From Caldimicrobium sp. (GTDB taxonomy: Bacteria > Desulfobacterota > Thermodesulfobacteria > Thermodesulfobacteriales > Thermodesulfobacteriaceae), in contig JANXCE010000007.1 of the NCBI GenBank assembly GCA_025059715.1, forward strand, positions 1 to 64,000: DNA of 64,000 bases, written 5' to 3'. The notes beneath the pieces are model-generated. The model was given only the letters and a program-made list of their open reading frames with translations, had not been told where the DNA came from and did no database searches. Below are positions 1 through 64,000 of the stretch, one piece after another. Numbering within the stretch: the first letter of the stretch is position 1; each line of letters starts with the position of its first letter. The translations under genes and the position numbers were made by a program.

Positions 1-232
1 AGAGTCAATGAAACCTAATCAAAAAACATCTTGCAGTTAATCATTTGAAAGAAGGGTTTCATTCATTCCTTATAAATGAGCAGTAAATACAGACTTTATA
101 AAGGGGGCATAAGTTTTGCCTCTGATTGGGAAGTAAGAAAAAGGGGAAAATTGAAAATCAAAAAAATCAATCATAAGCAGACCTTTTAGTAAAAAAGATA
201 GAAACAAGGCAAGTGTGACACCTTCGTGGTTA

Positions 233-600
233 CATCAAAGATTAAGAACAAGAGCTAAAATTGCTACAAAGACTTAAAGCAATCAAAGATGCATTCCGGA
301 GAAAAGAAGTCGCTTTTAGGCTAAGGGGCACCGAATTTCACAACTCGCTTGGCACAGAAGCCCATAGTAGACGCCTCTGGTATTATTAGAGCTACGATCA
401 ACAGAGTATTTTGAGAAAAAGTTGGTTTGTTAGAGGACGAGGTAGTGAAGAAACTTTAGTTACTTATGGGAAGAGGAAAGGATTTGTCGTGCAGGAGTGG
501 GAGGGACCTTTTTTGGAGTAAGTCTTGAGCTTGGGAATATATCGCCCTTGGAGTGAGTTTATTATAAATTAAACGAGAATTCCCCTCAGTCTAAAATCTC
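233..600 (+). mobile_element. Decayed, internally deleted copy of an IS481/IS3-like transposase element
   Basis: Similar to 29141..29896: 'ctacaaagacttaaagca(a/g)tcaaagatg' block at the 5' side and 'cttgggaat(a/g)tatcgcc...acgagaattcccc..cagtctaaaatc' at the 3' side; no intact ORF. Confidence 0.6.
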
Positions 601-657
601 ATAGAGTTTTATACAACTTTTGACTCTTTTTTGATTTTATGATAAATTTCAAAAAAC

Positions 658-2007
658 ATGTCTCATTTTGGCGAAAGTCTTCCTATTTATAGTGTTCTTC
701 CCTTTATTGGAATGTTACTATCTATATCTCTCTTTCCCCTTATAGCTCCGAGATTTTGGCATAGACATTTTGGTAAAATTTCTCTTTTTTGGGCCCTTGT
801 AACCGCAATCCCCCTACTTATTCTCTTTCCCACAGAGGCTTTTCACATTTTACTACATGTGTTACTTATAGAATATATACCTTTTGTTATACTTTTAGGA
901 ACTCTCTATGTGATTTCTGGTAACATTTACATCCAGGGCAACTTTCAGGGCACTCCCTTTTCAAATACCCTTATTCTCGCTCTTGGCACTGCCTTGGCTT
1001 CTCTTATGGGGACAACTGGTGCCTCTGTAGTTTTGATCCGACCCTTGCTTCGGGCAAACCTAAAAAGAAGACAAAAAACTCATCTGATAATTTTTTTTAT
1101 TTTTTTAGTTTCTAACATTGGTGGTTCGCTTACCCCTTTAGGAGATCCTCCTCTCTTTTTAGGCTATCTGAAAGGTGTGCCCTTTTTTTGGACTCTCAAT
1201 CTTCTCTTTCCTATGCTTCTGTGCAGTGGTGTTCTGCTACTTATTTTCTATCTTTATGATTCCTATCTTTATTCCAAGGAAAAACCTTTCTTGAATGGAA
1301 AAGAAGCTTCAAACTTCTTTCAAATTAAAGGTTGGTATAACATTATATTTCTTTTAAGTGTGCCTTTAATTATACTTTTGAGTGGAAAATTAGAGCTTTC
1401 TTCAGTAGGTGTTTTTGGTATTGAAAGGCCTCTTCAGGAGTGGTTAAGGGATCTTGCTTTAATAACCATCGCGCTTTTATCTTTTTTACTAACACCTCAG
1501 GAGGTAAGGGATAAAAATGAATTTACTCTCTTTCCTATAAAGGAGGTTGCTATTCTCTTTTTTGGGATATTCATCTCTATGGTCCCTGCCTTAAATATCT
1601 TACAAGCGGGAGAAAGAGGAGCACTGGGGTTCTTAATAAAGAACCTCAAAACACCTGAACAGTATTTTTGGACAACCGGACTTTTGTCCGCTTTTTTAGA
1701 TAATGCCCCAACTTACCTCACTCTGCTTAGCTCCTGTCTTGGCTCTTTTTATCCAAATGTGGGAGAAAGGGAAGCTCTAATTAGACTTCTCCAGGAAAAG
1801 GGAGATTATCTTCTTGCAATCTCCTGTGGAGCAGTTTTTTTTGGTGCCCTAACATATATTGGTAATGCCCCAAATTTTATGATAAGATCAATTGCGGAAG
1901 AAAAAGGTATCCCTATGCCCAGTTTTTTCGGTTATCTGCTCAAATTTTCTATTCCTTTACTTATTCCTCTATTTTTATTGATAAATTTATTTTTCTTTAG
2001 GAGTTGA
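658..2007 (+). CDS. Sodium:proton antiporter / CitMHS-like ion transporter family membrane protein
   Basis: 449 aa, polytopic, 'GGSLTPLGDPPLFLGYLKGVPF' and 'LDNAPTYLT' motifs typical of NhaD/ArsB-like permeases. Confidence 0.75.
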   Translation: MSHFGESLPIYSVLPFIGMLLSISLFPLIAPRFWHRHFGKISLFWALVTAIPLLILFPTEAFHILLHVLLIEYIPFVILLGTLYVISGNIYIQGNFQGTPFSNTLILALGTALASLMGTTGASVVLIRPLLRANLKRRQKTHLIIFFIFLVSNIGGSLTPLGDPPLFLGYLKGVPFFWTLNLLFPMLLCSGVLLLIFYLYDSYLYSKEKPFLNGKEASNFFQIKGWYNIIFLLSVPLIILLSGKLELSSVGVFGIERPLQEWLRDLALITIALLSFLLTPQEVRDKNEFTLFPIKEVAILFFGIFISMVPALNILQAGERGALGFLIKNLKTPEQYFWTTGLLSAFLDNAPTYLTLLSSCLGSFYPNVGEREALIRLLQEKGDYLLAISCGAVFFGALTYIGNAPNFMIRSIAEEKGIPMPSFFGYLLKFSIPLLIPLFLLINLFFFRS

Positions 2008-2012
2008 AAACT

Positions 2013-2891
2013 ATGCCCGTAGAAAAGATACTTTTTGCTACTAAATTTCGAGAACCTTCTTATCAGGCTCTAATGGAGCTTTTGGAATTAAAAAAAGTAG
2101 GACTTCGAGAAATAGTTCTTCTTAACGTTATTCCTCGAGAAGAGGTAGCCTATGTCCCCTTTGGTGGTTATCTAAGAGATAAAGCTTTGGAGATGATGGA
2201 ATCTGCAAAATTAAAGTTTCAAGAATGGGAAAAGGAACTTCAGGAAAGGGGCCTGAGGACCAAAATTATAGTGGAAGTAAGCGAACCCGTTGCTAAAATC
2301 TTGGAGATAGCAGAACTTGAAAGGGTTGATTTGCTTGTTATTGGCAGAAAAAGGGTTTTATCGCCCCTAAGTCCTGAGATACCCTTAAAAATAGTAAGTA
2401 GAAGCAAAATCCCTGTGCTTATTTATAGACGAATAGTGCATTATGAGATTGATGGAGAACTCTTTCAGAGAGAGAATGTTCAGATTTTCAAAAAACCCTT
2501 GTTGGCTACAGATTTTTCTGAATCTTCTAAAAGAGCAGCTCATTTTTTAATGAACTTCAATGCTCTTATAGAGAAACTTTTCGTAGTTCATATCCTAAAA
2601 GAAGGAACTTTAGAAGCTATTTCAAGAGAGGACCTGGCAAACATTGAAGCACAAATCAAAGTTAAACTGCATACAGTTTTAGAGGAATATAAACCTTTCA
2701 ACATTAAAGGTGATTATTTCTTAGGCATAGGTGATCCTCCAAAGGAGATCTTGGAATTTGCCCGAGAAAAGGAGTCTACCCTGATTGTTTTAGGAAAAAC
2801 CGGTAAGGGCTTGCTTAAATGTCTCCTCTTAGGAAGTGTTTCCAAGGAGCTCATCCATCATTCTGAAATTCCTCTTTTAATTGTCCCCTAA
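2013..2891 (+). CDS. Tandem universal stress protein (two UspA domains)
   Basis: Two Usp domains; C-terminal 'IVLGKTGKGLLKCLLLGSVSKELIHHSEIPLLIVP'; ATG at 2013 has an AGGAG upstream. Confidence 0.8.
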   Translation: MPVEKILFATKFREPSYQALMELLELKKVGLREIVLLNVIPREEVAYVPFGGYLRDKALEMMESAKLKFQEWEKELQERGLRTKIIVEVSEPVAKILEIAELERVDLLVIGRKRVLSPLSPEIPLKIVSRSKIPVLIYRRIVHYEIDGELFQRENVQIFKKPLLATDFSESSKRAAHFLMNFNALIEKLFVVHILKEGTLEAISREDLANIEAQIKVKLHTVLEEYKPFNIKGDYFLGIGDPPKEILEFAREKESTLIVLGKTGKGLLKCLLLGSVSKELIHHSEIPLLIVP

Positions 2892-2893
2892 CT

Positions 2894-3640
2894 ATGCTCC
2901 TTAAACTTAAAAAAAGTTTAGGACAACACCTGTTAATATCTCCTGGAGTCATTGCTAAAATTGCAAAGCTTGCTCAAATTAAGGAAGGTGAAGTTTTAGT
3001 TGAAATTGGTCCTGGCACCGGTAATCTTACCAGAGAGCTTTTAAAATATCCCTTTAAAAGGCTCTATCTTTTAGAAATAGATAAAGAAATGGTTGAATAT
3101 TTAGAGAGGACCATCACTGACGGACGAGTAATAATTCTCAAGACTGATGCGGTAAACTTCAATTTTAACTCCCTTCAAGAGAATCAATTGAAGGTCTTGG
3201 GAAATCTTCCCTATAATGTAGCTAGTTTAATTCTTGAAAACATAATTTATTATCATCAACTCATATCTGAAGGTCTATTTCTTGTTCAAAAAGAATTAGC
3301 AGAGAAATGGCTTTCTGGAAAATCTTGGCTTTCAATATTTATTCTCACCTTTTATGACTTGGTTTACCTTATGAGTATTCCTCCAAGATTTTTTCGTCCC
3401 CCTCCTAAGGTTATATCTTCTCTAATTAAAATAATTAGGAATCCAAAGGCAAAGATCCCTGATCTTCCCCTTTATAAAAAATTCTTGACTTCTTTATATC
3501 AGAACCGAAGAAAAATGCTACGGAGAAAAATTCCAGAATCACTTTTAGAAAAAGTAAGTATAAGAGGTGATCGTAGGGCGGAGGAATTAGATATTAGAGA
3601 GGTTTTAGATCTCTATCAGCTATGGACAAAGTCTCATTAA
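2894..3640 (+). CDS. rsmA: 16S rRNA dimethyladenosine transferase
   Basis: KSLGQHLL, VEIGPGTGNLT, LGNLPYNVAS motifs. Confidence 0.9.
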   Translation: MLLKLKKSLGQHLLISPGVIAKIAKLAQIKEGEVLVEIGPGTGNLTRELLKYPFKRLYLLEIDKEMVEYLERTITDGRVIILKTDAVNFNFNSLQENQLKVLGNLPYNVASLILENIIYYHQLISEGLFLVQKELAEKWLSGKSWLSIFILTFYDLVYLMSIPPRFFRPPPKVISSLIKIIRNPKAKIPDLPLYKKFLTSLYQNRRKMLRRKIPESLLEKVSIRGDRRAEELDIREVLDLYQLWTKSH

Positions 3641-4700
3641 TTGAAAATTTTTCATAACTCAGAGAAGTTGAATTTTCCATCTTAAAAGTTTCTATCTTTA
3701 AGGAGTTTCTAATTTTGTAGATAGCGGTGAGATGTTCCTTATAAGTTCTTGAGAAGATGTGTTTTTTTTCAGGGGTGGCAACGAAATAGAGGTAGGGGAC
3801 CTTAGCGGGTTTTAATACAGCAAGAAGACTACTTTTACCAGGATTACCAATGGGAGTGGGGGGCAACCCAGGATTGAGATAGGTATTATATGGGCTCTTA
3901 ACTGAATGATAATCTTTATAGGTAAGCCTGCGGAAAGTCTTGAGAGCATAGTTAATAGTAGGGTCTGCTTGAAGGGGCATACCCCTTTTTAGGCGATTAA
4001 AATAGACACCTGCTATAATAGGCTTTTCAGACTCATGAAAGGCTTCTTTCTCTACAATAGAAGCAAGGATAACCACCTCTTTCAGTGAAAGCCCCCTCTT
4101 TATAGCAAGATCCTCCAACTCCTGCCAAATCTCTTTGAATTTATTAGTCATCACTTTAATAATCAAGGGGGGTGGTGTTTTTTTAGCAAAAAAGTAGGTT
4201 TCCGGAAAGAGATACCCCTCTGCGGTAGGGCCCGGCAAACCAAGTTCACTTATAAAATCAGGATTCTCTGCCCATTTTATAAATTCCTCCTTAGAACAAA
4301 TTTTTTCTCTTTCTAAAGCCTCTGCGATTTGCCACAAAGTTGCTCCCTCTGGAATGGTAATGCGATGAAGATATACTTTACCTTTAATCAGAATTTCAAA
4401 GATCTCTGAAAGGCTCTGATAGGGATATAGTGCGTATTCTCCCGCTTTAAAATCCCTATATACGCCCCTCCTTAAGGCCTCTAAAACAAATACTGAACTA
4501 CTTCTTATGAGCCCCTCCTTTTTTAACTTTGAGGCAATGGATAATAAACTCTCACCCCTTTCTATCTCTACTATCTTTGGTAAGGCCCTTTTGTCCGAAC
4601 TAGCTGGCTCAATTCCCTCAATGTAAAGGCCAGTGAACAGAAATATATGAAAAATTAATAGTAAAAACCCTAAGACCTTTTTATCTCTTGAGAACTTCAT
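3594..4700 (-). CDS. mltG: Endolytic murein transglycosylase
   Basis: YceG/MltG signatures: LEALRRGVYRDFKAGEY, PEGATLWQIAEAL, ASIVEKEA, LQADPTINYAL, SPYNTYLNPGLPPTPIGNPG. Confidence 0.9.
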   Translation of the reverse strand: MKFSRDKKVLGFLLLIFHIFLFTGLYIEGIEPASSDKRALPKIVEIERGESLLSIASKLKKEGLIRSSSVFVLEALRRGVYRDFKAGEYALYPYQSLSEIFEILIKGKVYLHRITIPEGATLWQIAEALEREKICSKEEFIKWAENPDFISELGLPGPTAEGYLFPETYFFAKKTPPPLIIKVMTNKFKEIWQELEDLAIKRGLSLKEVVILASIVEKEAFHESEKPIIAGVYFNRLKRGMPLQADPTINYALKTFRRLTYKDYHSVKSPYNTYLNPGLPPTPIGNPGKSSLLAVLKPAKVPYLYFVATPEKKHIFSRTYKEHLTAIYKIRNSLKIETFKMENSTSLSYEKFSINETLSIADRDLKPL

Positions 4701-4739
4701 TTTTTGTATTATCCTTTACCTCAAAAAGGGGTAGGTAAA

Positions 4740-5345
4740 ATGGACCAGGTAGATATTCTTAAAATTTTAGAGAAAGAGGCCACAGATAACCCCCATGCAG
4801 TATGGGCTCAACATCGGTTAGCCTTAGCATATCTTAATTTTGGAAAATTGCAAGAAGCTAAAGAAGCCCTAAAAAGGGTGCTTATGTTGGATCCCTATCA
4901 TTATGAAGCTATGATAAATTTAGGAGTGATATTAGCTCAGGAAGGCGAATTAGAAGAAGCCAAAAAAGCCTTTACCTTTACCTTAAAATTTCATCCTAAT
5001 TCCTATGAAGCCTGGAATAATTTAGGACTCATTGAATTTCACCTTGGAAATTTTGACCTTGCGGAAGAATGCTATAGAAAAGCAATAGACCTAAATCCAC
5101 AAAATCCCTCCCCTTACATAAATCTTTCCACCATCTTAATTGGTAAGGAACGCTGGGAAGAAGCTATAAAGTTATTGGAAATAGCTAAAGAAATGGCCCC
5201 ACAAGTTGCTACTATTCATAATAACTTAGCTGTTGCCTATTATTACAAAGGTGACAAGGAAAAGGCTAAAGAACATCTTCGTATAGCTAAAAGTAAGGGA
5301 TATCCCGTAAATCCTGACTTTGAAAAAATGCTTTATGAGAGTTAA
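4740..5345 (+). CDS. TPR repeat protein
   Basis: Serial TPR motifs (AWNNLGLIEFHLGNFDLAEECYRKAIDLNPQNP). Confidence 0.8.
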   Translation: MDQVDILKILEKEATDNPHAVWAQHRLALAYLNFGKLQEAKEALKRVLMLDPYHYEAMINLGVILAQEGELEEAKKAFTFTLKFHPNSYEAWNNLGLIEFHLGNFDLAEECYRKAIDLNPQNPSPYINLSTILIGKERWEEAIKLLEIAKEMAPQVATIHNNLAVAYYYKGDKEKAKEHLRIAKSKGYPVNPDFEKMLYES

Positions 5346-6423
5346 AATTCCTAAATCACCCCTGTGTCCCTTCTGTGGCAGTCAGATTGACAAACCCACT
5401 CTTTTGCCCTTAGCCCTCTGTGAACACGAAGCAGGAACTTGCGAATGCGGTGCGGTGTATGTTTTAGATGCTACAGGGTTTAGCAGAGGCTCCGTATTCT
5501 TAGAGGCTTTAGTGATAGCCTGTGGAGAAGATATGGACTTGGCTCTAAGTCTCATCCCAGAAGAGGATTATAGGGAAGTCTGGTTAGAAAACTACGATCC
5601 TTTCACTCATACTATCCCCGGTGAGTTATATTATGAAGGGAGAAAAATTAGGGGCGCCCTCTGTTTTATTAAACTCGCCCAAGATTTGAAAGAGCTAAAA
5701 ACTGAAAGGCTTAATAAAGATCTAAGAGAGTGGAAAAATTTCAAAGCAGTCCCTGTTACTTTGGATAGTAAATTTCAGAGAAAATTATCTCGTCAAGAGT
5801 TAGAAAACCTTTTAAGGGAAAATTCCTTAAAGGATGCTCTATGCTTTATCTTAGCTCAACCTCTTAATCTTCAGACCCTCGTAAAGCTTCTCTATCATCC
5901 TGAGGAGATTATCCGTAAAAAAGCTGTATTGTTATTTGGAGAAACAGCAAAAAACCTTATTTCAAAAGACCCTGAGAGGGTGTTTGACCTCATAAGAAGG
6001 CTACTATATGCTTGTGCGGATTCTGCCTCTTCACCCTGGGGGGCCTTAGAAGCAGTGGGAGAAATCCTAAGGGAAACCGGCTCAAAATTTAAACTCTTTA
6101 TAAAAAATCTCTTTGGTTTCCTCTCCGCTCCTGAATATACAACCTATGCGCTTCAAGCATTAAAAAGAATAGCGGAAAAAAATCCCTCTATCCTAAAGGA
6201 GGGACCTTATTTAAGATTACTCTCACTCTTTGAAAAAAGCCCACCCTTCCATCAGGCTTTAATCATAAAAATTTTTACCTATCTAAGAAGTCAAGAACTT
6301 CTCTCTTACAAAAACAAATTAAAGGATGATGAGGTGGAGATCTTTGATTACGAAAACTTTATATACCAGAGAATCTCTCTTAGAGAACTATGGAAAACCT
6401 ACCAAAATCTTTTTAATTTCTAA
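5335..6423 (+). CDS. Hypothetical protein with N-terminal Cys-rich zinc-ribbon-like segment and HEAT-like helical region
   Basis: CPFCGSQ...CEHEAGTCECGA followed by helical repeats; ATG at 5335 overlaps the end of the upstream TPR gene. Confidence 0.6.
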   Translation: MRVKIPKSPLCPFCGSQIDKPTLLPLALCEHEAGTCECGAVYVLDATGFSRGSVFLEALVIACGEDMDLALSLIPEEDYREVWLENYDPFTHTIPGELYYEGRKIRGALCFIKLAQDLKELKTERLNKDLREWKNFKAVPVTLDSKFQRKLSRQELENLLRENSLKDALCFILAQPLNLQTLVKLLYHPEEIIRKKAVLLFGETAKNLISKDPERVFDLIRRLLYACADSASSPWGALEAVGEILRETGSKFKLFIKNLFGFLSAPEYTTYALQALKRIAEKNPSILKEGPYLRLLSLFEKSPPFHQALIIKIFTYLRSQELLSYKNKLKDDEVEIFDYENFIYQRISLRELWKTYQNLFNF

Positions 6424-6446
6424 CTTTCAATGTTTAGAGAAGGGCA

Positions 6447-7019
6447 ATGAGTGAACAAGAAAATAAAGAGAGAGAGGTTCAAAAGTTAGCCCAAGAGTGT
6501 TGTCAACGGGCCTATGAGGCTTGGCTTAAAGGTAACACCTTAGATGCTCTTCACTACTACGAGGAGGCCTTAGAAATATTTAGAGAACTGGGGAGTCTTC
6601 CAGATATGGCAAATGTTCTAGAAAAAATTGGCGACATTTATCATATACGACAAAAATTTGATCAAGCTTTAAAGGCATACAAAGCCTGTTTGGACATATG
6701 CGAAAATTTTGATGATGAAATTAGCACAAGTATCGTTGCGGAAAAGATTGTCCATGTGTATAAAGAAAAGGGAGAATTAGAAAAAATGATCCCCTATCTC
6801 CATCGCATCCTTGAAATTGCGGAGAAGTATAAAGATGCCCATCGTGCAGGACGAGCTTTAACTGGCCTTGGCGATGTCTATGCATCAAAGGGAGATATGA
6901 AAACAGCAAAAGAGGCCTATAAACTTGCCCTTAAAATCTTTAAAGGAATGGGTGCTTTAGAACAAACAAAACTTTTAGAGGAAGCTCTCAAAACTATAGA
7001 GGAAAAATTTGAATCCTGA
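6447..7019 (+). CDS. TPR repeat protein
   Basis: TPR motifs; TGATG overlap with polA. Confidence 0.75.
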   Translation: MSEQENKEREVQKLAQECCQRAYEAWLKGNTLDALHYYEEALEIFRELGSLPDMANVLEKIGDIYHIRQKFDQALKAYKACLDICENFDDEISTSIVAEKIVHVYKEKGELEKMIPYLHRILEIAEKYKDAHRAGRALTGLGDVYASKGDMKTAKEAYKLALKIFKGMGALEQTKLLEEALKTIEEKFES

Positions 7020-9625
7020 TGACCAAAGAAAAATTCCTCTATTCTTCTCAGGCGGTTTTAGTTGACGGCTCTTCCTTTATCTATAGAGCCTATTTTGCTA
7101 TACCTGGTTATTTAGCTACCACTAAAGGCTTACCTACCAAAGCAGTTTTTGGCATCACTCAGATGCTCTTAAAAATCCTCCGCGAGTGGAAACCTACAAT
7201 CTTAGTTTGGTTTATGGACGAAAAAGCCCCCACCTTTAGACACCTCCAATACGAAGATTACAAAGCTACCCGCCCTCCTATGCCCGATGATCTTAAAATT
7301 CAAATTCCCTACATTAAAAAAATTGTATCCGCTTTGGGAATACCCTTAGTTTCCGCAGAAGGTTATGAGGCAGATGACCTTATGGCAACCTTTATTAAAA
7401 TTTTTAATATCCCCATAATCCTGATAGCTCCAGATAAAGATCTTCTCTCTCTATTAGATGAAAGGGTCTCTGCCTATGATCCAGTAAGAGATAGCTACTT
7501 AGACTTAAAAGGCTTTTTAGAGAAATATGGTTTTCCACCTTCCTCTTTTCCCCATTATCGTAGCTTAGTTGGAGATACAAGCGACAACATCAAGGGTATT
7601 CCTGGAATCGGGGAAAAAACAGCTCGTGAACTCATTGCTACCTATAAAACACTGCATAGAATATATGAACAAATAAATCAAATTAAGCCACCTAAACTAA
7701 GAGACACTCTCATCAATTATCGAGAAAGAGCCTTTAAGAATCTTGAATTAATGCAATTAAAATACGATGCTCCTTTACCTTCGTTGGATATAAATTTCTA
7801 TACTCTTAAGGAGCCAAACTACCAACAGCTAAAGAACCTATTCAAAGAACTTGAGTTTAGAAAGTTTATTAAGGAATTCCCCTTCCCCAAAGAGGAAGAT
7901 CACATAACCATTAGAGAAGTTCAACCTGGAGATTTATTGAAATTATTAGACCTAAATCCTAAAGCTCCCGTTGCCTTTCTCTTTCAAGAAAATAAAATGC
8001 AAAACCTTTTTGGAAGACCTTTATCAAAGTGTTACCTCTCTCTTGATCCTGAGATATGTTACCTCTCTCCCTTAGACTCTAAGATATCAGAAAAACTTAA
8101 AGAAAGGGAAGTTTTTATCCACGACTACAAAAAATTTCTAAAACTCCTTTCTCAACCTTTAAAGCAAGGCTTTGATGTTAAATTAGCGAGTTATCTTCTA
8201 AATCCTGGGCTCAAACAATATGATCTGGAAACCTTGTTCTATGAATATTTAGATCTCACTTTTTCTTCGGGAGACAATAAAGGCGCCCTACTCAATGAAG
8301 ATAGAGTATATGCTATCAAAACCTGTAGTTTATTCCGCTTAGGAGAAATCCTTAAGACAAGGATTGATGAAGAGGGGCTCAAAGGGTGGCTAACTAAGGT
8401 GGAGTTTCCCCTTAGCAGAGTTCTCTATCACATGGAAAAACAAGGTATGCTTATTGATTTGGAGTATGTAAGAGAGCTCAATGCTCAGTTTGCTAATAGA
8501 ATTAAAGAGTTAGAGGAAAACCTTTATAAATTAGCAGGCTGTTCCTTTAATCCTCGCTCCACTCAAGAGGTTGCTAGAGTTCTCTTTGAAAAGCTTAAAC
8601 TTCCACGCCAGAAGAAAACCCCAAAAGGTGAATTACCTTCCACTGATGCCGAGGTATTAGAAGACCTCTTTGAATATCACCCTATTGTGCCTCTTCTACT
8701 CCAATACAGAAGCTTATATAAGCTAAAAAGCACTTATATAGAAGTATTTTTAAAGGAGGTAAACCCTCAAACTGGTAGATTACACACGGAGTTTAACCAA
8801 ACAGGCACAGCCACAGGAAGAGTGAGCTCTCAAAGACCAAACCTTCAAAACATCCCCATAAAGGGAGAAGAAGGGTTAGCTATAAGAAGGGCCTTCATAG
8901 CGGAGGCGGGGCACTTCATAGTTAGTCTGGATTATTCTCAAATAGAACTTAGAATACTTGCCCATTTTTCTGGAGATGAAAATCTCAGAAGTGCCTTCGA
9001 ACGAGGAGAGGACATTCATAACTATACCGCCAGTGAAGTCTTTGGAGTAAGTCCCGATAAAGTTACCCCTGAGATGAGGAGAATCGCAAAAGTAATTAAC
9101 TTTGGTATAGCTTACGGTATGAGCCCCTATGGTTTAAGTAGAGAACTTAAGATCGATGTGTCCTCTGCAGAGGCCTATATAAGGAAGTACTTCTCCAGAT
9201 ATCCTAAGGTGAAAGACTTTATAGAGCGAACTATAGAGTTTGCTAAAACAAAAGGTTATGTAACTACTCTATCTGGTAGAAAACGCTATATCCCCGAAAT
9301 ATTTAGCCCTAACAGGAGCTTGAGAGAATTAGGACAGAGAATGGCCATAAATACACCTATTCAAGGCTCCGCTGCCGATTTAATTAAAGTAGCCATGGTT
9401 GCTCTGTTTACAACGCTGGAAAAAAAGGGTTACAAAAGTAAAATTATACTACAGGTTCACGATGAACTTCTCCTTGAAGTTCCTGAAGCAGAAATCTCTG
9501 AGATAACCCTTATAGCTAAGGAGATTATGGAAAATCCCTTCTCTTCATTACAGTTAGATCTAAGGATCGAAGTTCCAATTAAAGTGAATGTAAGCTTAGG
9601 TAAATCTTGGGCGGATTGCAAATGA
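7019..9625 (+). CDS. polA: DNA polymerase I
   Basis: 5'-3' exonuclease domain plus family A polymerase motifs (DYSQIELRILAH, RRIAKVINFGIAYGMSPYGL, LQVHDELLLEV). Confidence 0.95.
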   Translation: MTKEKFLYSSQAVLVDGSSFIYRAYFAIPGYLATTKGLPTKAVFGITQMLLKILREWKPTILVWFMDEKAPTFRHLQYEDYKATRPPMPDDLKIQIPYIKKIVSALGIPLVSAEGYEADDLMATFIKIFNIPIILIAPDKDLLSLLDERVSAYDPVRDSYLDLKGFLEKYGFPPSSFPHYRSLVGDTSDNIKGIPGIGEKTARELIATYKTLHRIYEQINQIKPPKLRDTLINYRERAFKNLELMQLKYDAPLPSLDINFYTLKEPNYQQLKNLFKELEFRKFIKEFPFPKEEDHITIREVQPGDLLKLLDLNPKAPVAFLFQENKMQNLFGRPLSKCYLSLDPEICYLSPLDSKISEKLKEREVFIHDYKKFLKLLSQPLKQGFDVKLASYLLNPGLKQYDLETLFYEYLDLTFSSGDNKGALLNEDRVYAIKTCSLFRLGEILKTRIDEEGLKGWLTKVEFPLSRVLYHMEKQGMLIDLEYVRELNAQFANRIKELEENLYKLAGCSFNPRSTQEVARVLFEKLKLPRQKKTPKGELPSTDAEVLEDLFEYHPIVPLLLQYRSLYKLKSTYIEVFLKEVNPQTGRLHTEFNQTGTATGRVSSQRPNLQNIPIKGEEGLAIRRAFIAEAGHFIVSLDYSQIELRILAHFSGDENLRSAFERGEDIHNYTASEVFGVSPDKVTPEMRRIAKVINFGIAYGMSPYGLSRELKIDVSSAEAYIRKYFSRYPKVKDFIERTIEFAKTKGYVTTLSGRKRYIPEIFSPNRSLRELGQRMAINTPIQGSAADLIKVAMVALFTTLEKKGYKSKIILQVHDELLLEVPEAEISEITLIAKEIMENPFSSLQLDLRIEVPIKVNVSLGKSWADCK

Positions 9626-10347
9626 AGTTTAGATTAGACCGCCTATTATCCCGGGCAGGGCTGGGATCAAGAAGAGAGATTCTTAAAATAATAAGAAGCC
9701 AAAGAGTCAAAGTAAGAGGAATTACCATAAAGGATCCCTCCTTTAAAGTAGACCCTGAAAGGGATGAAATATTTATAGACAATTTTCCAATTAAAATATT
9801 GATAAATTTTTATTATAAATTTTATAAACCTAAAAATTATATTACCTCCAGAAGGGACCTCCAGAAGACCATTTTTGACCTGCTTCCTCAAAATCTTCCT
9901 GGTTTAAAAAATCTCTTTCCTGCAGGGCGATTAGACAAAGATGCGGAGGGACTAATCTTACTTACAACTGATGGTGAGTTAGCTCATAGAATTACCCATC
10001 CCAAATGGAAACTTCCCAAGATCTATGAAATTTATATAAATAAACCTCTTTTAGAAAGGGATAGAATGAGAATAGAAGAAGGTATCTTACTAAAAGAGGG
10101 GAAAACTCATCCCGCAAAAGTTAAGCAATTAAACCAGGAGGGGACACATCTGGAAATTAGTGTTACCGAGGGTAGATATCACCTTTTGAAACGCCTCTTT
10201 GGTGCCTTAGGATATAAGGTCCTCAGTATTAAAAGATTAGCCATAGGACCTTTAACTCTGGAAGATCTTAACCCAGGGGAGCTTAGACCCCTAACTGAAG
10301 AGGAAATTTCAAGCCTGAGAAAAATTCTGAACCTTAGGGAAAACTAA
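9622..10347 (+). CDS. Large subunit rRNA pseudouridine synthase, RluB/RsuA family
   Basis: S4 domain RLDRLLSRAGLGSRRE, PAGRLDKDAEGLILLTTDGELAHR. Confidence 0.85.
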   Translation: MKFRLDRLLSRAGLGSRREILKIIRSQRVKVRGITIKDPSFKVDPERDEIFIDNFPIKILINFYYKFYKPKNYITSRRDLQKTIFDLLPQNLPGLKNLFPAGRLDKDAEGLILLTTDGELAHRITHPKWKLPKIYEIYINKPLLERDRMRIEEGILLKEGKTHPAKVKQLNQEGTHLEISVTEGRYHLLKRLFGALGYKVLSIKRLAIGPLTLEDLNPGELRPLTEEEISSLRKILNLREN

Positions 10348-12402
10348 TCTTACTCTTGAACCACCTGTAGGATTTTCCTCTAACCAAATTTTGCCCCCAT
10401 GAAGCTCAACAACTCCAGCTATAATTATAAAGCCAGTTCCCCTCTTTTGTAGAATTTGGAAATCTCTCTTATTAAAGGCATCCCGAATATCCTCATGGAT
10501 ACCCGGACCAGAATCGTCATATATGACCTCAATTTCCTCTCCTCTATCCTTAATCTTTAATTCAATTTTTCCCCTTCCGCCCATGGCCTTTATAGAATTA
10601 TCTAATAGATTAATCCAAACCCTTTTAAGTTGAGAAGGGTCTCCCTTAATTAAAGTGTCCCTAAGAGTATCCTTTTCTAGGGTTATAGCCAATTCGATTT
10701 CCGAATAAGCTAATTGGTATAGCTCCAAAACCTCTTCAATGTTTTTTAGGATATTAACTTTTGATCTCTCCGAAAGGGGTTTTTGAGAAAAATAATAAAG
10801 ATCAAGAGCAAGTTTTCTCAACTCCTCTATATAATGATTCACCACTGAAACTGTCTTACTAAGTAAAGCTCTATTTTCCTTGCTAAGAGGTTCTTCCCCT
10901 AATCTTCTTTGTAAACGTTCCATGGATAATCTTATAGGCGTTAAAGGATTTTTAATTTCATGGGCTATTTTGATAGCAACTTCTCGCCAGAGTGATAATC
11001 TCTTTAAGATCTCCTTTTCCTGCAAATTTTCAACGATGAGGAGAAAAAGAGGCTCTTCAAAAAGATCAAGCCTCAAAAAGGTGATACCCCAAAATAATTC
11101 TCTTTCAATCTCTGAAAGGTGAAAAACTTTATAAAAGGAAGTAGATAAATCAAGGTTCTTTAGATAATCCCTTATAGCCAATTTTTCTAACCAGTCTTGT
11201 AGGTTTGAAATATTCAGGAATTCAAGCCACTTTTTAAAGGTTTGATTTAAGAAAAAGGGCTCTAAATTCTCTTTAATTATTAAAATCCCCACAGGAAGGG
11301 CATTTAACACCCCACCTAAGTAGTAATTGTATCTCCTTAGGGTCTCTTCATATCTCTTGATCTCTTGCGCCATGGTTCTAAAGGAGTTTATAAGGCGCGC
11401 TATCTCATCCTCCTGATGGGAAAACTCTGGAAGGTTTTCTAAATCATACTCTCTTTGAGAGAGCCTTTGGATGGCTAAGATTAGACTTTCTAAAGGCTCA
11501 GTTAATTGTTTACCTAATTTGTTCCCAACCCATATGCTAAGATAAAGAGTAAGAAAAAACAATATCGAAAATGATAGAAAAAGGAATAAATTTAAATACT
11601 TACTAAAATATTTTTCATCTTTACTAAAATTCACAATGGCCTTCGGCTCAATTAACTTTCCCGTAGAGAGAATGTAGGGGTTACCCTTAGCATCTTGCAC
11701 CAAAATAAAGACTCTCAGGAGAAGATTTGAATTTGAGGGTTGTATGTGAATTTTAGGCTTTTTATCTCTCAAGAGTTCTTCAATAATGGAGGGAGATATG
11801 CCGGGTTTTTCTTCTAATTGAGAGGAATAAGTTTTTTTATATAGTTCACCATGATAGGTATATACCTCTATGGAATCTAATTGTAAGAAATATCTATATT
11901 GTTCTCGAAGAACTTTACTCCGTATGGTTTCTGTTTTAGAAATATATTCATCTCTAATTTTATATGCCTTTAATAACAACTCTCCTTCAAGGTCTTTGAG
12001 AAAATCCTCTTCTTTTAGGAGATTACTAATTATCTGAAGTGTAGAAATATCTTCGAACCAAAAGTCTATTCCTTTCTTTAGAAAGAAAAAACTGCCTAAA
12101 ATTAAAATAATAGCAGGAAAAGTAATGGATAATACATAAACCGCAATTAGCTTGAACTTCAGACTTCGGGAAATCCTTTTTCCTCTAATATCCCAAAAAA
12201 TATTAAAGAGATAACGAAAAATCAAGTATAAGAGAAAAAGGAGGATCAATAGGTCAATCTGAATAAATATAAAGAGTAGAAAATTTCTTTGTGACCATTC
12301 CAACCACTCACTTTTGTAAAGAATATATTGAATAGAAAGAAAGGAAAGTATAAAAATGAGAAATAAAAGAAACTTGTAGGCAGGTCTACGGAGAAAGAGC
12401 AT
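10309..12402 (-). CDS. NtrY-like sensor histidine kinase
   Basis: N-terminal TMs, HAMP/PAS, IAHEIKNPLTPIRLSMERLQRR, HATPase_c with truncated G boxes. Confidence 0.85.
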   Translation of the reverse strand: MLFLRRPAYKFLLFLIFILSFLSIQYILYKSEWLEWSQRNFLLFIFIQIDLLILLFLLYLIFRYLFNIFWDIRGKRISRSLKFKLIAVYVLSITFPAIILILGSFFFLKKGIDFWFEDISTLQIISNLLKEEDFLKDLEGELLLKAYKIRDEYISKTETIRSKVLREQYRYFLQLDSIEVYTYHGELYKKTYSSQLEEKPGISPSIIEELLRDKKPKIHIQPSNSNLLLRVFILVQDAKGNPYILSTGKLIEPKAIVNFSKDEKYFSKYLNLFLFLSFSILFFLTLYLSIWVGNKLGKQLTEPLESLILAIQRLSQREYDLENLPEFSHQEDEIARLINSFRTMAQEIKRYEETLRRYNYYLGGVLNALPVGILIIKENLEPFFLNQTFKKWLEFLNISNLQDWLEKLAIRDYLKNLDLSTSFYKVFHLSEIERELFWGITFLRLDLFEEPLFLLIVENLQEKEILKRLSLWREVAIKIAHEIKNPLTPIRLSMERLQRRLGEEPLSKENRALLSKTVSVVNHYIEELRKLALDLYYFSQKPLSERSKVNILKNIEEVLELYQLAYSEIELAITLEKDTLRDTLIKGDPSQLKRVWINLLDNSIKAMGGRGKIELKIKDRGEEIEVIYDDSGPGIHEDIRDAFNKRDFQILQKRGTGFIIIAGVVELHGGKIWLEENPTGGSRVRLVFPKVQNFSQA

Positions 12403-12961
12403 ATCTTTTAGAAGTTTTAAGAATTACTTCTCTTTCCTTAGGGGTATAACGTAAATCCCTATTAAAGTGGCTGGGATATTTAAGGGTAACTTTAATGAGA
12501 AGATAGGTTGTTCTATCTAAAGGAGCTAAATTTTTAAAATTGAGAGGAAAAAAATAGAGCGACGCTATCTTTGATATAAGATCTTCCGCCCTATTAAAAT
12601 GGGAATATCCCCAATTATCTTCAAGAAAATATTTATTCAACTCGGGGATATAACCCGCCCGTTGAAAATAAACATCTTTATAGAGGAGATCCTCTCCCAG
12701 GAGTCTATCTCGATATATTTCAAACTCATAAAGAATAAGTATATTCCCACTCTGTCTCTTTAACGATAATATAAGCTCCTGAGTAGGGAAGTTACTGAAA
12801 ACTAAACTTAAAACAAAATATCCCTCCGAAGTCCTCTCTAATTGGATGGCCTTTATAGAAAAAGCTTGGATACCCTTAGGAATAATAAAGAGAAAAAGTA
12901 GAAAAACGAAAAATGTTTTTAGCATAGGTATTTTAATGATAACCAAATTCATTAAAAGCAC
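12386..12961 (-). CDS. DUF4390-like exported protein in the same unit as the ntrY-like kinase
   Basis: 191 aa with signal peptide; immediately upstream of the kinase, the usual DUF4390 position. Confidence 0.6.
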   Translation of the reverse strand: MLLMNLVIIKIPMLKTFFVFLLFLFIIPKGIQAFSIKAIQLERTSEGYFVLSLVFSNFPTQELILSLKRQSGNILILYEFEIYRDRLLGEDLLYKDVYFQRAGYIPELNKYFLEDNWGYSHFNRAEDLISKIASLYFFPLNFKNLAPLDRTTYLLIKVTLKYPSHFNRDLRYTPKEREVILKTSKRYALSP

Positions 12962-12979
12962 AACCTCTGAAATTTACCC

Positions 12980-13008
12980 TTGACTATATTGCCTTTTTCT
13001 TTTAAAAT
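12980..13008 (+). promoter_or_regulatory. Sigma70-like promoter for the sulfite oxidase operon
   Basis: TTGACT - 17 nt - TAAAAT. Confidence 0.6.
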
Positions 13009-13045
13009 CTGAAAATAAAAAAATTTAAGAAAGAGGAATTAAAGT

Positions 13046-14248
13046 ATGAAAAAAACGAAATTTTCAAACAGCAGAAGGGATTTTTTGAAAGTTTTAGGGC
13101 ATCTTACTGGAGCCTTATTTCTCAATATAGATGGCTTTTCTAAAAATCTTTTGGCCCAAACGAAAGAACTCACCCTGGAACCTCAGGTTTTTCCTGGTAA
13201 AGAAAAAATGATTATTTTATCGAGAAAACCTATAGTTTTAGAAATGCCTCCTGAGGGTTTTGAATACTTTATTACTCCAAATGAATTATTCTTTGTTAGA
13301 AATAATACTTCTATGCCAGAACTCAATGTTAAGGATTGGAGATTAACTATAACTGGCGAGGTTAAAAAGCCCCTTGTTCTAACCATGGAAGACCTGAAAA
13401 AATTTAAAGAAGTTGAGGCTCTAATAACCTTAGAGTGTTATGGAAATGGTAGAAGTTTTTTTGAACCTAAGGCCTCTGGTAATCAATGGAAAAAGGGAGG
13501 AATTGGCACTGCCCTTTGGAAAGGTGTAAGACTTAAAGATGTATTAGAAAAGGCACATCTAACCGATAAGGCAAAGCATGTTATTTTTGATGGGGCAGAT
13601 GAACCCTTTACCCCTGGTTCACCTGATTTTAGAAGAAGTATCCCCATAGAAAAGGCCCTAAGCCCTGAGACCTTACTGGTTTACGAGATGAATGGCCAAC
13701 CGCTTCCCATTTATCACGGATATCCTTTAAGAGTAGTGGTGCCTGGATGGGGTGGGGCAGCTTCAGTAAAATGGTTAATAAATATAACGGTTAGCGATAG
13801 AGAGTATGATGGCTTTTATATGGTAGACAAATATAGACATCCCAAAAATCCTGTTAAACCAGGCACAAAACTTTCCCCCAAGGATATGTTTGTCTTAACA
13901 GAACTGGAAGTGAAATCAATAATAACTAACCCTCATAATGAGAGTAAATTAAGTTCCGAGAAGATCCTTATAAAGGGATATGCATGGACTGGAGAAGGAT
14001 ATATTAAAAAAGTTGAAGTTTCTACTGACGGAGGAAGAACCTGGCAGAGGGCAAAAATAGTTAGGAATGAAGGAAAATATGTGTGGTGTAGTTGGGAATT
14101 TGAATGGAGACCTCCACAAAAGGGCTATTATACACTTATGAGTAAAGCTACAGATAACCGTGGAAGAACCCAACCTTTTATTCCCTATTGGAATCAAGAT
14201 GGTTACTTATACAATAGTATTGATATGGTAAATGTTTATGTTGAATAA
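13046..14248 (+). CDS. Molybdopterin-dependent sulfite oxidase family protein (SorA/SoxC-like), Tat-exported
   Basis: Tat motif SRRDFLKVLG; sulfite oxidase fold motifs ITLECYGNGR, LVYEMNGQPLPIYHGYPLRVVVPGWGGAASVKWL, C-terminal Mo-co dimerisation domain. Confidence 0.85.
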   Translation: MKKTKFSNSRRDFLKVLGHLTGALFLNIDGFSKNLLAQTKELTLEPQVFPGKEKMIILSRKPIVLEMPPEGFEYFITPNELFFVRNNTSMPELNVKDWRLTITGEVKKPLVLTMEDLKKFKEVEALITLECYGNGRSFFEPKASGNQWKKGGIGTALWKGVRLKDVLEKAHLTDKAKHVIFDGADEPFTPGSPDFRRSIPIEKALSPETLLVYEMNGQPLPIYHGYPLRVVVPGWGGAASVKWLINITVSDREYDGFYMVDKYRHPKNPVKPGTKLSPKDMFVLTELEVKSIITNPHNESKLSSEKILIKGYAWTGEGYIKKVEVSTDGGRTWQRAKIVRNEGKYVWCSWEFEWRPPQKGYYTLMSKATDNRGRTQPFIPYWNQDGYLYNSIDMVNVYVE

Positions 14249-14519
14249 ATATATTATATTTTTATGTATAATTATAATAGTATCTTTCACATCTCTAATC
14301 TATACTAAAGAGTTACCTTTACCTGAAGGTGAAGGTAAAGCTTTAATCTTAAGTAAGTGCAATCTCTGTCACGGTCTTGATGTTGTGATCAACCAAAGAT
14401 TAAGTAAATTAGAGTGGGAGGATATTGTAAATAGAATGATAAGATGGGGAGCTCCGATAAGTTCAAGAGAACAGGAAATTATAGTAGAATATCTTTATAA
14501 AAATTTTGGTCAAAAATAG
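14232..14519 (+). CDS. Small monohaem c-type cytochrome (SorB-like partner)
   Basis: Signal peptide plus CNLCHG haem-binding motif; overlaps the sulfite oxidase gene. Confidence 0.75.
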   Translation: MFMLNKYIIFLCIIIIVSFTSLIYTKELPLPEGEGKALILSKCNLCHGLDVVINQRLSKLEWEDIVNRMIRWGAPISSREQEIIVEYLYKNFGQK

Positions 14520-14538
14520 TCTATCTGCTAAATTAATC

Positions 14539-14567
14539 TTGACTTTTAATGGGGCTTTCGCTAAATT
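14539..14567 (+). promoter_or_regulatory. Sigma70-like promoter upstream of slipin gene
   Basis: TTGACT - 17 nt - TAAATT. Confidence 0.5.
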
Positions 14568-14613
14568 CAATTATATAGATGTAAGAAATTAATATAAATT
14601 TTGGAGGTGGGCT

Positions 14614-15372
14614 ATGGGATTGTCCTTACTGTTTATTATACTTATTATTTTACTTTTCCTACAGGCTTCTATAAAGGTAATAAACGAATATGAAAGAGCG
14701 GTCGTGCTTAGACTTGGGAAATTTCATAAGGTAAAGGGCCCTGGATTGATCCTCCTCATTCCTATTATTGATAAAATGAGAAAAATTGATTTAAGAACGG
14801 TTACCCTTGATGTTCCTCCACAGGAAGTTATAACTCGGGATAATGTCTCCATTAGAGTAAGTGCGGTTGTTTATTTTAGGGTTATGGATCCTGATAAGGC
14901 CTTTTTACAAGTAGAAGATTATTACTATGCCACAAGTCAGCTTTCTCAGACTACTCTCAGAAGTATATGTGGTCAGGCAGAACTTGATGAAATTTTGGCG
15001 GAAAGAGAAAAGTTAAACATGAAGCTTCAAGAGATTTTAGATGCGGAAACTGAACCCTGGGGAGTGAAGGTTTCAAAAGTAGAAATAAAGGAAATTGACC
15101 TACCAGAAGAGATGAAGAGAGCTATGGCAAAACAAGCAGAAGCGGAGAGAGAAAGAAGGGCAAAAATTATTAGTGCCGATGGAGAATATCAAGCTTCTAA
15201 AACCCTTCTTGAAGCTGCTAAGATTATGTCAGAAAATCCAATAACCTTACAACTCCGTTATTTACAAACCCTAACTGAAATTGCCACCGAAAAGAATTCC
15301 ACCATCCTTTTCCCCTTACCCATAGAATTACTTAGAGCTATTGCCCCTTTAAAGGATGAACCTAAGAGTTAA
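14614..15372 (+). CDS. SPFH/band 7 protein (slipin)
   Basis: [56 protein letters not shown]. Confidence 0.9.
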
Positions 15373-15438
15373 TTCAAGAAATTTTTCACAAATTCTCGTA
15401 AGATTTAGAAATTTGATATAACCTTAGGGGGTATAAGT

Positions 15439-15660
15439 ATGGATAAAGAGATGATAAAAGCCTTTGCAGAGAAGCACGAGGACATAAGGGAACTTTATGA
15501 GAAACACCAGTGTTTAGAGAGAGAATTAGAGGAATTAGTGAAAAAACCCTATCTTACCACTGAAGAAGAAATTAGAGAAAAACAAATTAAATTGGAAAAG
15601 CTTCACTTAAAGGAGCGCATTTTTTATCTGATTAAAAAATATCAGAAGGAGGGAGGCTAA
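15439..15660 (+). CDS. DUF465/YdcH-like small coiled-coil protein
   Basis: 73 aa; [49 protein letters not shown]. Confidence 0.65.
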
Positions 15661-15673
15661 ATTGGGTGAAATA

Positions 15674-17365
15674 ATGACTGGTGCGAAGATGGTAGTAGAG
15701 GCTCTAAAAAGAGAGGGAGTGGAAATAATATTTGGTTATCCAGGAGGAGCGGTTATTGATATTTATGACGAAATATATAAAACGGAAAATCTTCATCATG
15801 TTTTAGTAAGGCATGAACAGGGAGCAACACATGCTGCAGATGGTTTTGCCCGGTCCACGGGAAAAGTTGGGGTGGCCTTAGTTACTTCGGGGCCAGGGGC
15901 AACAAACACTGTCACTGGCATTGCAACCGCTTATATGGACTCCATTCCTATTGTGGTTTTGACTGGTCAAGTTCCTACAAAATTAATTGGTAACGACGCT
16001 TTTCAAGAGGTTGATACAACTGGTATTACGAGACCTATAACCAAACACAATTTTTTAGTAAAAAAAGTAGAAGATTTACCCCGCATCTTAAAAGCAGCCT
16101 TTCACATTGCCCGCACGGGAAGGCCTGGTCCCGTCTTGGTGGATCTTCCTAAGGATGTTCAGCAAGCTAAGGGAGAATTTAATTATCCTGAGGAAATACA
16201 CTTAAGAAGCTATAATCCAACCTATGAGCCACATATAAAACAAATTGAGAAAGCCTATCAACTTTTAGAAAAAGCGGAAAGACCAGTATTTCTTGTAGGG
16301 GGAGGGGTTATCTCCTCAGGTGCTTCCGAAGAAGTAAGAGAATTAGCGGAAAGATTAAATCTCCCGGTTACTATGACTCTTATGGGATTAGGTGGTTTCC
16401 CGGGAGATCATCCTCAATCTTTAGCCATGTTGGGAATGCATGGAACTTATTATGCCAATATGGCGGTTGCCAATTGTGATTTGCTCTTGGCAGTAGGAGC
16501 CAGATTTGACGATCGAGTCACAGGAAGACTGGATGCCTTTGCACCCTTTGCTAAAATAATACATATCGATATTGATCCCACTTCTATTCAAAAAAATGTA
16601 AAAGTCGATGTCCCTATAGTTGGGGATTGTAAACGTAGCCTACAGAGGCTCCTGGAGTTAATAAAGGAAGTAGGCAAACCCAAAAAATATTTTAAGGAGC
16701 GATTTAGTGACTGGTGGGCACAAATTGAGATTTGGAAAAAAAGGTATCCCCTTTCTTACAAGGAGGACCCCAATTACATAAAGCCTCAATATGTTATCGA
16801 AAAGCTTTATGAATTAACCCAGGGTAATGCCATTATTTGCACTGAAGTAGGCCAAAACCAGATGTGGACCGCTCAATTTTATAAGTTCAAATATCCTCGG
16901 ACTTTGATCAGCTCCGGGGGTTTAGGAACCATGGGGTTTGGGTTCCCCGCCTCTATTGGTGCTCAAATGGGTAATCCAGACAAATTAGTTATTGACATAG
17001 CCGGAGATGGCTCCATTCAAATGAACATTCAAGAATTGGCTACCGCCATGGATCAAAGACTTCCCATTAAAATAATAATTCTCAATAACGGCTACTTGGG
17101 TATGGTAAGGCAATGGCAGGAACTCTTTTATGAAAAAAGATATTCCGCAGTAAAGTTTGCTACTCTTCCTGATTTTGTTAAGATTGCTGAGGCCTATGGA
17201 GCTGTGGGCATGAGAATTACAAAACCTCAAGAGGTAGAACCCACATTAAAAAAGATTCTCTCCCTTGACAAGTTAGTAATTTTAGATGTTATTATAGCAC
17301 CAGAAGAGGGAGTTTTCCCCATGGTTCCAGCTGGAAAGGCTACTACAGAAATGATTCTAGTTTAA
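15674..17365 (+). CDS. ilvB: Acetolactate synthase large subunit
   Basis: TPP enzyme motifs [46 protein letters not shown]. Confidence 0.95.
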
Positions 17366-17379
17366 AATAAGGAGGAAAG

Positions 17380-17877
17380 ATGTCCGAGAGAAAATGTACT
17401 CTTTCTGTCTTAGTTGAGAATACTCCAGGTGCTCTTGCGCGTATTGCAGGTCTCTTTAGTGGAAGGGGCTTTAACATAGACAGTCTATGTGTAGCGGAAA
17501 CTCTTGATCCAACACTTTCTCATTTAACCTTAGTTACTCGGGGAGACGATCAAATTATTGAGCAGATAATCAAACAATTAAGACGTTTAATAGATGTATA
17601 TAAAGTGGTTGATGTTACAGAAGAGGAAGATTATGTAGAAAGAGAGATGGCCTTAATAAAAGTCCGAGCAGAAAAAGAGAATCGGGAAGAAATCTTTAGG
17701 ATTTGTGAAATTTTCAGGTTAAAAATAGTTGATGTAACCCCAAGGACCTATATCATTGAGGTGACAGGGGACAAAAACAAGCTTGAGGCAGTTATTGAAC
17801 TCTTGCAACCAATGGGAATTAAGGAAATAGTTAGAACTGGCACTATTGCTATGAAAAGAGAAAAGAAAAGCACTTGA
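17380..17877 (+). CDS. ilvN: Acetolactate synthase small subunit
   Basis: ACT domain: LSVLVENTPGALARIAGLFSGRGFNIDSLCVAET. Confidence 0.93.
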   Translation: MSERKCTLSVLVENTPGALARIAGLFSGRGFNIDSLCVAETLDPTLSHLTLVTRGDDQIIEQIIKQLRRLIDVYKVVDVTEEEDYVEREMALIKVRAEKENREEIFRICEIFRLKIVDVTPRTYIIEVTGDKNKLEAVIELLQPMGIKEIVRTGTIAMKREKKST

Positions 17878-17930
17878 TTTTTCCTTAGATCCGATTAAAA
17901 TTCCCCCTCAATTTCCTCAAGGAGTAAAGG

Positions 17931-19877
17931 ATGCTCAAAATATCTCCTCACAAAGAGGCCCTATCTTTTGAAGAAATACAATTTTTTAATGAAGCCTTTA
18001 GAAGATGTGCAAGAAGGATAATTTTAGCTACCACGCTTGCTGGATCTGGTCATCCTGGAGGTTCTTTATCTTCTCTTTCTTTACTTCTCATGATTTATGC
18101 CTTAGCCAAGGTTGATCCTAAAAATCCACGAGCTCCAGAAAGAGACAGAGTAGTTATAAGTAATGGTCACATTAGTCCTGGTGTTTATAGTGTCCTATGT
18201 GAATATGGTTTTATCCCAGAAGAACCTTTTCTGATGGAATTTAGAAGAGCTAATTCTGCCTTTGCCGGCCATGTAGAACAAGCTGTTCCTGGTATTGAGT
18301 GGAACACGGGTAACTTAGGACAAGGGCTTTCAGCTGCCTGTGGGATGGCCAAAGCTCTTAAACTGAAAGGCCTTCCTAATTGGGTGTTCTGTCTCATGGG
18401 AGATGGAGAACAACAAAAGGGACAAGTTATTGAAGCCAGACGATGGGCGGTAAAATTTGGGCTAAACAATCTCATTGTGCTAATTGATTACAACAAACTT
18501 CAAATTGGTGGGGCTATCCATGAAGTAATGCCTCAAAGAATTAAAGAGGAAATACTTGCTACCTCCTGGAATTTGATTGAGATCGATGGACACAATTTTC
18601 AAGAAATATATCAAGCCCTTAGAAAGATTATAAAAGGTGAAATGGAAGATACCTCAAAACCTTCAGCTATTCTTGCCCATACTATTATGGGCAAAGGTAT
18701 TTCCTTTATGGAAAATGATCCCAAATGGCATGGCTCCGCCTTACCAGAAGATTTAGCCAAAAAAGCCTTAGAAGAACTGGGATTTGATCCCTCGGAATTA
18801 GACCTTTTAAAGGAAAAAAGAAAAACTTACCAAGTCTCCTTTCCCCACGAAGCTCACGAAGCTTTGCCTATTTTTCTTAATCCCTCAGAACCCACAATTT
18901 ATTCATTTGACACTAATATTGACTGTAGATCAGCCTATGGAATAGCTCTTTTAAAACTGGCCCAGGCTAATAATTTCTCCAATAAACCTCCAGTAGTGCT
19001 TGGGCTTACCTGTGATTTGGAAAGCTCGGTTAAAATGAGTGAGTTTAAAAAGTATTCCCCTCAAGCTTTTTTTGAATCCGGTATTCAGGAACATCACACT
19101 GCTACGGTAGCTGGAGCTCTATCCAAGGAGGGATTTTTAGTTTTCTTTTCTACCTTTGGAGTCTTTGGTATCGATGAAGTCTACAACCAATTGCGCTTAA
19201 ATTCTTTAAACAAGAGTGCCCTAAAGGTAGTCTGCACACATCTTGGAACTGATGTAGGAGAGGATGGTCCTACCCATCAATGTATTGATTATTTAGGACT
19301 CCTCTTTAACCTTCAAGATTTTGAAATATACATACCTGCGGATCCTAATCAGACAGACCATATAATCAGAGTAATTGCCATGAGGCCAGGCAATATATTC
19401 GTAGGCATGGGACGCTCTAAAGTGCCAATAATTACCAAAGAGGATGGCACACCTTATTTTGATGAAAATTATGAATTCATTCCTGGAAGAGGAGATTGGT
19501 TAAGACATGGGGAAAACGGTGTCATTATTACCTATGGGACCATTACTAATGAAGCCATTAAAGCCTGGCATATTCTAAGGGAAAAGAAAATAGAAGTTTC
19601 GGTTTTAAATATTGCCTCTATTAAACCTTTACCTTTAGATGATCTCATAAGGGCTAGTGAACAACAACATATTGTGGTTGCAGAAGATCACTACAGGGAA
19701 ACAGGGCTCGGAAATAAAATAGCTTCTATTTTTGGCCAATATGGAATCAAAACCAAGATTAAATTATTGGGCCATAAAGCTCCTGCGTCATCAGGACATC
19801 CTAAGGAACTATTCAAACTTGCAGGAATAGATGCTCTATCCATAGCTCAAGCCATGGAAGAGCTTCTAAATGCCTGA
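17931..19877 (+). CDS. tkt: Transketolase
   Basis: AGSGHPGGSLS, GDGEQQKGQV, THQCIDYLGLL; full-length N- and C-domains. Confidence 0.85.
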   Translation: MLKISPHKEALSFEEIQFFNEAFRRCARRIILATTLAGSGHPGGSLSSLSLLLMIYALAKVDPKNPRAPERDRVVISNGHISPGVYSVLCEYGFIPEEPFLMEFRRANSAFAGHVEQAVPGIEWNTGNLGQGLSAACGMAKALKLKGLPNWVFCLMGDGEQQKGQVIEARRWAVKFGLNNLIVLIDYNKLQIGGAIHEVMPQRIKEEILATSWNLIEIDGHNFQEIYQALRKIIKGEMEDTSKPSAILAHTIMGKGISFMENDPKWHGSALPEDLAKKALEELGFDPSELDLLKEKRKTYQVSFPHEAHEALPIFLNPSEPTIYSFDTNIDCRSAYGIALLKLAQANNFSNKPPVVLGLTCDLESSVKMSEFKKYSPQAFFESGIQEHHTATVAGALSKEGFLVFFSTFGVFGIDEVYNQLRLNSLNKSALKVVCTHLGTDVGEDGPTHQCIDYLGLLFNLQDFEIYIPADPNQTDHIIRVIAMRPGNIFVGMGRSKVPIITKEDGTPYFDENYEFIPGRGDWLRHGENGVIITYGTITNEAIKAWHILREKKIEVSVLNIASIKPLPLDDLIRASEQQHIVVAEDHYRETGLGNKIASIFGQYGIKTKIKLLGHKAPASSGHPKELFKLAGIDALSIAQAMEELLNA

Positions 19878-20601
19878 ACTTTCAGATAAAAAACAACCCT
19901 TTATTGAACATCTTCTTGAACTTAGGGCTTGCCTTATAAAGGCTTTTTTAGGTTGGATTGTATCCTGTATCGTTGTCTATATTTTCACAGACCAAATTAT
20001 AGAGTTCTTGATAAATCCCCTTAAACCCTTTCTTAAAGAGGAGGCTAAGGTTTATTTTAAAACCCTGCCGGAAGTTTTTGCTAATCAGATAAAGATTTCA
20101 GTAATTCTTGGTTTTGTTATAGGAAGTCCCTATATCATTTATCAATTATGGCTTTTTGTGGCTCCAGGGCTCTATCCTCAAGAAAAAAGATGGTTAAAAT
20201 CAGCACTAATATTGAGCTCCTTTTCCTTTTTAATTGGGGCAGTTACTGCTTTTTTTCTCTTTCTACCCTTTATTCTAAAATTCCTCCACTCCTTCGGAGC
20301 ACAGTTCTTAGTGTTTAAACCCTACCTTAAAGAATACATAAACTTCCTGTTGAAAATACTTGTTATCTTTGGAATTTTCTTCCAAGTTCCCTCTATCATC
20401 TTTCTCCTATATAAAATGGATATCGTAAGTCTAGAACAATTAAAGAGGTTCAGACCCTATGCCATAGTCTTATCATTTATTTTAGCAAGCGTTATTACAA
20501 CAGGAATTGACCCTCTCAATCAAATTCTTCTTGCCTTACCCTTGACAGGTCTCTACGAGATAGGTATAATGATTATAAAAATTCACAATCTTAGGAGGTA
20601 G
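19870..20601 (+). CDS. tatC: Sec-independent protein translocase TatC
   Basis: FIEHLLELRACLIKAF..., six TM pattern, YQLWLFVAPGLYPQEKRW. Confidence 0.93.
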   Translation: MPELSDKKQPFIEHLLELRACLIKAFLGWIVSCIVVYIFTDQIIEFLINPLKPFLKEEAKVYFKTLPEVFANQIKISVILGFVIGSPYIIYQLWLFVAPGLYPQEKRWLKSALILSSFSFLIGAVTAFFLFLPFILKFLHSFGAQFLVFKPYLKEYINFLLKILVIFGIFFQVPSIIFLLYKMDIVSLEQLKRFRPYAIVLSFILASVITTGIDPLNQILLALPLTGLYEIGIMIIKIHNLRR

Positions 20602-20605
20602 GATA

Positions 20606-20833
20606 ATGCCCTTTGGTCTTGGCGGTCAAGAACTATTTATTATTCTCTTCTTAGCTCTCTTGATCTTTGGAGCTAAAAAATTACCAGAAGTAGGAGCAGG
20701 CTTAGGAAAAGGAATAAGATCCTTCAAGGAATCCTTAAAAGAGGGAGATGTCTCCGAGGATCTGAAGAAACTAGAGGAACCTAAAAAGGAAGCTAAAAGC
20801 GATGAACAATATTCAACTACCCAAAAGGTTTAA
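20606..20833 (+). CDS. tatA: Sec-independent protein translocase TatA
   Basis: GGQELFIILFLALLIFGAKKLPEVGAGLGKGIRSFKE. Confidence 0.93.
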   Translation: MPFGLGGQELFIILFLALLIFGAKKLPEVGAGLGKGIRSFKESLKEGDVSEDLKKLEEPKKEAKSDEQYSTTQKV

Positions 20834-20853
20834 TAATTTAAAGTAAATAGAAA

Positions 20854-20874
20854 AAGCCCCCTTAGTGGGGGCTT
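20854..20874. terminator. Bidirectional terminator hairpin between tatA and dsrD
   Basis: AAGCCCCC-TTAG-TGGGGGCTT, 8 bp stem, A/T-rich flanks. Confidence 0.75.
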
Positions 20875-20886
20875 CTTAATAATTAG

Positions 20887-21144
20887 TTACTCTTCCGGCT
20901 TTTCCATTCCTGCTTCTAAGCCCATCCCTACTCCTGGAAGCCCATACATAACTGTGCTTCCCGTTGAAAAATATTCAAGTTTCCCCTCTTTAACAAGCTC
21001 GTTTGCAGCATTTTTGATGTCTCTGGGATTAGCCTCTGGAATTTCCCTTTGCAAATCCTTTAGATAGATCTTACTTTTGCCTGCCCCGCTTGCTTTTTTT
21101 TGGAAAACTTCCATGATCTTTTGTTTCAAAGTTTCTTTATCCAT
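20887..21144 (-). CDS. dsrD: Dissimilatory sulfite reductase D
   Basis: 85 aa winged-helix protein directly downstream of dsrAB. Confidence 0.88.
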   Translation of the reverse strand: MDKETLKQKIMEVFQKKASGAGKSKIYLKDLQREIPEANPRDIKNAANELVKEGKLEYFSTGSTVMYGLPGVGMGLEAGMEKPEE

Positions 21145-21165
21145 AGTTTCTACACCTCACTTGTT

Positions 21166-22392
21166 TTATTCAAAGTCTGTAACTGTCTCTACATGACTGG
21201 TAAATTTAAAGTGCACTGAGGTTCTGTAAGTATCATAGGCAAGTCTATAATCATCAATTAAATGCCAGGTGAAGGGAATATCAGTTAATTCAAAGAACTT
21301 TTCCCAACCAATTCTTTGAATCCAATCCCCTACTCTTTCGTATTTTCTCGCATTTTGGGAGTAAATCTCCAGAATCTTTTTAATCCATTTTACCGCGGTA
21401 GGCCAACGGGGAGGTTCATTGGGGATAAAGGGGATTACCACCTTGGAAAAGGTAGGAGGTGTAATCCTATTGGAAACCTTTCCACCAACCACTAAAGCCA
21501 ACCCATCTCCCTGACCATCAGATATGGGCATGGCAGGACACATAGTATAACAGTTACCACAGAACATGCAGCGATCCACATTAACTCGGACAGACTTTCT
21601 CTTTTCACCCGCCACTTCTACTGTAGCTGGCTTTATGGCTCCCAAAGGACATGAGGCAATAACAAGGGGTATCTCACATACTTTATCTAATCTTTCATCT
21701 TCCACAAGAGGTGGCTTTCTGTGAATCCCTACCACCGCTATATCAGAACAATGAACCGCACCACACATGTTTATACAGCAAGCTAAGGCTAATCTTACCT
21801 GCGCTGGTAGTTTGTGTGAGCCAAAATAATCAAAGAGTTCATCCATAATAGCCTTAACCACACCAGAGGCATCTATTGCCGCAGTGTGACAGTGAATCCA
21901 TCCTTGGGTGTGAACTATGTTTGTTACAGAGGCTCCAGTCCCTCCTATTGGAAACTTATATGCTCCATTAGGCATCTTTCTACTTTTAAGATCTTCAAGG
22001 AGAGCCCTAAGTTTTTCTTCATCAGTTACATGAAATTCTACATTGTTTCTGGTTGTCCAACGAACATAACCATCACAATATTTATCCGCGATCTCACAAA
22101 TCTCACGAACATAATCTGTAGTTTCTAATCTTGGGGTTCCACAACGAACAACATATACTACCTCTCCAGAATGAGCTTTATATTTGAGAACACCAGGTTG
22201 AATTATTTCATGAGATTTCCACTTCCCGTAGTTTCTCTGAATTACAGGGGGGAGAAACTGCCAATAATGAGGGGGACCTATGTCGGTAATTCTATTTTCC
22301 ATTGGCTTTTGAGGATTATATAACTTTTCTGCTAATGTAGGATCATAAGGTTGCGTATAAATTGGATCTGGTCTTTCTGGTCTTTCACTCAT
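21166..22392 (-). CDS. dsrB: Dissimilatory sulfite reductase beta subunit
   Basis: Sirohaem/4Fe-4S motif [18 protein letters not shown] and ferredoxin domain [16 protein letters not shown]. Confidence 0.95.
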
Positions 22393-22423
22393 ATTCCCCT
22401 CCTTTTTGGAATTAAATTTTTAA

Positions 22424-23722
22424 TTATGCAGGGTGACGTTTTCTAAACTCAGCCACATCTCTTGTCCAACCACCTTCTACTTCTTCTTCTTTCCAAAAGA
22501 TATAAGGATTAGAGCGGGGCTCTTTAACATGTTGAGGTATAGGCTTTATCCCTAATACATCAACTATAAATCTATTTAAACCAATCCTTTGAATAGTCTC
22601 ACCGAGTCTTTCTCTGTTTTTTCCATGTTCCATCCAATAATCCCATACCTTGTAAAGAAGATTCTTGAGGTTATCATAGGGAGGTTCAAGTTTCATAAAT
22701 GGAATAATTACAGTGGAGAGTTGCGCTCCCTCAAGAATCGGGGCCTTAGCTCCCATCAGAATTACTGCTCCTCTGTCATCTCCTGGCCAAAGGGCTTCAG
22801 GCATAACATTTATACAGTGCATACATCTGTTACATTCCGCATCATTGATATAGAGCTTTCTCTGCCCCTCATCCCAAAACATACATTTAGTGGGGCAAAG
22901 ATCTATTACCTCCTTTTTAATGTCAAAGGGACCCCAATCTCTGTCACTATGTGCCCCTGCGTTTGGCTTCAGTTCACCACCCACATAGGCTCTAACCGCC
23001 TCTTGATCAATCTTTATCCTATCTCTCCAGGTTCCAATAACGGAAAAATCAGCTCGTGCGATAGCTGCTACACAGTCATTAGGGCAACCTGAAACCTTTA
23101 TTTTAAATTTATAAGGAAAGGCAGGACGGTGAAGCTCATCCTGAAAAGCCATAGTCAACTCATAAACAATATCTTGAGTATCGATACAAGACCACTCACA
23201 TCTGGACATACCCATACAACATTCAGGAGTTCTCAAATTCGAACCAGATCCTCCAAGATCCATCTTTAGCTGATGCCCTAAATCGTAAAAAATATACTCT
23301 AATTGTTCCGTAACCGTTCCAAGAAGGATAATATCTCCGGTAGAACCATGCAAATTCATAATGCCACTACCTCTATGATCCCACATGTCACATAACTTTC
23401 TAAGTGCTGAAGTATGATACCACTTTGCTGCAGGTTGATTTACGCGCACCGTATGAAAGGCCCAGATGGCAGGAAATTTTTCCTGTTGATCAGAGTATCT
23501 TCCTATAACCCCTCCACCGTAGCCAAAAACACCAACTATTCCTCCATGTTTCCAGTGAGTCTCCTTGTTCTTATAAGAAAGCTCCATCTGCCCCAAGATG
23601 TCAAAACAAGCCTGCTTTTTGTGCCTCTCCGCATAAGAATAAATATCATCAACAAAACTTGGCCAAGGACCAGACTTCAAATCATCCATCAATGGTGTAT
23701 CGTGCTTTTTCACCTCTCCCAT
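22424..23722 (-). CDS. dsrA: Dissimilatory sulfite reductase alpha subunit
   Basis: CCMGMSRCEWSCIDT, KVSGCPNDCVAAIARADFSVIG, CNRCMHCINVMPEALWPGDDRGA. Confidence 0.95.
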   Translation of the reverse strand: MGEVKKHDTPLMDDLKSGPWPSFVDDIYSYAERHKKQACFDILGQMELSYKNKETHWKHGGIVGVFGYGGGVIGRYSDQQEKFPAIWAFHTVRVNQPAAKWYHTSALRKLCDMWDHRGSGIMNLHGSTGDIILLGTVTEQLEYIFYDLGHQLKMDLGGSGSNLRTPECCMGMSRCEWSCIDTQDIVYELTMAFQDELHRPAFPYKFKIKVSGCPNDCVAAIARADFSVIGTWRDRIKIDQEAVRAYVGGELKPNAGAHSDRDWGPFDIKKEVIDLCPTKCMFWDEGQRKLYINDAECNRCMHCINVMPEALWPGDDRGAVILMGAKAPILEGAQLSTVIIPFMKLEPPYDNLKNLLYKVWDYWMEHGKNRERLGETIQRIGLNRFIVDVLGIKPIPQHVKEPRSNPYIFWKEEEVEGGWTRDVAEFRKRHPA

Positions 23723-23755
23723 AATAACCTCCCTACAATTTTTTAGTAAAATACC

Positions 23756-23783
23756 AATATATAAAACCTCTTTTTTTTGTCAA
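23756..23783 (-). promoter_or_regulatory. Sigma70-like promoter of dsrABD
   Basis: TTGACA - 16 nt - TATATT on the minus strand upstream of dsrA. Confidence 0.6.
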
Positions 23784-23939
23784 GCCTAAAAATAGAAATT
23801 CAACAAGGATAATTTAAATTAATTTAGACTTTTTTACTTAATTAAACTTATTTTTTCACTTCAGAATAAAGATTTTATAGTAGAATACTATCTTTAAAAA
23901 AGATTTTGCTTTGGTAAAATAATCTTAATCTTTAAACTT

Positions 23940-24437
23940 ATGTCCTTAGAGAATTTTCATAATAAAGGCTCACATAATAGAGAAAAAATATATTATTTAG
24001 AAGCTTCCCTTTCTGGTTTAGCCAAATGGCTTCGCTTTATGGGATATCAAGTTGAACTTGAAGAAGATAAAATTACCCCAGAAAAGATATGGAAAAAGCA
24101 AGATAGAATTTTTTTAGTCACCAGTGCTCAAACTGCTAAGCAATTAGAAAAGTTTAATTTGAGTTATCTTCTACTCCCTAGAGGGCCTCTCAAAGCCCAA
24201 ATATTCTTTGTTATCCACAAATTGGGCTTAGAACCTAAGTTAACCCTTGATTTATGCAGTCTTTGCGGAAAAAAATTAATCCCGGTAAAAAAGGAGGAAT
24301 TTAGAGGGCGTATTCCTTTAAAGGTATGGAAAAGATATAACGAGTTTAACTATTGTGCCAATTGTGACAAGCTATACTGGGAAGGGGACCATATAAAGGG
24401 TATAAGAAAAAAGTTCCAGACCCTGCTTAAGGGTTAA
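23940..24437 (+). CDS. Mut7-C RNase domain protein
   Basis: N-terminal SGLAKWLRFMGYQVE (PIN-like) and C-terminal CXXC zinc ribbon CSLCGKKL...CANCDKLYWEGDH. Confidence 0.75.
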   Translation: MSLENFHNKGSHNREKIYYLEASLSGLAKWLRFMGYQVELEEDKITPEKIWKKQDRIFLVTSAQTAKQLEKFNLSYLLLPRGPLKAQIFFVIHKLGLEPKLTLDLCSLCGKKLIPVKKEEFRGRIPLKVWKRYNEFNYCANCDKLYWEGDHIKGIRKKFQTLLKG

Positions 24438-25411
24438 CTTTTTAGCTTTTTTAATATGTAGTTAAGTATCTTTTCTGCATCTGCTATTATAGCCACGTGG
24501 GCCATCTTCACTAAAGGAGCCCCTTCATCGGTATTTATAGCAATAATAAACTCAGAATTTTCCATACCCACGGTATGTTGAATAGCACCTGAGATACCAA
24601 AACCCAGATAAAGTTTTGGCTTAACAGAAACCCCGCTTATACCAATCATTCTATCCTCTTCGGTCCATCCCGCATAGCAAACAGGCCTTGTTGCTCCTAC
24701 TTCACCTTCTAAGTATTTCGCCAACTCAAAAAGTTTTAAGAAGTTTTCTTTACTTTTTAATCCAAGTCCTCCCGCTACCACCACCTTTGCCACACTTAAT
24801 CTATTTATTTCTTTCTTGGTCTTTCTTTTAGCTCTAACCTTCATTTTACTGCTCCAATCAAAATCTTGAGGAAGATTAAATTTTTTTATTATTGGGTTCT
24901 CACTTCCCTCTTTTGTACTAAAAGCACCAAGGGCTAAAGTTGCCATTATGGGATAAGTCTCCGAGTAAAGTTTAGCTATAATGTTATCTCCAAAGGTAGG
25001 TCGCATCATGATTAATCTTTCCCCTTCTAACTCAAGGGCATTAACATGAGCACAAAGCCCCACTCCTAACTCCGCTGCTATTCGGGGAGCTAGGGCTAAA
25101 CCCTGGAGAGTTGCTGGAAAAAAAAATCCGTAAGGATGAAACTCTCTCGCGACAAAACTTAAAACTCTACTATATAGATCATCTCTAAATTCCTTAAGTT
25201 CTTGATGCTCAATCACCAGTATTTCGTCACATAAGGCCCTTTTCAAGGAGTTATCTTCTTTTACCCTTTTTAGGTCATCAGAAAGAATGAGGAGAAGGAG
25301 TTTCTTTTGTAGGGAACGAGAAATCTCCCAAAGGGGGGTCAAAATTTCAAGACTTGCTGGACTAATTTTATCTTCAAAGAATTCTCCATAAGCCAATATT
25401 GTCTCACTCAT
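24434..25411 (-). CDS. etfA: Electron transfer flavoprotein alpha subunit
   Basis: FAD-binding AKVVVAGGLGLKSKENF, ISGVSVKPKLYLGFGISGAIQHTVGM, INTDEGAPLVKMAHVAIIAD. Confidence 0.9.
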   Translation of the reverse strand: MSETILAYGEFFEDKISPASLEILTPLWEISRSLQKKLLLLILSDDLKRVKEDNSLKRALCDEILVIEHQELKEFRDDLYSRVLSFVAREFHPYGFFFPATLQGLALAPRIAAELGVGLCAHVNALELEGERLIMMRPTFGDNIIAKLYSETYPIMATLALGAFSTKEGSENPIIKKFNLPQDFDWSSKMKVRAKRKTKKEINRLSVAKVVVAGGLGLKSKENFLKLFELAKYLEGEVGATRPVCYAGWTEEDRMIGISGVSVKPKLYLGFGISGAIQHTVGMENSEFIIAINTDEGAPLVKMAHVAIIADAEKILNYILKKLKS

Positions 25412-25431
25412 AGCTTCTCCTCAATTTAGGA

Positions 25432-26223
25432 TTAAATTTTTAAAAACCCCCTCACTCTTAATAGCTCCAAAAATCTCTCCGCTAATTCTTCTGGCTCTCC
25501 TTTCCAAAGTTCACCCCTCTGCACAAGGACTTTTTCAAAAACTCCCGCCACCTTTGTGGGAGAACCTCTAAGTCCCAAAATCTCCTCGGGTAGGGAAAGA
25601 TCCACTGCTCCAAGGGTTCTATAATCAAGATTTTTAGCCATAAGAAGGCGTTTAAGAGAGGGGGGTCTAAAGTAATCAAGTTTTGGGCTCATACTTACCA
25701 CCAAAGGCGGCTCTATCTCTAACTCCTCTTCTCCATAGTTGGTCTCCCGAATTACTAAAAACTTCCCTTCTCTGTAGATTATATTTAACACATTAATTAC
25801 TGAGGGCAAATTAAGTAAACTTGCGGTCTCTGGAGGAACTTGAGCGGTTTCTCCATCTATAGACTTAAGACCCATAAGGACAAGACTGTAGGGAGCAAGA
25901 GTTCTGATAGCTTGGGCAATTACTCTACTTGTAGCTAAGGTATCCGCTCCTGCAAAGGCTCTGTCTGAGAGTAAAATTAGCTCATCCGCTCCTAAACCAA
26001 AGGCCTCTTTTAAAATAGGTAGCACATTGGGAGGTCCCATAGATAATACCGTGACTTTAACTCCATGTCTATCCTTTAACCTCATGGCCATTTCTAAGGC
26101 AGCTTTGTCTGGAGGATTCAAAATGAGCTCTGCTGACTCTCTGATAAGGATGTGCCTCTCCGGGTCAACCTTAACTGTTTCGGGCTTAGGAACTCCTTTG
26201 ATGCATACTATAATTTTTTCCAT
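25432..26223 (-). CDS. etfB: Electron transfer flavoprotein beta subunit
   Basis: ILNPPDKAALEMAMRLKD, LLSDRAFAGADTLATSRVIA, GLKSIDGETAQVPPETASLLNLP. Confidence 0.9.
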   Translation of the reverse strand: MEKIIVCIKGVPKPETVKVDPERHILIRESAELILNPPDKAALEMAMRLKDRHGVKVTVLSMGPPNVLPILKEAFGLGADELILLSDRAFAGADTLATSRVIAQAIRTLAPYSLVLMGLKSIDGETAQVPPETASLLNLPSVINVLNIIYREGKFLVIRETNYGEEELEIEPPLVVSMSPKLDYFRPPSLKRLLMAKNLDYRTLGAVDLSLPEEILGLRGSPTKVAGVFEKVLVQRGELWKGEPEELAERFLELLRVRGFLKI

Positions 26224-26236
26224 TCCTTTTTTCCCC

Positions 26237-27388
26237 TTATTTGTAGAATTTGGCTAATTCTCTGGCTATAATATTTTTTTGAATTTCATTAGTGCCTTCA
26301 TATATTTGAAGGCATTTTGCATCTCTGAAAAGCTTCTGCACGGGATAGTCTCGCATATATCCGTAACCTCCCATCATTTGGATAGCCCTTTCTGTGATCC
26401 ACATAGCCTGATCAGTAGCATAGCACTTTGCCATAGCAGAGGCCCCTGAAAAGTCTTTTGCGCCACTGTCTATAGAACTTGCTACCTGATATACTAAAGC
26501 TCTTGCGGATTCAAGTCTCATAATCATCTCCGCAAAGGTATGACTTACCGCCTGAAAATTATAAACTGGTTGTCCAAATTGGATTCTCCTTTTGGCATGT
26601 CTCAAGCTAATCTCTAAGGCGGCTTGAGCTATGCCCAGGGCTTGAGCCCCTGCGCCACAGCGGGCATAATCAAGGGTTTTTAAGGCTACTAAAAAGCCTG
26701 TCCCTTCTTTGCCAATCAATCTGTCCTTAGGAACCTTACAATCATTAAAAATAAGATCAGTTGTAAGAGAGGCTCTCAAACCCAATTTTTTCTCCTTCTT
26801 ACCAACTACAAAGCCAGGATCATCCTTTTCCACAATAAAAGCGCTTGCCCCTCTTGATCCCTTAGTAGGATCTGTTAAGGCTATTACAATGTAAATATCC
26901 GCAATGCCCCCATTTGTGATCCATTGCTTAACTCCATTGAGAACGTAATAATCCCCCTGTAATTTGGCAGAGGTCTTAATCGCAAAGGCATCACTGCCTG
27001 CCTGAGGCTCAGTCAAAGCAAAGGCACAGAGATATCGTCCTTTAGCTATCAAAGGTAAGTATCTTTCTTTTTGGGCTTTATTACCAAAGAGAATTATGGG
27101 ATAGGCACCTAAAAAGGAAGCTGCATAAGTGGTAGAAACCCCTGCACAAAAATAAGAAAGCCACTCTACCGCAAGACACATTTCCTTCACACCCCATCCT
27201 AAACCACCATATTCTTCAGGAACAATAAGCCCAAAAAGATCCGCATCAGCAAGGGCCTTAATAGGAAGAGGGTCATAAGCCTCTCTTTCGTCCCACTCCA
27301 AAGCCCTGGGTTGAATATATTCCTCACCTATTTTTTTCACCAAATCAATAAGGATTTTCTCCCTCTCAGTAAAAGCATAACCCAACAT
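26237..27388 (-). CDS. Acyl-CoA dehydrogenase
   Basis: CAFALTEPQAGSDA, YVLNGVKQWITNGGIAD, QMMGGYGYMRDYPVQKLFRDAKCLQIYEGTNEIQKNIIAREL. Confidence 0.92.
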   Translation of the reverse strand: MLGYAFTEREKILIDLVKKIGEEYIQPRALEWDEREAYDPLPIKALADADLFGLIVPEEYGGLGWGVKEMCLAVEWLSYFCAGVSTTYAASFLGAYPIILFGNKAQKERYLPLIAKGRYLCAFALTEPQAGSDAFAIKTSAKLQGDYYVLNGVKQWITNGGIADIYIVIALTDPTKGSRGASAFIVEKDDPGFVVGKKEKKLGLRASLTTDLIFNDCKVPKDRLIGKEGTGFLVALKTLDYARCGAGAQALGIAQAALEISLRHAKRRIQFGQPVYNFQAVSHTFAEMIMRLESARALVYQVASSIDSGAKDFSGASAMAKCYATDQAMWITERAIQMMGGYGYMRDYPVQKLFRDAKCLQIYEGTNEIQKNIIARELAKFYK

Positions 27389-27403
27389 AGCCCCACTCCT
27401 ACT

Positions 27404-28429
27404 CTATGAAGATACTTTCAAAACTTTGGCACCTCTAATCTTTCGATCCTTTAAATCTTTAAGAGCTTTTGTAGCTTCCTCAAAGGAATATATCTCAATC
27501 TCTGGCCTTAACTGCATTTTCTCCGCAAGCTTCAAAAACTCCTCAATATCCTGCTTAGTAATATTAGCTACAGTTTTTATTTCCTTTTCTAGCCATAAAT
27601 CCCTCTCATAAGCGAGTTCAAGAAGGAAATTCCTGTCTTTATCTTCCTTTCTAATAGCGTTTATAATCAGTTTTCCCCCTGGTTGTAAGTATCTTAACAT
27701 GTAAAAGGGAGGTTTCCAAACAGGGGTAGTATCAATTAGAGCCTGAAGTGGAGTAGGAGGTGGGTCTCCAATATCTCCTGCAAAATCTGCTCCAAGGGCT
27801 AAGGCTAATTCTCTCTCTTGGGGATTTCGAGCAAAGACATAAACTGGAGAGTGAGGATAAAGATATTTAGCTACCTGAAGAACTAAATGATTAGAAGCCC
27901 CAAAACCAATGAGACCAAGGGGCTCCCCGTCTGTAAGGTGAGTTAATTTTAGTGCTCGATAACCGATACTTCCCGCACAAAAGAGAGGGGCTAAAAACTC
28001 ATAAGTAGCATAAGTAGGTAATTTGAAGGCATAGGCCTCCTTGATTTTAAAATACTCTCCATAACCGCCATGAACATCTTTGCCTGTCCCTTTAAATTCA
28101 GGACACAGATTTTCAAACCCTCTCTGACAAAAACTACAACTTCCACAGGAAGACCAAATCCAACCTGCCCCTACATAATCTCCTACCTTAAACCTTGAGA
28201 CCCTCTCTCCAAGAGCAACTATTTTTCCCACAATTTGATGCCCAGGAACTATAGGTAAAAAGGTAGGCTGTGCTCTACCTTCCAGTTCATCAAGTTCCGT
28301 ATGACAAACTCCACAGGCTAAAACTTGAATTAGAATCTCATCTTCATGTATAAATGGCTCAGGCATCTCCCTTAAAACAAGATTTTTCCCATCAAAGGGA
28401 CCAATCTTTTCTATAACCCAGGCTCTCAT
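27404..28429 (-). CDS. Zinc-dependent alcohol dehydrogenase
   Basis: ACGVCHTELDELEGR, PIVPGHQIVGKIVALGERV, GSCSFCQRGFENLC. Confidence 0.85.
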   Translation of the reverse strand: MRAWVIEKIGPFDGKNLVLREMPEPFIHEDEILIQVLACGVCHTELDELEGRAQPTFLPIVPGHQIVGKIVALGERVSRFKVGDYVGAGWIWSSCGSCSFCQRGFENLCPEFKGTGKDVHGGYGEYFKIKEAYAFKLPTYATYEFLAPLFCAGSIGYRALKLTHLTDGEPLGLIGFGASNHLVLQVAKYLYPHSPVYVFARNPQERELALALGADFAGDIGDPPPTPLQALIDTTPVWKPPFYMLRYLQPGGKLIINAIRKEDKDRNFLLELAYERDLWLEKEIKTVANITKQDIEEFLKLAEKMQLRPEIEIYSFEEATKALKDLKDRKIRGAKVLKVSS

Positions 28430-29140
28430 ATTACTTATCCATTTTAACATAAAGCCCTGATTTATCTATCATTCGTATAAGACCACATAATTGGAAACCG
28501 AGTAGAATTTTAGGATAATTTTCACTGTACCACCTCGAGGGCAATTCAATACTAAATCTGTAATTTTTCTGAACATCCCCCTTCTTCTGGACAAATTTTT
28601 ATGTATTACTGAACATATTCTCAACAAGCAGGGCAAAAACAAAGGCCTCTACCCTCGAGCCTCTCAAAAGATTAGAGACTCTTGAAGCCAATCAAAACTG
28701 AAAGAGTTACCAGCATACAGGGTCCCTTAAATACAAACTTTGATGGATCACTCCACTATCGCAAACGAAGTCAACCCGCCAAAAAATCTCTCTTCCTAGA
28801 AGCTTTAGCTCTGAATTATTTAGTTGAAAAAGGCTCTATCTCTTCATAAGATCAGAACACAGAGACATGAGAAGATGACTCTTTTACTAAGAGGTTGAGG
28901 GCTGCAGAGTGAAATCACAAAAGGTTGTGAAATCACAAAAAGTTATTAAAGCTATTGGAGAATAACTTGGTGCTTCAGCTATTTTCCTCCTATTTAATGT
29001 GCAAAAAAGGAAAACAATCCAAGTTCCAACAAAAAGGGAGACATAAAAAAAATAAAAAATGCCTAAGTTAAAGGTCTTTTTAGAAGAAAATATAGTGTAA
29101 AAATTGAAAATCAATTGTTTAGCTTCTCACTAACCCCTTC

Positions 29141-29896
29141 TCCCATCAAAGACTTAAAAATACTACAAAGACTTAAAGCAGTCAAAGATGTATACCAGAG
29201 AAAAGAACTTGCCTTTAGACTAAAGGGCATCAAATTTCATTACTCCTTAGGCATAAAAACCACAGTTGACCAAAGAGGAAAATGTTTTAGAGCAGTGGCG
29301 AAAGAAAGTAATTAGGTTTATACTGAATTATAGGAGAGACCGTCCTCACACAGGCAAGGAGAAGCTTAAGCCCCTGGTGGATAGATTTTGCAGAAAGAGG
29401 TGTATAAAGTAAGGGGGTAAGTTTGAAGAGAGGTAGTAAAGAGGCCTCAGTTATAATGGGAAGAGTGGAGGGGTTTCGAGAGGAAGAGGAGGAGGCGAAA
29501 GGGTGTGGCTGGTAGATTTATTCACGCCTGTAGGTTAAGTCGTTTATCAAGCAAGAGTGGGAGGGATTTTTGGAAGTAATTTTAAGGCGAAAGCTTCTTT
29601 TGAGATAGGAGAAGTACAGACTGATAATGGGAGTGAGTTTTTGGGGGGATTTGCGTATCCTCGGAATCCCAGAGGGAATGGGTATGTAGAGGGGGGGTTA
29701 ACTGGACATTGGAGGAGGAGTTTATTGGGTATAAGTAGTGGATGTTGAAGGATGATTTGGAGGAGTTTAACAGGGAGCTTATGAGGTATTTGATATGGTA
29801 TAATATGGAGAGGGTGCATAGTGGTCTTGGGAATGTATCGCCTTTAGAGTGGATTTGTTATAAATTTTACGAGAATTCCCCCTCAGTCTAAAATCA
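29141..29896 (+). mobile_element. Decayed IS481/IS3-like insertion sequence (integrase-core fragments)
   Basis: Frameshifted DDE integrase remnants QTDNGSEFLGGF..YPRNPRGNGYVE and LKDDLEEFNRELMRYLIWYNMERVHSGLGNVSPLEW; partial second copy at 233..600. Confidence 0.7.
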
Positions 29897-29953
29897 TATG
29901 GACTCATGCATCTCCCCCTTGACAAAGGGATTTTTAGACTAAAATTAAAGACA

Positions 29954-31219
29954 ATGAAGATCATCACAAGTCTGGTTCTTTTTTTATTCATCCTTTTTTT
30001 TACTTTTAGCTCCTCTTTTATAGAGGTTAATAGTTTCCCTCTTAAACTTATTTCTGAAGAGAGGGAAATTGAACTTGGCAAGCTCTATCTACCTGCATCC
30101 ATTGATGAGTTTGAAGGGATATATCCGGAAGAAGAACTCCAGACATACTTGAACAATTTAGGTAAGAGGCTTGCTCAAAGGGCCCAGCGTAAAATGGATT
30201 ATCAATTTTATTTAGTTAATTCAAACATTGTTAATGCCTTTGCTTTACCAGGTGGACCAGTAATAATTACTCGAGGAATCTTTCTAATTTTAGAGGACGA
30301 AGATGAACTTGCTGGAATATTAAGCCATGAAATAGGCCACATTGAAAAAAGGCATCATGCACGATTTGTTGAAAAACAGTTAGCGCTCAATCTCCTGCTT
30401 CAGATTGGTTCTTTTTTACTTCCTCAAAATCTTACTGGTGAAATTCTTTTCCAACTAAGTAAAATATCTGCCGGACTTATTAGTCTAAAGTTCAGTCGAG
30501 ATCAAGAGAAGGAGGCAGACGAAGTAGCTTTCTCTATTCTTATAGGATCTAACTATTCACCTGAGGGGATGTTGAAGGTCTTTGAAAAACTTAAGAAATT
30601 GGAAAAAAGCAGACCTCCTGAATGGTTATCCACACACCCTTTACCAGAGAGTCGTATTAAAAGCTGGCAAGAAAAAATAGCTCAACATAAAGTTCATGGT
30701 AGTTACCTAAAAAGCACTTCAAAATTTGAAGAAATGAAAAAAATGCTTCTTCAGAGCAAACCCTCCTTTGAGGAATACGAAAAGGGAAAAAAAGCCTTTA
30801 AGGAGAGAGATTTTGAAAGAGCTGAAAAACACTTTGAAAGAGCCTTAGAACTCTATCCCAAAAATGTGCCTGCTCTAATTTATTTAGCTCGCCTTAATCT
30901 GAAAGAGAAAAATTACCCAGCTGCTCGAGATTTTGCCTTTAGAGCCCTCAAGCTTAATCCCGAGCTCTTCTCCGCCCACTATCTCTGTGGTCTCTCAGAA
31001 TTTGGTTTACAAAACTGGGAAAGAAGCTTAGCCTATTTTGAAAAAGCCAAAAAACTTGTCCCCTTTGATGGCTCGACCTATTACTATGCAGGCAGAAATT
31101 TGGAAAATTTAGGAAGACTAACAAGTGCTCGAGACAACTATCAAAGAGCGTTAGAAATAGGTCCCAAGGATGCCCCCTGGTACGAAGACTGCTTTAAAAG
31201 ATATAATCGGTTAAGGTAA
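29954..31219 (+). CDS. M48 family metalloprotease with TPR repeats (BepA-like)
   Basis: HEIGHIEKRHHARF zinc site, EADEVAFSIL, STHPLPESRI, C-terminal TPRs. Confidence 0.85.
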   Translation: MKIITSLVLFLFILFFTFSSSFIEVNSFPLKLISEEREIELGKLYLPASIDEFEGIYPEEELQTYLNNLGKRLAQRAQRKMDYQFYLVNSNIVNAFALPGGPVIITRGIFLILEDEDELAGILSHEIGHIEKRHHARFVEKQLALNLLLQIGSFLLPQNLTGEILFQLSKISAGLISLKFSRDQEKEADEVAFSILIGSNYSPEGMLKVFEKLKKLEKSRPPEWLSTHPLPESRIKSWQEKIAQHKVHGSYLKSTSKFEEMKKMLLQSKPSFEEYEKGKKAFKERDFERAEKHFERALELYPKNVPALIYLARLNLKEKNYPAARDFAFRALKLNPELFSAHYLCGLSEFGLQNWERSLAYFEKAKKLVPFDGSTYYYAGRNLENLGRLTSARDNYQRALEIGPKDAPWYEDCFKRYNRLR

Positions 31220-31241
31220 TCCATCCATCACGGGGATACTC

Positions 31242-32114
31242 ATGCCACTTTTATGGTATCACTTTCCTGTTTCCAATGTAGAAACCTATCTGTTCTTTCC
31301 GCCGTTGTTTACCTTTGTTCTTTCTTTTTTTTGTGCAACCGCTGGCATCAGTGGGGCTTTCTTACTCCTTCCATTCCAGGTTAGTATCTTGGGCTACACT
31401 GCTCCTTCTGTAACCGCTACCAATCATCTATTTAATGTTATTGCTATTCCCAGCGGTGTCTACCGATACTGGAGAGAAAAACGTCTATATTATCCCCTCA
31501 CTCTTTTGATAACTCTTGGCACCTTACCTGGGGTCATAATTGGATATTTTCTGAGAATTTCACTATTTGAAGACTTAGAGAATTTTAAACTGCTTGTGGG
31601 TGTAGTGCTTTTGATAATAGGGATAAAACTATTTTTTGATATACTCTTTCCAAAGAAACAGGTGAGCTTTACTCCAGAACCTATCAAAACGCTAAGATTT
31701 AACATATGGTATTTGAAATTTGAATATAGTAAACAAATCTACACCTTGAAAAATATCCCCTTGACACTTACTTCATTAATAGTAGGTATTATTGGTGGTG
31801 TTTATGGTATAGGAGGCGGTGCCCTTATGGCGCCTATTCTCCTTGCTTTCTTTAAAATTCCACCTTATGTTTTTGCCGGCGCAACTCTCTTTGGAACCTT
31901 TCTAACTTCTGTTCTCGGAGTAATCATCTTCATCTTGGGTGGTATTGGACCTGATTTTCTCTTAGGAACACTCTTGGGTATTGGAGGCTTATTTGGAATT
32001 TACCTTGGGGCTAAATTTCAAAAAAAGTTACCTCAAAGATTTATAGGTTTCCTTTTAACCCTTGTGTTGCTTTTTATCAGTTATAGGTATATCCTTGCTT
32101 TTTTCCAAAATTAG
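31242..32114 (+). CDS. TauE/SafE family sulfite exporter-like permease
   Basis: Two repeats: GISGAFLLLPFQVSILGYTAPSVTATNHLFN and GGVYGIGGGALMAPILLAFFKIPPYVFAGATLFGTF. Confidence 0.85.
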   Translation: MPLLWYHFPVSNVETYLFFPPLFTFVLSFFCATAGISGAFLLLPFQVSILGYTAPSVTATNHLFNVIAIPSGVYRYWREKRLYYPLTLLITLGTLPGVIIGYFLRISLFEDLENFKLLVGVVLLIIGIKLFFDILFPKKQVSFTPEPIKTLRFNIWYLKFEYSKQIYTLKNIPLTLTSLIVGIIGGVYGIGGGALMAPILLAFFKIPPYVFAGATLFGTFLTSVLGVIIFILGGIGPDFLLGTLLGIGGLFGIYLGAKFQKKLPQRFIGFLLTLVLLFISYRYILAFFQN

Positions 32115-32128
32115 CGGTAGATCCAAGA

Positions 32129-33115
32129 TTAATGATAGAAAAGTCTTAAACGAACTTTTTTATACTCTTTGAGAGTTTCTAAAGCAAGGTAATTTTTTAA
32201 ACCCAACTTATTAGCCAATTCTCCTATTATAGCATAGCCTTCGCCTTTAAAATGACACATTGTATAGAGATTGAAAGGCCAATGGAGATAGTCTTGTCGG
32301 CGATAGCAGTGTGTTACAAAGGGTTTAGAGGCTAAATAATGGCCAATCTCTTCAAGTCTATCCTCTGGAATATGCCAGGCAATCATGATATTTTGCGTAA
32401 AACCTAATTTTTGATGTTTAAAAAGGGCTCCAAATCTTCTCAAGGCCCCTCTTCCTTTCATCTCCTTTAGCCAGAGTAAAATTTCCTCTTCTGGTATTTC
32501 AAGGGTTTCTGCTATTTGCTCAAAGGGTCTACTCGTGAGAGGGAGAGGCTCTTGAAGTGCTTTCACCAGGGCTTTATCTCTCTCAGTGATATCAAAAGAT
32601 ATAGTCTCCTTCATCTCAGGAAGTATATCTTCTGCATTTAGATCACCGTTTTCTTTGAAAACGGTTGAAATTTTAAAAACCTTTAGAATTGGGAGATATA
32701 AATAATCCTGGGCTCCACTTTCCTTATATAAAAATTCTACCTCTTTTAGAAGATCTCTCTCAGGAGGCACAACCAGAGTAAACCATAAGTTATAGGAATG
32801 ATTTCGAAGATAATTATGACTGACACCAGGATGGGCATTTATAATGTCACTGGCTCTTTTTAAATATCTTTCTTCTACTTTAAAGGCAAAAAGAGAAGAA
32901 TTATGTCTAAAGGCCTTAGGCTCAAAAATTGCAGATATCTGTCTAAGTTTTCCCTCTTTCTGCCACTCCTTTAAGATTTCTATAAGGTAATCTTCCTCAA
33001 CCTGAAATCTTTTTGCCAAAACCTCAAAGGGCCTTGGATGAAGAGGGAAATCCCTTTGAAGGATCTCGCAAAGCTCTCTCTGTTGAGCAAGTGAAAAAGG
33101 TTCCCTAAGAGCCAT
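32129..33115 (-). CDS. Fused siroheme decarboxylase (AhbA-AhbB / NirDL-like, two AsnC-type domains)
   Basis: Tandem Lrp/AsnC-like HTH domains; N half HPGVSHNYLRNHSYNLWFTL, C half VTHCYRRQDYLHWPFNLYTMCH. Confidence 0.8.
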   Translation of the reverse strand: MALREPFSLAQQRELCEILQRDFPLHPRPFEVLAKRFQVEEDYLIEILKEWQKEGKLRQISAIFEPKAFRHNSSLFAFKVEERYLKRASDIINAHPGVSHNYLRNHSYNLWFTLVVPPERDLLKEVEFLYKESGAQDYLYLPILKVFKISTVFKENGDLNAEDILPEMKETISFDITERDKALVKALQEPLPLTSRPFEQIAETLEIPEEEILLWLKEMKGRGALRRFGALFKHQKLGFTQNIMIAWHIPEDRLEEIGHYLASKPFVTHCYRRQDYLHWPFNLYTMCHFKGEGYAIIGELANKLGLKNYLALETLKEYKKVRLRLFYH

Positions 33116-34643
33116 AATGGAGAAAACACTTGAGTAATTTAATACGATTGGGATGTTTTAATTTTCTCAAGGCCATACTCTCGATTTGACGAATTCTTTC
33201 CTTTGTAACACCAAATTTATGCCCCACTTCTTCCAAAGTGTAAGCTTGTCTTTCACCTATGCCAAAGCGAAGTCTAATGACTTTTTCCTCTCTGGCTGAT
33301 AAGGTTTTGAAGAGTTCTCTTATCTTCACGGATAAAGCAGAATTAAAGGTAACTTCATCGGGCTTTAAAGTGTTTTGATCCTCTATAAAATCTTTTAAAG
33401 TGGTATCCTCCTCTTCTCCAATAGCAGTTTCTAAAGAAATAGGTTGTTTCATTATTTTAAATATGTAATTTAATCTCTCTATTGATAAGCCAGTTTCCTT
33501 TGAAAGTTCCTCTAAGGTAGGATCTCTTCCATATTCTTGATAGAACTTAGTGGAAATTATTTTACTTATCTTGTATATGGCCTCAATGATATGAACGGGA
33601 ATCCTTATAGTTCTTGTGTTTTCCGCTAAAAATTTAGTAATATTCTGTCTAATCCACCAAGTAGCATAAGTAGAGAACTTAAATCCCTTGCGATAATCAA
33701 ACTTTTCTACTGCCTTTAGCAAGCCGATGTTACCCTCTTGTATTAAGTCAGAAAGTAAAGCTCCCTTGGGTGCATATTTCCTGGCAATAGATAGGATAAG
33801 CCGAAGATTTGCTTTAACAAGCTCTTCCTTCAACTTTTTAATACGATAAAAAGCTAAATTAATCCTCTCAGAGGAACTTATAATTTCCTCTATAGATTTC
33901 CCGAAATAATCAAGACTGGCAAGGATTTCCTGACGAAGTTTTTTTATCTCCTTTAGGAGCTTTTGAGTCTCCTGGGCCTCCTCTACCTCCAAAACCTTTG
34001 TCCTGCACTCCACTTTTATTCCATTGCAAGATAAAAATTTTTCTAAATTTTCAATCTTTTGAGGTGTATTTTGATTTATTTTGGTTATCAGTGTATAAAA
34101 AGTTTGGATTTTCTTATTGGTCTCTAAAATATCACAAGTAAGTTCATCAAGTAATTGTTTAGTAGGACGAACTTCATAAATAGTCCCAAGAAGTCTTTGA
34201 GTTACTTCTCTACGATAAGAATCATGGGGCTCAAGGTCAAGGAGTTCTAAAAGATCAGCTTTAATCTTTGTAAACCAGGCTAATCTCTTCTCTTTTTTGC
34301 GCTCAAATTCCTCATAATCTTTAAAGTAAACATAGTAATTTTTTTCTTTTTCTACCTTTCTTAAAATCTGATAAAATTTCATAATCTGGGTAATGTATTG
34401 AAAAACCTCTTCCAAAATTAGCCTTTCATTTTCCTCTATAGATCTACCGATCCTTATTTCATCCTCCCGAGTCAAAAGTTGATTATTAAAAACCTCGGAT
34501 ATATAGATTCTCAGAGAGTCTTCTGTGCGGGTTTTTTTTATCTCCTCTTCAACAAAATCCTCAACAAAATCCTCATCAAAATCCTCTAAAAAAATTTCTT
34601 CTTCAAAAAGACAATTTCTCTTCTGATGGAGGTTCATGGACAC
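33105..34643 (-). CDS. rpoD: RNA polymerase sigma factor RpoD
   Basis: Region 2 DLIQEGNIGLLKAVEKFDYRKGFKFSTYATWWIRQ and region 4 RLRFGIGERQAYTLEEVGHKFGVTKERIRQIESMALRKL. Confidence 0.95.
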   Translation of the reverse strand: MSMNLHQKRNCLFEEEIFLEDFDEDFVEDFVEEEIKKTRTEDSLRIYISEVFNNQLLTREDEIRIGRSIEENERLILEEVFQYITQIMKFYQILRKVEKEKNYYVYFKDYEEFERKKEKRLAWFTKIKADLLELLDLEPHDSYRREVTQRLLGTIYEVRPTKQLLDELTCDILETNKKIQTFYTLITKINQNTPQKIENLEKFLSCNGIKVECRTKVLEVEEAQETQKLLKEIKKLRQEILASLDYFGKSIEEIISSSERINLAFYRIKKLKEELVKANLRLILSIARKYAPKGALLSDLIQEGNIGLLKAVEKFDYRKGFKFSTYATWWIRQNITKFLAENTRTIRIPVHIIEAIYKISKIISTKFYQEYGRDPTLEELSKETGLSIERLNYIFKIMKQPISLETAIGEEEDTTLKDFIEDQNTLKPDEVTFNSALSVKIRELFKTLSAREEKVIRLRFGIGERQAYTLEEVGHKFGVTKERIRQIESMALRKLKHPNRIKLLKCFLHYGS

Positions 34644-34652
34644 CTCCTTTAG

Positions 34653-36401
34653 TTAAATTTTAAGATTATCACCCAAATTTAAAGCACCCTTAATTTTATG
34701 TAAGGTTATCTCTACCTCAGCTTTCTTGCCTGTCCTCTCAAAGAATTTAATGCTCTCTATTATCCTTTCCAGTTCCTTCTTTCTTCTCTGCCTTAATAGA
34801 AACTCCTTAATTTGATTTTTAACCTCTTCTCTATTCTCAAAGGGAGGTGAAAATAAAAGATCACTTAGTAGTTCTTGAACCCAGTTTTCTGGTATATTTA
34901 AAAGTTCTAACTCACTTTTAGGTTGTATCTCTAATAGTAGTGCTAAAAACCTACTATAAAGCCCTTGAGGATTACTCTCTATAAAATCTCTTAATCCCAC
35001 CTCTTCAAAAAAAGATAAATCTTCAGGGTTATGTAAGAGATACTGAGCTATTACCCTGAGATAGCATTCTTGAGGCTCTTCCTCTTTTCTACAATATTCA
35101 TTAATTTCCAAAGAAATTGGTTTTTCTCTCCTCAGAGCTCGTCTAACCTCAAATTCCGGAATTCCCAAAATAAAAGATAGCTCATTACAAATCCCCTGAA
35201 CTATAAAGGGATCCTCAACTCCCCTGAAGATATCGATTAGCTCGTAAAAGATCTTTGAAGAATTCCCCTTGTATTCTCCCCTTAGGATTTGATAACAAAA
35301 ACGAATTGGTGGTTGAGATAGATGAATAATCTTTTCCTTTAATTCTAAAGAATTTTCCTTGGCAAAACTTCTCCCAAAAGAGTCAGGATCTTCACCTTCG
35401 GGTAAGACAACTACTTTAGGCAAAATATTCTCCTTCGCCAAGAGTTGTATCGCCCTTAAGGTTGCCTTTCTACCTGCTTGATCTCCATCGAAGAAAATAA
35501 AAAAATCCTCCGCCAAGGGTTTCAGTTTCTTAATATGTCTTTCAGTTAGAGCGGTCCCACAGGTTGCTACTACATTTTTAATTCCCTTATCCCACAAGGT
35601 TAAGATATCAAAATATCCCTCAACCAGGTAGAGCGCTTTCTCTTTCTTTATGAAATCCTTGCTTTGAAAAAGCCCAAATAGGCTCTCGCTTTTTTTGAAG
35701 ATCCTTGTCTCTGGAGAATTTAAATATTTGGGTTCAACCTCCCCACTTAAAGCTCTACCGCCAAAGGCTATACATTGTCCTCTTTCGTCAAAAATAGGGA
35801 AAATAATCCTATCTCTAAATAGATCTACGAAAGAACCGTCTTCACTCTCTTTTAATACTCCAGCTTCTACTGCTAACTTAAGATCAATGTTACTTGCTCT
35901 TAAAAATCCTGCTAAGAATCTGCCCTCAGGGGGCGCATAACCAAGATAAAAATCCCTCCAGGTCTCCTCGCTTATACCTCTTTTCTTTAAATAGGCCCTA
36001 GCTTCCTCTCCCGAAGGGTGATTCCAAAGAATATTCTGATAGATCTTTGCTACCTTAAAAAGAAGTTCTATTAATTCTCGCTCTCTTCTCCTTTCTCCAA
36101 GTTCAATCCTTTCAACCCTTAGACCTGCTCTCTCCGCTAATTCTATTAAAGCCTCTTTAAAGTCAAGGTTTTTTAACTTCATATAAAAGGAAATTACATC
36201 CCCTGAAGCTCCACAACCAAAACATTTAAATATTTGTTTCTCTCCACTTACAGTAAAAGAAGGAGTCTTCTCCTGATGAAAGGGACAAAGTCCTACATAG
36301 TTACTGCCAACTTTTTTAAGTTTTACATACTGCGAAATAAAACTTACAATCTCAAAATGATCCTTTATCTCTTCATAGAGGGTTGAACTGGACCTTGTCA
36401 T
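34653..36401 (-). CDS. dnaG: DNA primase
   Basis: Zinc finger CPFHQEKTPSFTVSGEKQIFKCFGCGASGD, TOPRIM LVEGYFDIL. Confidence 0.95.
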   Translation of the reverse strand: MTRSSSTLYEEIKDHFEIVSFISQYVKLKKVGSNYVGLCPFHQEKTPSFTVSGEKQIFKCFGCGASGDVISFYMKLKNLDFKEALIELAERAGLRVERIELGERRRERELIELLFKVAKIYQNILWNHPSGEEARAYLKKRGISEETWRDFYLGYAPPEGRFLAGFLRASNIDLKLAVEAGVLKESEDGSFVDLFRDRIIFPIFDERGQCIAFGGRALSGEVEPKYLNSPETRIFKKSESLFGLFQSKDFIKKEKALYLVEGYFDILTLWDKGIKNVVATCGTALTERHIKKLKPLAEDFFIFFDGDQAGRKATLRAIQLLAKENILPKVVVLPEGEDPDSFGRSFAKENSLELKEKIIHLSQPPIRFCYQILRGEYKGNSSKIFYELIDIFRGVEDPFIVQGICNELSFILGIPEFEVRRALRREKPISLEINEYCRKEEEPQECYLRVIAQYLLHNPEDLSFFEEVGLRDFIESNPQGLYSRFLALLLEIQPKSELELLNIPENWVQELLSDLLFSPPFENREEVKNQIKEFLLRQRRKKELERIIESIKFFERTGKKAEVEITLHKIKGALNLGDNLKI

Positions 36402-36496
36402 TTGACCTTAACTTTATCTCATAACATAAGAACTTAAAAGGTCAAGACTTTGAATCAATTTTTATTTATTTCAAGATTTCTTAAATTTTCAATTTT

Positions 36497-38776
36497 TTAA
36501 CAGAGATATACAATGGTGGCTCCATTACCTCCTTCGGAAGGAGGAGCCACTTCAAAATTTTCAATTAAAGGATGCCCTCTCAGATATTCTCTTATCGCAG
36601 AGCGAAGTTTGCCACTTCCATGGCCGTGAATTATAAGTAAGGTTTTAACCCCTTTTAAAAAGCACTCGTTTAACTTCCTCTCAAGAAGCAACAGGCCACT
36701 TTCTACATCTTCTCCTATGAGATTGAGCCTCTCTTTAGTGGGTGCAATTACTTTATTCTCTTTAAAGACAGAACTCTGAGTGTTCTTGGGAGAGGATTTT
36801 GAAACAATTTTTTTCAGTTCATAATAGGGCAACTCTAATTTTAATTTTCCAATCTGGATCTCAATAAGGTTATCCTTTACTCCTATTATCTTACCCTCTC
36901 TTTTTAAAGAAGTAATCCAGAGGGTTTCACCTATATGAAAGGACTTATCCTCCTCAAGGGTAAAAATTTCTCTCTCCTTTAGGAATTTCTGAAATTTCTC
37001 TTGGGCTCGTTTGATCGCTCCTTTTGAGGGTAAGCTCTTTAGAAATTCTTTAAATTCCACCTGCCACTTTTCAAAAACAGTTGCTAAAGCTTGATCAAAA
37101 CGATTTTTTAGTTCTATCTTTAGCTTTTCAAGCTCTTCTCTCTTAGAATCTAATTCCTTGAGCCTTCTTTCCCAATCCCTTCGTAATTCCTCTACTCTAT
37201 CAAGTTCCGATAAATACTTCTCCTGCCAATCATAATAGCTGTTATCAGATAGAAAACTTTTGGCTCGTTGTAATAACTCTTCATCAAAACCGATTTTTTT
37301 TGCTAATTCAAAGGCATGAGATCCTCCTAAGTAGCCATATATTAATTTATAGGTTGGCTGATGGGTATGAAGATCAAAGCCCATGGTAGCCAAATCAAAA
37401 CCACTTCTTTGCGTAAGAAGTGCCTTTAGGTGGTGAGAATGGGTGGTGATAAGAACTCTTGCCCCCTTCTTTATCAACCTCTCAATTAAAGCAAAAATCA
37501 ATACTGCTCCTTCTTCGGGATCGGTGCCTCGGCCTGGCTCATCGAGAAGCACTAAACTTGTTGGTTCAGCAGAGTTTAAAATTCTTTTGAGATTTTTTAA
37601 ATGAGCAGAAAAAGAGGATTCACCCTTAAGGAGATTTTGTTCATCGCCTAAATCTACCATAACACTTTTGAAATAGGGAATTTTGGCCTCGGTAGCGGGT
37701 ATTAAAAAGCCATTTAAAGCCATCAATATAATAAGTCCCAGGGTTTTCAAAGATACAGTTTTGCCTCCAAGATTAGGTCCTGTTATGACTAAACCCTCTT
37801 TCAAGTAATAATTATTGGGAATGGGTGGATTTTCACCTTGCTCAAGGGCTTTAAGATAAAGTAAAGGATGATAAGCCTCTCTCAATTCCAGAGGACCACT
37901 CTCTTTTAATTCTGGGATAATACCTCTGTAAAGTTTTCCAAGCTGGGCCTTAGCTAAAGCCATATCAAGTCTGGCTATGTATTCCTCTAATCGGCATAGG
38001 CACTCCCTTTGGGTTAGTATCTTTAAGGATAGTGAACACAAAATCCGCTTGATCTCCCTTTGCTCCTGCCAGGAAATTTCCTCTAATTCATTTCTTAGAG
38101 AAATTATTCCAAAGGGTTCAATGAACACAGTGGCACCACTATTTGAATATCCCTGGAATAGGCCCCTAACTTTATGTTTAAACTCAGGTCTTACCGGAAG
38201 GACATATCTACCTTCTCTTTGCAGAAAAAAGTTGTCCTGTAGATATCCTAATTTATAATAATAATCTTTAATCTTTTCCAATTTTGTAAGCAATTTCTCT
38301 CTAATCTGATAAATTTGTTTTCTTAAAAAGTAGAGATTATAGCTTGCCCGATCCCTTATATTACCAGTATTGAGGTCACAAATATCAGATATTTCTCGAA
38401 AGAGAAGTTTTAATTTCTCTGTTATCCTCCGAATTTCTCTAAAGGGAGTATTTTCCAGATCATTCCCCAGATTTTGGGAGGTATGTAACCATAAACCGAT
38501 ATGGGCTATTTCCATAGGTAAGAAGAAGCCCCTTTTTTCCCCTTTTGATAAAAGGGTTTTTAGTGAAGAAAGAGTGGGCAGAGATGGAGCTCTGCCTCTT
38601 TCCAAAAGTTCCCCCACAAATTTAGTTTCTTCATAGAGCTCCTTAGCCTTATGGAATGAAAAATTAGGAGAATAATTTTCTAATTGTAATTTAGCGGATT
38701 CTGTTCTTAAGAAGAATAAAAGTTTTTTTAAAAGATCTTCCCATTCTAAGAGGGAAAAATCCTTAACTTTAATCAC
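36497..38776 (-). CDS. mutS2: Endonuclease MutS2
   Basis: ITGPNLGGKTVSLKTLGL, LVLLDEPGRGTDPEEGA, C-terminal Smr domain LLIIHGHGSGKLRSAIREYLR. Confidence 0.93.
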   Translation of the reverse strand: MIKVKDFSLLEWEDLLKKLLFFLRTESAKLQLENYSPNFSFHKAKELYEETKFVGELLERGRAPSLPTLSSLKTLLSKGEKRGFFLPMEIAHIGLWLHTSQNLGNDLENTPFREIRRITEKLKLLFREISDICDLNTGNIRDRASYNLYFLRKQIYQIREKLLTKLEKIKDYYYKLGYLQDNFFLQREGRYVLPVRPEFKHKVRGLFQGYSNSGATVFIEPFGIISLRNELEEISWQEQREIKRILCSLSLKILTQRECLCRLEEYIARLDMALAKAQLGKLYRGIIPELKESGPLELREAYHPLLYLKALEQGENPPIPNNYYLKEGLVITGPNLGGKTVSLKTLGLIILMALNGFLIPATEAKIPYFKSVMVDLGDEQNLLKGESSFSAHLKNLKRILNSAEPTSLVLLDEPGRGTDPEEGAVLIFALIERLIKKGARVLITTHSHHLKALLTQRSGFDLATMGFDLHTHQPTYKLIYGYLGGSHAFELAKKIGFDEELLQRAKSFLSDNSYYDWQEKYLSELDRVEELRRDWERRLKELDSKREELEKLKIELKNRFDQALATVFEKWQVEFKEFLKSLPSKGAIKRAQEKFQKFLKEREIFTLEEDKSFHIGETLWITSLKREGKIIGVKDNLIEIQIGKLKLELPYYELKKIVSKSSPKNTQSSVFKENKVIAPTKERLNLIGEDVESGLLLLERKLNECFLKGVKTLLIIHGHGSGKLRSAIREYLRGHPLIENFEVAPPSEGGNGATIVYLC

Positions 38777-38800
38777 TAAAATTGCTGCTGAATAATTAAC

Positions 38801-39010
38801 TTAATCTTCTAACTTTTGCTGAATCTTTTTAAGTTTTTTGAGCAGTTTTTTTCTCGCAGATTGTAATTTTTTTCTTCTCTTTACACCTGGCTTTTCGTAA
38901 AATTCCCTTTTTTTAACCTCGGAGAGAATTTTAGTTTTTTCCACTAACCTTTTAAATCGCTTGATGGCCTGTTCAAAGGATTCACCATCTCTTACAATTA
39001 CTCCAGCCAA
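38801..39010 (-). CDS. rpsU: 30S ribosomal protein S21
   Basis: [45 protein letters not shown]. Confidence 0.95.
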
Positions 39011-39037
39011 TGAACTCCCCCCTTTTAATTTTTTTAA

Positions 39038-39065
39038 AAAGTAGCATCACTTTTGTTTTTGTCAA
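39038..39065 (-). promoter_or_regulatory. Sigma70-like promoter upstream of rpsU
   Basis: TTGACA - 16 nt - TACTTT on the minus strand. Confidence 0.45.
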
Positions 39066-39186
39066 GAACTTAAGCTTATGTTTGATTTATGTACACAAAG
39101 AATGTTAAAATTATGTCAATGGGGGCCCTTGAAAATTTTTCAAAAAGAGTTTAATTAGAAATCTAAAAAAAACTTGGAGGAAAGGG

Positions 39187-39405
39187 ATGACTCTTACTGA
39201 GGTTGCTGAGCTGGAGGCTAAGATTGATAACCTCATAGCCACTGTGCTTGAACTTAGAAAGGACAAAGAGGAGCTTTTACAGAAACTGAATGAAAAAATA
39301 GCAGAAAATGAAGCCTTAAAGGAGGAAATAGAAAGAAGGGAAGAAGAAAGGAGGGTATTAAGAGAGAAGATAGGAAACCTCATAGAAAAACTTTCTCAGC
39401 TTTAG
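39187..39405 (+). CDS. ZapB-like small coiled-coil cell division protein
   Basis: 72 aa coiled coil directly upstream of zapA. Confidence 0.55.
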   Translation: MTLTEVAELEAKIDNLIATVLELRKDKEELLQKLNEKIAENEALKEEIERREEERRVLREKIGNLIEKLSQL

Positions 39406-39407
39406 GT

Positions 39408-39707
39408 ATGAGCACCAATCAGGTAACCTTTGAATTTCTTGGACAAAGCTTTACCTTCCGGAGTCACTTGCCGGAAGAGGACATAGAGGAGGTTTTAAAT
39501 TACCTGGAGGGCAAAAAACGAGAACTTGAAGCTCTTAAAAAGGTTCCTACTTACAAGTTAGCTATCTGGTTGTTGTTGCAAGTTGCCTATGATTATGTGA
39601 AGGTAAAGAGGGAAAAGGAAACTTTAGAAGCTACCCTTAGAGCACAGCTTGTTAAACTGGAAGAATTTTTAGGCAAAATCTCTTCTACCTCGGGTGCCCG
39701 TGAGTAG
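39408..39707 (+). CDS. zapA: Cell division protein ZapA
   Basis: 99 aa, ZapA-like N-terminal beta/helix and C-terminal coiled coil; zapA-6S-rny context. Confidence 0.7.
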   Translation: MSTNQVTFEFLGQSFTFRSHLPEEDIEEVLNYLEGKKRELEALKKVPTYKLAIWLLLQVAYDYVKVKREKETLEATLRAQLVKLEEFLGKISSTSGARE

Positions 39708-39855
39708 AGAAATGACCTGCCAAGCTAACAACAATGGAGTTAGAGGAAAGGTGGAGCTGGGACTCTTTGTATGGCTAATAGGGTTTACCAGCCCCCTCCT
39801 CAATTTTATTTAAACAGAGCTTGAAGCAGGCTCGCTACCACGGCATCCCGGGGGC
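39688..39855 (+). ncRNA. ssrS: 6S RNA
   Basis: Closing stem CCTCGGGTGCCCGTG / CACGGCATCCCGGGG; inner CCTGC/GCAGG stem; central bubble; apical stem AGGTGGAGCTGG / CCAGCCCCCTCCT; sits between zapA and rny. Confidence 0.85.
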
Positions 39856-39906
39856 TCTTCTCTCTTACCCTCTCTTCCCTTCTTAACTACAAGTAAGGAG
39901 GGTTAT

Positions 39907-41535
39907 ATGACCTATGCAATTGTGCTAATAATTGGACTGCTTTTGGGTTTATCCTTAGCAGGTGTATATCTCTATCTCCAAAAGAAAAAAGAGGAAGAAT
40001 TGAAGATTTCTGCCCAAAGGGAGGCAGAAGAGATTTTAACTACCGCAAAAGAAAAGGCCAATATAATTATCCTTTCCGCAGAAGAACGTGCCAAAGAGAT
40101 AGTGTTTCAAGCTGAAAAACTTGCCCATCAAAAAATTCAACAAGCGGAAGAACAAATAAAGGTAGAACTCTCTAAACACAAAGAGGAATTAGACAAGGAG
40201 TATGAGCGAAAAATTCGGGACCTCTCTCAAAGAGAGGAGAGAATCCAGCAAAAGGAAGAGCTCTTAACTAAAAGGGAGTTAGAGTTCTCCAAAAGAGAAG
40301 AAAATTTCGAGAGAAAACTCCATGAAATTGAGGCCCTTAAGAACACCCTTGAACTGGAAAAAAGGGAAATAGAGCAGCTCTCTATGAAAATCAAAGAAGA
40401 ATTAGAGAGAATAGCGGGGTTAACGGAAAGAGAAGCCAGAGAATTGATCCTCAAAAAGGTAGAAGATGAGATGCTTGAGGAAAAGGCAAGGGTAATTATG
40501 AAGGTGGAAAATGAAATCAAAGAGGAGGCCAAAAGAAAGGCCCAGGAAATCATAGCTTATGCTACAGCTAAGGCTGCTATACCCTTTGTTACAGAACAAT
40601 CAGTATCTGTTGTTCAGCTTCCCAATGAGGAAATGAAAGGTAGAATTATTGGTAGAGAAGGTAGAAATATCCGCACCTTTGAAAATTTAACAGGGGTTGA
40701 TCTCCTCATAGATGACACACCAGAGGTAGTGGTGCTCTCCTGTCATGATCCTCTGAGACGGGAGATAGCCAAAATTGCCCTGGAGAGACTCATTGCTGAT
40801 GGAAGGATTCATCCCACTCGTATAGAAGAGATTGTAAAGCAGGTTGAAGAAGAAATGGAACAACACCTACTGGAAGTGGGAGAGAGGGCTTGCTTTGAAT
40901 TGGGAGTGTATGGAGTTCATCCGGAAATAATTAAGCTCCTGGGTAAACTTAAATATAGAACCAGTTATAGCCAAAATGTTCTTCAGCACTCCATGGAAAC
41001 CGCAATTATTTGTTCCGCCTTAGCTGGTGAGTTAGGTTTAGATCCTAAAAAAGCAAAAAGAATCGCCCTTCTCCATGATATAGGAAAAGCAGCTAGTTAT
41101 GAGCAAGAGGGCCCTCATGCTCTAATTGGAGCAGATTTAGCCCGAAAATATGGCGAAGACGAGGAAATTGTCAATGCCATAGCCTCCCATCATGAGGATA
41201 TTCCAATTACCACTCTATATGGGATTCTCCTTCAAGTATCTGATGCCCTCTCAGGAGCAAGACCTGGGGCTAGAAGAGAATTACTTGAAGCCTATATTAA
41301 ACGCATAAAGGAACTCGAAAATGTGGCTTACTCCTTCCCAGGAGTAGAGAAAGCTTATGCCATTCAAGCTGGAAGAGAAATAAGAGTGATAGTAGATAGT
41401 AAGACCATAAGTGATGAAAGGGCTTACCTTTTAGCTAAAGAGATTGCAGGAAAAATTGAAAGGGAGCTCACCTACCCTGGAATAATTAAAATCACTGTCT
41501 TAAGAGAAACCAGGGCTATTGAATATGCTCGTTAA
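39907..41535 (+). CDS. rny: Ribonuclease Y
   Basis: N-terminal TM and coiled coil, KH motif GRIIGREGRNIRTFENLTGVDLLIDDTPEVVVLS, HD domain LHDIGKA. Confidence 0.95.
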   Translation: MTYAIVLIIGLLLGLSLAGVYLYLQKKKEEELKISAQREAEEILTTAKEKANIIILSAEERAKEIVFQAEKLAHQKIQQAEEQIKVELSKHKEELDKEYERKIRDLSQREERIQQKEELLTKRELEFSKREENFERKLHEIEALKNTLELEKREIEQLSMKIKEELERIAGLTEREARELILKKVEDEMLEEKARVIMKVENEIKEEAKRKAQEIIAYATAKAAIPFVTEQSVSVVQLPNEEMKGRIIGREGRNIRTFENLTGVDLLIDDTPEVVVLSCHDPLRREIAKIALERLIADGRIHPTRIEEIVKQVEEEMEQHLLEVGERACFELGVYGVHPEIIKLLGKLKYRTSYSQNVLQHSMETAIICSALAGELGLDPKKAKRIALLHDIGKAASYEQEGPHALIGADLARKYGEDEEIVNAIASHHEDIPITTLYGILLQVSDALSGARPGARRELLEAYIKRIKELENVAYSFPGVEKAYAIQAGREIRVIVDSKTISDERAYLLAKEIAGKIERELTYPGIIKITVLRETRAIEYAR

Positions 41536-41545
41536 GGAGATATCT

Positions 41546-42319
41546 ATGAAGATAGTCTTTTTAGGAGACATTGTGGGGTCTTCAGGGAGAAAAGCGGTTA
41601 AGGAATTCCTACCAGAAATAGTTAGAAAATATAAGCCTGATTTTATAATAGCTAATGGAGAAAATGCAGCAGGTGGATATGGGATCACCGAAAAAATTGC
41701 GGAGGAGCTTCTATCCTATGGAATTCATATTATTACTACGGGAAATCATGTCTGGAAGAAAGAATTTATTCCCTATTTACAAAAAACAGACAGGGTTTTA
41801 AGGCCTGCTAATTATGGACCTGGGGCTCCAGGTAAGGGCTGGACAATCCTTACGCAAGGAAATCTCAAACTTGGAGTTATTAATTTAGAGGGACGGATCT
41901 TTATGCGTCCCTTAGAAAATCCCTTTTTAGTTGCCAAAAACTTAGTGCAGGAGATTGCCCAGGAGACATCCCACATTTTGGTAGATTTCCATGCGGAGGC
42001 TACCTCTGAAAAAATGGCTTTGGGGCACTTCTTAGATGGATTGATTTCCGCCTTAGTGGGAACCCACACCCATGTGCAAACCTCAGATGAAAGAATTCTC
42101 ACTCATGGAACTGCTTATATAACTGATGTGGGAATGTGTGGAGCTATTGAAAGTGTAATCGGGATGAAAATTAATCAAGCAATTGAACTATATCTCACTA
42201 ATGTAGGTAAGAAATTAGAGGTTGAAACTCTTGGCCCTTTAAAAGTAGAGGGAATCTATTTGGAATTTAATACCCAAGGAAAGGCCCAGTTAATTGAAAG
42301 ATTCAGATTTACCTCTTAG
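41546..42319 (+). CDS. YmdB-family metallophosphoesterase (TIGR00282-like)
   Basis: MKIVFLGDIVGSSGRKAV, NGENAAGGYGITEKIAEELLSYGIHIITTGNHVW. Confidence 0.9.
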   Translation: MKIVFLGDIVGSSGRKAVKEFLPEIVRKYKPDFIIANGENAAGGYGITEKIAEELLSYGIHIITTGNHVWKKEFIPYLQKTDRVLRPANYGPGAPGKGWTILTQGNLKLGVINLEGRIFMRPLENPFLVAKNLVQEIAQETSHILVDFHAEATSEKMALGHFLDGLISALVGTHTHVQTSDERILTHGTAYITDVGMCGAIESVIGMKINQAIELYLTNVGKKLEVETLGPLKVEGIYLEFNTQGKAQLIERFRFTS

Positions 42320-42827
42320 AATGTTTTTTCCACCATCTATTGAATAGTTCCCTTTTTAGAGGAGAAAGCCTATCTACAAATAAGATTCCCTCTAAGTGAT
42401 CAAACTCATGTTGAAAGGCAATTGCTGAAAGTCCCTCTAATTCCCTCTCAAAGGGTTTACCATTGAGATCTACCGCTCTAACATAAAGTTTAGCAAAGCG
42501 TTCAACCTTAGCATAATAACCAGGAATACTCAAACAACCCTCCTCGTATTCAGTCACTCCCTCTTTTGCAAGAATTTCAGGATTTATATATACTTCAAGT
42601 AAAGGAGAGCCCTCTTTTTGACCAATATCCATAAGAAAAAATCTCTTAGGAATACCAACCTGATTTGCCGCGAGCCCAAGACCTTTTACGCGATACATCA
42701 ACTCTGCCATGTTTCTAATTAAACTTTGAAGTTCACCATTGATCTCTTCTACAGGAGTGGCTCTCTCCCTTAAAGCTGGATGTCCTAAGGTGACTATTTT
42801 TAATTCCTCTACCATAGACCTCTCCAA
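42309..42827 (-). CDS. def: Peptide deformylase
   Basis: GLAANQVGIPKRFFLMD, EEGCLSIPG, QHEFDHLEGILFVDRL. Confidence 0.95.
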   Translation of the reverse strand: MERSMVEELKIVTLGHPALRERATPVEEINGELQSLIRNMAELMYRVKGLGLAANQVGIPKRFFLMDIGQKEGSPLLEVYINPEILAKEGVTEYEEGCLSIPGYYAKVERFAKLYVRAVDLNGKPFERELEGLSAIAFQHEFDHLEGILFVDRLSPLKRELFNRWWKKHSKR

Positions 42828-42878
42828 ATTAATATCCTTTCCATTAAAATAAAGCTATTTTTATAAATTACAAGCTTC

Positions 42879-44903
42879 TTACTTTCTTATAGAATTAAGA
42901 ACAACACTTAGAGATGAGAAAGCCATCATTATTCCCGCTATTTCTGGTTTAAGAACTATACCTTTTGAATAGAGAAGCCCTCCTGCCAGGGGAATTCCTA
43001 ATACATTATAAATAAAGGCCCAAAAAAGATTTTGACCTATCCTTTTTCTTACGATTTCAGCAACTTCAAAGAAATATTTAATTCCCTTTAATCCTGAAAG
43101 TAAAGTTATATCTCCTATTCTTTTTGATAGATCTACTCCCTCTGCCATCACAAAGGATAGATCCGCTTTAGCTAAGGCAGGAGCATCATTAATTCCATCT
43201 CCTACCATAGCTACCCTATATCCCCTTCGCTGATACTCTTCAACTATTTTAAGCTTATCTTCAGGAGTTACCCCTGCATAGACCTTAGTTATACCTAAAA
43301 GCTGAGCAAGGGGCCACGCCCTTTCCTTTGAATCTCCAGTAGCTAAAATTATCTCTAATCCCCTAAACTTCAGTTCCTTTATAATTTCTACCGCCTCAGG
43401 CCTAATCTCATCCTCTACCTTTACTTTTGCTAAAAGCCTTTCTCCTTGTTTTAAAATCAACTCCCCTTCAATAGGATCTCTGCCTAAAAAAAGATCACCG
43501 CAAAAAATGCCCAGACCAGCTTCCTCCTTACAGTCCTCTATGGGCTCTGGGTCGAGACCAAGTTCTTTTCCATATGTTACAATAGCCCGAGAATAGGGAT
43601 GTTGAGAAGTCATAGCTAAATTGAAGGCCTTTTGTAAAGCGGAGGCATCATAGCTGAGGAATTCCACAACCCTTGGTTTTCCCAAGGTCAAAGTGCCTGT
43701 TTTATCAAGAATAAGCACCCGAATATCCTTTGCTTTCTCAAAAACTGATGGATCCTTAAGAAGTAACCCTCCTCTTAAAGTCCTAACCAATCCCATAGAT
43801 ATAGCTAAAGGGACCGCTAAGCCTAAGGCACAGGGACAAGAAATTACAAGGACTGATAAGGCAAAATTAAAACTTAGAACTACATCCTTACTTTTCAAAT
43901 ACCAGAAAGTAAAAATGGATAGGGACAAAATAATGATAATTAAAACAAAATAATGGGAAACTTTATCCCCAATCCTCTGCATCTTCGGCTTATTCCTTAG
44001 GGCCTCTTCTACTAAACTTAAGAGCATAGAGATAAAACTTCTATCTAATAGAGCTTTAACTTTAGCTTTGGCAAAACCATTCACAACCAGGCTTCCTGAG
44101 ATCAAAGTGGCCCCCTTTTCTTTTAAAAGGGGTTTACTTTCTCCAGTCACTAAGGCCTCATCTACTTCAAGCTTTCCCTCCAAAATTTCACTATCAAGGG
44201 GCACTAAATCCCCTGTTTTTAGAATTATTGTATCTCCAGGTAAAACCTCTGAAAGAGAAACCTCCTTTTCTCCTTTAGGAGTAAGAATTTTAACTTTAGA
44301 GGTCTGAAGGGCAAAGAGTTCTTTTAAGAGATATAGAGCTTTTCCCCTGGTTCTTTCCTCAATATATTTGCCAAGTCTGATAAAGGCTATCAAAAAGGCA
44401 TTGGTCTCAAAAAAGGGCTCACCTGGCAATACCTTAAATAGAGCAAGAAAGCTATAACCTAAAGCGGAAGTAGTGCCCAGAGCCACAAGCACATCCATAT
44501 TACCTATGCGCACCCTCAAACTATTGTAAGCTCCCTTGTAAAATCTATATCCACCAACAATTTGAATTATAAGACTTAGTAATGCCTGAATTCCCAGACT
44601 CATAGGATGGCGATAAAACATTAATCCCATTATGATCAAGCTCCCAATAAAACTAAAAATAAGTAGCTCCTTCTCAAAACTTTTCCTAACTGAGCTACCT
44701 ACTACATGATAACCTATTTCTTCAATAACTTTTTTTAATTCCTCTGCACCTAAGAACTCTTCTTCAAACTCCACATAAACTCTTCCTAACTCAAAGGAAA
44801 CTTCAACCTTTCTAACACCTTTTAAACTTTTAAGGGCATTCTCTATAGCTTTGGCACAATTAACACAGCTCATGCCCTCAACTTTAAATTGTATCCTTTC
44901 CAT
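42879..44903 (-). CDS. copA: Copper-type P1B ATPase
   Basis: HMA domain GMSCVNCAKAIE, SCPCALGLAVPLA (CPC), DKTGTLTLGKP, GDGINDAPALAKADL. Confidence 0.9.
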   Translation of the reverse strand: MERIQFKVEGMSCVNCAKAIENALKSLKGVRKVEVSFELGRVYVEFEEEFLGAEELKKVIEEIGYHVVGSSVRKSFEKELLIFSFIGSLIIMGLMFYRHPMSLGIQALLSLIIQIVGGYRFYKGAYNSLRVRIGNMDVLVALGTTSALGYSFLALFKVLPGEPFFETNAFLIAFIRLGKYIEERTRGKALYLLKELFALQTSKVKILTPKGEKEVSLSEVLPGDTIILKTGDLVPLDSEILEGKLEVDEALVTGESKPLLKEKGATLISGSLVVNGFAKAKVKALLDRSFISMLLSLVEEALRNKPKMQRIGDKVSHYFVLIIIILSLSIFTFWYLKSKDVVLSFNFALSVLVISCPCALGLAVPLAISMGLVRTLRGGLLLKDPSVFEKAKDIRVLILDKTGTLTLGKPRVVEFLSYDASALQKAFNLAMTSQHPYSRAIVTYGKELGLDPEPIEDCKEEAGLGIFCGDLFLGRDPIEGELILKQGERLLAKVKVEDEIRPEAVEIIKELKFRGLEIILATGDSKERAWPLAQLLGITKVYAGVTPEDKLKIVEEYQRRGYRVAMVGDGINDAPALAKADLSFVMAEGVDLSKRIGDITLLSGLKGIKYFFEVAEIVRKRIGQNLFWAFIYNVLGIPLAGGLLYSKGIVLKPEIAGIMMAFSSLSVVLNSIRK

Positions 44904-45092
44904 AAAACCTCTCTCAATTAAATTACAATTTAAAGGCTTCCCTTTATCCAGTTTAGAATTAATTTGATATTTAGTCAACTAAATATTTTTATAGAGACTT
45001 GATTAGATAAGAGCAAGCTATTTGGGGATTAGAATTTTTTAGATTTTATGTTAAAATGATAAGTGTATATCTTTCATCCTAAGGGGGCTACT

Positions 45093-46217
45093 ATGCTTGC
45101 CAAAGTAAATAAAGAGGCTTTAGAGAAACTTTTAAAAAGAGGGGAAAGTGTAGCGGATAAAAGGGCCTCTATGGCGGTATTATCTATGGCTTTAATAAAT
45201 TTTTCGCCGGAAGAGAGAGCTCTTTATTTAACTACTACCGACCTGGAACATGGTTTTAGAGGTAAAATCTCCTTAGAGGACATCCAAGGAGAGGGCCTAT
45301 CCTTTTGTGTGCCCTGTAAAAGATTTTATGATATAGTAAAAAATTTTCCCGAGGAGGAGATTTTTCTCATTAAAGAAGATAGCAGATTATTAATAAAAGA
45401 TGAAAATGAGAGGGTAATCTTTGAGTTAGCTACCACTGATGCGGAGGAGTTCCCAAGCTTGCCAGAATTCTTTGAGGAGAATCTTTTATCCATCCCTGGT
45501 AGAGTGTTAAGTGAGCTTCTTGAAAATACGCTATTTTGTGCCTCTAAAGAGGAGGCAAGATTTGTCTTAGGGGGAGTTTATTTGGAACCTCTACTTGAAG
45601 AACAAAAAATAAGGGCGGTTGCCTCAGATGGGCACAGGTTAGCACTTTTGGACAGAGAAGTAGAAGGACTTAAGGATATTAACTGGAAAGAAGGCTTTAT
45701 TCTTGCAAGAAAGGGAGCGGAAAGAATTGCGGAGATGGCTGAAGATGAACTTTTGGTCCGCTTTGGCTTTATTAATAATTATGGAGTTCTCTTCTGCAGT
45801 GACGGATTCTTTTTTAGTAGAACCATAGAAGGGACCTTCCCAGATTACAGAGCTGTTATTCCCCAATCTTTTCAGAATAAGCTTCAAATAGAGCGAAAAC
45901 TTTTTCTTGAGGCCCTCAAAAGGGTCTCCCTCTTGATTACTGAAAAGTTTAAACCTATTAGAATAGAATTTGGAGTTTCGGAGATCCTCATTAGCTCACC
46001 TGATACAGAAATAGGAAGAGCCCAGATTAAACTACCAGCGGAATATCAGGGAAGCCCTCTTACAATTAATTTTAATGCGGATTATTTGATCTCCGCCTTA
46101 GAAGTTATGAAATCCGAAGAGGTTGAAATGAAAATTAATGATGATAGATCTCCCAGTCTTTTAACAGGCTTTAGAGACGAGGGCTTTCTTTATCTATTAA
46201 TGCCCATGGTCATTTAA
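45093..46217 (+). CDS. dnaN: DNA polymerase III beta subunit (sliding clamp)
   Basis: Clamp domain organisation, ASDGHRLALLDRE, C-terminal LYLLMPMVI. Confidence 0.95.
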   Translation: MLAKVNKEALEKLLKRGESVADKRASMAVLSMALINFSPEERALYLTTTDLEHGFRGKISLEDIQGEGLSFCVPCKRFYDIVKNFPEEEIFLIKEDSRLLIKDENERVIFELATTDAEEFPSLPEFFEENLLSIPGRVLSELLENTLFCASKEEARFVLGGVYLEPLLEEQKIRAVASDGHRLALLDREVEGLKDINWKEGFILARKGAERIAEMAEDELLVRFGFINNYGVLFCSDGFFFSRTIEGTFPDYRAVIPQSFQNKLQIERKLFLEALKRVSLLITEKFKPIRIEFGVSEILISSPDTEIGRAQIKLPAEYQGSPLTINFNADYLISALEVMKSEEVEMKINDDRSPSLLTGFRDEGFLYLLMPMVI

Positions 46218-46248
46218 ACCAAATTCCCTTTAAAAGGTGAGGAAATCT

Positions 46249-48648
46249 ATGGAGAACTATGAGGCTCATAGTATAAAGGTTTTATCAGGTTTAGAGGGCG
46301 TAAGAGTACGCCCTGCTATGTATATTGGCTCCACCGATATACATGGCTTCCATCACCTTCTCTGGGAAGTTCTTGATAATGCGGTAGATGAAGCTTTGGC
46401 TGGTTACGCAAAGGTAATTCGCCTCACCCTGAGAAAAGATGGGTCCGCATGCGTGGAAGACGACGGAAGGGGAATTCCTGTTGATATCCATCCTGAAGAA
46501 GGAATTTCTGCTCTTGAACTTGTAATGACCAGGCTTCATGCGGGAGCCAAATTTGATCACGGTGTGTATAAGGTTTCAGGAGGATTACACGGTGTTGGTG
46601 TCTCAGTGGTTAATGCCCTTTCAGAGTGGTTGGTAGTTGAAGTTTACAGAGATGGTAATATATACACTCAGAGCTATAAAAGAGGCATCCCTCAGGGGCC
46701 TGTAAAAGTTATAGGCCAAACCTCCAAAAGGGGCACTAAAGTCTGTTTTAAACCCGATCCCGAAATTTTTGAAACAGACCTTGAATTTGATCTCGAGATG
46801 GTCACCAAAAGAGTAAAAGAACTTGCTTATCTTAATCCCCAAGTAAAATTTTATGTTGAAGATCAAAGAATTGCTTATAGTGAAAAATTCCATTACAAAG
46901 GGGGCTTAAGTGAATTAGTAAAAAGTCTAAATCAAAAAAAGGAACCCCTCCACTCTAAGGTAATATACATATCAGGAGAACGAGATAATATCATTGTAGA
47001 GGCCGCTCTCCAATATAATTCAGGATATACCGAAACTATGCTGAGCTATGTAAACAATATAAACACTAAGGAGGGGGGGACTCATGTTATAGGCTTTAGA
47101 TCCGCTCTAACAAAGGCAATCAACAGATACTTGGAGACAGAAAAAATAGCTAAGCAATTAAAAATCAAATTGGAGGGTGAAGATGTTAGAGAGGGATTAA
47201 CCGCAGTTTTGTCCCTTAAAATCCCCAACCCTCAGTTTGAAGGCCAAACTAAGACCAAACTGGGCAATAGTGAAGTAAAGCCAATAGTAGAATCTATAGT
47301 TTACGAAGGCTTACTTAAATTTTTTGAGGAAAATCCGGGAGAGGGGAAAAAAATCTTGCAAAAGGTTATTACTACTGCTAAGGCAAGAGAGGCCTCCAGA
47401 AAAGCCAGAGAATTAGTTCGCAAAAAGAGTGAAGCCGAAGAATTTTTAACTGCGGGTAAGCTTGCGGATTGCACCGAGAGGGATCCTGATAAGAGAGAAC
47501 TTTTTATTGTAGAGGGAGACTCTGCAGGGGGTTCTGCCAAACAAGCAAGGGATCGGAAATTTCAGGCGATACTCCCTCTACGAGGCAAGATTCTTAATGT
47601 AGAAAAGGCTAATTTTGAAAAGATGCTTGCCTCAGAAGAAATTAAGAGCCTTATCGCCAGTATTGGAGCAGGCATCGGACCTGAAAGTTTTAATCCTGAT
47701 AAATGTAGGTATCACAAGATCATACTCATGACTGATGCAGATGTGGATGGAGCCCATATTCGAACCTTACTCCTAACCTTTTTCTATCGCCAAATGCCTC
47801 AACTCATCGAACGGGGATGGCTCTACATAGCTCAACCTCCTCTATATCGGGTAGTAGATGGAAAAAAAGAATTTTATATCAAAGATGATCACGAACTTGA
47901 TAAATTTATCTTTAAAAAAATTACAACTAACCTTAAAGTCTTTGTAATCAAAGATAAAAAGACACAGGAAATTAAAGATCCTGCCAAATTTCTCTCCACT
48001 TTAGCCCAATTTGAAAGAGAGCTTTTAAATTTAATCAAAAAAAACTATCCCCTTAAAGCCCTTTTAATGCTCCTTAAAGAAAACATTAGCACCTTAAAGG
48101 ATTTTGAAGATGAAAAGAAAGTTGAAGCCCTATCTCATATTGCTCAAAATCTCGGTTTTAAAATATCGAAAGTAAAGAGTAGTTCCTATAATCCTAAATA
48201 CTTTGAGTTCTATCTTTACTCTGAAAGGGATAGTTACTCCCTTTGTAAAATTGGTCCTGAATTAATCCTTGAGAGGGACTATAGAGAAGCCCATAAAACC
48301 TATGAAGCTCTTAAAAATTACTATGAAGCTACCTTAGAACTGGTCTATAAAGATGAAAAAAGGGTCTTCCCCGATCTTCTAACCCAAATACAAGAAATTC
48401 TAAATTTCCTCCGTGAAGAGGGAAGAAAGGGACTATACATTCAGAGATATAAGGGCTTAGGAGAAATGAATCCTCAACAACTTTGGGAAACAACTATGGA
48501 TCCACAAAGAAGAGTTCTAAAAAGAGTGGCTATTCAAGATGCTGAAAAAGCAGACGAACTTTTTAGCATTTTAATGGGAGAGACAGTAGAACCCCGCAAG
48601 GAATTTATACATCAACATGCCTTGGAATACCGAGAATTAGATATATAA
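46249..48648 (+). CDS. gyrB: DNA gyrase subunit B
   Basis: LEGVRVRPAMYIGSTDIHGFHHLLWEVLDNAVDEA, EGDSAGGSAKQARDRKFQAILPLRGKILNVEKA, QRYKGLGEMNPQQLWETTMDP. Confidence 0.96.
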   Translation: MENYEAHSIKVLSGLEGVRVRPAMYIGSTDIHGFHHLLWEVLDNAVDEALAGYAKVIRLTLRKDGSACVEDDGRGIPVDIHPEEGISALELVMTRLHAGAKFDHGVYKVSGGLHGVGVSVVNALSEWLVVEVYRDGNIYTQSYKRGIPQGPVKVIGQTSKRGTKVCFKPDPEIFETDLEFDLEMVTKRVKELAYLNPQVKFYVEDQRIAYSEKFHYKGGLSELVKSLNQKKEPLHSKVIYISGERDNIIVEAALQYNSGYTETMLSYVNNINTKEGGTHVIGFRSALTKAINRYLETEKIAKQLKIKLEGEDVREGLTAVLSLKIPNPQFEGQTKTKLGNSEVKPIVESIVYEGLLKFFEENPGEGKKILQKVITTAKAREASRKARELVRKKSEAEEFLTAGKLADCTERDPDKRELFIVEGDSAGGSAKQARDRKFQAILPLRGKILNVEKANFEKMLASEEIKSLIASIGAGIGPESFNPDKCRYHKIILMTDADVDGAHIRTLLLTFFYRQMPQLIERGWLYIAQPPLYRVVDGKKEFYIKDDHELDKFIFKKITTNLKVFVIKDKKTQEIKDPAKFLSTLAQFERELLNLIKKNYPLKALLMLLKENISTLKDFEDEKKVEALSHIAQNLGFKISKVKSSSYNPKYFEFYLYSERDSYSLCKIGPELILERDYREAHKTYEALKNYYEATLELVYKDEKRVFPDLLTQIQEILNFLREEGRKGLYIQRYKGLGEMNPQQLWETTMDPQRRVLKRVAIQDAEKADELFSILMGETVEPRKEFIHQHALEYRELDI

Positions 48649-48656
48649 TAAAGGTC

Positions 48657-49187
48657 ATGAAAGAGACCCTATTAGAGGTTATTCCTCAAGCTTTAATCAA
48701 AGAAAAAATTCAAGAATTAGCAGAGACCATAGAGGGAGATTTTCCCGAAGGCCCCCTTACCTTTATAGGAACCCTAAAAGGCGCCTTCATCTTTTTGGCG
48801 GACTTAGTTAGAGCCATAAAGAGAAAGGAAGTAGAAGTGGATTTTGTTAGAGTCAAGAGCTATGGCTATTCAGATACCTCCAAAGGAGAGGTAACTATCA
48901 CTAAGGATGTAGAATTGAAACTGGAAGGAAAAAATGTTATTCTGGTAGAGGATATCGTGGACACTGGTTTGACCTTGGCATTTTTAATAAAGCATATAAG
49001 CTTACATAACCCAAAGACCATTAAAACTTGTGCCCTAATTGATAAAAGGGAGAGACGTAAGGTTGAAGTTAATCTTGATTATGTGGGCTTTACCTTAGAA
49101 AGGGGCTTTCTTGTAGGTTATGGCCTTGATTATGGGGAAAAATATAGACATCTTTCAAGCATATATGAAGTAATTAAAAGTGAGTAA
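48657..49187 (+). CDS. hpt: Hypoxanthine phosphoribosyltransferase
   Basis: GTLKGAFIFLADLVRAI, VILVEDIVDTGLTLAFL. Confidence 0.92.
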   Translation: MKETLLEVIPQALIKEKIQELAETIEGDFPEGPLTFIGTLKGAFIFLADLVRAIKRKEVEVDFVRVKSYGYSDTSKGEVTITKDVELKLEGKNVILVEDIVDTGLTLAFLIKHISLHNPKTIKTCALIDKRERRKVEVNLDYVGFTLERGFLVGYGLDYGEKYRHLSSIYEVIKSE

Positions 49188-49320
49188 CCTCTCTCTTTGG
49201 AAAAGATATAAAAGATTCTTTTGGACTTATTTAAAAGAGAGTCCATGGTATCTCTGGATTCTCAGAATAACAGGGGCACTCCTTATTGCATATATTCTAA
49301 TTAAAGGCTTAGGCCTTTAA
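49180..49320 (+). CDS. Small single-TM membrane protein (46 aa), GTG start
   Basis: MSNLSLWKRYKRFFWTYLKESPWYLWILRITGALLIAYILIKGLGL*; translationally overlaps the hpt stop; absent from the ORF track because of size. Confidence 0.5.
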   Translation: MSNLSLWKRYKRFFWTYLKESPWYLWILRITGALLIAYILIKGLGL

Positions 49321-50606
49321 TATATTATAGGTCCAGGACAGTAAGGATCCAATTCTTTAAAGGGATCTAAATTATAACTATGGGTCACCGCTAAGCAACC
49401 TCTACAAAGGCCATATAATTTACAACCCTGACATTTTATAGACCCAAGTCTATATCTTTGAGCCTCTTCGGAGTAATAAATTTCTTTTAGCGAAGCGCTC
49501 AAAATATTACCCAAGGGGGAGGGGAATTTTCTACAGGCATGAACCTCACCATTAGGTAAAAGGACTAAAAAATTAAAAGCAGCGCCACAACCAAAACCTG
49601 TGCACCCACCGGAGAGCGGTTTTCCTTGTTTTATAAGGAGATAATTAAAAAAATTATCCTTTAGCTCTAAGTAGCCTTTCTCCTCACTAATTTCTAAAAA
49701 TCTTTCTAATACGTTGAAAAACTTCTCTTTACTTGTTGGGGTTAGACCTTTAGCTTCTCCAACCAGGGAGAGCCTATTGAAAGTAAAAGTGTCCGTAAAT
49801 TCCTCTATATAAAGAGCTAAGGGTATTAAATCCTCTAAATTGATTTCATGAAGGGTCATCATAACTCCTCTTGGCACATCATATTTTTCCAGAAGTTTTA
49901 AAAAGGAAAGAGTCCTTTTAAAGTGCCCCTTGCCTCTTATTTTGTCATTCACTTCTTCCAGCCCTTCCAAACTTACCTGATAATAAGCTGGCACCTCAAT
50001 CTCGCATATTTGAGCAATAGCCTCTTCTGTAACAGGATTGCCAAGAATAGATAAACCAAACCCCATTTCCGAAGCTTTTTGGTAAAGCTTAAGAAAATCG
50101 GGATATAAGAAGGGATTTCCTCCAGAAAAACTTATGTGACCAAAAGCCCCCATTTCTTCACAAAATTGATAAAAATCCTCTAGTATCTTTAAATTTTGGG
50201 GTAAGGGTAACTCGGTGATTGAACCTCTGTCATAACAATGCTGACACTTCATATCACAGCGATTGGTTATATGCCATTGTAAGGTAAAAACTTCCGAAAT
50301 TTTAAAATTTTCATTAGGGAAGTAGGCTGTTTGATAGGGGGGCTCTGAGCGGACTATCTTACTAATATTCCTACATAAATAGCCACGATCCTTACCATAA
50401 GCAAGAATTTTTTGTAAAAATTTTATTTGTGTCCCGTAAGCTCTGGATAATTCTAATAAATTATGAGCCTCATCAACAATTTTAACGGCTAATAGATCCC
50501 AGGGATTAGCCTTTATCTTTTTTAGATTACCATTAACCAAAAAACTTAAAAAATATTCTTCCCCCACCCTTTCTATTCTAAGAGTGGGGTTTAAACTGTA
50601 GAGCAT
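49317..50606 (-). CDS. sbtM: Radical SAM/SPASM RiPP maturase, probable SbtM-type (selenobiotic peptide maturase)
   Basis: CDMKCQHC radical SAM cluster, SPASM-like C-terminus (CGAAF..CRKF..CQGCKLYGLCRGC), N-terminal PqqD/RRE-like winged-helix region; 18 nt downstream of a precursor peptide gene. Confidence 0.8.
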   Translation of the reverse strand: MLYSLNPTLRIERVGEEYFLSFLVNGNLKKIKANPWDLLAVKIVDEAHNLLELSRAYGTQIKFLQKILAYGKDRGYLCRNISKIVRSEPPYQTAYFPNENFKISEVFTLQWHITNRCDMKCQHCYDRGSITELPLPQNLKILEDFYQFCEEMGAFGHISFSGGNPFLYPDFLKLYQKASEMGFGLSILGNPVTEEAIAQICEIEVPAYYQVSLEGLEEVNDKIRGKGHFKRTLSFLKLLEKYDVPRGVMMTLHEINLEDLIPLALYIEEFTDTFTFNRLSLVGEAKGLTPTSKEKFFNVLERFLEISEEKGYLELKDNFFNYLLIKQGKPLSGGCTGFGCGAAFNFLVLLPNGEVHACRKFPSPLGNILSASLKEIYYSEEAQRYRLGSIKCQGCKLYGLCRGCLAVTHSYNLDPFKELDPYCPGPIIY

Positions 50607-50624
50607 TCACCAAAATTTTATTTT

Positions 50625-50807
50625 TTAATTTTTAGAAGCGGCTCCACCGCCTCTTTTAGGAGCAACGCTCCCTCATCCTGGTTTCTTTCAACCTGCCCCA
50701 CCATTCAACTCAAGGGACACTGAAGGCACACCGAGCTTTATGGCAGATTGAATCAGGGCACTTAAATCCCAACATTCCAAATACTCTTTAATTTTGGTAG
50801 TTTTCAT
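50625..50807 (-). CDS. sbtA: Selenocysteine-containing RiPP precursor peptide 1 (two in-frame TGA codons read as U)
   Basis: AGGAGG RBS; MKTTKIKEYLECWDLSALIQSAIKLGVPSVSLELNGGAGUKKPGUGSVAPKRGGGAASKN*; aligns with peptide 2 through both TGA codons. Confidence 0.8.
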
Positions 50808-50862
50808 AAAAAACCTCCTATTAGGAATAAATTTTTGACCTTAGCCTACCCGAGGCCTACAA

Positions 50863-51135
50863 CTATCCTCAACCACTTTTGCCTCTTGGTTTTTTATCCT
50901 CTTTGGTGGCGTTAGAGGTTTTGTTTTCTGTCTTTTTATCCTTAGTTGCATTATCGGTTTTTGAAGCGGGTCCACCGCTTCTTTGGGGAGCTCCACTCCC
51001 TCAACCCGAAGGCCCTCAACCAGATTGCCCCTTCTGTCCTACTGCAACTCCAGGAACCCCAAGTGAAAGAGCTAAACTTATTAACGCACTAATACTCCAC
51101 TCCTTTAAATGAAACTTAACCTTTTCCTCTCTCAT
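50863..51135 (-). CDS. sbtA: Selenocysteine-containing RiPP precursor peptide 2 (three in-frame TGA codons read as U)
   Basis: AGGAGG RBS; MREEKVKFHLKEWSISALISLALSLGVPGVAVGQKGQSGUGPSGUGSGAPQRSGGPASKTDNATKDKKTENKTSNATKEDKKPRGKSGUG*; SGUG motif three times. Confidence 0.8.
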
Positions 51136-51198
51136 AAACACCTCCTATTATTTTTAGGAATAAATCTTCCAAAATAAATTAAGTTTTTTTATAAGTCT

Positions 51199-51227
51199 AT
51201 TTTAAAAGGAAATATATAAAAAGTCAA
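51199..51227 (-). promoter_or_regulatory. Strong sigma70-like promoter for the selenopeptide/maturase operon
   Basis: TTGACT - 17 nt - TAAAAT on the minus strand, about 60 nt upstream of precursor 2 start. Confidence 0.7.
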
Positions 51228-51240
51228 GGGTAATTTTTTT

Positions 51241-51264
51241 TAAAAAAATCGTCCTTTACCCGGA
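51241..51264 (-). terminator. Possible weak terminator upstream of the selenopeptide promoter
   Basis: Minus strand GTCC-GGGTAAA-GGAC followed by GATTTTTTT. Confidence 0.35.
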
Positions 51265-51631
51265 CCCAACTAAAAAGGGTTTTTTAACCGACTTCTTTTT
51301 CGTTATCGACCAAATTTCCCTGTTTACGAATATTTAAACACCACTTAATTTCCCCAATCCATTACAACTTCTCTCTCCTTCCTTTTTCTTCATAATACTC
51401 AATCTCAACCTCACACTCAATCTCAACATCACAGCCACTGGGAACAAGTATGGTCTTATTACTTACAGAAATATAATACAATTTAATAGCCAAAAATCTT
51501 AAACTCTACTACAATCTGTATAACTCCCAAGGAGACAGAGTAAAGATGAAGATATTAATTGTATATAAATATAAAACAAGTGCAGAGATTGAACACACTA
51601 AAATAGTAGTTGAATAAAAGGTGATAACTGA

Positions 51632-52057
51632 TTAAATTTTTAAGTTTTTAAATTTAATATAAAGCAAATAACCTATAAAAAAATCTACTAAAGAAGTTAA
51701 GGAATTGGGGAAAGTGGAAAATACAAATAAATTGTTAAAATCAAAAGGTAATTGTAAACTGGTAATTTTAAAGTAAGAAAAATGGGTCATCATAGCTATA
51801 CCATAAATTACTAATAAGCCATTTAATAAATAACCATATATAATAGTTTTTCTAAATAAAAAGAGCATTGTAACTACCATTACATCTAATAAGGATAAAA
51901 CAAAAGCTAAGAAAAAGGGGAACTTGAAATACACAATTTGTGGATTAGTCTCATCGGGAACAAGAAAGGGATGCGCTCTATAATGTAATATTAAACCGTT
52001 TATACTCATTAAAAAAAGCATTAAAAGAAGTATTAAATAAATCTTATCTCTAAACAT
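51632..52057 (-). CDS. Polytopic membrane protein of unknown function
   Basis: 141 aa with about four hydrophobic helices. Confidence 0.6.
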   Translation of the reverse strand: MFRDKIYLILLLMLFLMSINGLILHYRAHPFLVPDETNPQIVYFKFPFFLAFVLSLLDVMVVTMLFLFRKTIIYGYLLNGLLVIYGIAMMTHFSYFKITSLQLPFDFNNLFVFSTFPNSLTSLVDFFIGYLLYIKFKNLKI

Positions 52058-52065
52058 TCTATCTA

Positions 52066-52164
52066 TTAATATTTAATTTTATAACCTATTAAAAATGTAA
52101 GTAAGATTGCAATTATATGTAGTATAAACCAGCCTAATCGGAATTTCATAAAATATTTTAACAT
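52066..52164 (-). CDS. Tiny single-TM protein (32 aa)
   Basis: MLKYFMKFRLGWFILHIIAILLTFLIGYKIKY*; resembles the adjacent ORF 52166..52285 (FR-x-W--H-I-I pattern). Confidence 0.45.
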   Translation of the reverse strand: MLKYFMKFRLGWFILHIIAILLTFLIGYKIKY

Positions 52165-52165
52165 T

Positions 52166-52285
52166 TTACTTTCCTAACCACACTCCCAAGAAATAAATCA
52201 AAAAAATCCCAATAAAGTGAATTATCCACCATCTAAATGTTAGAAAACTTGGTTTTTTTAGGTATTCAAATATTTTTTCTGTCAT
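52166..52285 (-). CDS. Tiny single-TM protein (39 aa)
   Basis: MTEKIFEYLKKPSFLTFRWWIIHFIGIFLIYFLGVWLGK*; GGTGAGG RBS. Confidence 0.5.
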   Translation of the reverse strand: MTEKIFEYLKKPSFLTFRWWIIHFIGIFLIYFLGVWLGK

Positions 52286-52442
52286 AAATCCCTCACCATG
52301 AACCTATAAATTTTCATGATCACTGATTTACACCAATTCTTTAACAAAGCCATTGACAGAACTTTTTGAGACTCTAAACAACTCAATAAGATCGCTCTTA
52401 AAAGTAACAAAGCCATTAATTTTAATTAAATAAATTAATAAA

Positions 52443-52469
52443 GGGGGCAAGTTTGACATTTGCTCCCCC
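52443..52469 (-). terminator. Terminator downstream of the yedE-tusA-dsrE cluster
   Basis: Minus strand GGGGGAGCAA-ATGTCAAAC-TTGCCCCC then TTTATTAATTTATTT. Confidence 0.65.
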
Positions 52470-52493
52470 TGTTCAATAACAGCAGATTAAATT

Positions 52494-52685
52494 CTACCAC
52501 CAGGAGATGGTTTTATCCGCCTCCCAGATTAGGTCCACCAGTCTGTCGTAATCTGCATCTGAATTAGCTTCAAAGAGATTGAATTCTACAATTTCGTGTC
52601 CCTTTTCCTTTAATTTGGCTATTATTTTTTTTATATCTTCATTCTCTGCACTTGCCATATGTCTATATACACTCAATAGCTTCAT
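52494..52685 (-). CDS. Small conserved protein at the end of the YTD-like cluster
   Basis: 63 aa, co-directional with the dsrE gene and followed by a terminator. Confidence 0.6.
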   Translation of the reverse strand: MKLLSVYRHMASAENEDIKKIIAKLKEKGHEIVEFNLFEANSDADYDRLVDLIWEADKTISWW

Positions 52686-52708
52686 CTCACTCTACCCTCC
52701 TTTAAAAA

Positions 52709-53065
52709 TTATGCACATTGCGGTGGAGCTTGAATTTTTTGGGCTGGTAAACCGTAGCCCACCACGAAATCACATTCTAAAATCTTATCAACCACCTCAT
52801 CAAGGGTTGCCTCTGCTAAGCCCCACTCTTGAAGGTTATAATTTTTTGTCTCCTCATCCATGGTTTCAGTTACTGCATACACCTCTCCTTCCATATCCCG
52901 GATCCAAGCAAGATTCTCCTCCAAGTATTCTGTTTTAGCAGGCATTTTTTGATAAAATATAAAGGAATAGGAATACATGTTTTCCACTGCTAAACCAAGA
53001 GCTGATCGTAACCCATCGGTAATATAGGGTCTATTAGCTATTAAGAAGCATACTTTGTAGCTCAT
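52709..53065 (-). CDS. DsrE-fold-like small protein in the YTD-like cluster
   Basis: 118 aa, MSYKVCFLIANRPYITDGLRSALGLAVENMYSYSFIF resembles DsrE/DsrF-like start. Confidence 0.55.
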   Translation of the reverse strand: MSYKVCFLIANRPYITDGLRSALGLAVENMYSYSFIFYQKMPAKTEYLEENLAWIRDMEGEVYAVTETMDEETKNYNLQEWGLAEATLDEVVDKILECDFVVGYGLPAQKIQAPPQCA

Positions 53066-53083
53066 ACTTTTCCTCCTTAAAGA

Positions 53084-53413
53084 TTATAAAACCAAATATT
53101 TTCCAACCTCTTCCAACATTTCTCCGTGAAAGGCCTGAGTCCTCATTTGATTTGCTGTTAAACCTTGATTATGATATTCGGGCTCAAATCCTTCACAGGC
53201 AAAGGCTGCCACACAAATTGCTAAATCTTCCTCTGGAAGCATAGTTTTAAGTTTGTTAAAATCCGGATGAAACACCAAGTGCGTAGATTTAAAGGTAAAG
53301 AATATCTTGGCTTTCTTACCTTTTCTTTGCAATGCCTCTACTATTTTTACTAATTCTTTCATATGCGCTGGTGAGGTAACAAATATCCCGAGTTTATCTG
53401 GATCGTTAGCCAT
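53084..53413 (-). CDS. DsrE family protein
   Basis: KLGIFVTSPAHMKELVKIVEALQRKGKKAKIFFTFKSTHL...CVAAFACEGF. Confidence 0.7.
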   Translation of the reverse strand: MANDPDKLGIFVTSPAHMKELVKIVEALQRKGKKAKIFFTFKSTHLVFHPDFNKLKTMLPEEDLAICVAAFACEGFEPEYHNQGLTANQMRTQAFHGEMLEEVGKYLVL

Positions 53414-53434
53414 TTCAAACCCCCTCTTAGTTTT

Positions 53435-53680
53435 CTATTTTTTCCTGATAAAAAATCTGGTGTAACCTGGTTCATCAATCATACCTAAAAATTCATATCC
53501 CTCCTTTTCGCACATCTTAGGAATGTCATTTTTACTTCCAGGATCGGTGCCTAAAACTTCTAAAATTTGTCCTGAGGAAAGCTTTTGTAAAGCCTTTTTA
53601 GTTTTAAGCATGGGCATAGGACAAGACAAGCCCTTGCAATCCAGGACCTCATCTGCTTTAATAGTGCTTAAATCTACCAT
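53435..53680 (-). CDS. tusA: TusA-family sulfurtransferase
   Basis: DCKGLSCPMPMLKTKKALQKLSSGQILEVLGTDPGSKNDIP. Confidence 0.92.
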   Translation of the reverse strand: MVDLSTIKADEVLDCKGLSCPMPMLKTKKALQKLSSGQILEVLGTDPGSKNDIPKMCEKEGYEFLGMIDEPGYTRFFIRKK

Positions 53681-53702
53681 CTCCCTTCCCTCCTTTTTAG
53701 TT

Positions 53703-54869
53703 TTATAAACCTATAACAAATTTTTCTGTTTTTTCATTCCAATCTACTATTATATACCACAAAAGAATTATTACCGCAAGTAATATAAAGGCCCCTGCAT
53801 ATCCCAATAAATCTGGTAGATACACCGCAGTTCCTAACCAACCTTTATCCCAAACTTCCCATACATTGTCTAAATAATACCTTAAAATAGCATTAGTGAG
53901 GGCAAAGAAAACCACAACTATCATTAACTTGACCTGACCCTCCGCTACTCTCCAAAGAGAGCCTGAACCACACCCTCCAGCCACAACCATCGCTGCTCCA
54001 AAGATAACACCTCCGATTAGAGCCCCCCACACGAAAGTTGGGGTAACATAAGTCATAGGCTCTCTAATACCTGCAAGTTTGATGAACATAATACCGAGAG
54101 TGGCTATTAGGATACTTATAGCTACGCCTCTGGCCATAGATGCCTCTCCAGACAAAAAGGGCTCACGGAAAGAATTTACAATACAAAACCTTGATCTATG
54201 CATTACAAACCCTATTCCTGCGGTAATCAAAAGCGCACCTCCTAATAGCGCACCCTCCTCCCTTTCACTTCCAAAATAACAGGAAACCCCAGCAAAAAGC
54301 ACTATTAATCCCACTATCCCAAGAATTGGATTAATCTTTTTGGTGCTAATTTCCACTCCCCCTGTAGAAGCAAAGCGTTCTATCTCCCAAAGAAGATACT
54401 TAACACCGATAAATACCCCGGCTATAAGGCCCACCATCATGGCTATCCCACTAGCAGAGAGATTGGCAATAGCCATGTAAAAACCACCAATGTTACAACC
54501 TTGCGCCAGAGCGGAACCAATACCCATTAAGATTCCTGCAACGATGCCCTTTATAATTTCAAGCTTGGGAGGTATTCTTAGCCCAAACTCTTGGGCCATG
54601 GTTGCGGATATAAAAGCCCCAAGAATAAGACCAATGTTTAGGACTGAAGAAGAAAACCACAGAGGATGAGGCGGGGCCTCCTCAAGAAATCCAATCCCAT
54701 AAAGGATCCATTCTCCCCAGTTTCTGAGCCCACCCACTATTCCCCAGGGTCTATACCACATTTCTAACAAAATTACAAACAAAGCCAGTAAAATACCCCC
54801 AGCTATGGGACTATAATGAGCCTTAAAAATGCTTTGATATAATTCTTTTAGACTGTCCTTTAAAGACAT
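53703..54869 (-). CDS. yedE: YeeE/YedE family transporter
   Basis: Two-repeat permease with GNIGGFY-like (CNIGGFYMAIANLSASG) and RSRFCIVNSFREPFLSG, VVAGGCGSGSLWRVAEG motifs. Confidence 0.88.
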   Translation of the reverse strand: MSLKDSLKELYQSIFKAHYSPIAGGILLALFVILLEMWYRPWGIVGGLRNWGEWILYGIGFLEEAPPHPLWFSSSVLNIGLILGAFISATMAQEFGLRIPPKLEIIKGIVAGILMGIGSALAQGCNIGGFYMAIANLSASGIAMMVGLIAGVFIGVKYLLWEIERFASTGGVEISTKKINPILGIVGLIVLFAGVSCYFGSEREEGALLGGALLITAGIGFVMHRSRFCIVNSFREPFLSGEASMARGVAISILIATLGIMFIKLAGIREPMTYVTPTFVWGALIGGVIFGAAMVVAGGCGSGSLWRVAEGQVKLMIVVVFFALTNAILRYYLDNVWEVWDKGWLGTAVYLPDLLGYAGAFILLAVIILLWYIIVDWNEKTEKFVIGL

Positions 54870-54896
54870 ACCCCCCTCCTGCCTGATTTTTCAGTT

Positions 54897-54924
54897 ATAA
54901 TATTTAAAACTTTACCAAAGTCAA
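54897..54924 (-). promoter_or_regulatory. Sigma70-like promoter of the yedE-tusA-dsrE cluster
   Basis: TTGACT - 16 nt - TATTAT on the minus strand. Confidence 0.45.
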
Positions 54925-54945
54925 GAGGCAATCTATGGAACTTAC

Positions 54946-57072
54946 TTATATTATCCAATCGACAAATCCCCTTGCCAAGGGGTGAGATTCAACTATAACA
55001 ATAGTTTTGTCCTCTTGATTTAACTTTCTAAAAAGGGTATGTAAATTACTCCATTCCCCGGGGGACAGTCCTTGAAAGGGATAATATAATAGATAAATCT
55101 CACATTTTTCTTTACTAAATAATTTTTTAATCAAATTAAGCCTTAATCTTTCACCACCAGAAAGCTCCTTTAACCTTTGAGATAATCTTAAATAAGATAC
55201 CTTCAGATCCTTTAGTCTTAATAATAAGTCTTGCATTTTAGGGATCTGAGTAAAAAGATTAAGAGCTTCTTCTAAGGTAAAATCTAAAATTTCTGCAATC
55301 TTGTAACCCCTGTATGTCAAATTTAACACCTCGTAATTTAATCTCTTACCCAAACATTCCTCACACTCACTCCCTCTACCTTTACAGCCTTTGCATATTC
55401 CTTCTGGAGTATGAAAACTAAAATGCCGTTTAGTTAGTCCCTTGGCTCTACTGGTGGGAAGCTGAAGTAGAACATCTCTCCAAAGTTCCCAGATACCAAT
55501 ATATTCAATAACAAAGGTTTCGCCCTTGTCCAAATATGAACTATCCTCTTTACATACTCTATAACCCTTTTCGATTAAATTTGCCATAAATTCCTCCATC
55601 TGCCCTATCTCTTTAGAGCCTCCTTCCAAAGGAAATAAATTAATTCCTCCAATAAAGATTTTTCTTTGTTGACTTTCTTTGTTTAAAACTACAACTAACC
55701 TTTCCTCCTCTGGTTTTTTCTTTTTAAAATTAGGAAATTTCAAACTATCTAAAGGATATTCCTCCCTCGGGACAGCTCTTACTAAGTATCCACCTTTTTC
55801 TCCTCCTTCAAACCCCAGCTCTATTATGAAGTCTGCCTGGCGTATAAATTCGGGATCATGTTCCACAACTAAACAGGAATTTCCTTTATTTATTAGTTCT
55901 CTCAACAGGATTAGCAATTTTTTCCTTCTGAATTCATCTAAACCTAAGGTTGGTTCATCTAAAACATACAAAACTCCATAAAAATCAGTGAAAAACAGAA
56001 GTAGTATTTCCAAAATTTTTCTTTCCCCAAGGGTCAATTTAAACACTGGATTCGACAAAGATAAATAATCTACCTCCCAAAATGTGGCCTTTTCAAGGAG
56101 AGTCAAAACACTCTTCTGTGCGGAAGTGCTTACTAAGTGGCTCTGATCTCTCCAAAAACAATAAAGTTCTCCCAGGCTCATAGTCACAATTTGCTTTATT
56201 TCTATACCAAAGAGTTTACTTTCTAAGATGGTGCTCTCCAATTTAAGTCCATTACACTTTGGACATGGAGTCTTCTCTTTATAGCCCTGCCCTCTACACT
56301 GAGAACATTTTTTAAAATAGGTAAGTAAAGGACTTCCGCATGTTACACAGTATGAGCTTAGATTAAAGCTTAAGGTCTTTCCATCCAAAAACTTTATTAA
56401 GACCTGGCCCCTATTTATGCTTTGTGCAAGACGTAAATTTTCCAGTAAACGATAAAGAGACCTCTCCTCCTTAATCATCCTATCAAGAACTAAATAGACC
56501 TCTTCAAACTGGTAGGGAACCTCCTCTTCTGATAGATCTATTTCTTTACCATTAATGATAAATCTGGTGAAACCCTGCGACTGTAAGTAGGAAAGTGCTT
56601 TTAAGGATTTTTCAGGAAGGGGCAAAAGAAGAAAAAATTTCTCTCCCGGCGATAACTCCTCAAACCACTTTATGACGCTATTTAGAGAACTAATTTTGTT
56701 ATAAGCACTACAAACAGGACACTTGAAATCTCCCCACTGAGAAAAGAGATATTCAATAAGAAAGAAGATACCAAGAATTTCTCCTACGGTTTTATAGGGA
56801 TACCAATCCCGTACTCCCTGCCTTAATGCCAAAAGAGGTGGAAATGGACCTTCTAATTCCGCTTTTACAGGATCTAAAAAGATCGTAGGCTTAGCGTAGT
56901 CTGTAAGTAACTTAGTCCTATTTTCCGCTATTTTAACCAGAGTATCAAAAACCAAAGAACTTTTACCTGAACCTGACGGTCCAGTCACAACTACTAACTT
57001 CTGTAGAGGTATGTTTAAATCAAAACCCTTAAGATTATGGGTAAAAATCCTTCTAAGTTTTAAAGGATACAT
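54946..57072 (-). CDS. Divergent UvrA-like ABC ATPase
   Basis: VVTGPSGSGKSSLVFDTL, zinc CXXC modules CSQCRGQGY..CPKCNG and CKGCKGRGSECEECLGKR, LSGGERLRLNLIKKLF; 708 aa, second P-loop absent. Confidence 0.75.
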   Translation of the reverse strand: MYPLKLRRIFTHNLKGFDLNIPLQKLVVVTGPSGSGKSSLVFDTLVKIAENRTKLLTDYAKPTIFLDPVKAELEGPFPPLLALRQGVRDWYPYKTVGEILGIFFLIEYLFSQWGDFKCPVCSAYNKISSLNSVIKWFEELSPGEKFFLLLPLPEKSLKALSYLQSQGFTRFIINGKEIDLSEEEVPYQFEEVYLVLDRMIKEERSLYRLLENLRLAQSINRGQVLIKFLDGKTLSFNLSSYCVTCGSPLLTYFKKCSQCRGQGYKEKTPCPKCNGLKLESTILESKLFGIEIKQIVTMSLGELYCFWRDQSHLVSTSAQKSVLTLLEKATFWEVDYLSLSNPVFKLTLGERKILEILLLFFTDFYGVLYVLDEPTLGLDEFRRKKLLILLRELINKGNSCLVVEHDPEFIRQADFIIELGFEGGEKGGYLVRAVPREEYPLDSLKFPNFKKKKPEEERLVVVLNKESQQRKIFIGGINLFPLEGGSKEIGQMEEFMANLIEKGYRVCKEDSSYLDKGETFVIEYIGIWELWRDVLLQLPTSRAKGLTKRHFSFHTPEGICKGCKGRGSECEECLGKRLNYEVLNLTYRGYKIAEILDFTLEEALNLFTQIPKMQDLLLRLKDLKVSYLRLSQRLKELSGGERLRLNLIKKLFSKEKCEIYLLYYPFQGLSPGEWSNLHTLFRKLNQEDKTIVIVESHPLARGFVDWII

Positions 57073-57089
57073 GTCTTTAAAAGATGAGA

Positions 57090-59570
57090 CTATTCCATGA
57101 CGACTTTGTTTCTACCCAAAGCTTTAGCTTTGTATAACCTTTGATCCGCTATTTTGAGCACTTTTTCTATACTATCTCCATCCCTTGGAAATTCAGCTAA
57201 ACCAAAGGAGGCCGTTATCTGTATTGGGAAATTCGGATCAATAAATATTATATTTTTTTCGATCTCCTTTCTAATTCTCTCCGCTACAAAGAAGGCCTTC
57301 TCTTTCGGTGTTTCTGGTAATAAAAGCACAAACTCCTCACCTCCCCATCTTCCTAAGACATCCATTTCTCGAACATTAGACAAAACTAAGTGGGTGAACT
57401 CCTTCAAAACTCTATCTCCCACAAAGTGTCCATAGGTATCATTGATCTTTTTAAAGTGATCCAAATCCATAAGAACGATGCTAAAAAAATGCCCTATTCG
57501 CCTAACTCTCTCTGATTCTTTCTTAAGAAATTCAATTAAAAAGCGACGATTGTAGATGTTAAGTAGCGGATCCTTAACTGAGAGATCCTGATACTCCTTT
57601 AACAATCTGAGTTGATTTAAATAGACATTAAAGGCATTAATGATATCTTCATAGTATTTAATTTCCTCATTAGTAAAAGGATTTTTCTTGATAAGAGTTA
57701 TTAAGCCATTTAATTTACCCTCAAAAATAAGGGGAATACATAAATGATTAAGCTTTGGCCTTTTAAAAAGAGGGCATTGCTGATTTTCTAAGCTTACGAA
57801 ACTCTTTCCAGTCTTATAGACTCCACAGTCTTTTATTTCCTTATAAAGACAATCCTGCCAATAACTTTTTTTCCCAGCTAAGTAGGTTAACTTTACTTCA
57901 TCCAAGTCTGGATAGATCTCATAATAATGAATAGCTTCTACTCTATTTAACAAAAATCTCTCAAGCACAGGAAAGAGATCCTCTTCCTTTTGGGCAAAGT
58001 TTAACTCCGCTACATAATTATAAAAGGCCTTATAATCCGCTAAGCTCTTTTTTAAGACTTGTTCCTCTTCATGGAGCTCTTTTATGTCTCGGGCATTGAT
58101 AAGAATAAAGGGCCTTCCATTTAAAATGATCGCCTTAGCCTTTATTTCCACAGGTATTTTATTTTGATGAATGTCCCTATAAAATCTTCTTCCCTTAATC
58201 TCTATTCCCTTTTTGAGAAGTAATTCAATATTTCTATCTATTATCTCCTTTGGTAAGTCTACTATGTCGTAGATAGTTTTCTTTAAAATTTCCTCCTCCT
58301 TATAACCTAAAGCCTTTTGAATGGTAGTATTGGCAAAGTGTATCTTTCCTGTTGAATCAATCACTACGATGAAATCAAGAGAATTATTTAAATAACTCTT
58401 TAAAAACCTTATCTCTCTTAAATAGGATTCTTCTTTATGCACCTCCTGAGTTATGTCGCGTAAAAAAAGTTTTATTTTTCCCTCTTTGGTGCCAAAATCA
58501 ACATAACTCCCAGTTACTTCATAATAGTTTCCCTTCTGACCCTTTACGACTTCCTTGGAAATCACTCGCTCCTTTTTGAGCATGCCATAGATTCTATTCC
58601 AATCATCATAATCAAATAATTGGTATACCACATTATCCAAGAACTCTTCACCAAAATACTTTTTTGAATACTCGTTCATCCATGTAATCCTACATTCAGA
58701 GTCGCAATCTGAAATCTCAAGGACTATTTCCGGTAACAAACTTATAAAACTTTGGGCTTGCCTCAAACAATGTTCTAAAAACTCCGTATAAGTGCAAGTT
58801 AAACTTTGTACTAAATCTCTTTGAGAAATAACATTGATCACCCGATCATCTTTATCTACTACCACTAAATGTCTTATAGAAAATCTTCTAAAAAGCTCTA
58901 CGGCCTCCGTTATAGGTTGATTATCTCGAATCTTAATAACCTCTTTGATAGCTACTTCTCTTAATTTTGCTTTTAAATCCTTAAATTCTAACTTGACAAA
59001 ATCACTCTCAGAGATAATACCTACTAACTTTAAGTCCCTATTTAGGACTGGAAGAACACCAATATTGTATTTAACAAGTTTTTTTAAAGCCTCTTCTAAA
59101 GTCTCCTCTTCATCTGCATAAATTAAAGAATGTTTTAGTTCTAAAATATCTCGGATCTTACCCTCCCCTCTAAACATGTCCTCGGGAGAGTAGTAAATTA
59201 AATCCTGTTGAGTTATAACTCCTTCAAAATTTCCCTTCTCATCAACTACCAATAGTCTTCTAATAAAATTCTCTACCATTAGATTAAAAGCATGTAATAG
59301 CGTAGAATTTTTTCTAATTTTTACTAATTCTTTCTTGGCAAGATTAATAACTGATTCAGAAAGAGAGTAATTTTGATTTAAGGCCTTTACTACATCTCTT
59401 TCCGTGAAAATTCCAACAGGTTTTGCATCCTTTAAAAAGACCGCAAATCTTTTATTTTCTTTCTTAAACACCTGTAATAACTCGCCAAAAGTAATTTCCG
59501 GGGAAACTACAACATAATCTGTTTTATTGATAACTCTGGTTACAGGAAGTTGGAGGTAAAGTAGCATCAT
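57090..59570 (-). CDS. CBS-CBS-CBS-CBS-PAS-GGDEF diguanylate cyclase
   Basis: Four CBS motifs, PAS segments, DPLLNIYNRRFLIEFL and RWGGEEFVLLLPET. Confidence 0.88.
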   Translation of the reverse strand: MMLLYLQLPVTRVINKTDYVVVSPEITFGELLQVFKKENKRFAVFLKDAKPVGIFTERDVVKALNQNYSLSESVINLAKKELVKIRKNSTLLHAFNLMVENFIRRLLVVDEKGNFEGVITQQDLIYYSPEDMFRGEGKIRDILELKHSLIYADEEETLEEALKKLVKYNIGVLPVLNRDLKLVGIISESDFVKLEFKDLKAKLREVAIKEVIKIRDNQPITEAVELFRRFSIRHLVVVDKDDRVINVISQRDLVQSLTCTYTEFLEHCLRQAQSFISLLPEIVLEISDCDSECRITWMNEYSKKYFGEEFLDNVVYQLFDYDDWNRIYGMLKKERVISKEVVKGQKGNYYEVTGSYVDFGTKEGKIKLFLRDITQEVHKEESYLREIRFLKSYLNNSLDFIVVIDSTGKIHFANTTIQKALGYKEEEILKKTIYDIVDLPKEIIDRNIELLLKKGIEIKGRRFYRDIHQNKIPVEIKAKAIILNGRPFILINARDIKELHEEEQVLKKSLADYKAFYNYVAELNFAQKEEDLFPVLERFLLNRVEAIHYYEIYPDLDEVKLTYLAGKKSYWQDCLYKEIKDCGVYKTGKSFVSLENQQCPLFKRPKLNHLCIPLIFEGKLNGLITLIKKNPFTNEEIKYYEDIINAFNVYLNQLRLLKEYQDLSVKDPLLNIYNRRFLIEFLKKESERVRRIGHFFSIVLMDLDHFKKINDTYGHFVGDRVLKEFTHLVLSNVREMDVLGRWGGEEFVLLLPETPKEKAFFVAERIRKEIEKNIIFIDPNFPIQITASFGLAEFPRDGDSIEKVLKIADQRLYKAKALGRNKVVME

Positions 59571-59572
59571 TG

Positions 59573-61291
59573 TTAGCTCTTATGTTTTTTTGACCATTCT
59601 ATGACCTTCTCATAACTAAGGGTGTTCAACAGATCCTTTTTTTCACACCAACCTCTTCGAGCAACCCCTACTCCCAATTTTAGAAAATCCATTTGATCAA
59701 CATGATGGGCATCGGTACCGATAATGAGGGGGATACCCTTTTCTACAGAGGCCTTCACATATATATCATTGAGATCAAGCCTTTTGTAATAGGCATTTAT
59801 TTCTAAGGCCTTACCATAGGTTTTAGCGGCCTCCAAGACTTCCTCCATATTCACTGCATAGGGTTCTCTTTCTCCCAGGACTCTACCTGTAGGATGAGCT
59901 ATAGCGTGAACCAAGGGATGCTTAAGGGCGGAGACTAATCTAAAGGTTATTTGTCTTTCATCCTGTTGAAATCCCGTATGAATTCCAGCTATAACAAAAT
60001 CTATTTCCTTTAATACCTCATCAGGATAATCTAGGGTCCCATCAGAGAGAATATCTACTTCTGCCCCCATTATTAGCTTTACCTTCTGAGATCGATTATT
60101 GAGCTCTTCAATCCTCTTCTTTTTTTTCCATAGCTCCTCTACAGGAACACCACCTGCTATTTTTAATCCTTGAGAATGATCACATATGGCAACCCAAGAA
60201 AGCCCCAAGGCCTCTGCCTTAAGAATAATTTCTTCTAAACTTGCAGATCCATCACTATACTTGGAATGCACATGTCCATCTCCTAAAATATCCTCATAGT
60301 TAACAAGCTGAGGCAATTTCCCCTGCAGGGCTACTTCAATTTCCCCTCTATCCTCCCTTAACTCTGGAGGAATAAAGGGTAGCCCAAGAACTGCATATAC
60401 CTCCTCCTCAGTCCTCCCCGCAATCCTCTCCTCCCCTCTAAATACACCATATTCATTTATTTTTAGACCCCTTTCCAGAGCAAGCTCTCTGATACGAATA
60501 TTATGAGCCTTAGAACCAGTAAAATAGGCCAAAGCAGCACCCCAAGCCTCCGGCTCAACTACCCTTACGTCCATTTGTATTCCACTCCGAAGACGCACAC
60601 TGGTCTTTGTATCCCCTAAGGCAATAATCTCTTCAACTAAAGGTAACTCCGCAACTACTTTCATTGTGGTCTCTGCCTGCTGAGTGGTAATCAAAATATC
60701 AATATCCTTAACTGTTTCCTTCTGCCTTCTGATGCTTCCTGCTATAGCTATGTCTATTACCGGAGCTCTGTTCCTGAGTAAGAAAACCACTTCTTCCGCT
60801 AAGGGTAATACTTCTCCCAAAGGCCTGCGGCCAGTCCTTTCCCGAAATAATCTAATTCCTTTAAGTATGTTTTCCTCTGTTTTAAAACCAAAACCTGGCA
60901 ACTTAGCAATCTTGTGCTGAAGGCAGGCCTTCTCTAAATCTTCTATTGAGGTTATACCATATTTCTCATAAATAACCTTTACCTTCTTAGGCCCCAGGCC
61001 TGGTATTTCCAAAAAGGTTAGCAAAACTGGAGGAATCTCTTTCTTGAGTTCTTCAAAGGTGCTCAGAGTTCCTGTTTTGAGAATCTCCCTTATCTTATTT
61101 GCTAAATCTGCTCCAATTCCCGGAATAGTCTCCAATTTTCCCTCTCGGGCTAATTCTTCAACATCCTTAGTGAGAGATTCAATGGTCTGACTTGCCCTCT
61201 CATACGCCCTGATCCGATAGGGATTATCCCCTTTTATATCAAGCAGTTGAGCAGTTTTTCTTAGTATATCCGCAACCTCTCTGTTTTTCAT
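59573..61291 (-). CDS. polX: DNA polymerase/3'-5' exonuclease PolX
   Basis: HhH motifs, PolX catalytic IAGSIRRQKETVKDIDILI, PHP domain DGHVHSKYSDG. Confidence 0.92.
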   Translation of the reverse strand: MKNREVADILRKTAQLLDIKGDNPYRIRAYERASQTIESLTKDVEELAREGKLETIPGIGADLANKIREILKTGTLSTFEELKKEIPPVLLTFLEIPGLGPKKVKVIYEKYGITSIEDLEKACLQHKIAKLPGFGFKTEENILKGIRLFRERTGRRPLGEVLPLAEEVVFLLRNRAPVIDIAIAGSIRRQKETVKDIDILITTQQAETTMKVVAELPLVEEIIALGDTKTSVRLRSGIQMDVRVVEPEAWGAALAYFTGSKAHNIRIRELALERGLKINEYGVFRGEERIAGRTEEEVYAVLGLPFIPPELREDRGEIEVALQGKLPQLVNYEDILGDGHVHSKYSDGSASLEEIILKAEALGLSWVAICDHSQGLKIAGGVPVEELWKKKKRIEELNNRSQKVKLIMGAEVDILSDGTLDYPDEVLKEIDFVIAGIHTGFQQDERQITFRLVSALKHPLVHAIAHPTGRVLGEREPYAVNMEEVLEAAKTYGKALEINAYYKRLDLNDIYVKASVEKGIPLIIGTDAHHVDQMDFLKLGVGVARRGWCEKKDLLNTLSYEKVIEWSKKHKS

Positions 61292-61696
61292 AGTAATTAA
61301 ATAATATTATATCATATCATATCAAATTTTTGCTAATGAACAAAAAGAACTTGGTGTTAAGTTTCATCTTTCTCTAAATCTTTCCACAAATCTGGCCTTT
61401 CTTTGCCTTCATGTAAAACCTTTCAAATATCATCCTGTGGTCTCCATTGTTTAGGTTTTGGAGCTTTCCCTAACAAGCCTATCCCTTACATAAACAATCA
61501 AAGAATACTTTTCTCTGCTCCCTTCCTGCCCCCTTCTTTAACTTTTAACTTAACACACATTATTAATCAATCAAAAATTTTTCATGATTTAATGAATTTT
61601 GGTCAAAAAATTTAAAATATTCTAAATCACAGTTTATTTTATCAAAAATTTTTAAATTTTTTTTAAATAATTTAAAATTTTTATCCTCTCTTTTCC

Positions 61697-61724
61697 TTGA
61701 CTTTTCAAATTTTTTTATTATGCT
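61697..61724 (+). promoter_or_regulatory. Sigma70-like promoter of the D-Ala-D-Ala carboxypeptidase gene
   Basis: TTGACT - 16 nt - TATGCT; implies the true start lies downstream of 61697. Confidence 0.45.
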
Positions 61725-61759
61725 CTAATATGAATCTTACTCCTAATCTGGAGGTCTCA

Positions 61760-62830
61760 ATGGGGAGGGTAATTTTATGTTTAATATTTATTTTTTTCTA
61801 TGTTAATCCCCTAAAGGCAGAGGCTAATTCGGAGTATTATGAAAACATTAGTAGTATAGCTGGGGTGGCCTTAGATGGAAACACAGGTCAAATTCTTTAT
61901 GCCAAGAATCCTCACATTAAGATACCTCCTGCCAGTATTGTCAAGCTTTTAACTGCAATGATAGTTTTAGATCGTATCCCTTTGACCCAAAAAATAACGA
62001 TATCTCATCAAGCAGAGAATACACCTAGTCCCCCACCTAATCTAAAAGAGGGAGAGATTTACACTGCAGAGGATCTCTTACACTTATTATTAATAAAATC
62101 TTCAAATCAGGCAGCGGTTGCTTTGGCAGAAGCTGTGGCAGGAAGTGAAGAAAAATTTTCAGAATTAATGAATCTCAAAGCCAAAATGCTTGGTTTAAAA
62201 GATTCTAATTTTGTTACTGCTTCTGGATTACCTGCTAATAATCAATACAGTACCGCCTATGAATTAGCGCTTCTTCTCTATGAGGCTCTAAAATACCCCC
62301 ATATAAAGGAAATAATCAATACACCTGTCAAAATTATTATCTCTCAACAGGGAAGAACTATGGTTATTAAAAACACTAACAAGCTTCTTTTTGACGAGGA
62401 AAACAAAAACGTAGTTCTCGGAGGTAAAACTGGATATACAAAGTTATCCAAACATTGTTTAGTAAATGTAGCAAAAGTAAAAGATCGTCTCATTATCACC
62501 TCTCTCTTGGGTGCGCCTCATAGAGAGGCTCTCTGGGAGGATACCAAAAAATTACTTAAGTTTTCGGAGTTAGTTTTAGAAAGAAAGGTAAGTCCTGTTG
62601 TCATTAATACTGCAGTTAATATTGCTATGCCAGCAAGTGTCAAGCCCAGCACTTACTATAGGGAGGCCAAAAAGCCTAAGCAAAAACTCTTAATCACAAA
62701 TGTCAAAACACCAGCAACTAAAAGAAGTTCATCCAAAAAATACCTTTCTCAAAGGTCCTCTCCCAAAAAATCTACGAAACCCCTTTTGGCTTCTAAAACC
62801 AAAACTTTAAAAACTCCTCGAAAAACATAA
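61760..62830 (+). CDS. dacA: D-alanyl-D-alanine carboxypeptidase (penicillin-binding protein 5 family)
   Basis: GGAGG RBS before ATG 61760; signal peptide; PPASIVKLLTAMIVLD (SxxK), KSSNQAAVALAEAV (SxN), LGGKTGYT (KTG). Confidence 0.85.
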   Translation: MGRVILCLIFIFFYVNPLKAEANSEYYENISSIAGVALDGNTGQILYAKNPHIKIPPASIVKLLTAMIVLDRIPLTQKITISHQAENTPSPPPNLKEGEIYTAEDLLHLLLIKSSNQAAVALAEAVAGSEEKFSELMNLKAKMLGLKDSNFVTASGLPANNQYSTAYELALLLYEALKYPHIKEIINTPVKIIISQQGRTMVIKNTNKLLFDEENKNVVLGGKTGYTKLSKHCLVNVAKVKDRLIITSLLGAPHREALWEDTKKLLKFSELVLERKVSPVVINTAVNIAMPASVKPSTYYREAKKPKQKLLITNVKTPATKRSSSKKYLSQRSSPKKSTKPLLASKTKTLKTPRKT

Positions 62831-62842
62831 GCTTTATCGTTT

Positions 62843-64000
62843 ATGCATATAGCTGTCATTGGAACTGGTTATGTTGGGCTTGTATCTGGTGCAGGGCTTG
62901 CGGATTTTGGTATGATAGTAACCTGTGTAGACATTGATGAGAAAAAGATAAGAAAACTAAAAAGAGGGGAAATTCCCTTTTATGAGCCAGGGCTGGAGAA
63001 TTTAGTTAAAAAAAACATGAAGGCTGGGCGATTGGTATTTACTACTGACTTAGCTAAAGCGGTAAAGAATTCCTTAGTCATTTTTATATGCGTAGGAACG
63101 CCCCCTTCAAGTGATGGCTCAGCGGATCTCTCCCAAATAAAGGAAGTTGCGCTTTCCTTAGCTGAGGTGATAGATGAATACAAAGTTATCGTTACAAAAA
63201 GCACGGTGCCCGTGGGCACAAACCGATGGATCAAACAACTTATTGATGCTAACAAGAAGACCGAGGCCTCTGTAGACATTATTTCAAATCCCGAATTTTT
63301 AAGAGAGGGCAATGCGGTAGAAGATTTTATGCATCCTGATCGCGTAATTATTGGTGGGGAGAGTGCCTATGCCATTGCCATAATAAAGGATATTTACAGG
63401 CCTCTCTATTTAGCAGAAACGCCTTTTATAATAACTAATTTAGAGACAGCAGAGCTAATTAAATATGCCTCTAATGCCTTTTTGGCAACCAAGATCAGTT
63501 TTATCAACGAGATAGCCAATTTCTGTGAAAAGGTAGGTGCAGATGTCACAGTGGTAGCTAAAGGTATGGGACTTGACCCCAGAATTGGAGCCAAATTTCT
63601 AAATCCAGGACCGGGCTTTGGAGGCTCCTGCTTCCCCAAGGATGTAAAAGCCCTTGTTAAACAGGGGCGGCAGTTGAGTTCCCCCTTTAAAATTCTAGAA
63701 GCGGTCATTGAAATAAATGAAAAACAAAAAATGAGAGCAATAGAAAAATTGGAAAATTTTCTTGGTGACCTAAAGGACAAAACAATAGCCATACTGGGTC
63801 TTTCCTTCAAGCCTAACACCAGTGATGTAAGGGAAAGCCCTGCTTTAACCGTTGTAAATCAGCTACATCAAAGGGGAGCCAAAATCAGGGTATATGATCC
63901 TGTAGCCATGGAGGAGTTTAAAAGTTCCATAGGTCAAATACCCGTTGAATATTCTTCTTCCCCTGAAGAGGCTGTTAAATCTGCAGATGCTTTAGTTATT
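62843..64000 (+). CDS. ugd: UDP-glucose 6-dehydrogenase (truncated by window end)
   Basis: MHIAVIGTGYVGLVSGAGLADFG, STVPVGTN, NPEFLREGNAVEDFMHPDR, GPGFGGSCFPKDVKAL; open to position 64000. Confidence 0.92.
   Translation, partial: MHIAVIGTGYVGLVSGAGLADFGMIVTCVDIDEKKIRKLKRGEIPFYEPGLENLVKKNMKAGRLVFTTDLAKAVKNSLVIFICVGTPPSSDGSADLSQIKEVALSLAEVIDEYKVIVTKSTVPVGTNRWIKQLIDANKKTEASVDIISNPEFLREGNAVEDFMHPDRVIIGGESAYAIAIIKDIYRPLYLAETPFIITNLETAELIKYASNAFLATKISFINEIANFCEKVGADVTVVAKGMGLDPRIGAKFLNPGPGFGGSCFPKDVKALVKQGRQLSSPFKILEAVIEINEKQKMRAIEKLENFLGDLKDKTIAILGLSFKPNTSDVRESPALTVVNQLHQRGAKIRVYDPVAMEEFKSSIGQIPVEYSSSPEEAVKSADALVI

What the first reader, a model, noticed from the sequence alone, without database searches (positions are those of the whole stretch)
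50863..51135. Hidden precursor peptide with three in-frame TGA codons in repeated S-G-U-G motifs
Seen in sequence: on the minus strand, after TAATAGGAGGTGTTTATG, the reading frame is MREEKVKFHLKEWSISALISLALSLGVPGVAVGQKGQSG-U-GPSG-U-GSGAPQRSGGPASKTDNATKDKKTENKTSNATKEDKKPRGKSG-U-G*, ending in TAG. All three TGA codons (codons 40, 45, 89) have the context GGT TGA GG(G/A), i.e. Gly-U-Gly. Standard ORF calling reports only a spurious antisense ORF here (50879..51112 +). TGA is a normal stop elsewhere in the window (e.g. the TPR gene at 7019), so a recoded genetic code is not the explanation. Inference: TGA encodes selenocysteine, giving a ribosomally made, multi-Sec natural-product precursor.
Basis: partly seen in the sequence, partly recalled or inferred. 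Interest (0 to 1): 0.95.

Follow-up and report, generated by a model that had tools for sequence, protein, structure and literature searches.

The report
Multi-selenocysteine SbtA precursor peptides beside SbtM
Two small neighbouring genes, invisible to ordinary gene finders, encode peptides carrying three and two selenocysteines that a radical enzyme next door is expected to turn into selenium-containing rings; the class (SbtA/SbtM, 'selenobacteriocin') is already known, but this locus is an unannotated thermophile member, and the analysis points to a kinship with copper-binding peptides.

Summary
The peptide (50863-51135, -) is the first of two tandem precursors; the second (50625-50807, -; two TGAs) was missed. 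Both precede a radical-SAM gene (49317-50606, -) that scores 511 bits against TIGR04082, the thio(seleno)oxazole maturase SbtM (cut-off 350). The genome has selA, selB, tRNA-Sec and selD, and selD itself contains an in-frame TGA. Relatives with SbtM carry the same precursors; one has Cys where its neighbours have TGA. Across 152 TGA codons in 56 precursors a hairpin sits about 11 nt downstream. At 36 TGAs next to the stop codon the hairpin lies beyond the stop (median -9.4 versus -3.3 kcal/mol at 707 ordinary stops, p = 6e-17), so coding constraint cannot explain it. Cys codons in the same motif lack it. This is the known SbtA/'selenobacteriocin' class (TIGR04081, motif SGUG), so a new member of a known kind. 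Its precursors fall below the family model's cut-off, and its SbtM has lost an N-terminal domain. That domain, intact in other SbtMs, best matches 3DEE (DUF2063/PME1), the partner of enzymes making copper-binding thiooxazole peptides. I infer that SbtA products are selenium analogues of those metal sponges. Function is untested.

The parts
50863..51135 (-). sbtA1: precursor peptide of 90 aa, Sec at 40, 45 and 89, core motifs SGUGPSGUG and C-terminal GKSGUG-stop
51141..51146 (-). ribosome-binding-site-like AGGAGG of sbtA1
   Evidence: read directly
51199..51227 (-). best promoter-like match upstream (TTGACT-17-TAAAAT, 10 of 12); consensus match only
51016..51018 (-). TGA codon 40 (Sec)
51001..51003 (-). 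TGA codon 45 (Sec)
50986..51000 (-). SECIS-like hairpin for TGA40 (GGGAGTGGAGCTCCC, starts 15 nt after TGA40 and directly after TGA45)
50963..50981 (-). SECIS-like hairpin for TGA45 (GAAGCGGTGGACCCGCTTC)
50869..50871 (-). TGA codon 89 (Sec), two codons before the TAG stop
50837..50857 (-). SECIS-like hairpin for TGA89, wholly downstream of the TAG stop (GGCCTCGGGTAGGCTAAGGTC)
50625..50807 (-). sbtA2: second precursor of 60 aa, Sec at 40 and 45 (GGAGUKKPGUGS); 47% identical to sbtA1
50658..50672 (-). SECIS-like hairpin for TGA40 of sbtA2 (GGGAGCGTTGCTCCT)
50634..50654 (-). SECIS-like hairpin for TGA45 of sbtA2 (AGAGGCGGTGGAGCCGCTTCT)
49317..50606 (-). sbtM: radical SAM/SPASM maturase, TIGR04082 (511 bits, cut-off 350); residues 1 to about 80 RRE-like; lacks the roughly 90-aa N-terminal helical domain of other SbtMs

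Best explanation
An operon sbtA1-sbtA2-sbtM. Ribosomes with SelB and Sec-tRNA read five UGA codons as selenocysteine, each helped by its own stem-loop about 11-19 nt downstream; for the last UGA of sbtA1 the stem-loop lies past the stop codon. SbtM binds the N-terminal leader through its RRE-like domain. By the chemistry published for SbtM, it removes four hydrogens at each Sec, closing the preceding carbonyl oxygen onto the Sec beta carbon to give a 5-selenooxazole. The product is most likely a soft-metal, perhaps Cu(I), sequestering peptide: a selenium counterpart of bufferins/captophorins. Shown here by computation: the reading frame, Sec machinery, SECIS hairpins, family of the maturase, and the fold of its N-terminus. 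Inferred: the chemistry in this organism, export, metal binding. The confidence given is for multi-Sec SbtA precursors matured by SbtM; for the metal role alone it is about 0.4.
For: SbtM identity. Sec machinery; selD of this genome also has TGA (SGUASK) with a -12.2 kcal/mol hairpin at +11. Precursors found only in relatives that have SbtM, although selA is in 37 of 41 genomes. Sec-type precursor found in the SbtM locus in 58 of 80 genome-contig loci. Hairpin peak at +9..+15 over 152 UGAs; terminal UGAs -9.4 versus -3.3 kcal/mol at 707 ordinary stops, p = 6e-17; GT in apex 88% versus 30% in controls, no T-run, 34 distinct sequences of 36; absent at most of 23 Cys codons in the same motif. SbtM chemistry on Cys and Sec peptides (PMC11002830). 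Metal role by analogy: the N-terminus of canonical SbtM matches 3DEE (DUF2063/PME1) first of 350,542 chains, E 7.9e-5, with TglHI second and third; 5-thiooxazole peptides bind Cu (PMC12668002); DUF2063 partners go with Sec-signal-peptide precursors (PMC12452194), and most SbtA leaders look like signal peptides.
Against: No expression, mass or selenium data. The five hairpins of this locus are individually modest: 1-11% of control stops are as stable, over a slightly wider search range. sbtA1 and sbtA2 are not recognised by TIGR04081 itself; membership rests on intermediates and the neighbour. No metal gene is conserved next to SbtM: only sbtA-sbtM is shared. The window's SbtM lacks the DUF2063-like part, and sbtA2 has a leader too polar for a signal peptide, so the bufferin analogy is weaker here than in the family.
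Confidence: 0.9

Rival explanations
1. TGA is a true stop and the product is a 39-aa peptide; the open frame beyond is chance or a dead remnant.
For: TGA is used as a stop elsewhere; nothing here measures translation.
Against: Conserved protein sequence past every TGA in relatives, full Sec machinery, positioned hairpins including beyond the stop codon, Cys at a Sec site in L021, SbtM next door.
Confidence: 0.02
2. TGA is read as another amino acid (code change or a suppressor tRNA such as Trp or Gly), not Sec.
For: The frame is open under any sense reading of TGA.
Against: tRNA-Sec, selA, selB and selD are present, and SECIS-like hairpins occur at these TGAs but not at Cys codons of the same motif. 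In relatives the site alternates with Cys.
Confidence: 0.02
3. Same peptide and Sec, but the product serves as a bacteriocin or signal, or as a selenium store, rather than a metal-binding peptide.
For: The name 'selenobacteriocin' is in use (PMC13188914). No conserved metal genes next to sbtM; no metal assay exists here.
Against: No conserved exporter, protease or immunity gene either. The PME1-like domain and thiooxazole chemistry point to the Cu-binding peptides.
Confidence: 0.5
4. The hairpins after the last TGA are transcription terminators or attenuators between sbtA and sbtM rather than SECIS elements.
For: They lie between the precursor and the maturase gene.
Against: None of 33 is followed by T4 within 8 nt; they keep a fixed distance from the TGA and a GT apex. 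No terminator-like site in this operon.
Confidence: 0.04

Closest known systems
SbtA/SbtM thio(seleno)oxazole RiPPs ('selenobacteriocin'; TIGR04081/TIGR04082; Lewis et al. 2021; system first proposed by Haft and Basu 2011, the latter from my own knowledge)
   Same: Adjacent SbtM over the curated cut-off, SGUG core motifs, Sec machinery, leader alignable through Thermodesulfobacteriaceae intermediates.
   Different: Precursors below the TIGR04081 cut-off; tandem pair of precursors; TGAs only 15 nt apart; a TGA two codons before the stop; SbtM lacks about 90 N-terminal residues.
Bufferins/captophorins (MNIO + DUF2063 partner, 5-thiooxazole, Cu-binding; PMC12668002, PMC12452194)
   Same: Product ring type; repeated Cys/Sec-Gly motifs; signal-peptide-like leaders in most SbtA; the N-terminus of canonical SbtM has the DUF2063-plus-RRE fold (3DEE).
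   Different: Installed by a radical SAM enzyme, on selenocysteine, in anaerobes; MNIO and DoxX genes were not searched for genome-wide; metal binding untested.
SPASM radical SAM RiPP maturases SuiB and CteB
   Same: Best whole-chain structural matches of the window SbtM, with an N-terminal RRE-like domain.
   Different: They make carbon-carbon or thioether cross-links; SbtM belongs to TIGR04082.

Membership tests
SbtM (TIGR04082) | score above the curated cut-off of 350 bits | tested here: met
   510.9 bits, profile 119-516 of 516
SbtM (TIGR04082) | radical SAM CxxxCxxC motif and SPASM domain | tested here: met
   PF04055 and PF13186 hits; C117, C121 and C124 invariant
SbtA precursor (TIGR04081) | leader scoring above 30.5 bits | tested here: not met
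   No hit for P0001 or P0002; relatives score 39.4 (L025) and 24.0 (L026). The family model does not recognise these peptides directly; homology is through L023/L026 (E about 1e-12)
SbtA precursor (TIGR04081) | SGUG-type core with Sec, next to SbtM | tested here: met
   motif as in the review table (PMC13188914)
Bacterial selenoprotein gene | selA, selB, selC, selD in the genome | tested here: met
Bacterial selenoprotein gene | SECIS stem-loop just downstream of UGA with G/U-containing apex | tested here: met
   clear for the family, modest for single sites of this locus
Thio(seleno)oxazole RiPP | loss of 4 H per Cys/Sec and heterocycle formation | not testable with these tools
   reported for another SbtM (PMC11002830)
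Captophorin/bufferin | MNIO enzyme installs the ring | tested here: not met
   the adjacent maturase is radical SAM; therefore not a captophorin, only like one
Captophorin/bufferin | DUF2063 (PME1) partner | tested here: inconclusive
   fold present in the N-terminus of canonical SbtM (3DEE rank 1; Pfam DUF2063 only 0.054, NGO1945_C 8.5e-4 in one member each); the window SbtM keeps only the RRE half
Captophorin/bufferin | copper binding | not testable with these tools
   needs the modified peptide

The most novel reading that the evidence does not exclude
SbtM is a radical SAM enzyme fused to the same DUF2063/RRE recognition module that diiron MNIO enzymes use to install 5-thiooxazoles. SbtA peptides would then be the selenium branch of the bufferin/captophorin strategy: multi-selenooxazole peptides, mostly exported, that sequester Cu(I) or other soft metals in anaerobes.
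Probability: 0.4. Interest if true: 0.78.

Novelty: new member of a known kind. Interest (0 to 1): 0.5.

Why it matters
The class itself was known, but its biological role is not. The locus shows that current family models miss deep-branching members. A bacterial UGA can sit two codons before the stop with its SECIS hairpin in the untranslated region. Several closely spaced UGAs can each carry a hairpin. The fold match between SbtM's N-terminus and the DUF2063 partner of copper-peptide enzymes gives a first concrete, testable idea of what these selenium peptides do.

Tried and rejected
Rfam found nothing in the window at gathering thresholds, so it neither supports nor excludes a SECIS. A second tRNA-Sec candidate (C80) is tRNA-Ser(tga) by ARAGORN. 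Weak P0001 hits in G006 without TGA (E 0.003-0.005) were dismissed as chance. No plasmid match for P0001. HMM search of the SbtM N-terminus against PDB sequences gave nothing even at E 10; only the fold comparison found 3DEE. Synonymous/non-synonymous counting of sbtA1 against L027 was uninformative because the DNA is 98% identical there. Conserved metal genes next to sbtM were looked for and not found. In 17 of 80 loci no precursor was recognised, some of them on short contigs. Haft and Basu 2011 and Lewis et al. 2021 are not held in the library and were not read.

Full report
Observation. On the minus strand, 51135-50863 encodes MREEKVKFHLKEWSISALISLALSLGVPGVAVGQKGQSGUGPSGUGSGAPQRSGGPASKTDNATKDKKTENKTSNATKEDKKPRGKSGUG and ends in TAG, with TGA at codons 40, 45 and 89. 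Directly downstream, 50807-50625 encodes MKTTKIKEYLECWDLSALIQSAIKLGVPSVSLELNGGAGUKKPGUGSVAPKRGGGAASKN with TGA at codons 40 and 45. The two are paralogues (E 1e-10, 47% identity). The next gene, 50606-49317, is a radical SAM/SPASM protein scoring 511 bits against TIGR04082 'thio(seleno)oxazole modification radical SAM maturase SbtM' (cut-off 350). The only 10-of-12 promoter-like match near the start lies just upstream, and no terminator-like site was found in the operon.

TGA is selenocysteine. The genome (99.6% complete) has selA (605 bits), selB (378 bits), tRNA-Sec (79 bits, anticodon tca) and selD (343 bits). selD itself has an in-frame TGA at SGUASK followed by a -12.2 kcal/mol hairpin at +11. 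Eight of the 60 genomes searched, all in the same family, have a true SbtM; all eight carry precursors beside it, and no genome without SbtM has a convincing match. selA is found in 37 of 41 genomes, so SbtA tracks SbtM rather than Sec in general. In L021 the first site is Cys (SGCSGUG), which fixes the meaning of the position.

SECIS. I collected 56 precursors with 152 TGAs. The mean folding energy of 22-nt windows is about -2 to -3 kcal/mol in the flanks, apart from a -4 shoulder 18-24 nt upstream, but -8 at +9 to +12 after the TGA. The most telling subset is 36 TGAs within 12 nt of the stop codon, where the hairpin falls in untranslated RNA: median best energy -9.4 versus -3.3 kcal/mol at the same place after 707 ordinary genes of the same loci (p = 6e-17). 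Those hairpins have 34 distinct sequences, a GT in the apex in 88% (30% in controls) and no T-run, so they are not terminators. At 23 Cys codons in the same peptide motif, from five Cys-rich precursors, the hairpin is largely missing (median -2.4). The E. coli distance of 11 nt from UGA to the SECIS stem (own knowledge) fits. In the window each TGA has its own hairpin: TGA40 the one that begins right behind TGA45, TGA45 the next, TGA89 one beyond the TAG. Single-site strength is modest: 1-11% of control stops are as stable. Conserved residues a few codons after internal Sec (GAGS, SAVS, GGGA) coincide with the hairpin and are missing after terminal Sec, so part of the 'peptide motif' is probably RNA constraint (inference).

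Spread. A scan of GTDB genomes with the SbtM alignment gave 80 loci (Thermodesulfobacteriota, Desulfobulbales, Geobacterales, Nitrospirota and others). In 58 a Sec-type precursor lies in the locus, in 5 more a Cys-type one. In the 56 curated precursors most have 2 to 4 Sec and one has 5. Clustering of neighbouring genes found nothing else conserved: sbtA-sbtM is a two-gene cassette.

What is known. A 2026 review lists 'Selenobacteriocin, TIGR04081, SGUG, 2 Sec' (PMC13188914), and SbtM from another organism was shown to remove four hydrogens from Cys and Sec peptides, giving a thiooxazole by NMR for the Cys substrate (Lewis et al. 2021, as described in PMC11002830). So the finding is a new member of a known kind. 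Differences of this locus: the peptides fall below the TIGR04081 model, there is a tandem precursor pair with a less hydrophobic second leader, and SbtM is about 90 residues shorter, as in all Thermodesulfobacteriaceae found.

What it may do. The missing N-terminal part drew attention because its YLPDLARLE pattern recalled DUF2063. I noted the expected match to 3DEE and then ran the test: the AlphaFold model of a canonical SbtM N-terminus (pLDDT 92) has as its first hit among 350,542 PDB chains 3DEE, the DUF2063 protein NGO1945 (E 7.9e-5, TM 0.60, 194 columns), followed by the MNIO/partner pair TglHI. Pfam gives only weak support: NGO1945_C 8.5e-4 and DUF2063 0.054, one member of 20 each. DUF2063 proteins are the partners of MNIO enzymes that install 5-thiooxazoles on Cu-binding bufferins/captophorins (PMC12668002), and they go with precursors bearing Sec signal peptides (PMC12452194). 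Most SbtA leaders also look like signal peptides or lipoprotein signals (a crude rule, no dedicated predictor was run). The window SbtM keeps the RRE half (hhalign probability 99.2). I found no paper in the library making this link. Hence my working model: two unrelated enzyme types use the same recognition module and the same ring chemistry, and SbtA is the selenium branch, probably for soft-metal sequestration. The link is computational, and the metal function is an inference.

Unexplained. Between this genome and Caldimicrobium sp. SKYB93 (L051) the DNA is 92-100% identical over sbtA1 and most of sbtA2 but only about 70% in sbtM. That is the reverse of what is usual for RiPP precursors, and suggests recent exchange of the precursor cassette or unusual constraint.

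Noticed in passing
window 50663-51092 versus L051 1-420: DNA of the precursor block is 92-100% identical to Caldimicrobium sp. SKYB93 while the adjacent sbtM is only about 70% identical; a sharp drop inside sbtA2 suggests recombination or strong RNA-level constraint.
   Followed up: partly
L124:4710-5300 and other canonical sbtM loci: The N-terminal ~180 aa of canonical SbtM fold like the DUF2063/PME1 partner of thiooxazole-forming MNIO enzymes (3DEE rank 1; TglHI ranks 2 and 3).
   Followed up: yes
window 52494-54869, minus strand: YedE/TusA-like sulfur or selenium relay genes lie about 1.4-4 kb upstream of the operon; not conserved next to sbtM elsewhere.
   Followed up: partly
L024/L053 (Thermodesulfatator sp.) and L022: Variant motifs SAUA and SGUA, where Ala replaces the Gly after Sec.
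   Followed up: no
L096, L103, L118, L121, L128: A group of Desulfobulbales-type precursors ends in AIEGC, a conserved C-terminal Cys of unknown meaning.
   Followed up: no
L022 and L025: SGUSGUG: two TGAs only 9 nt apart followed by a single hairpin, so one SECIS may serve two UGAs.
   Followed up: no
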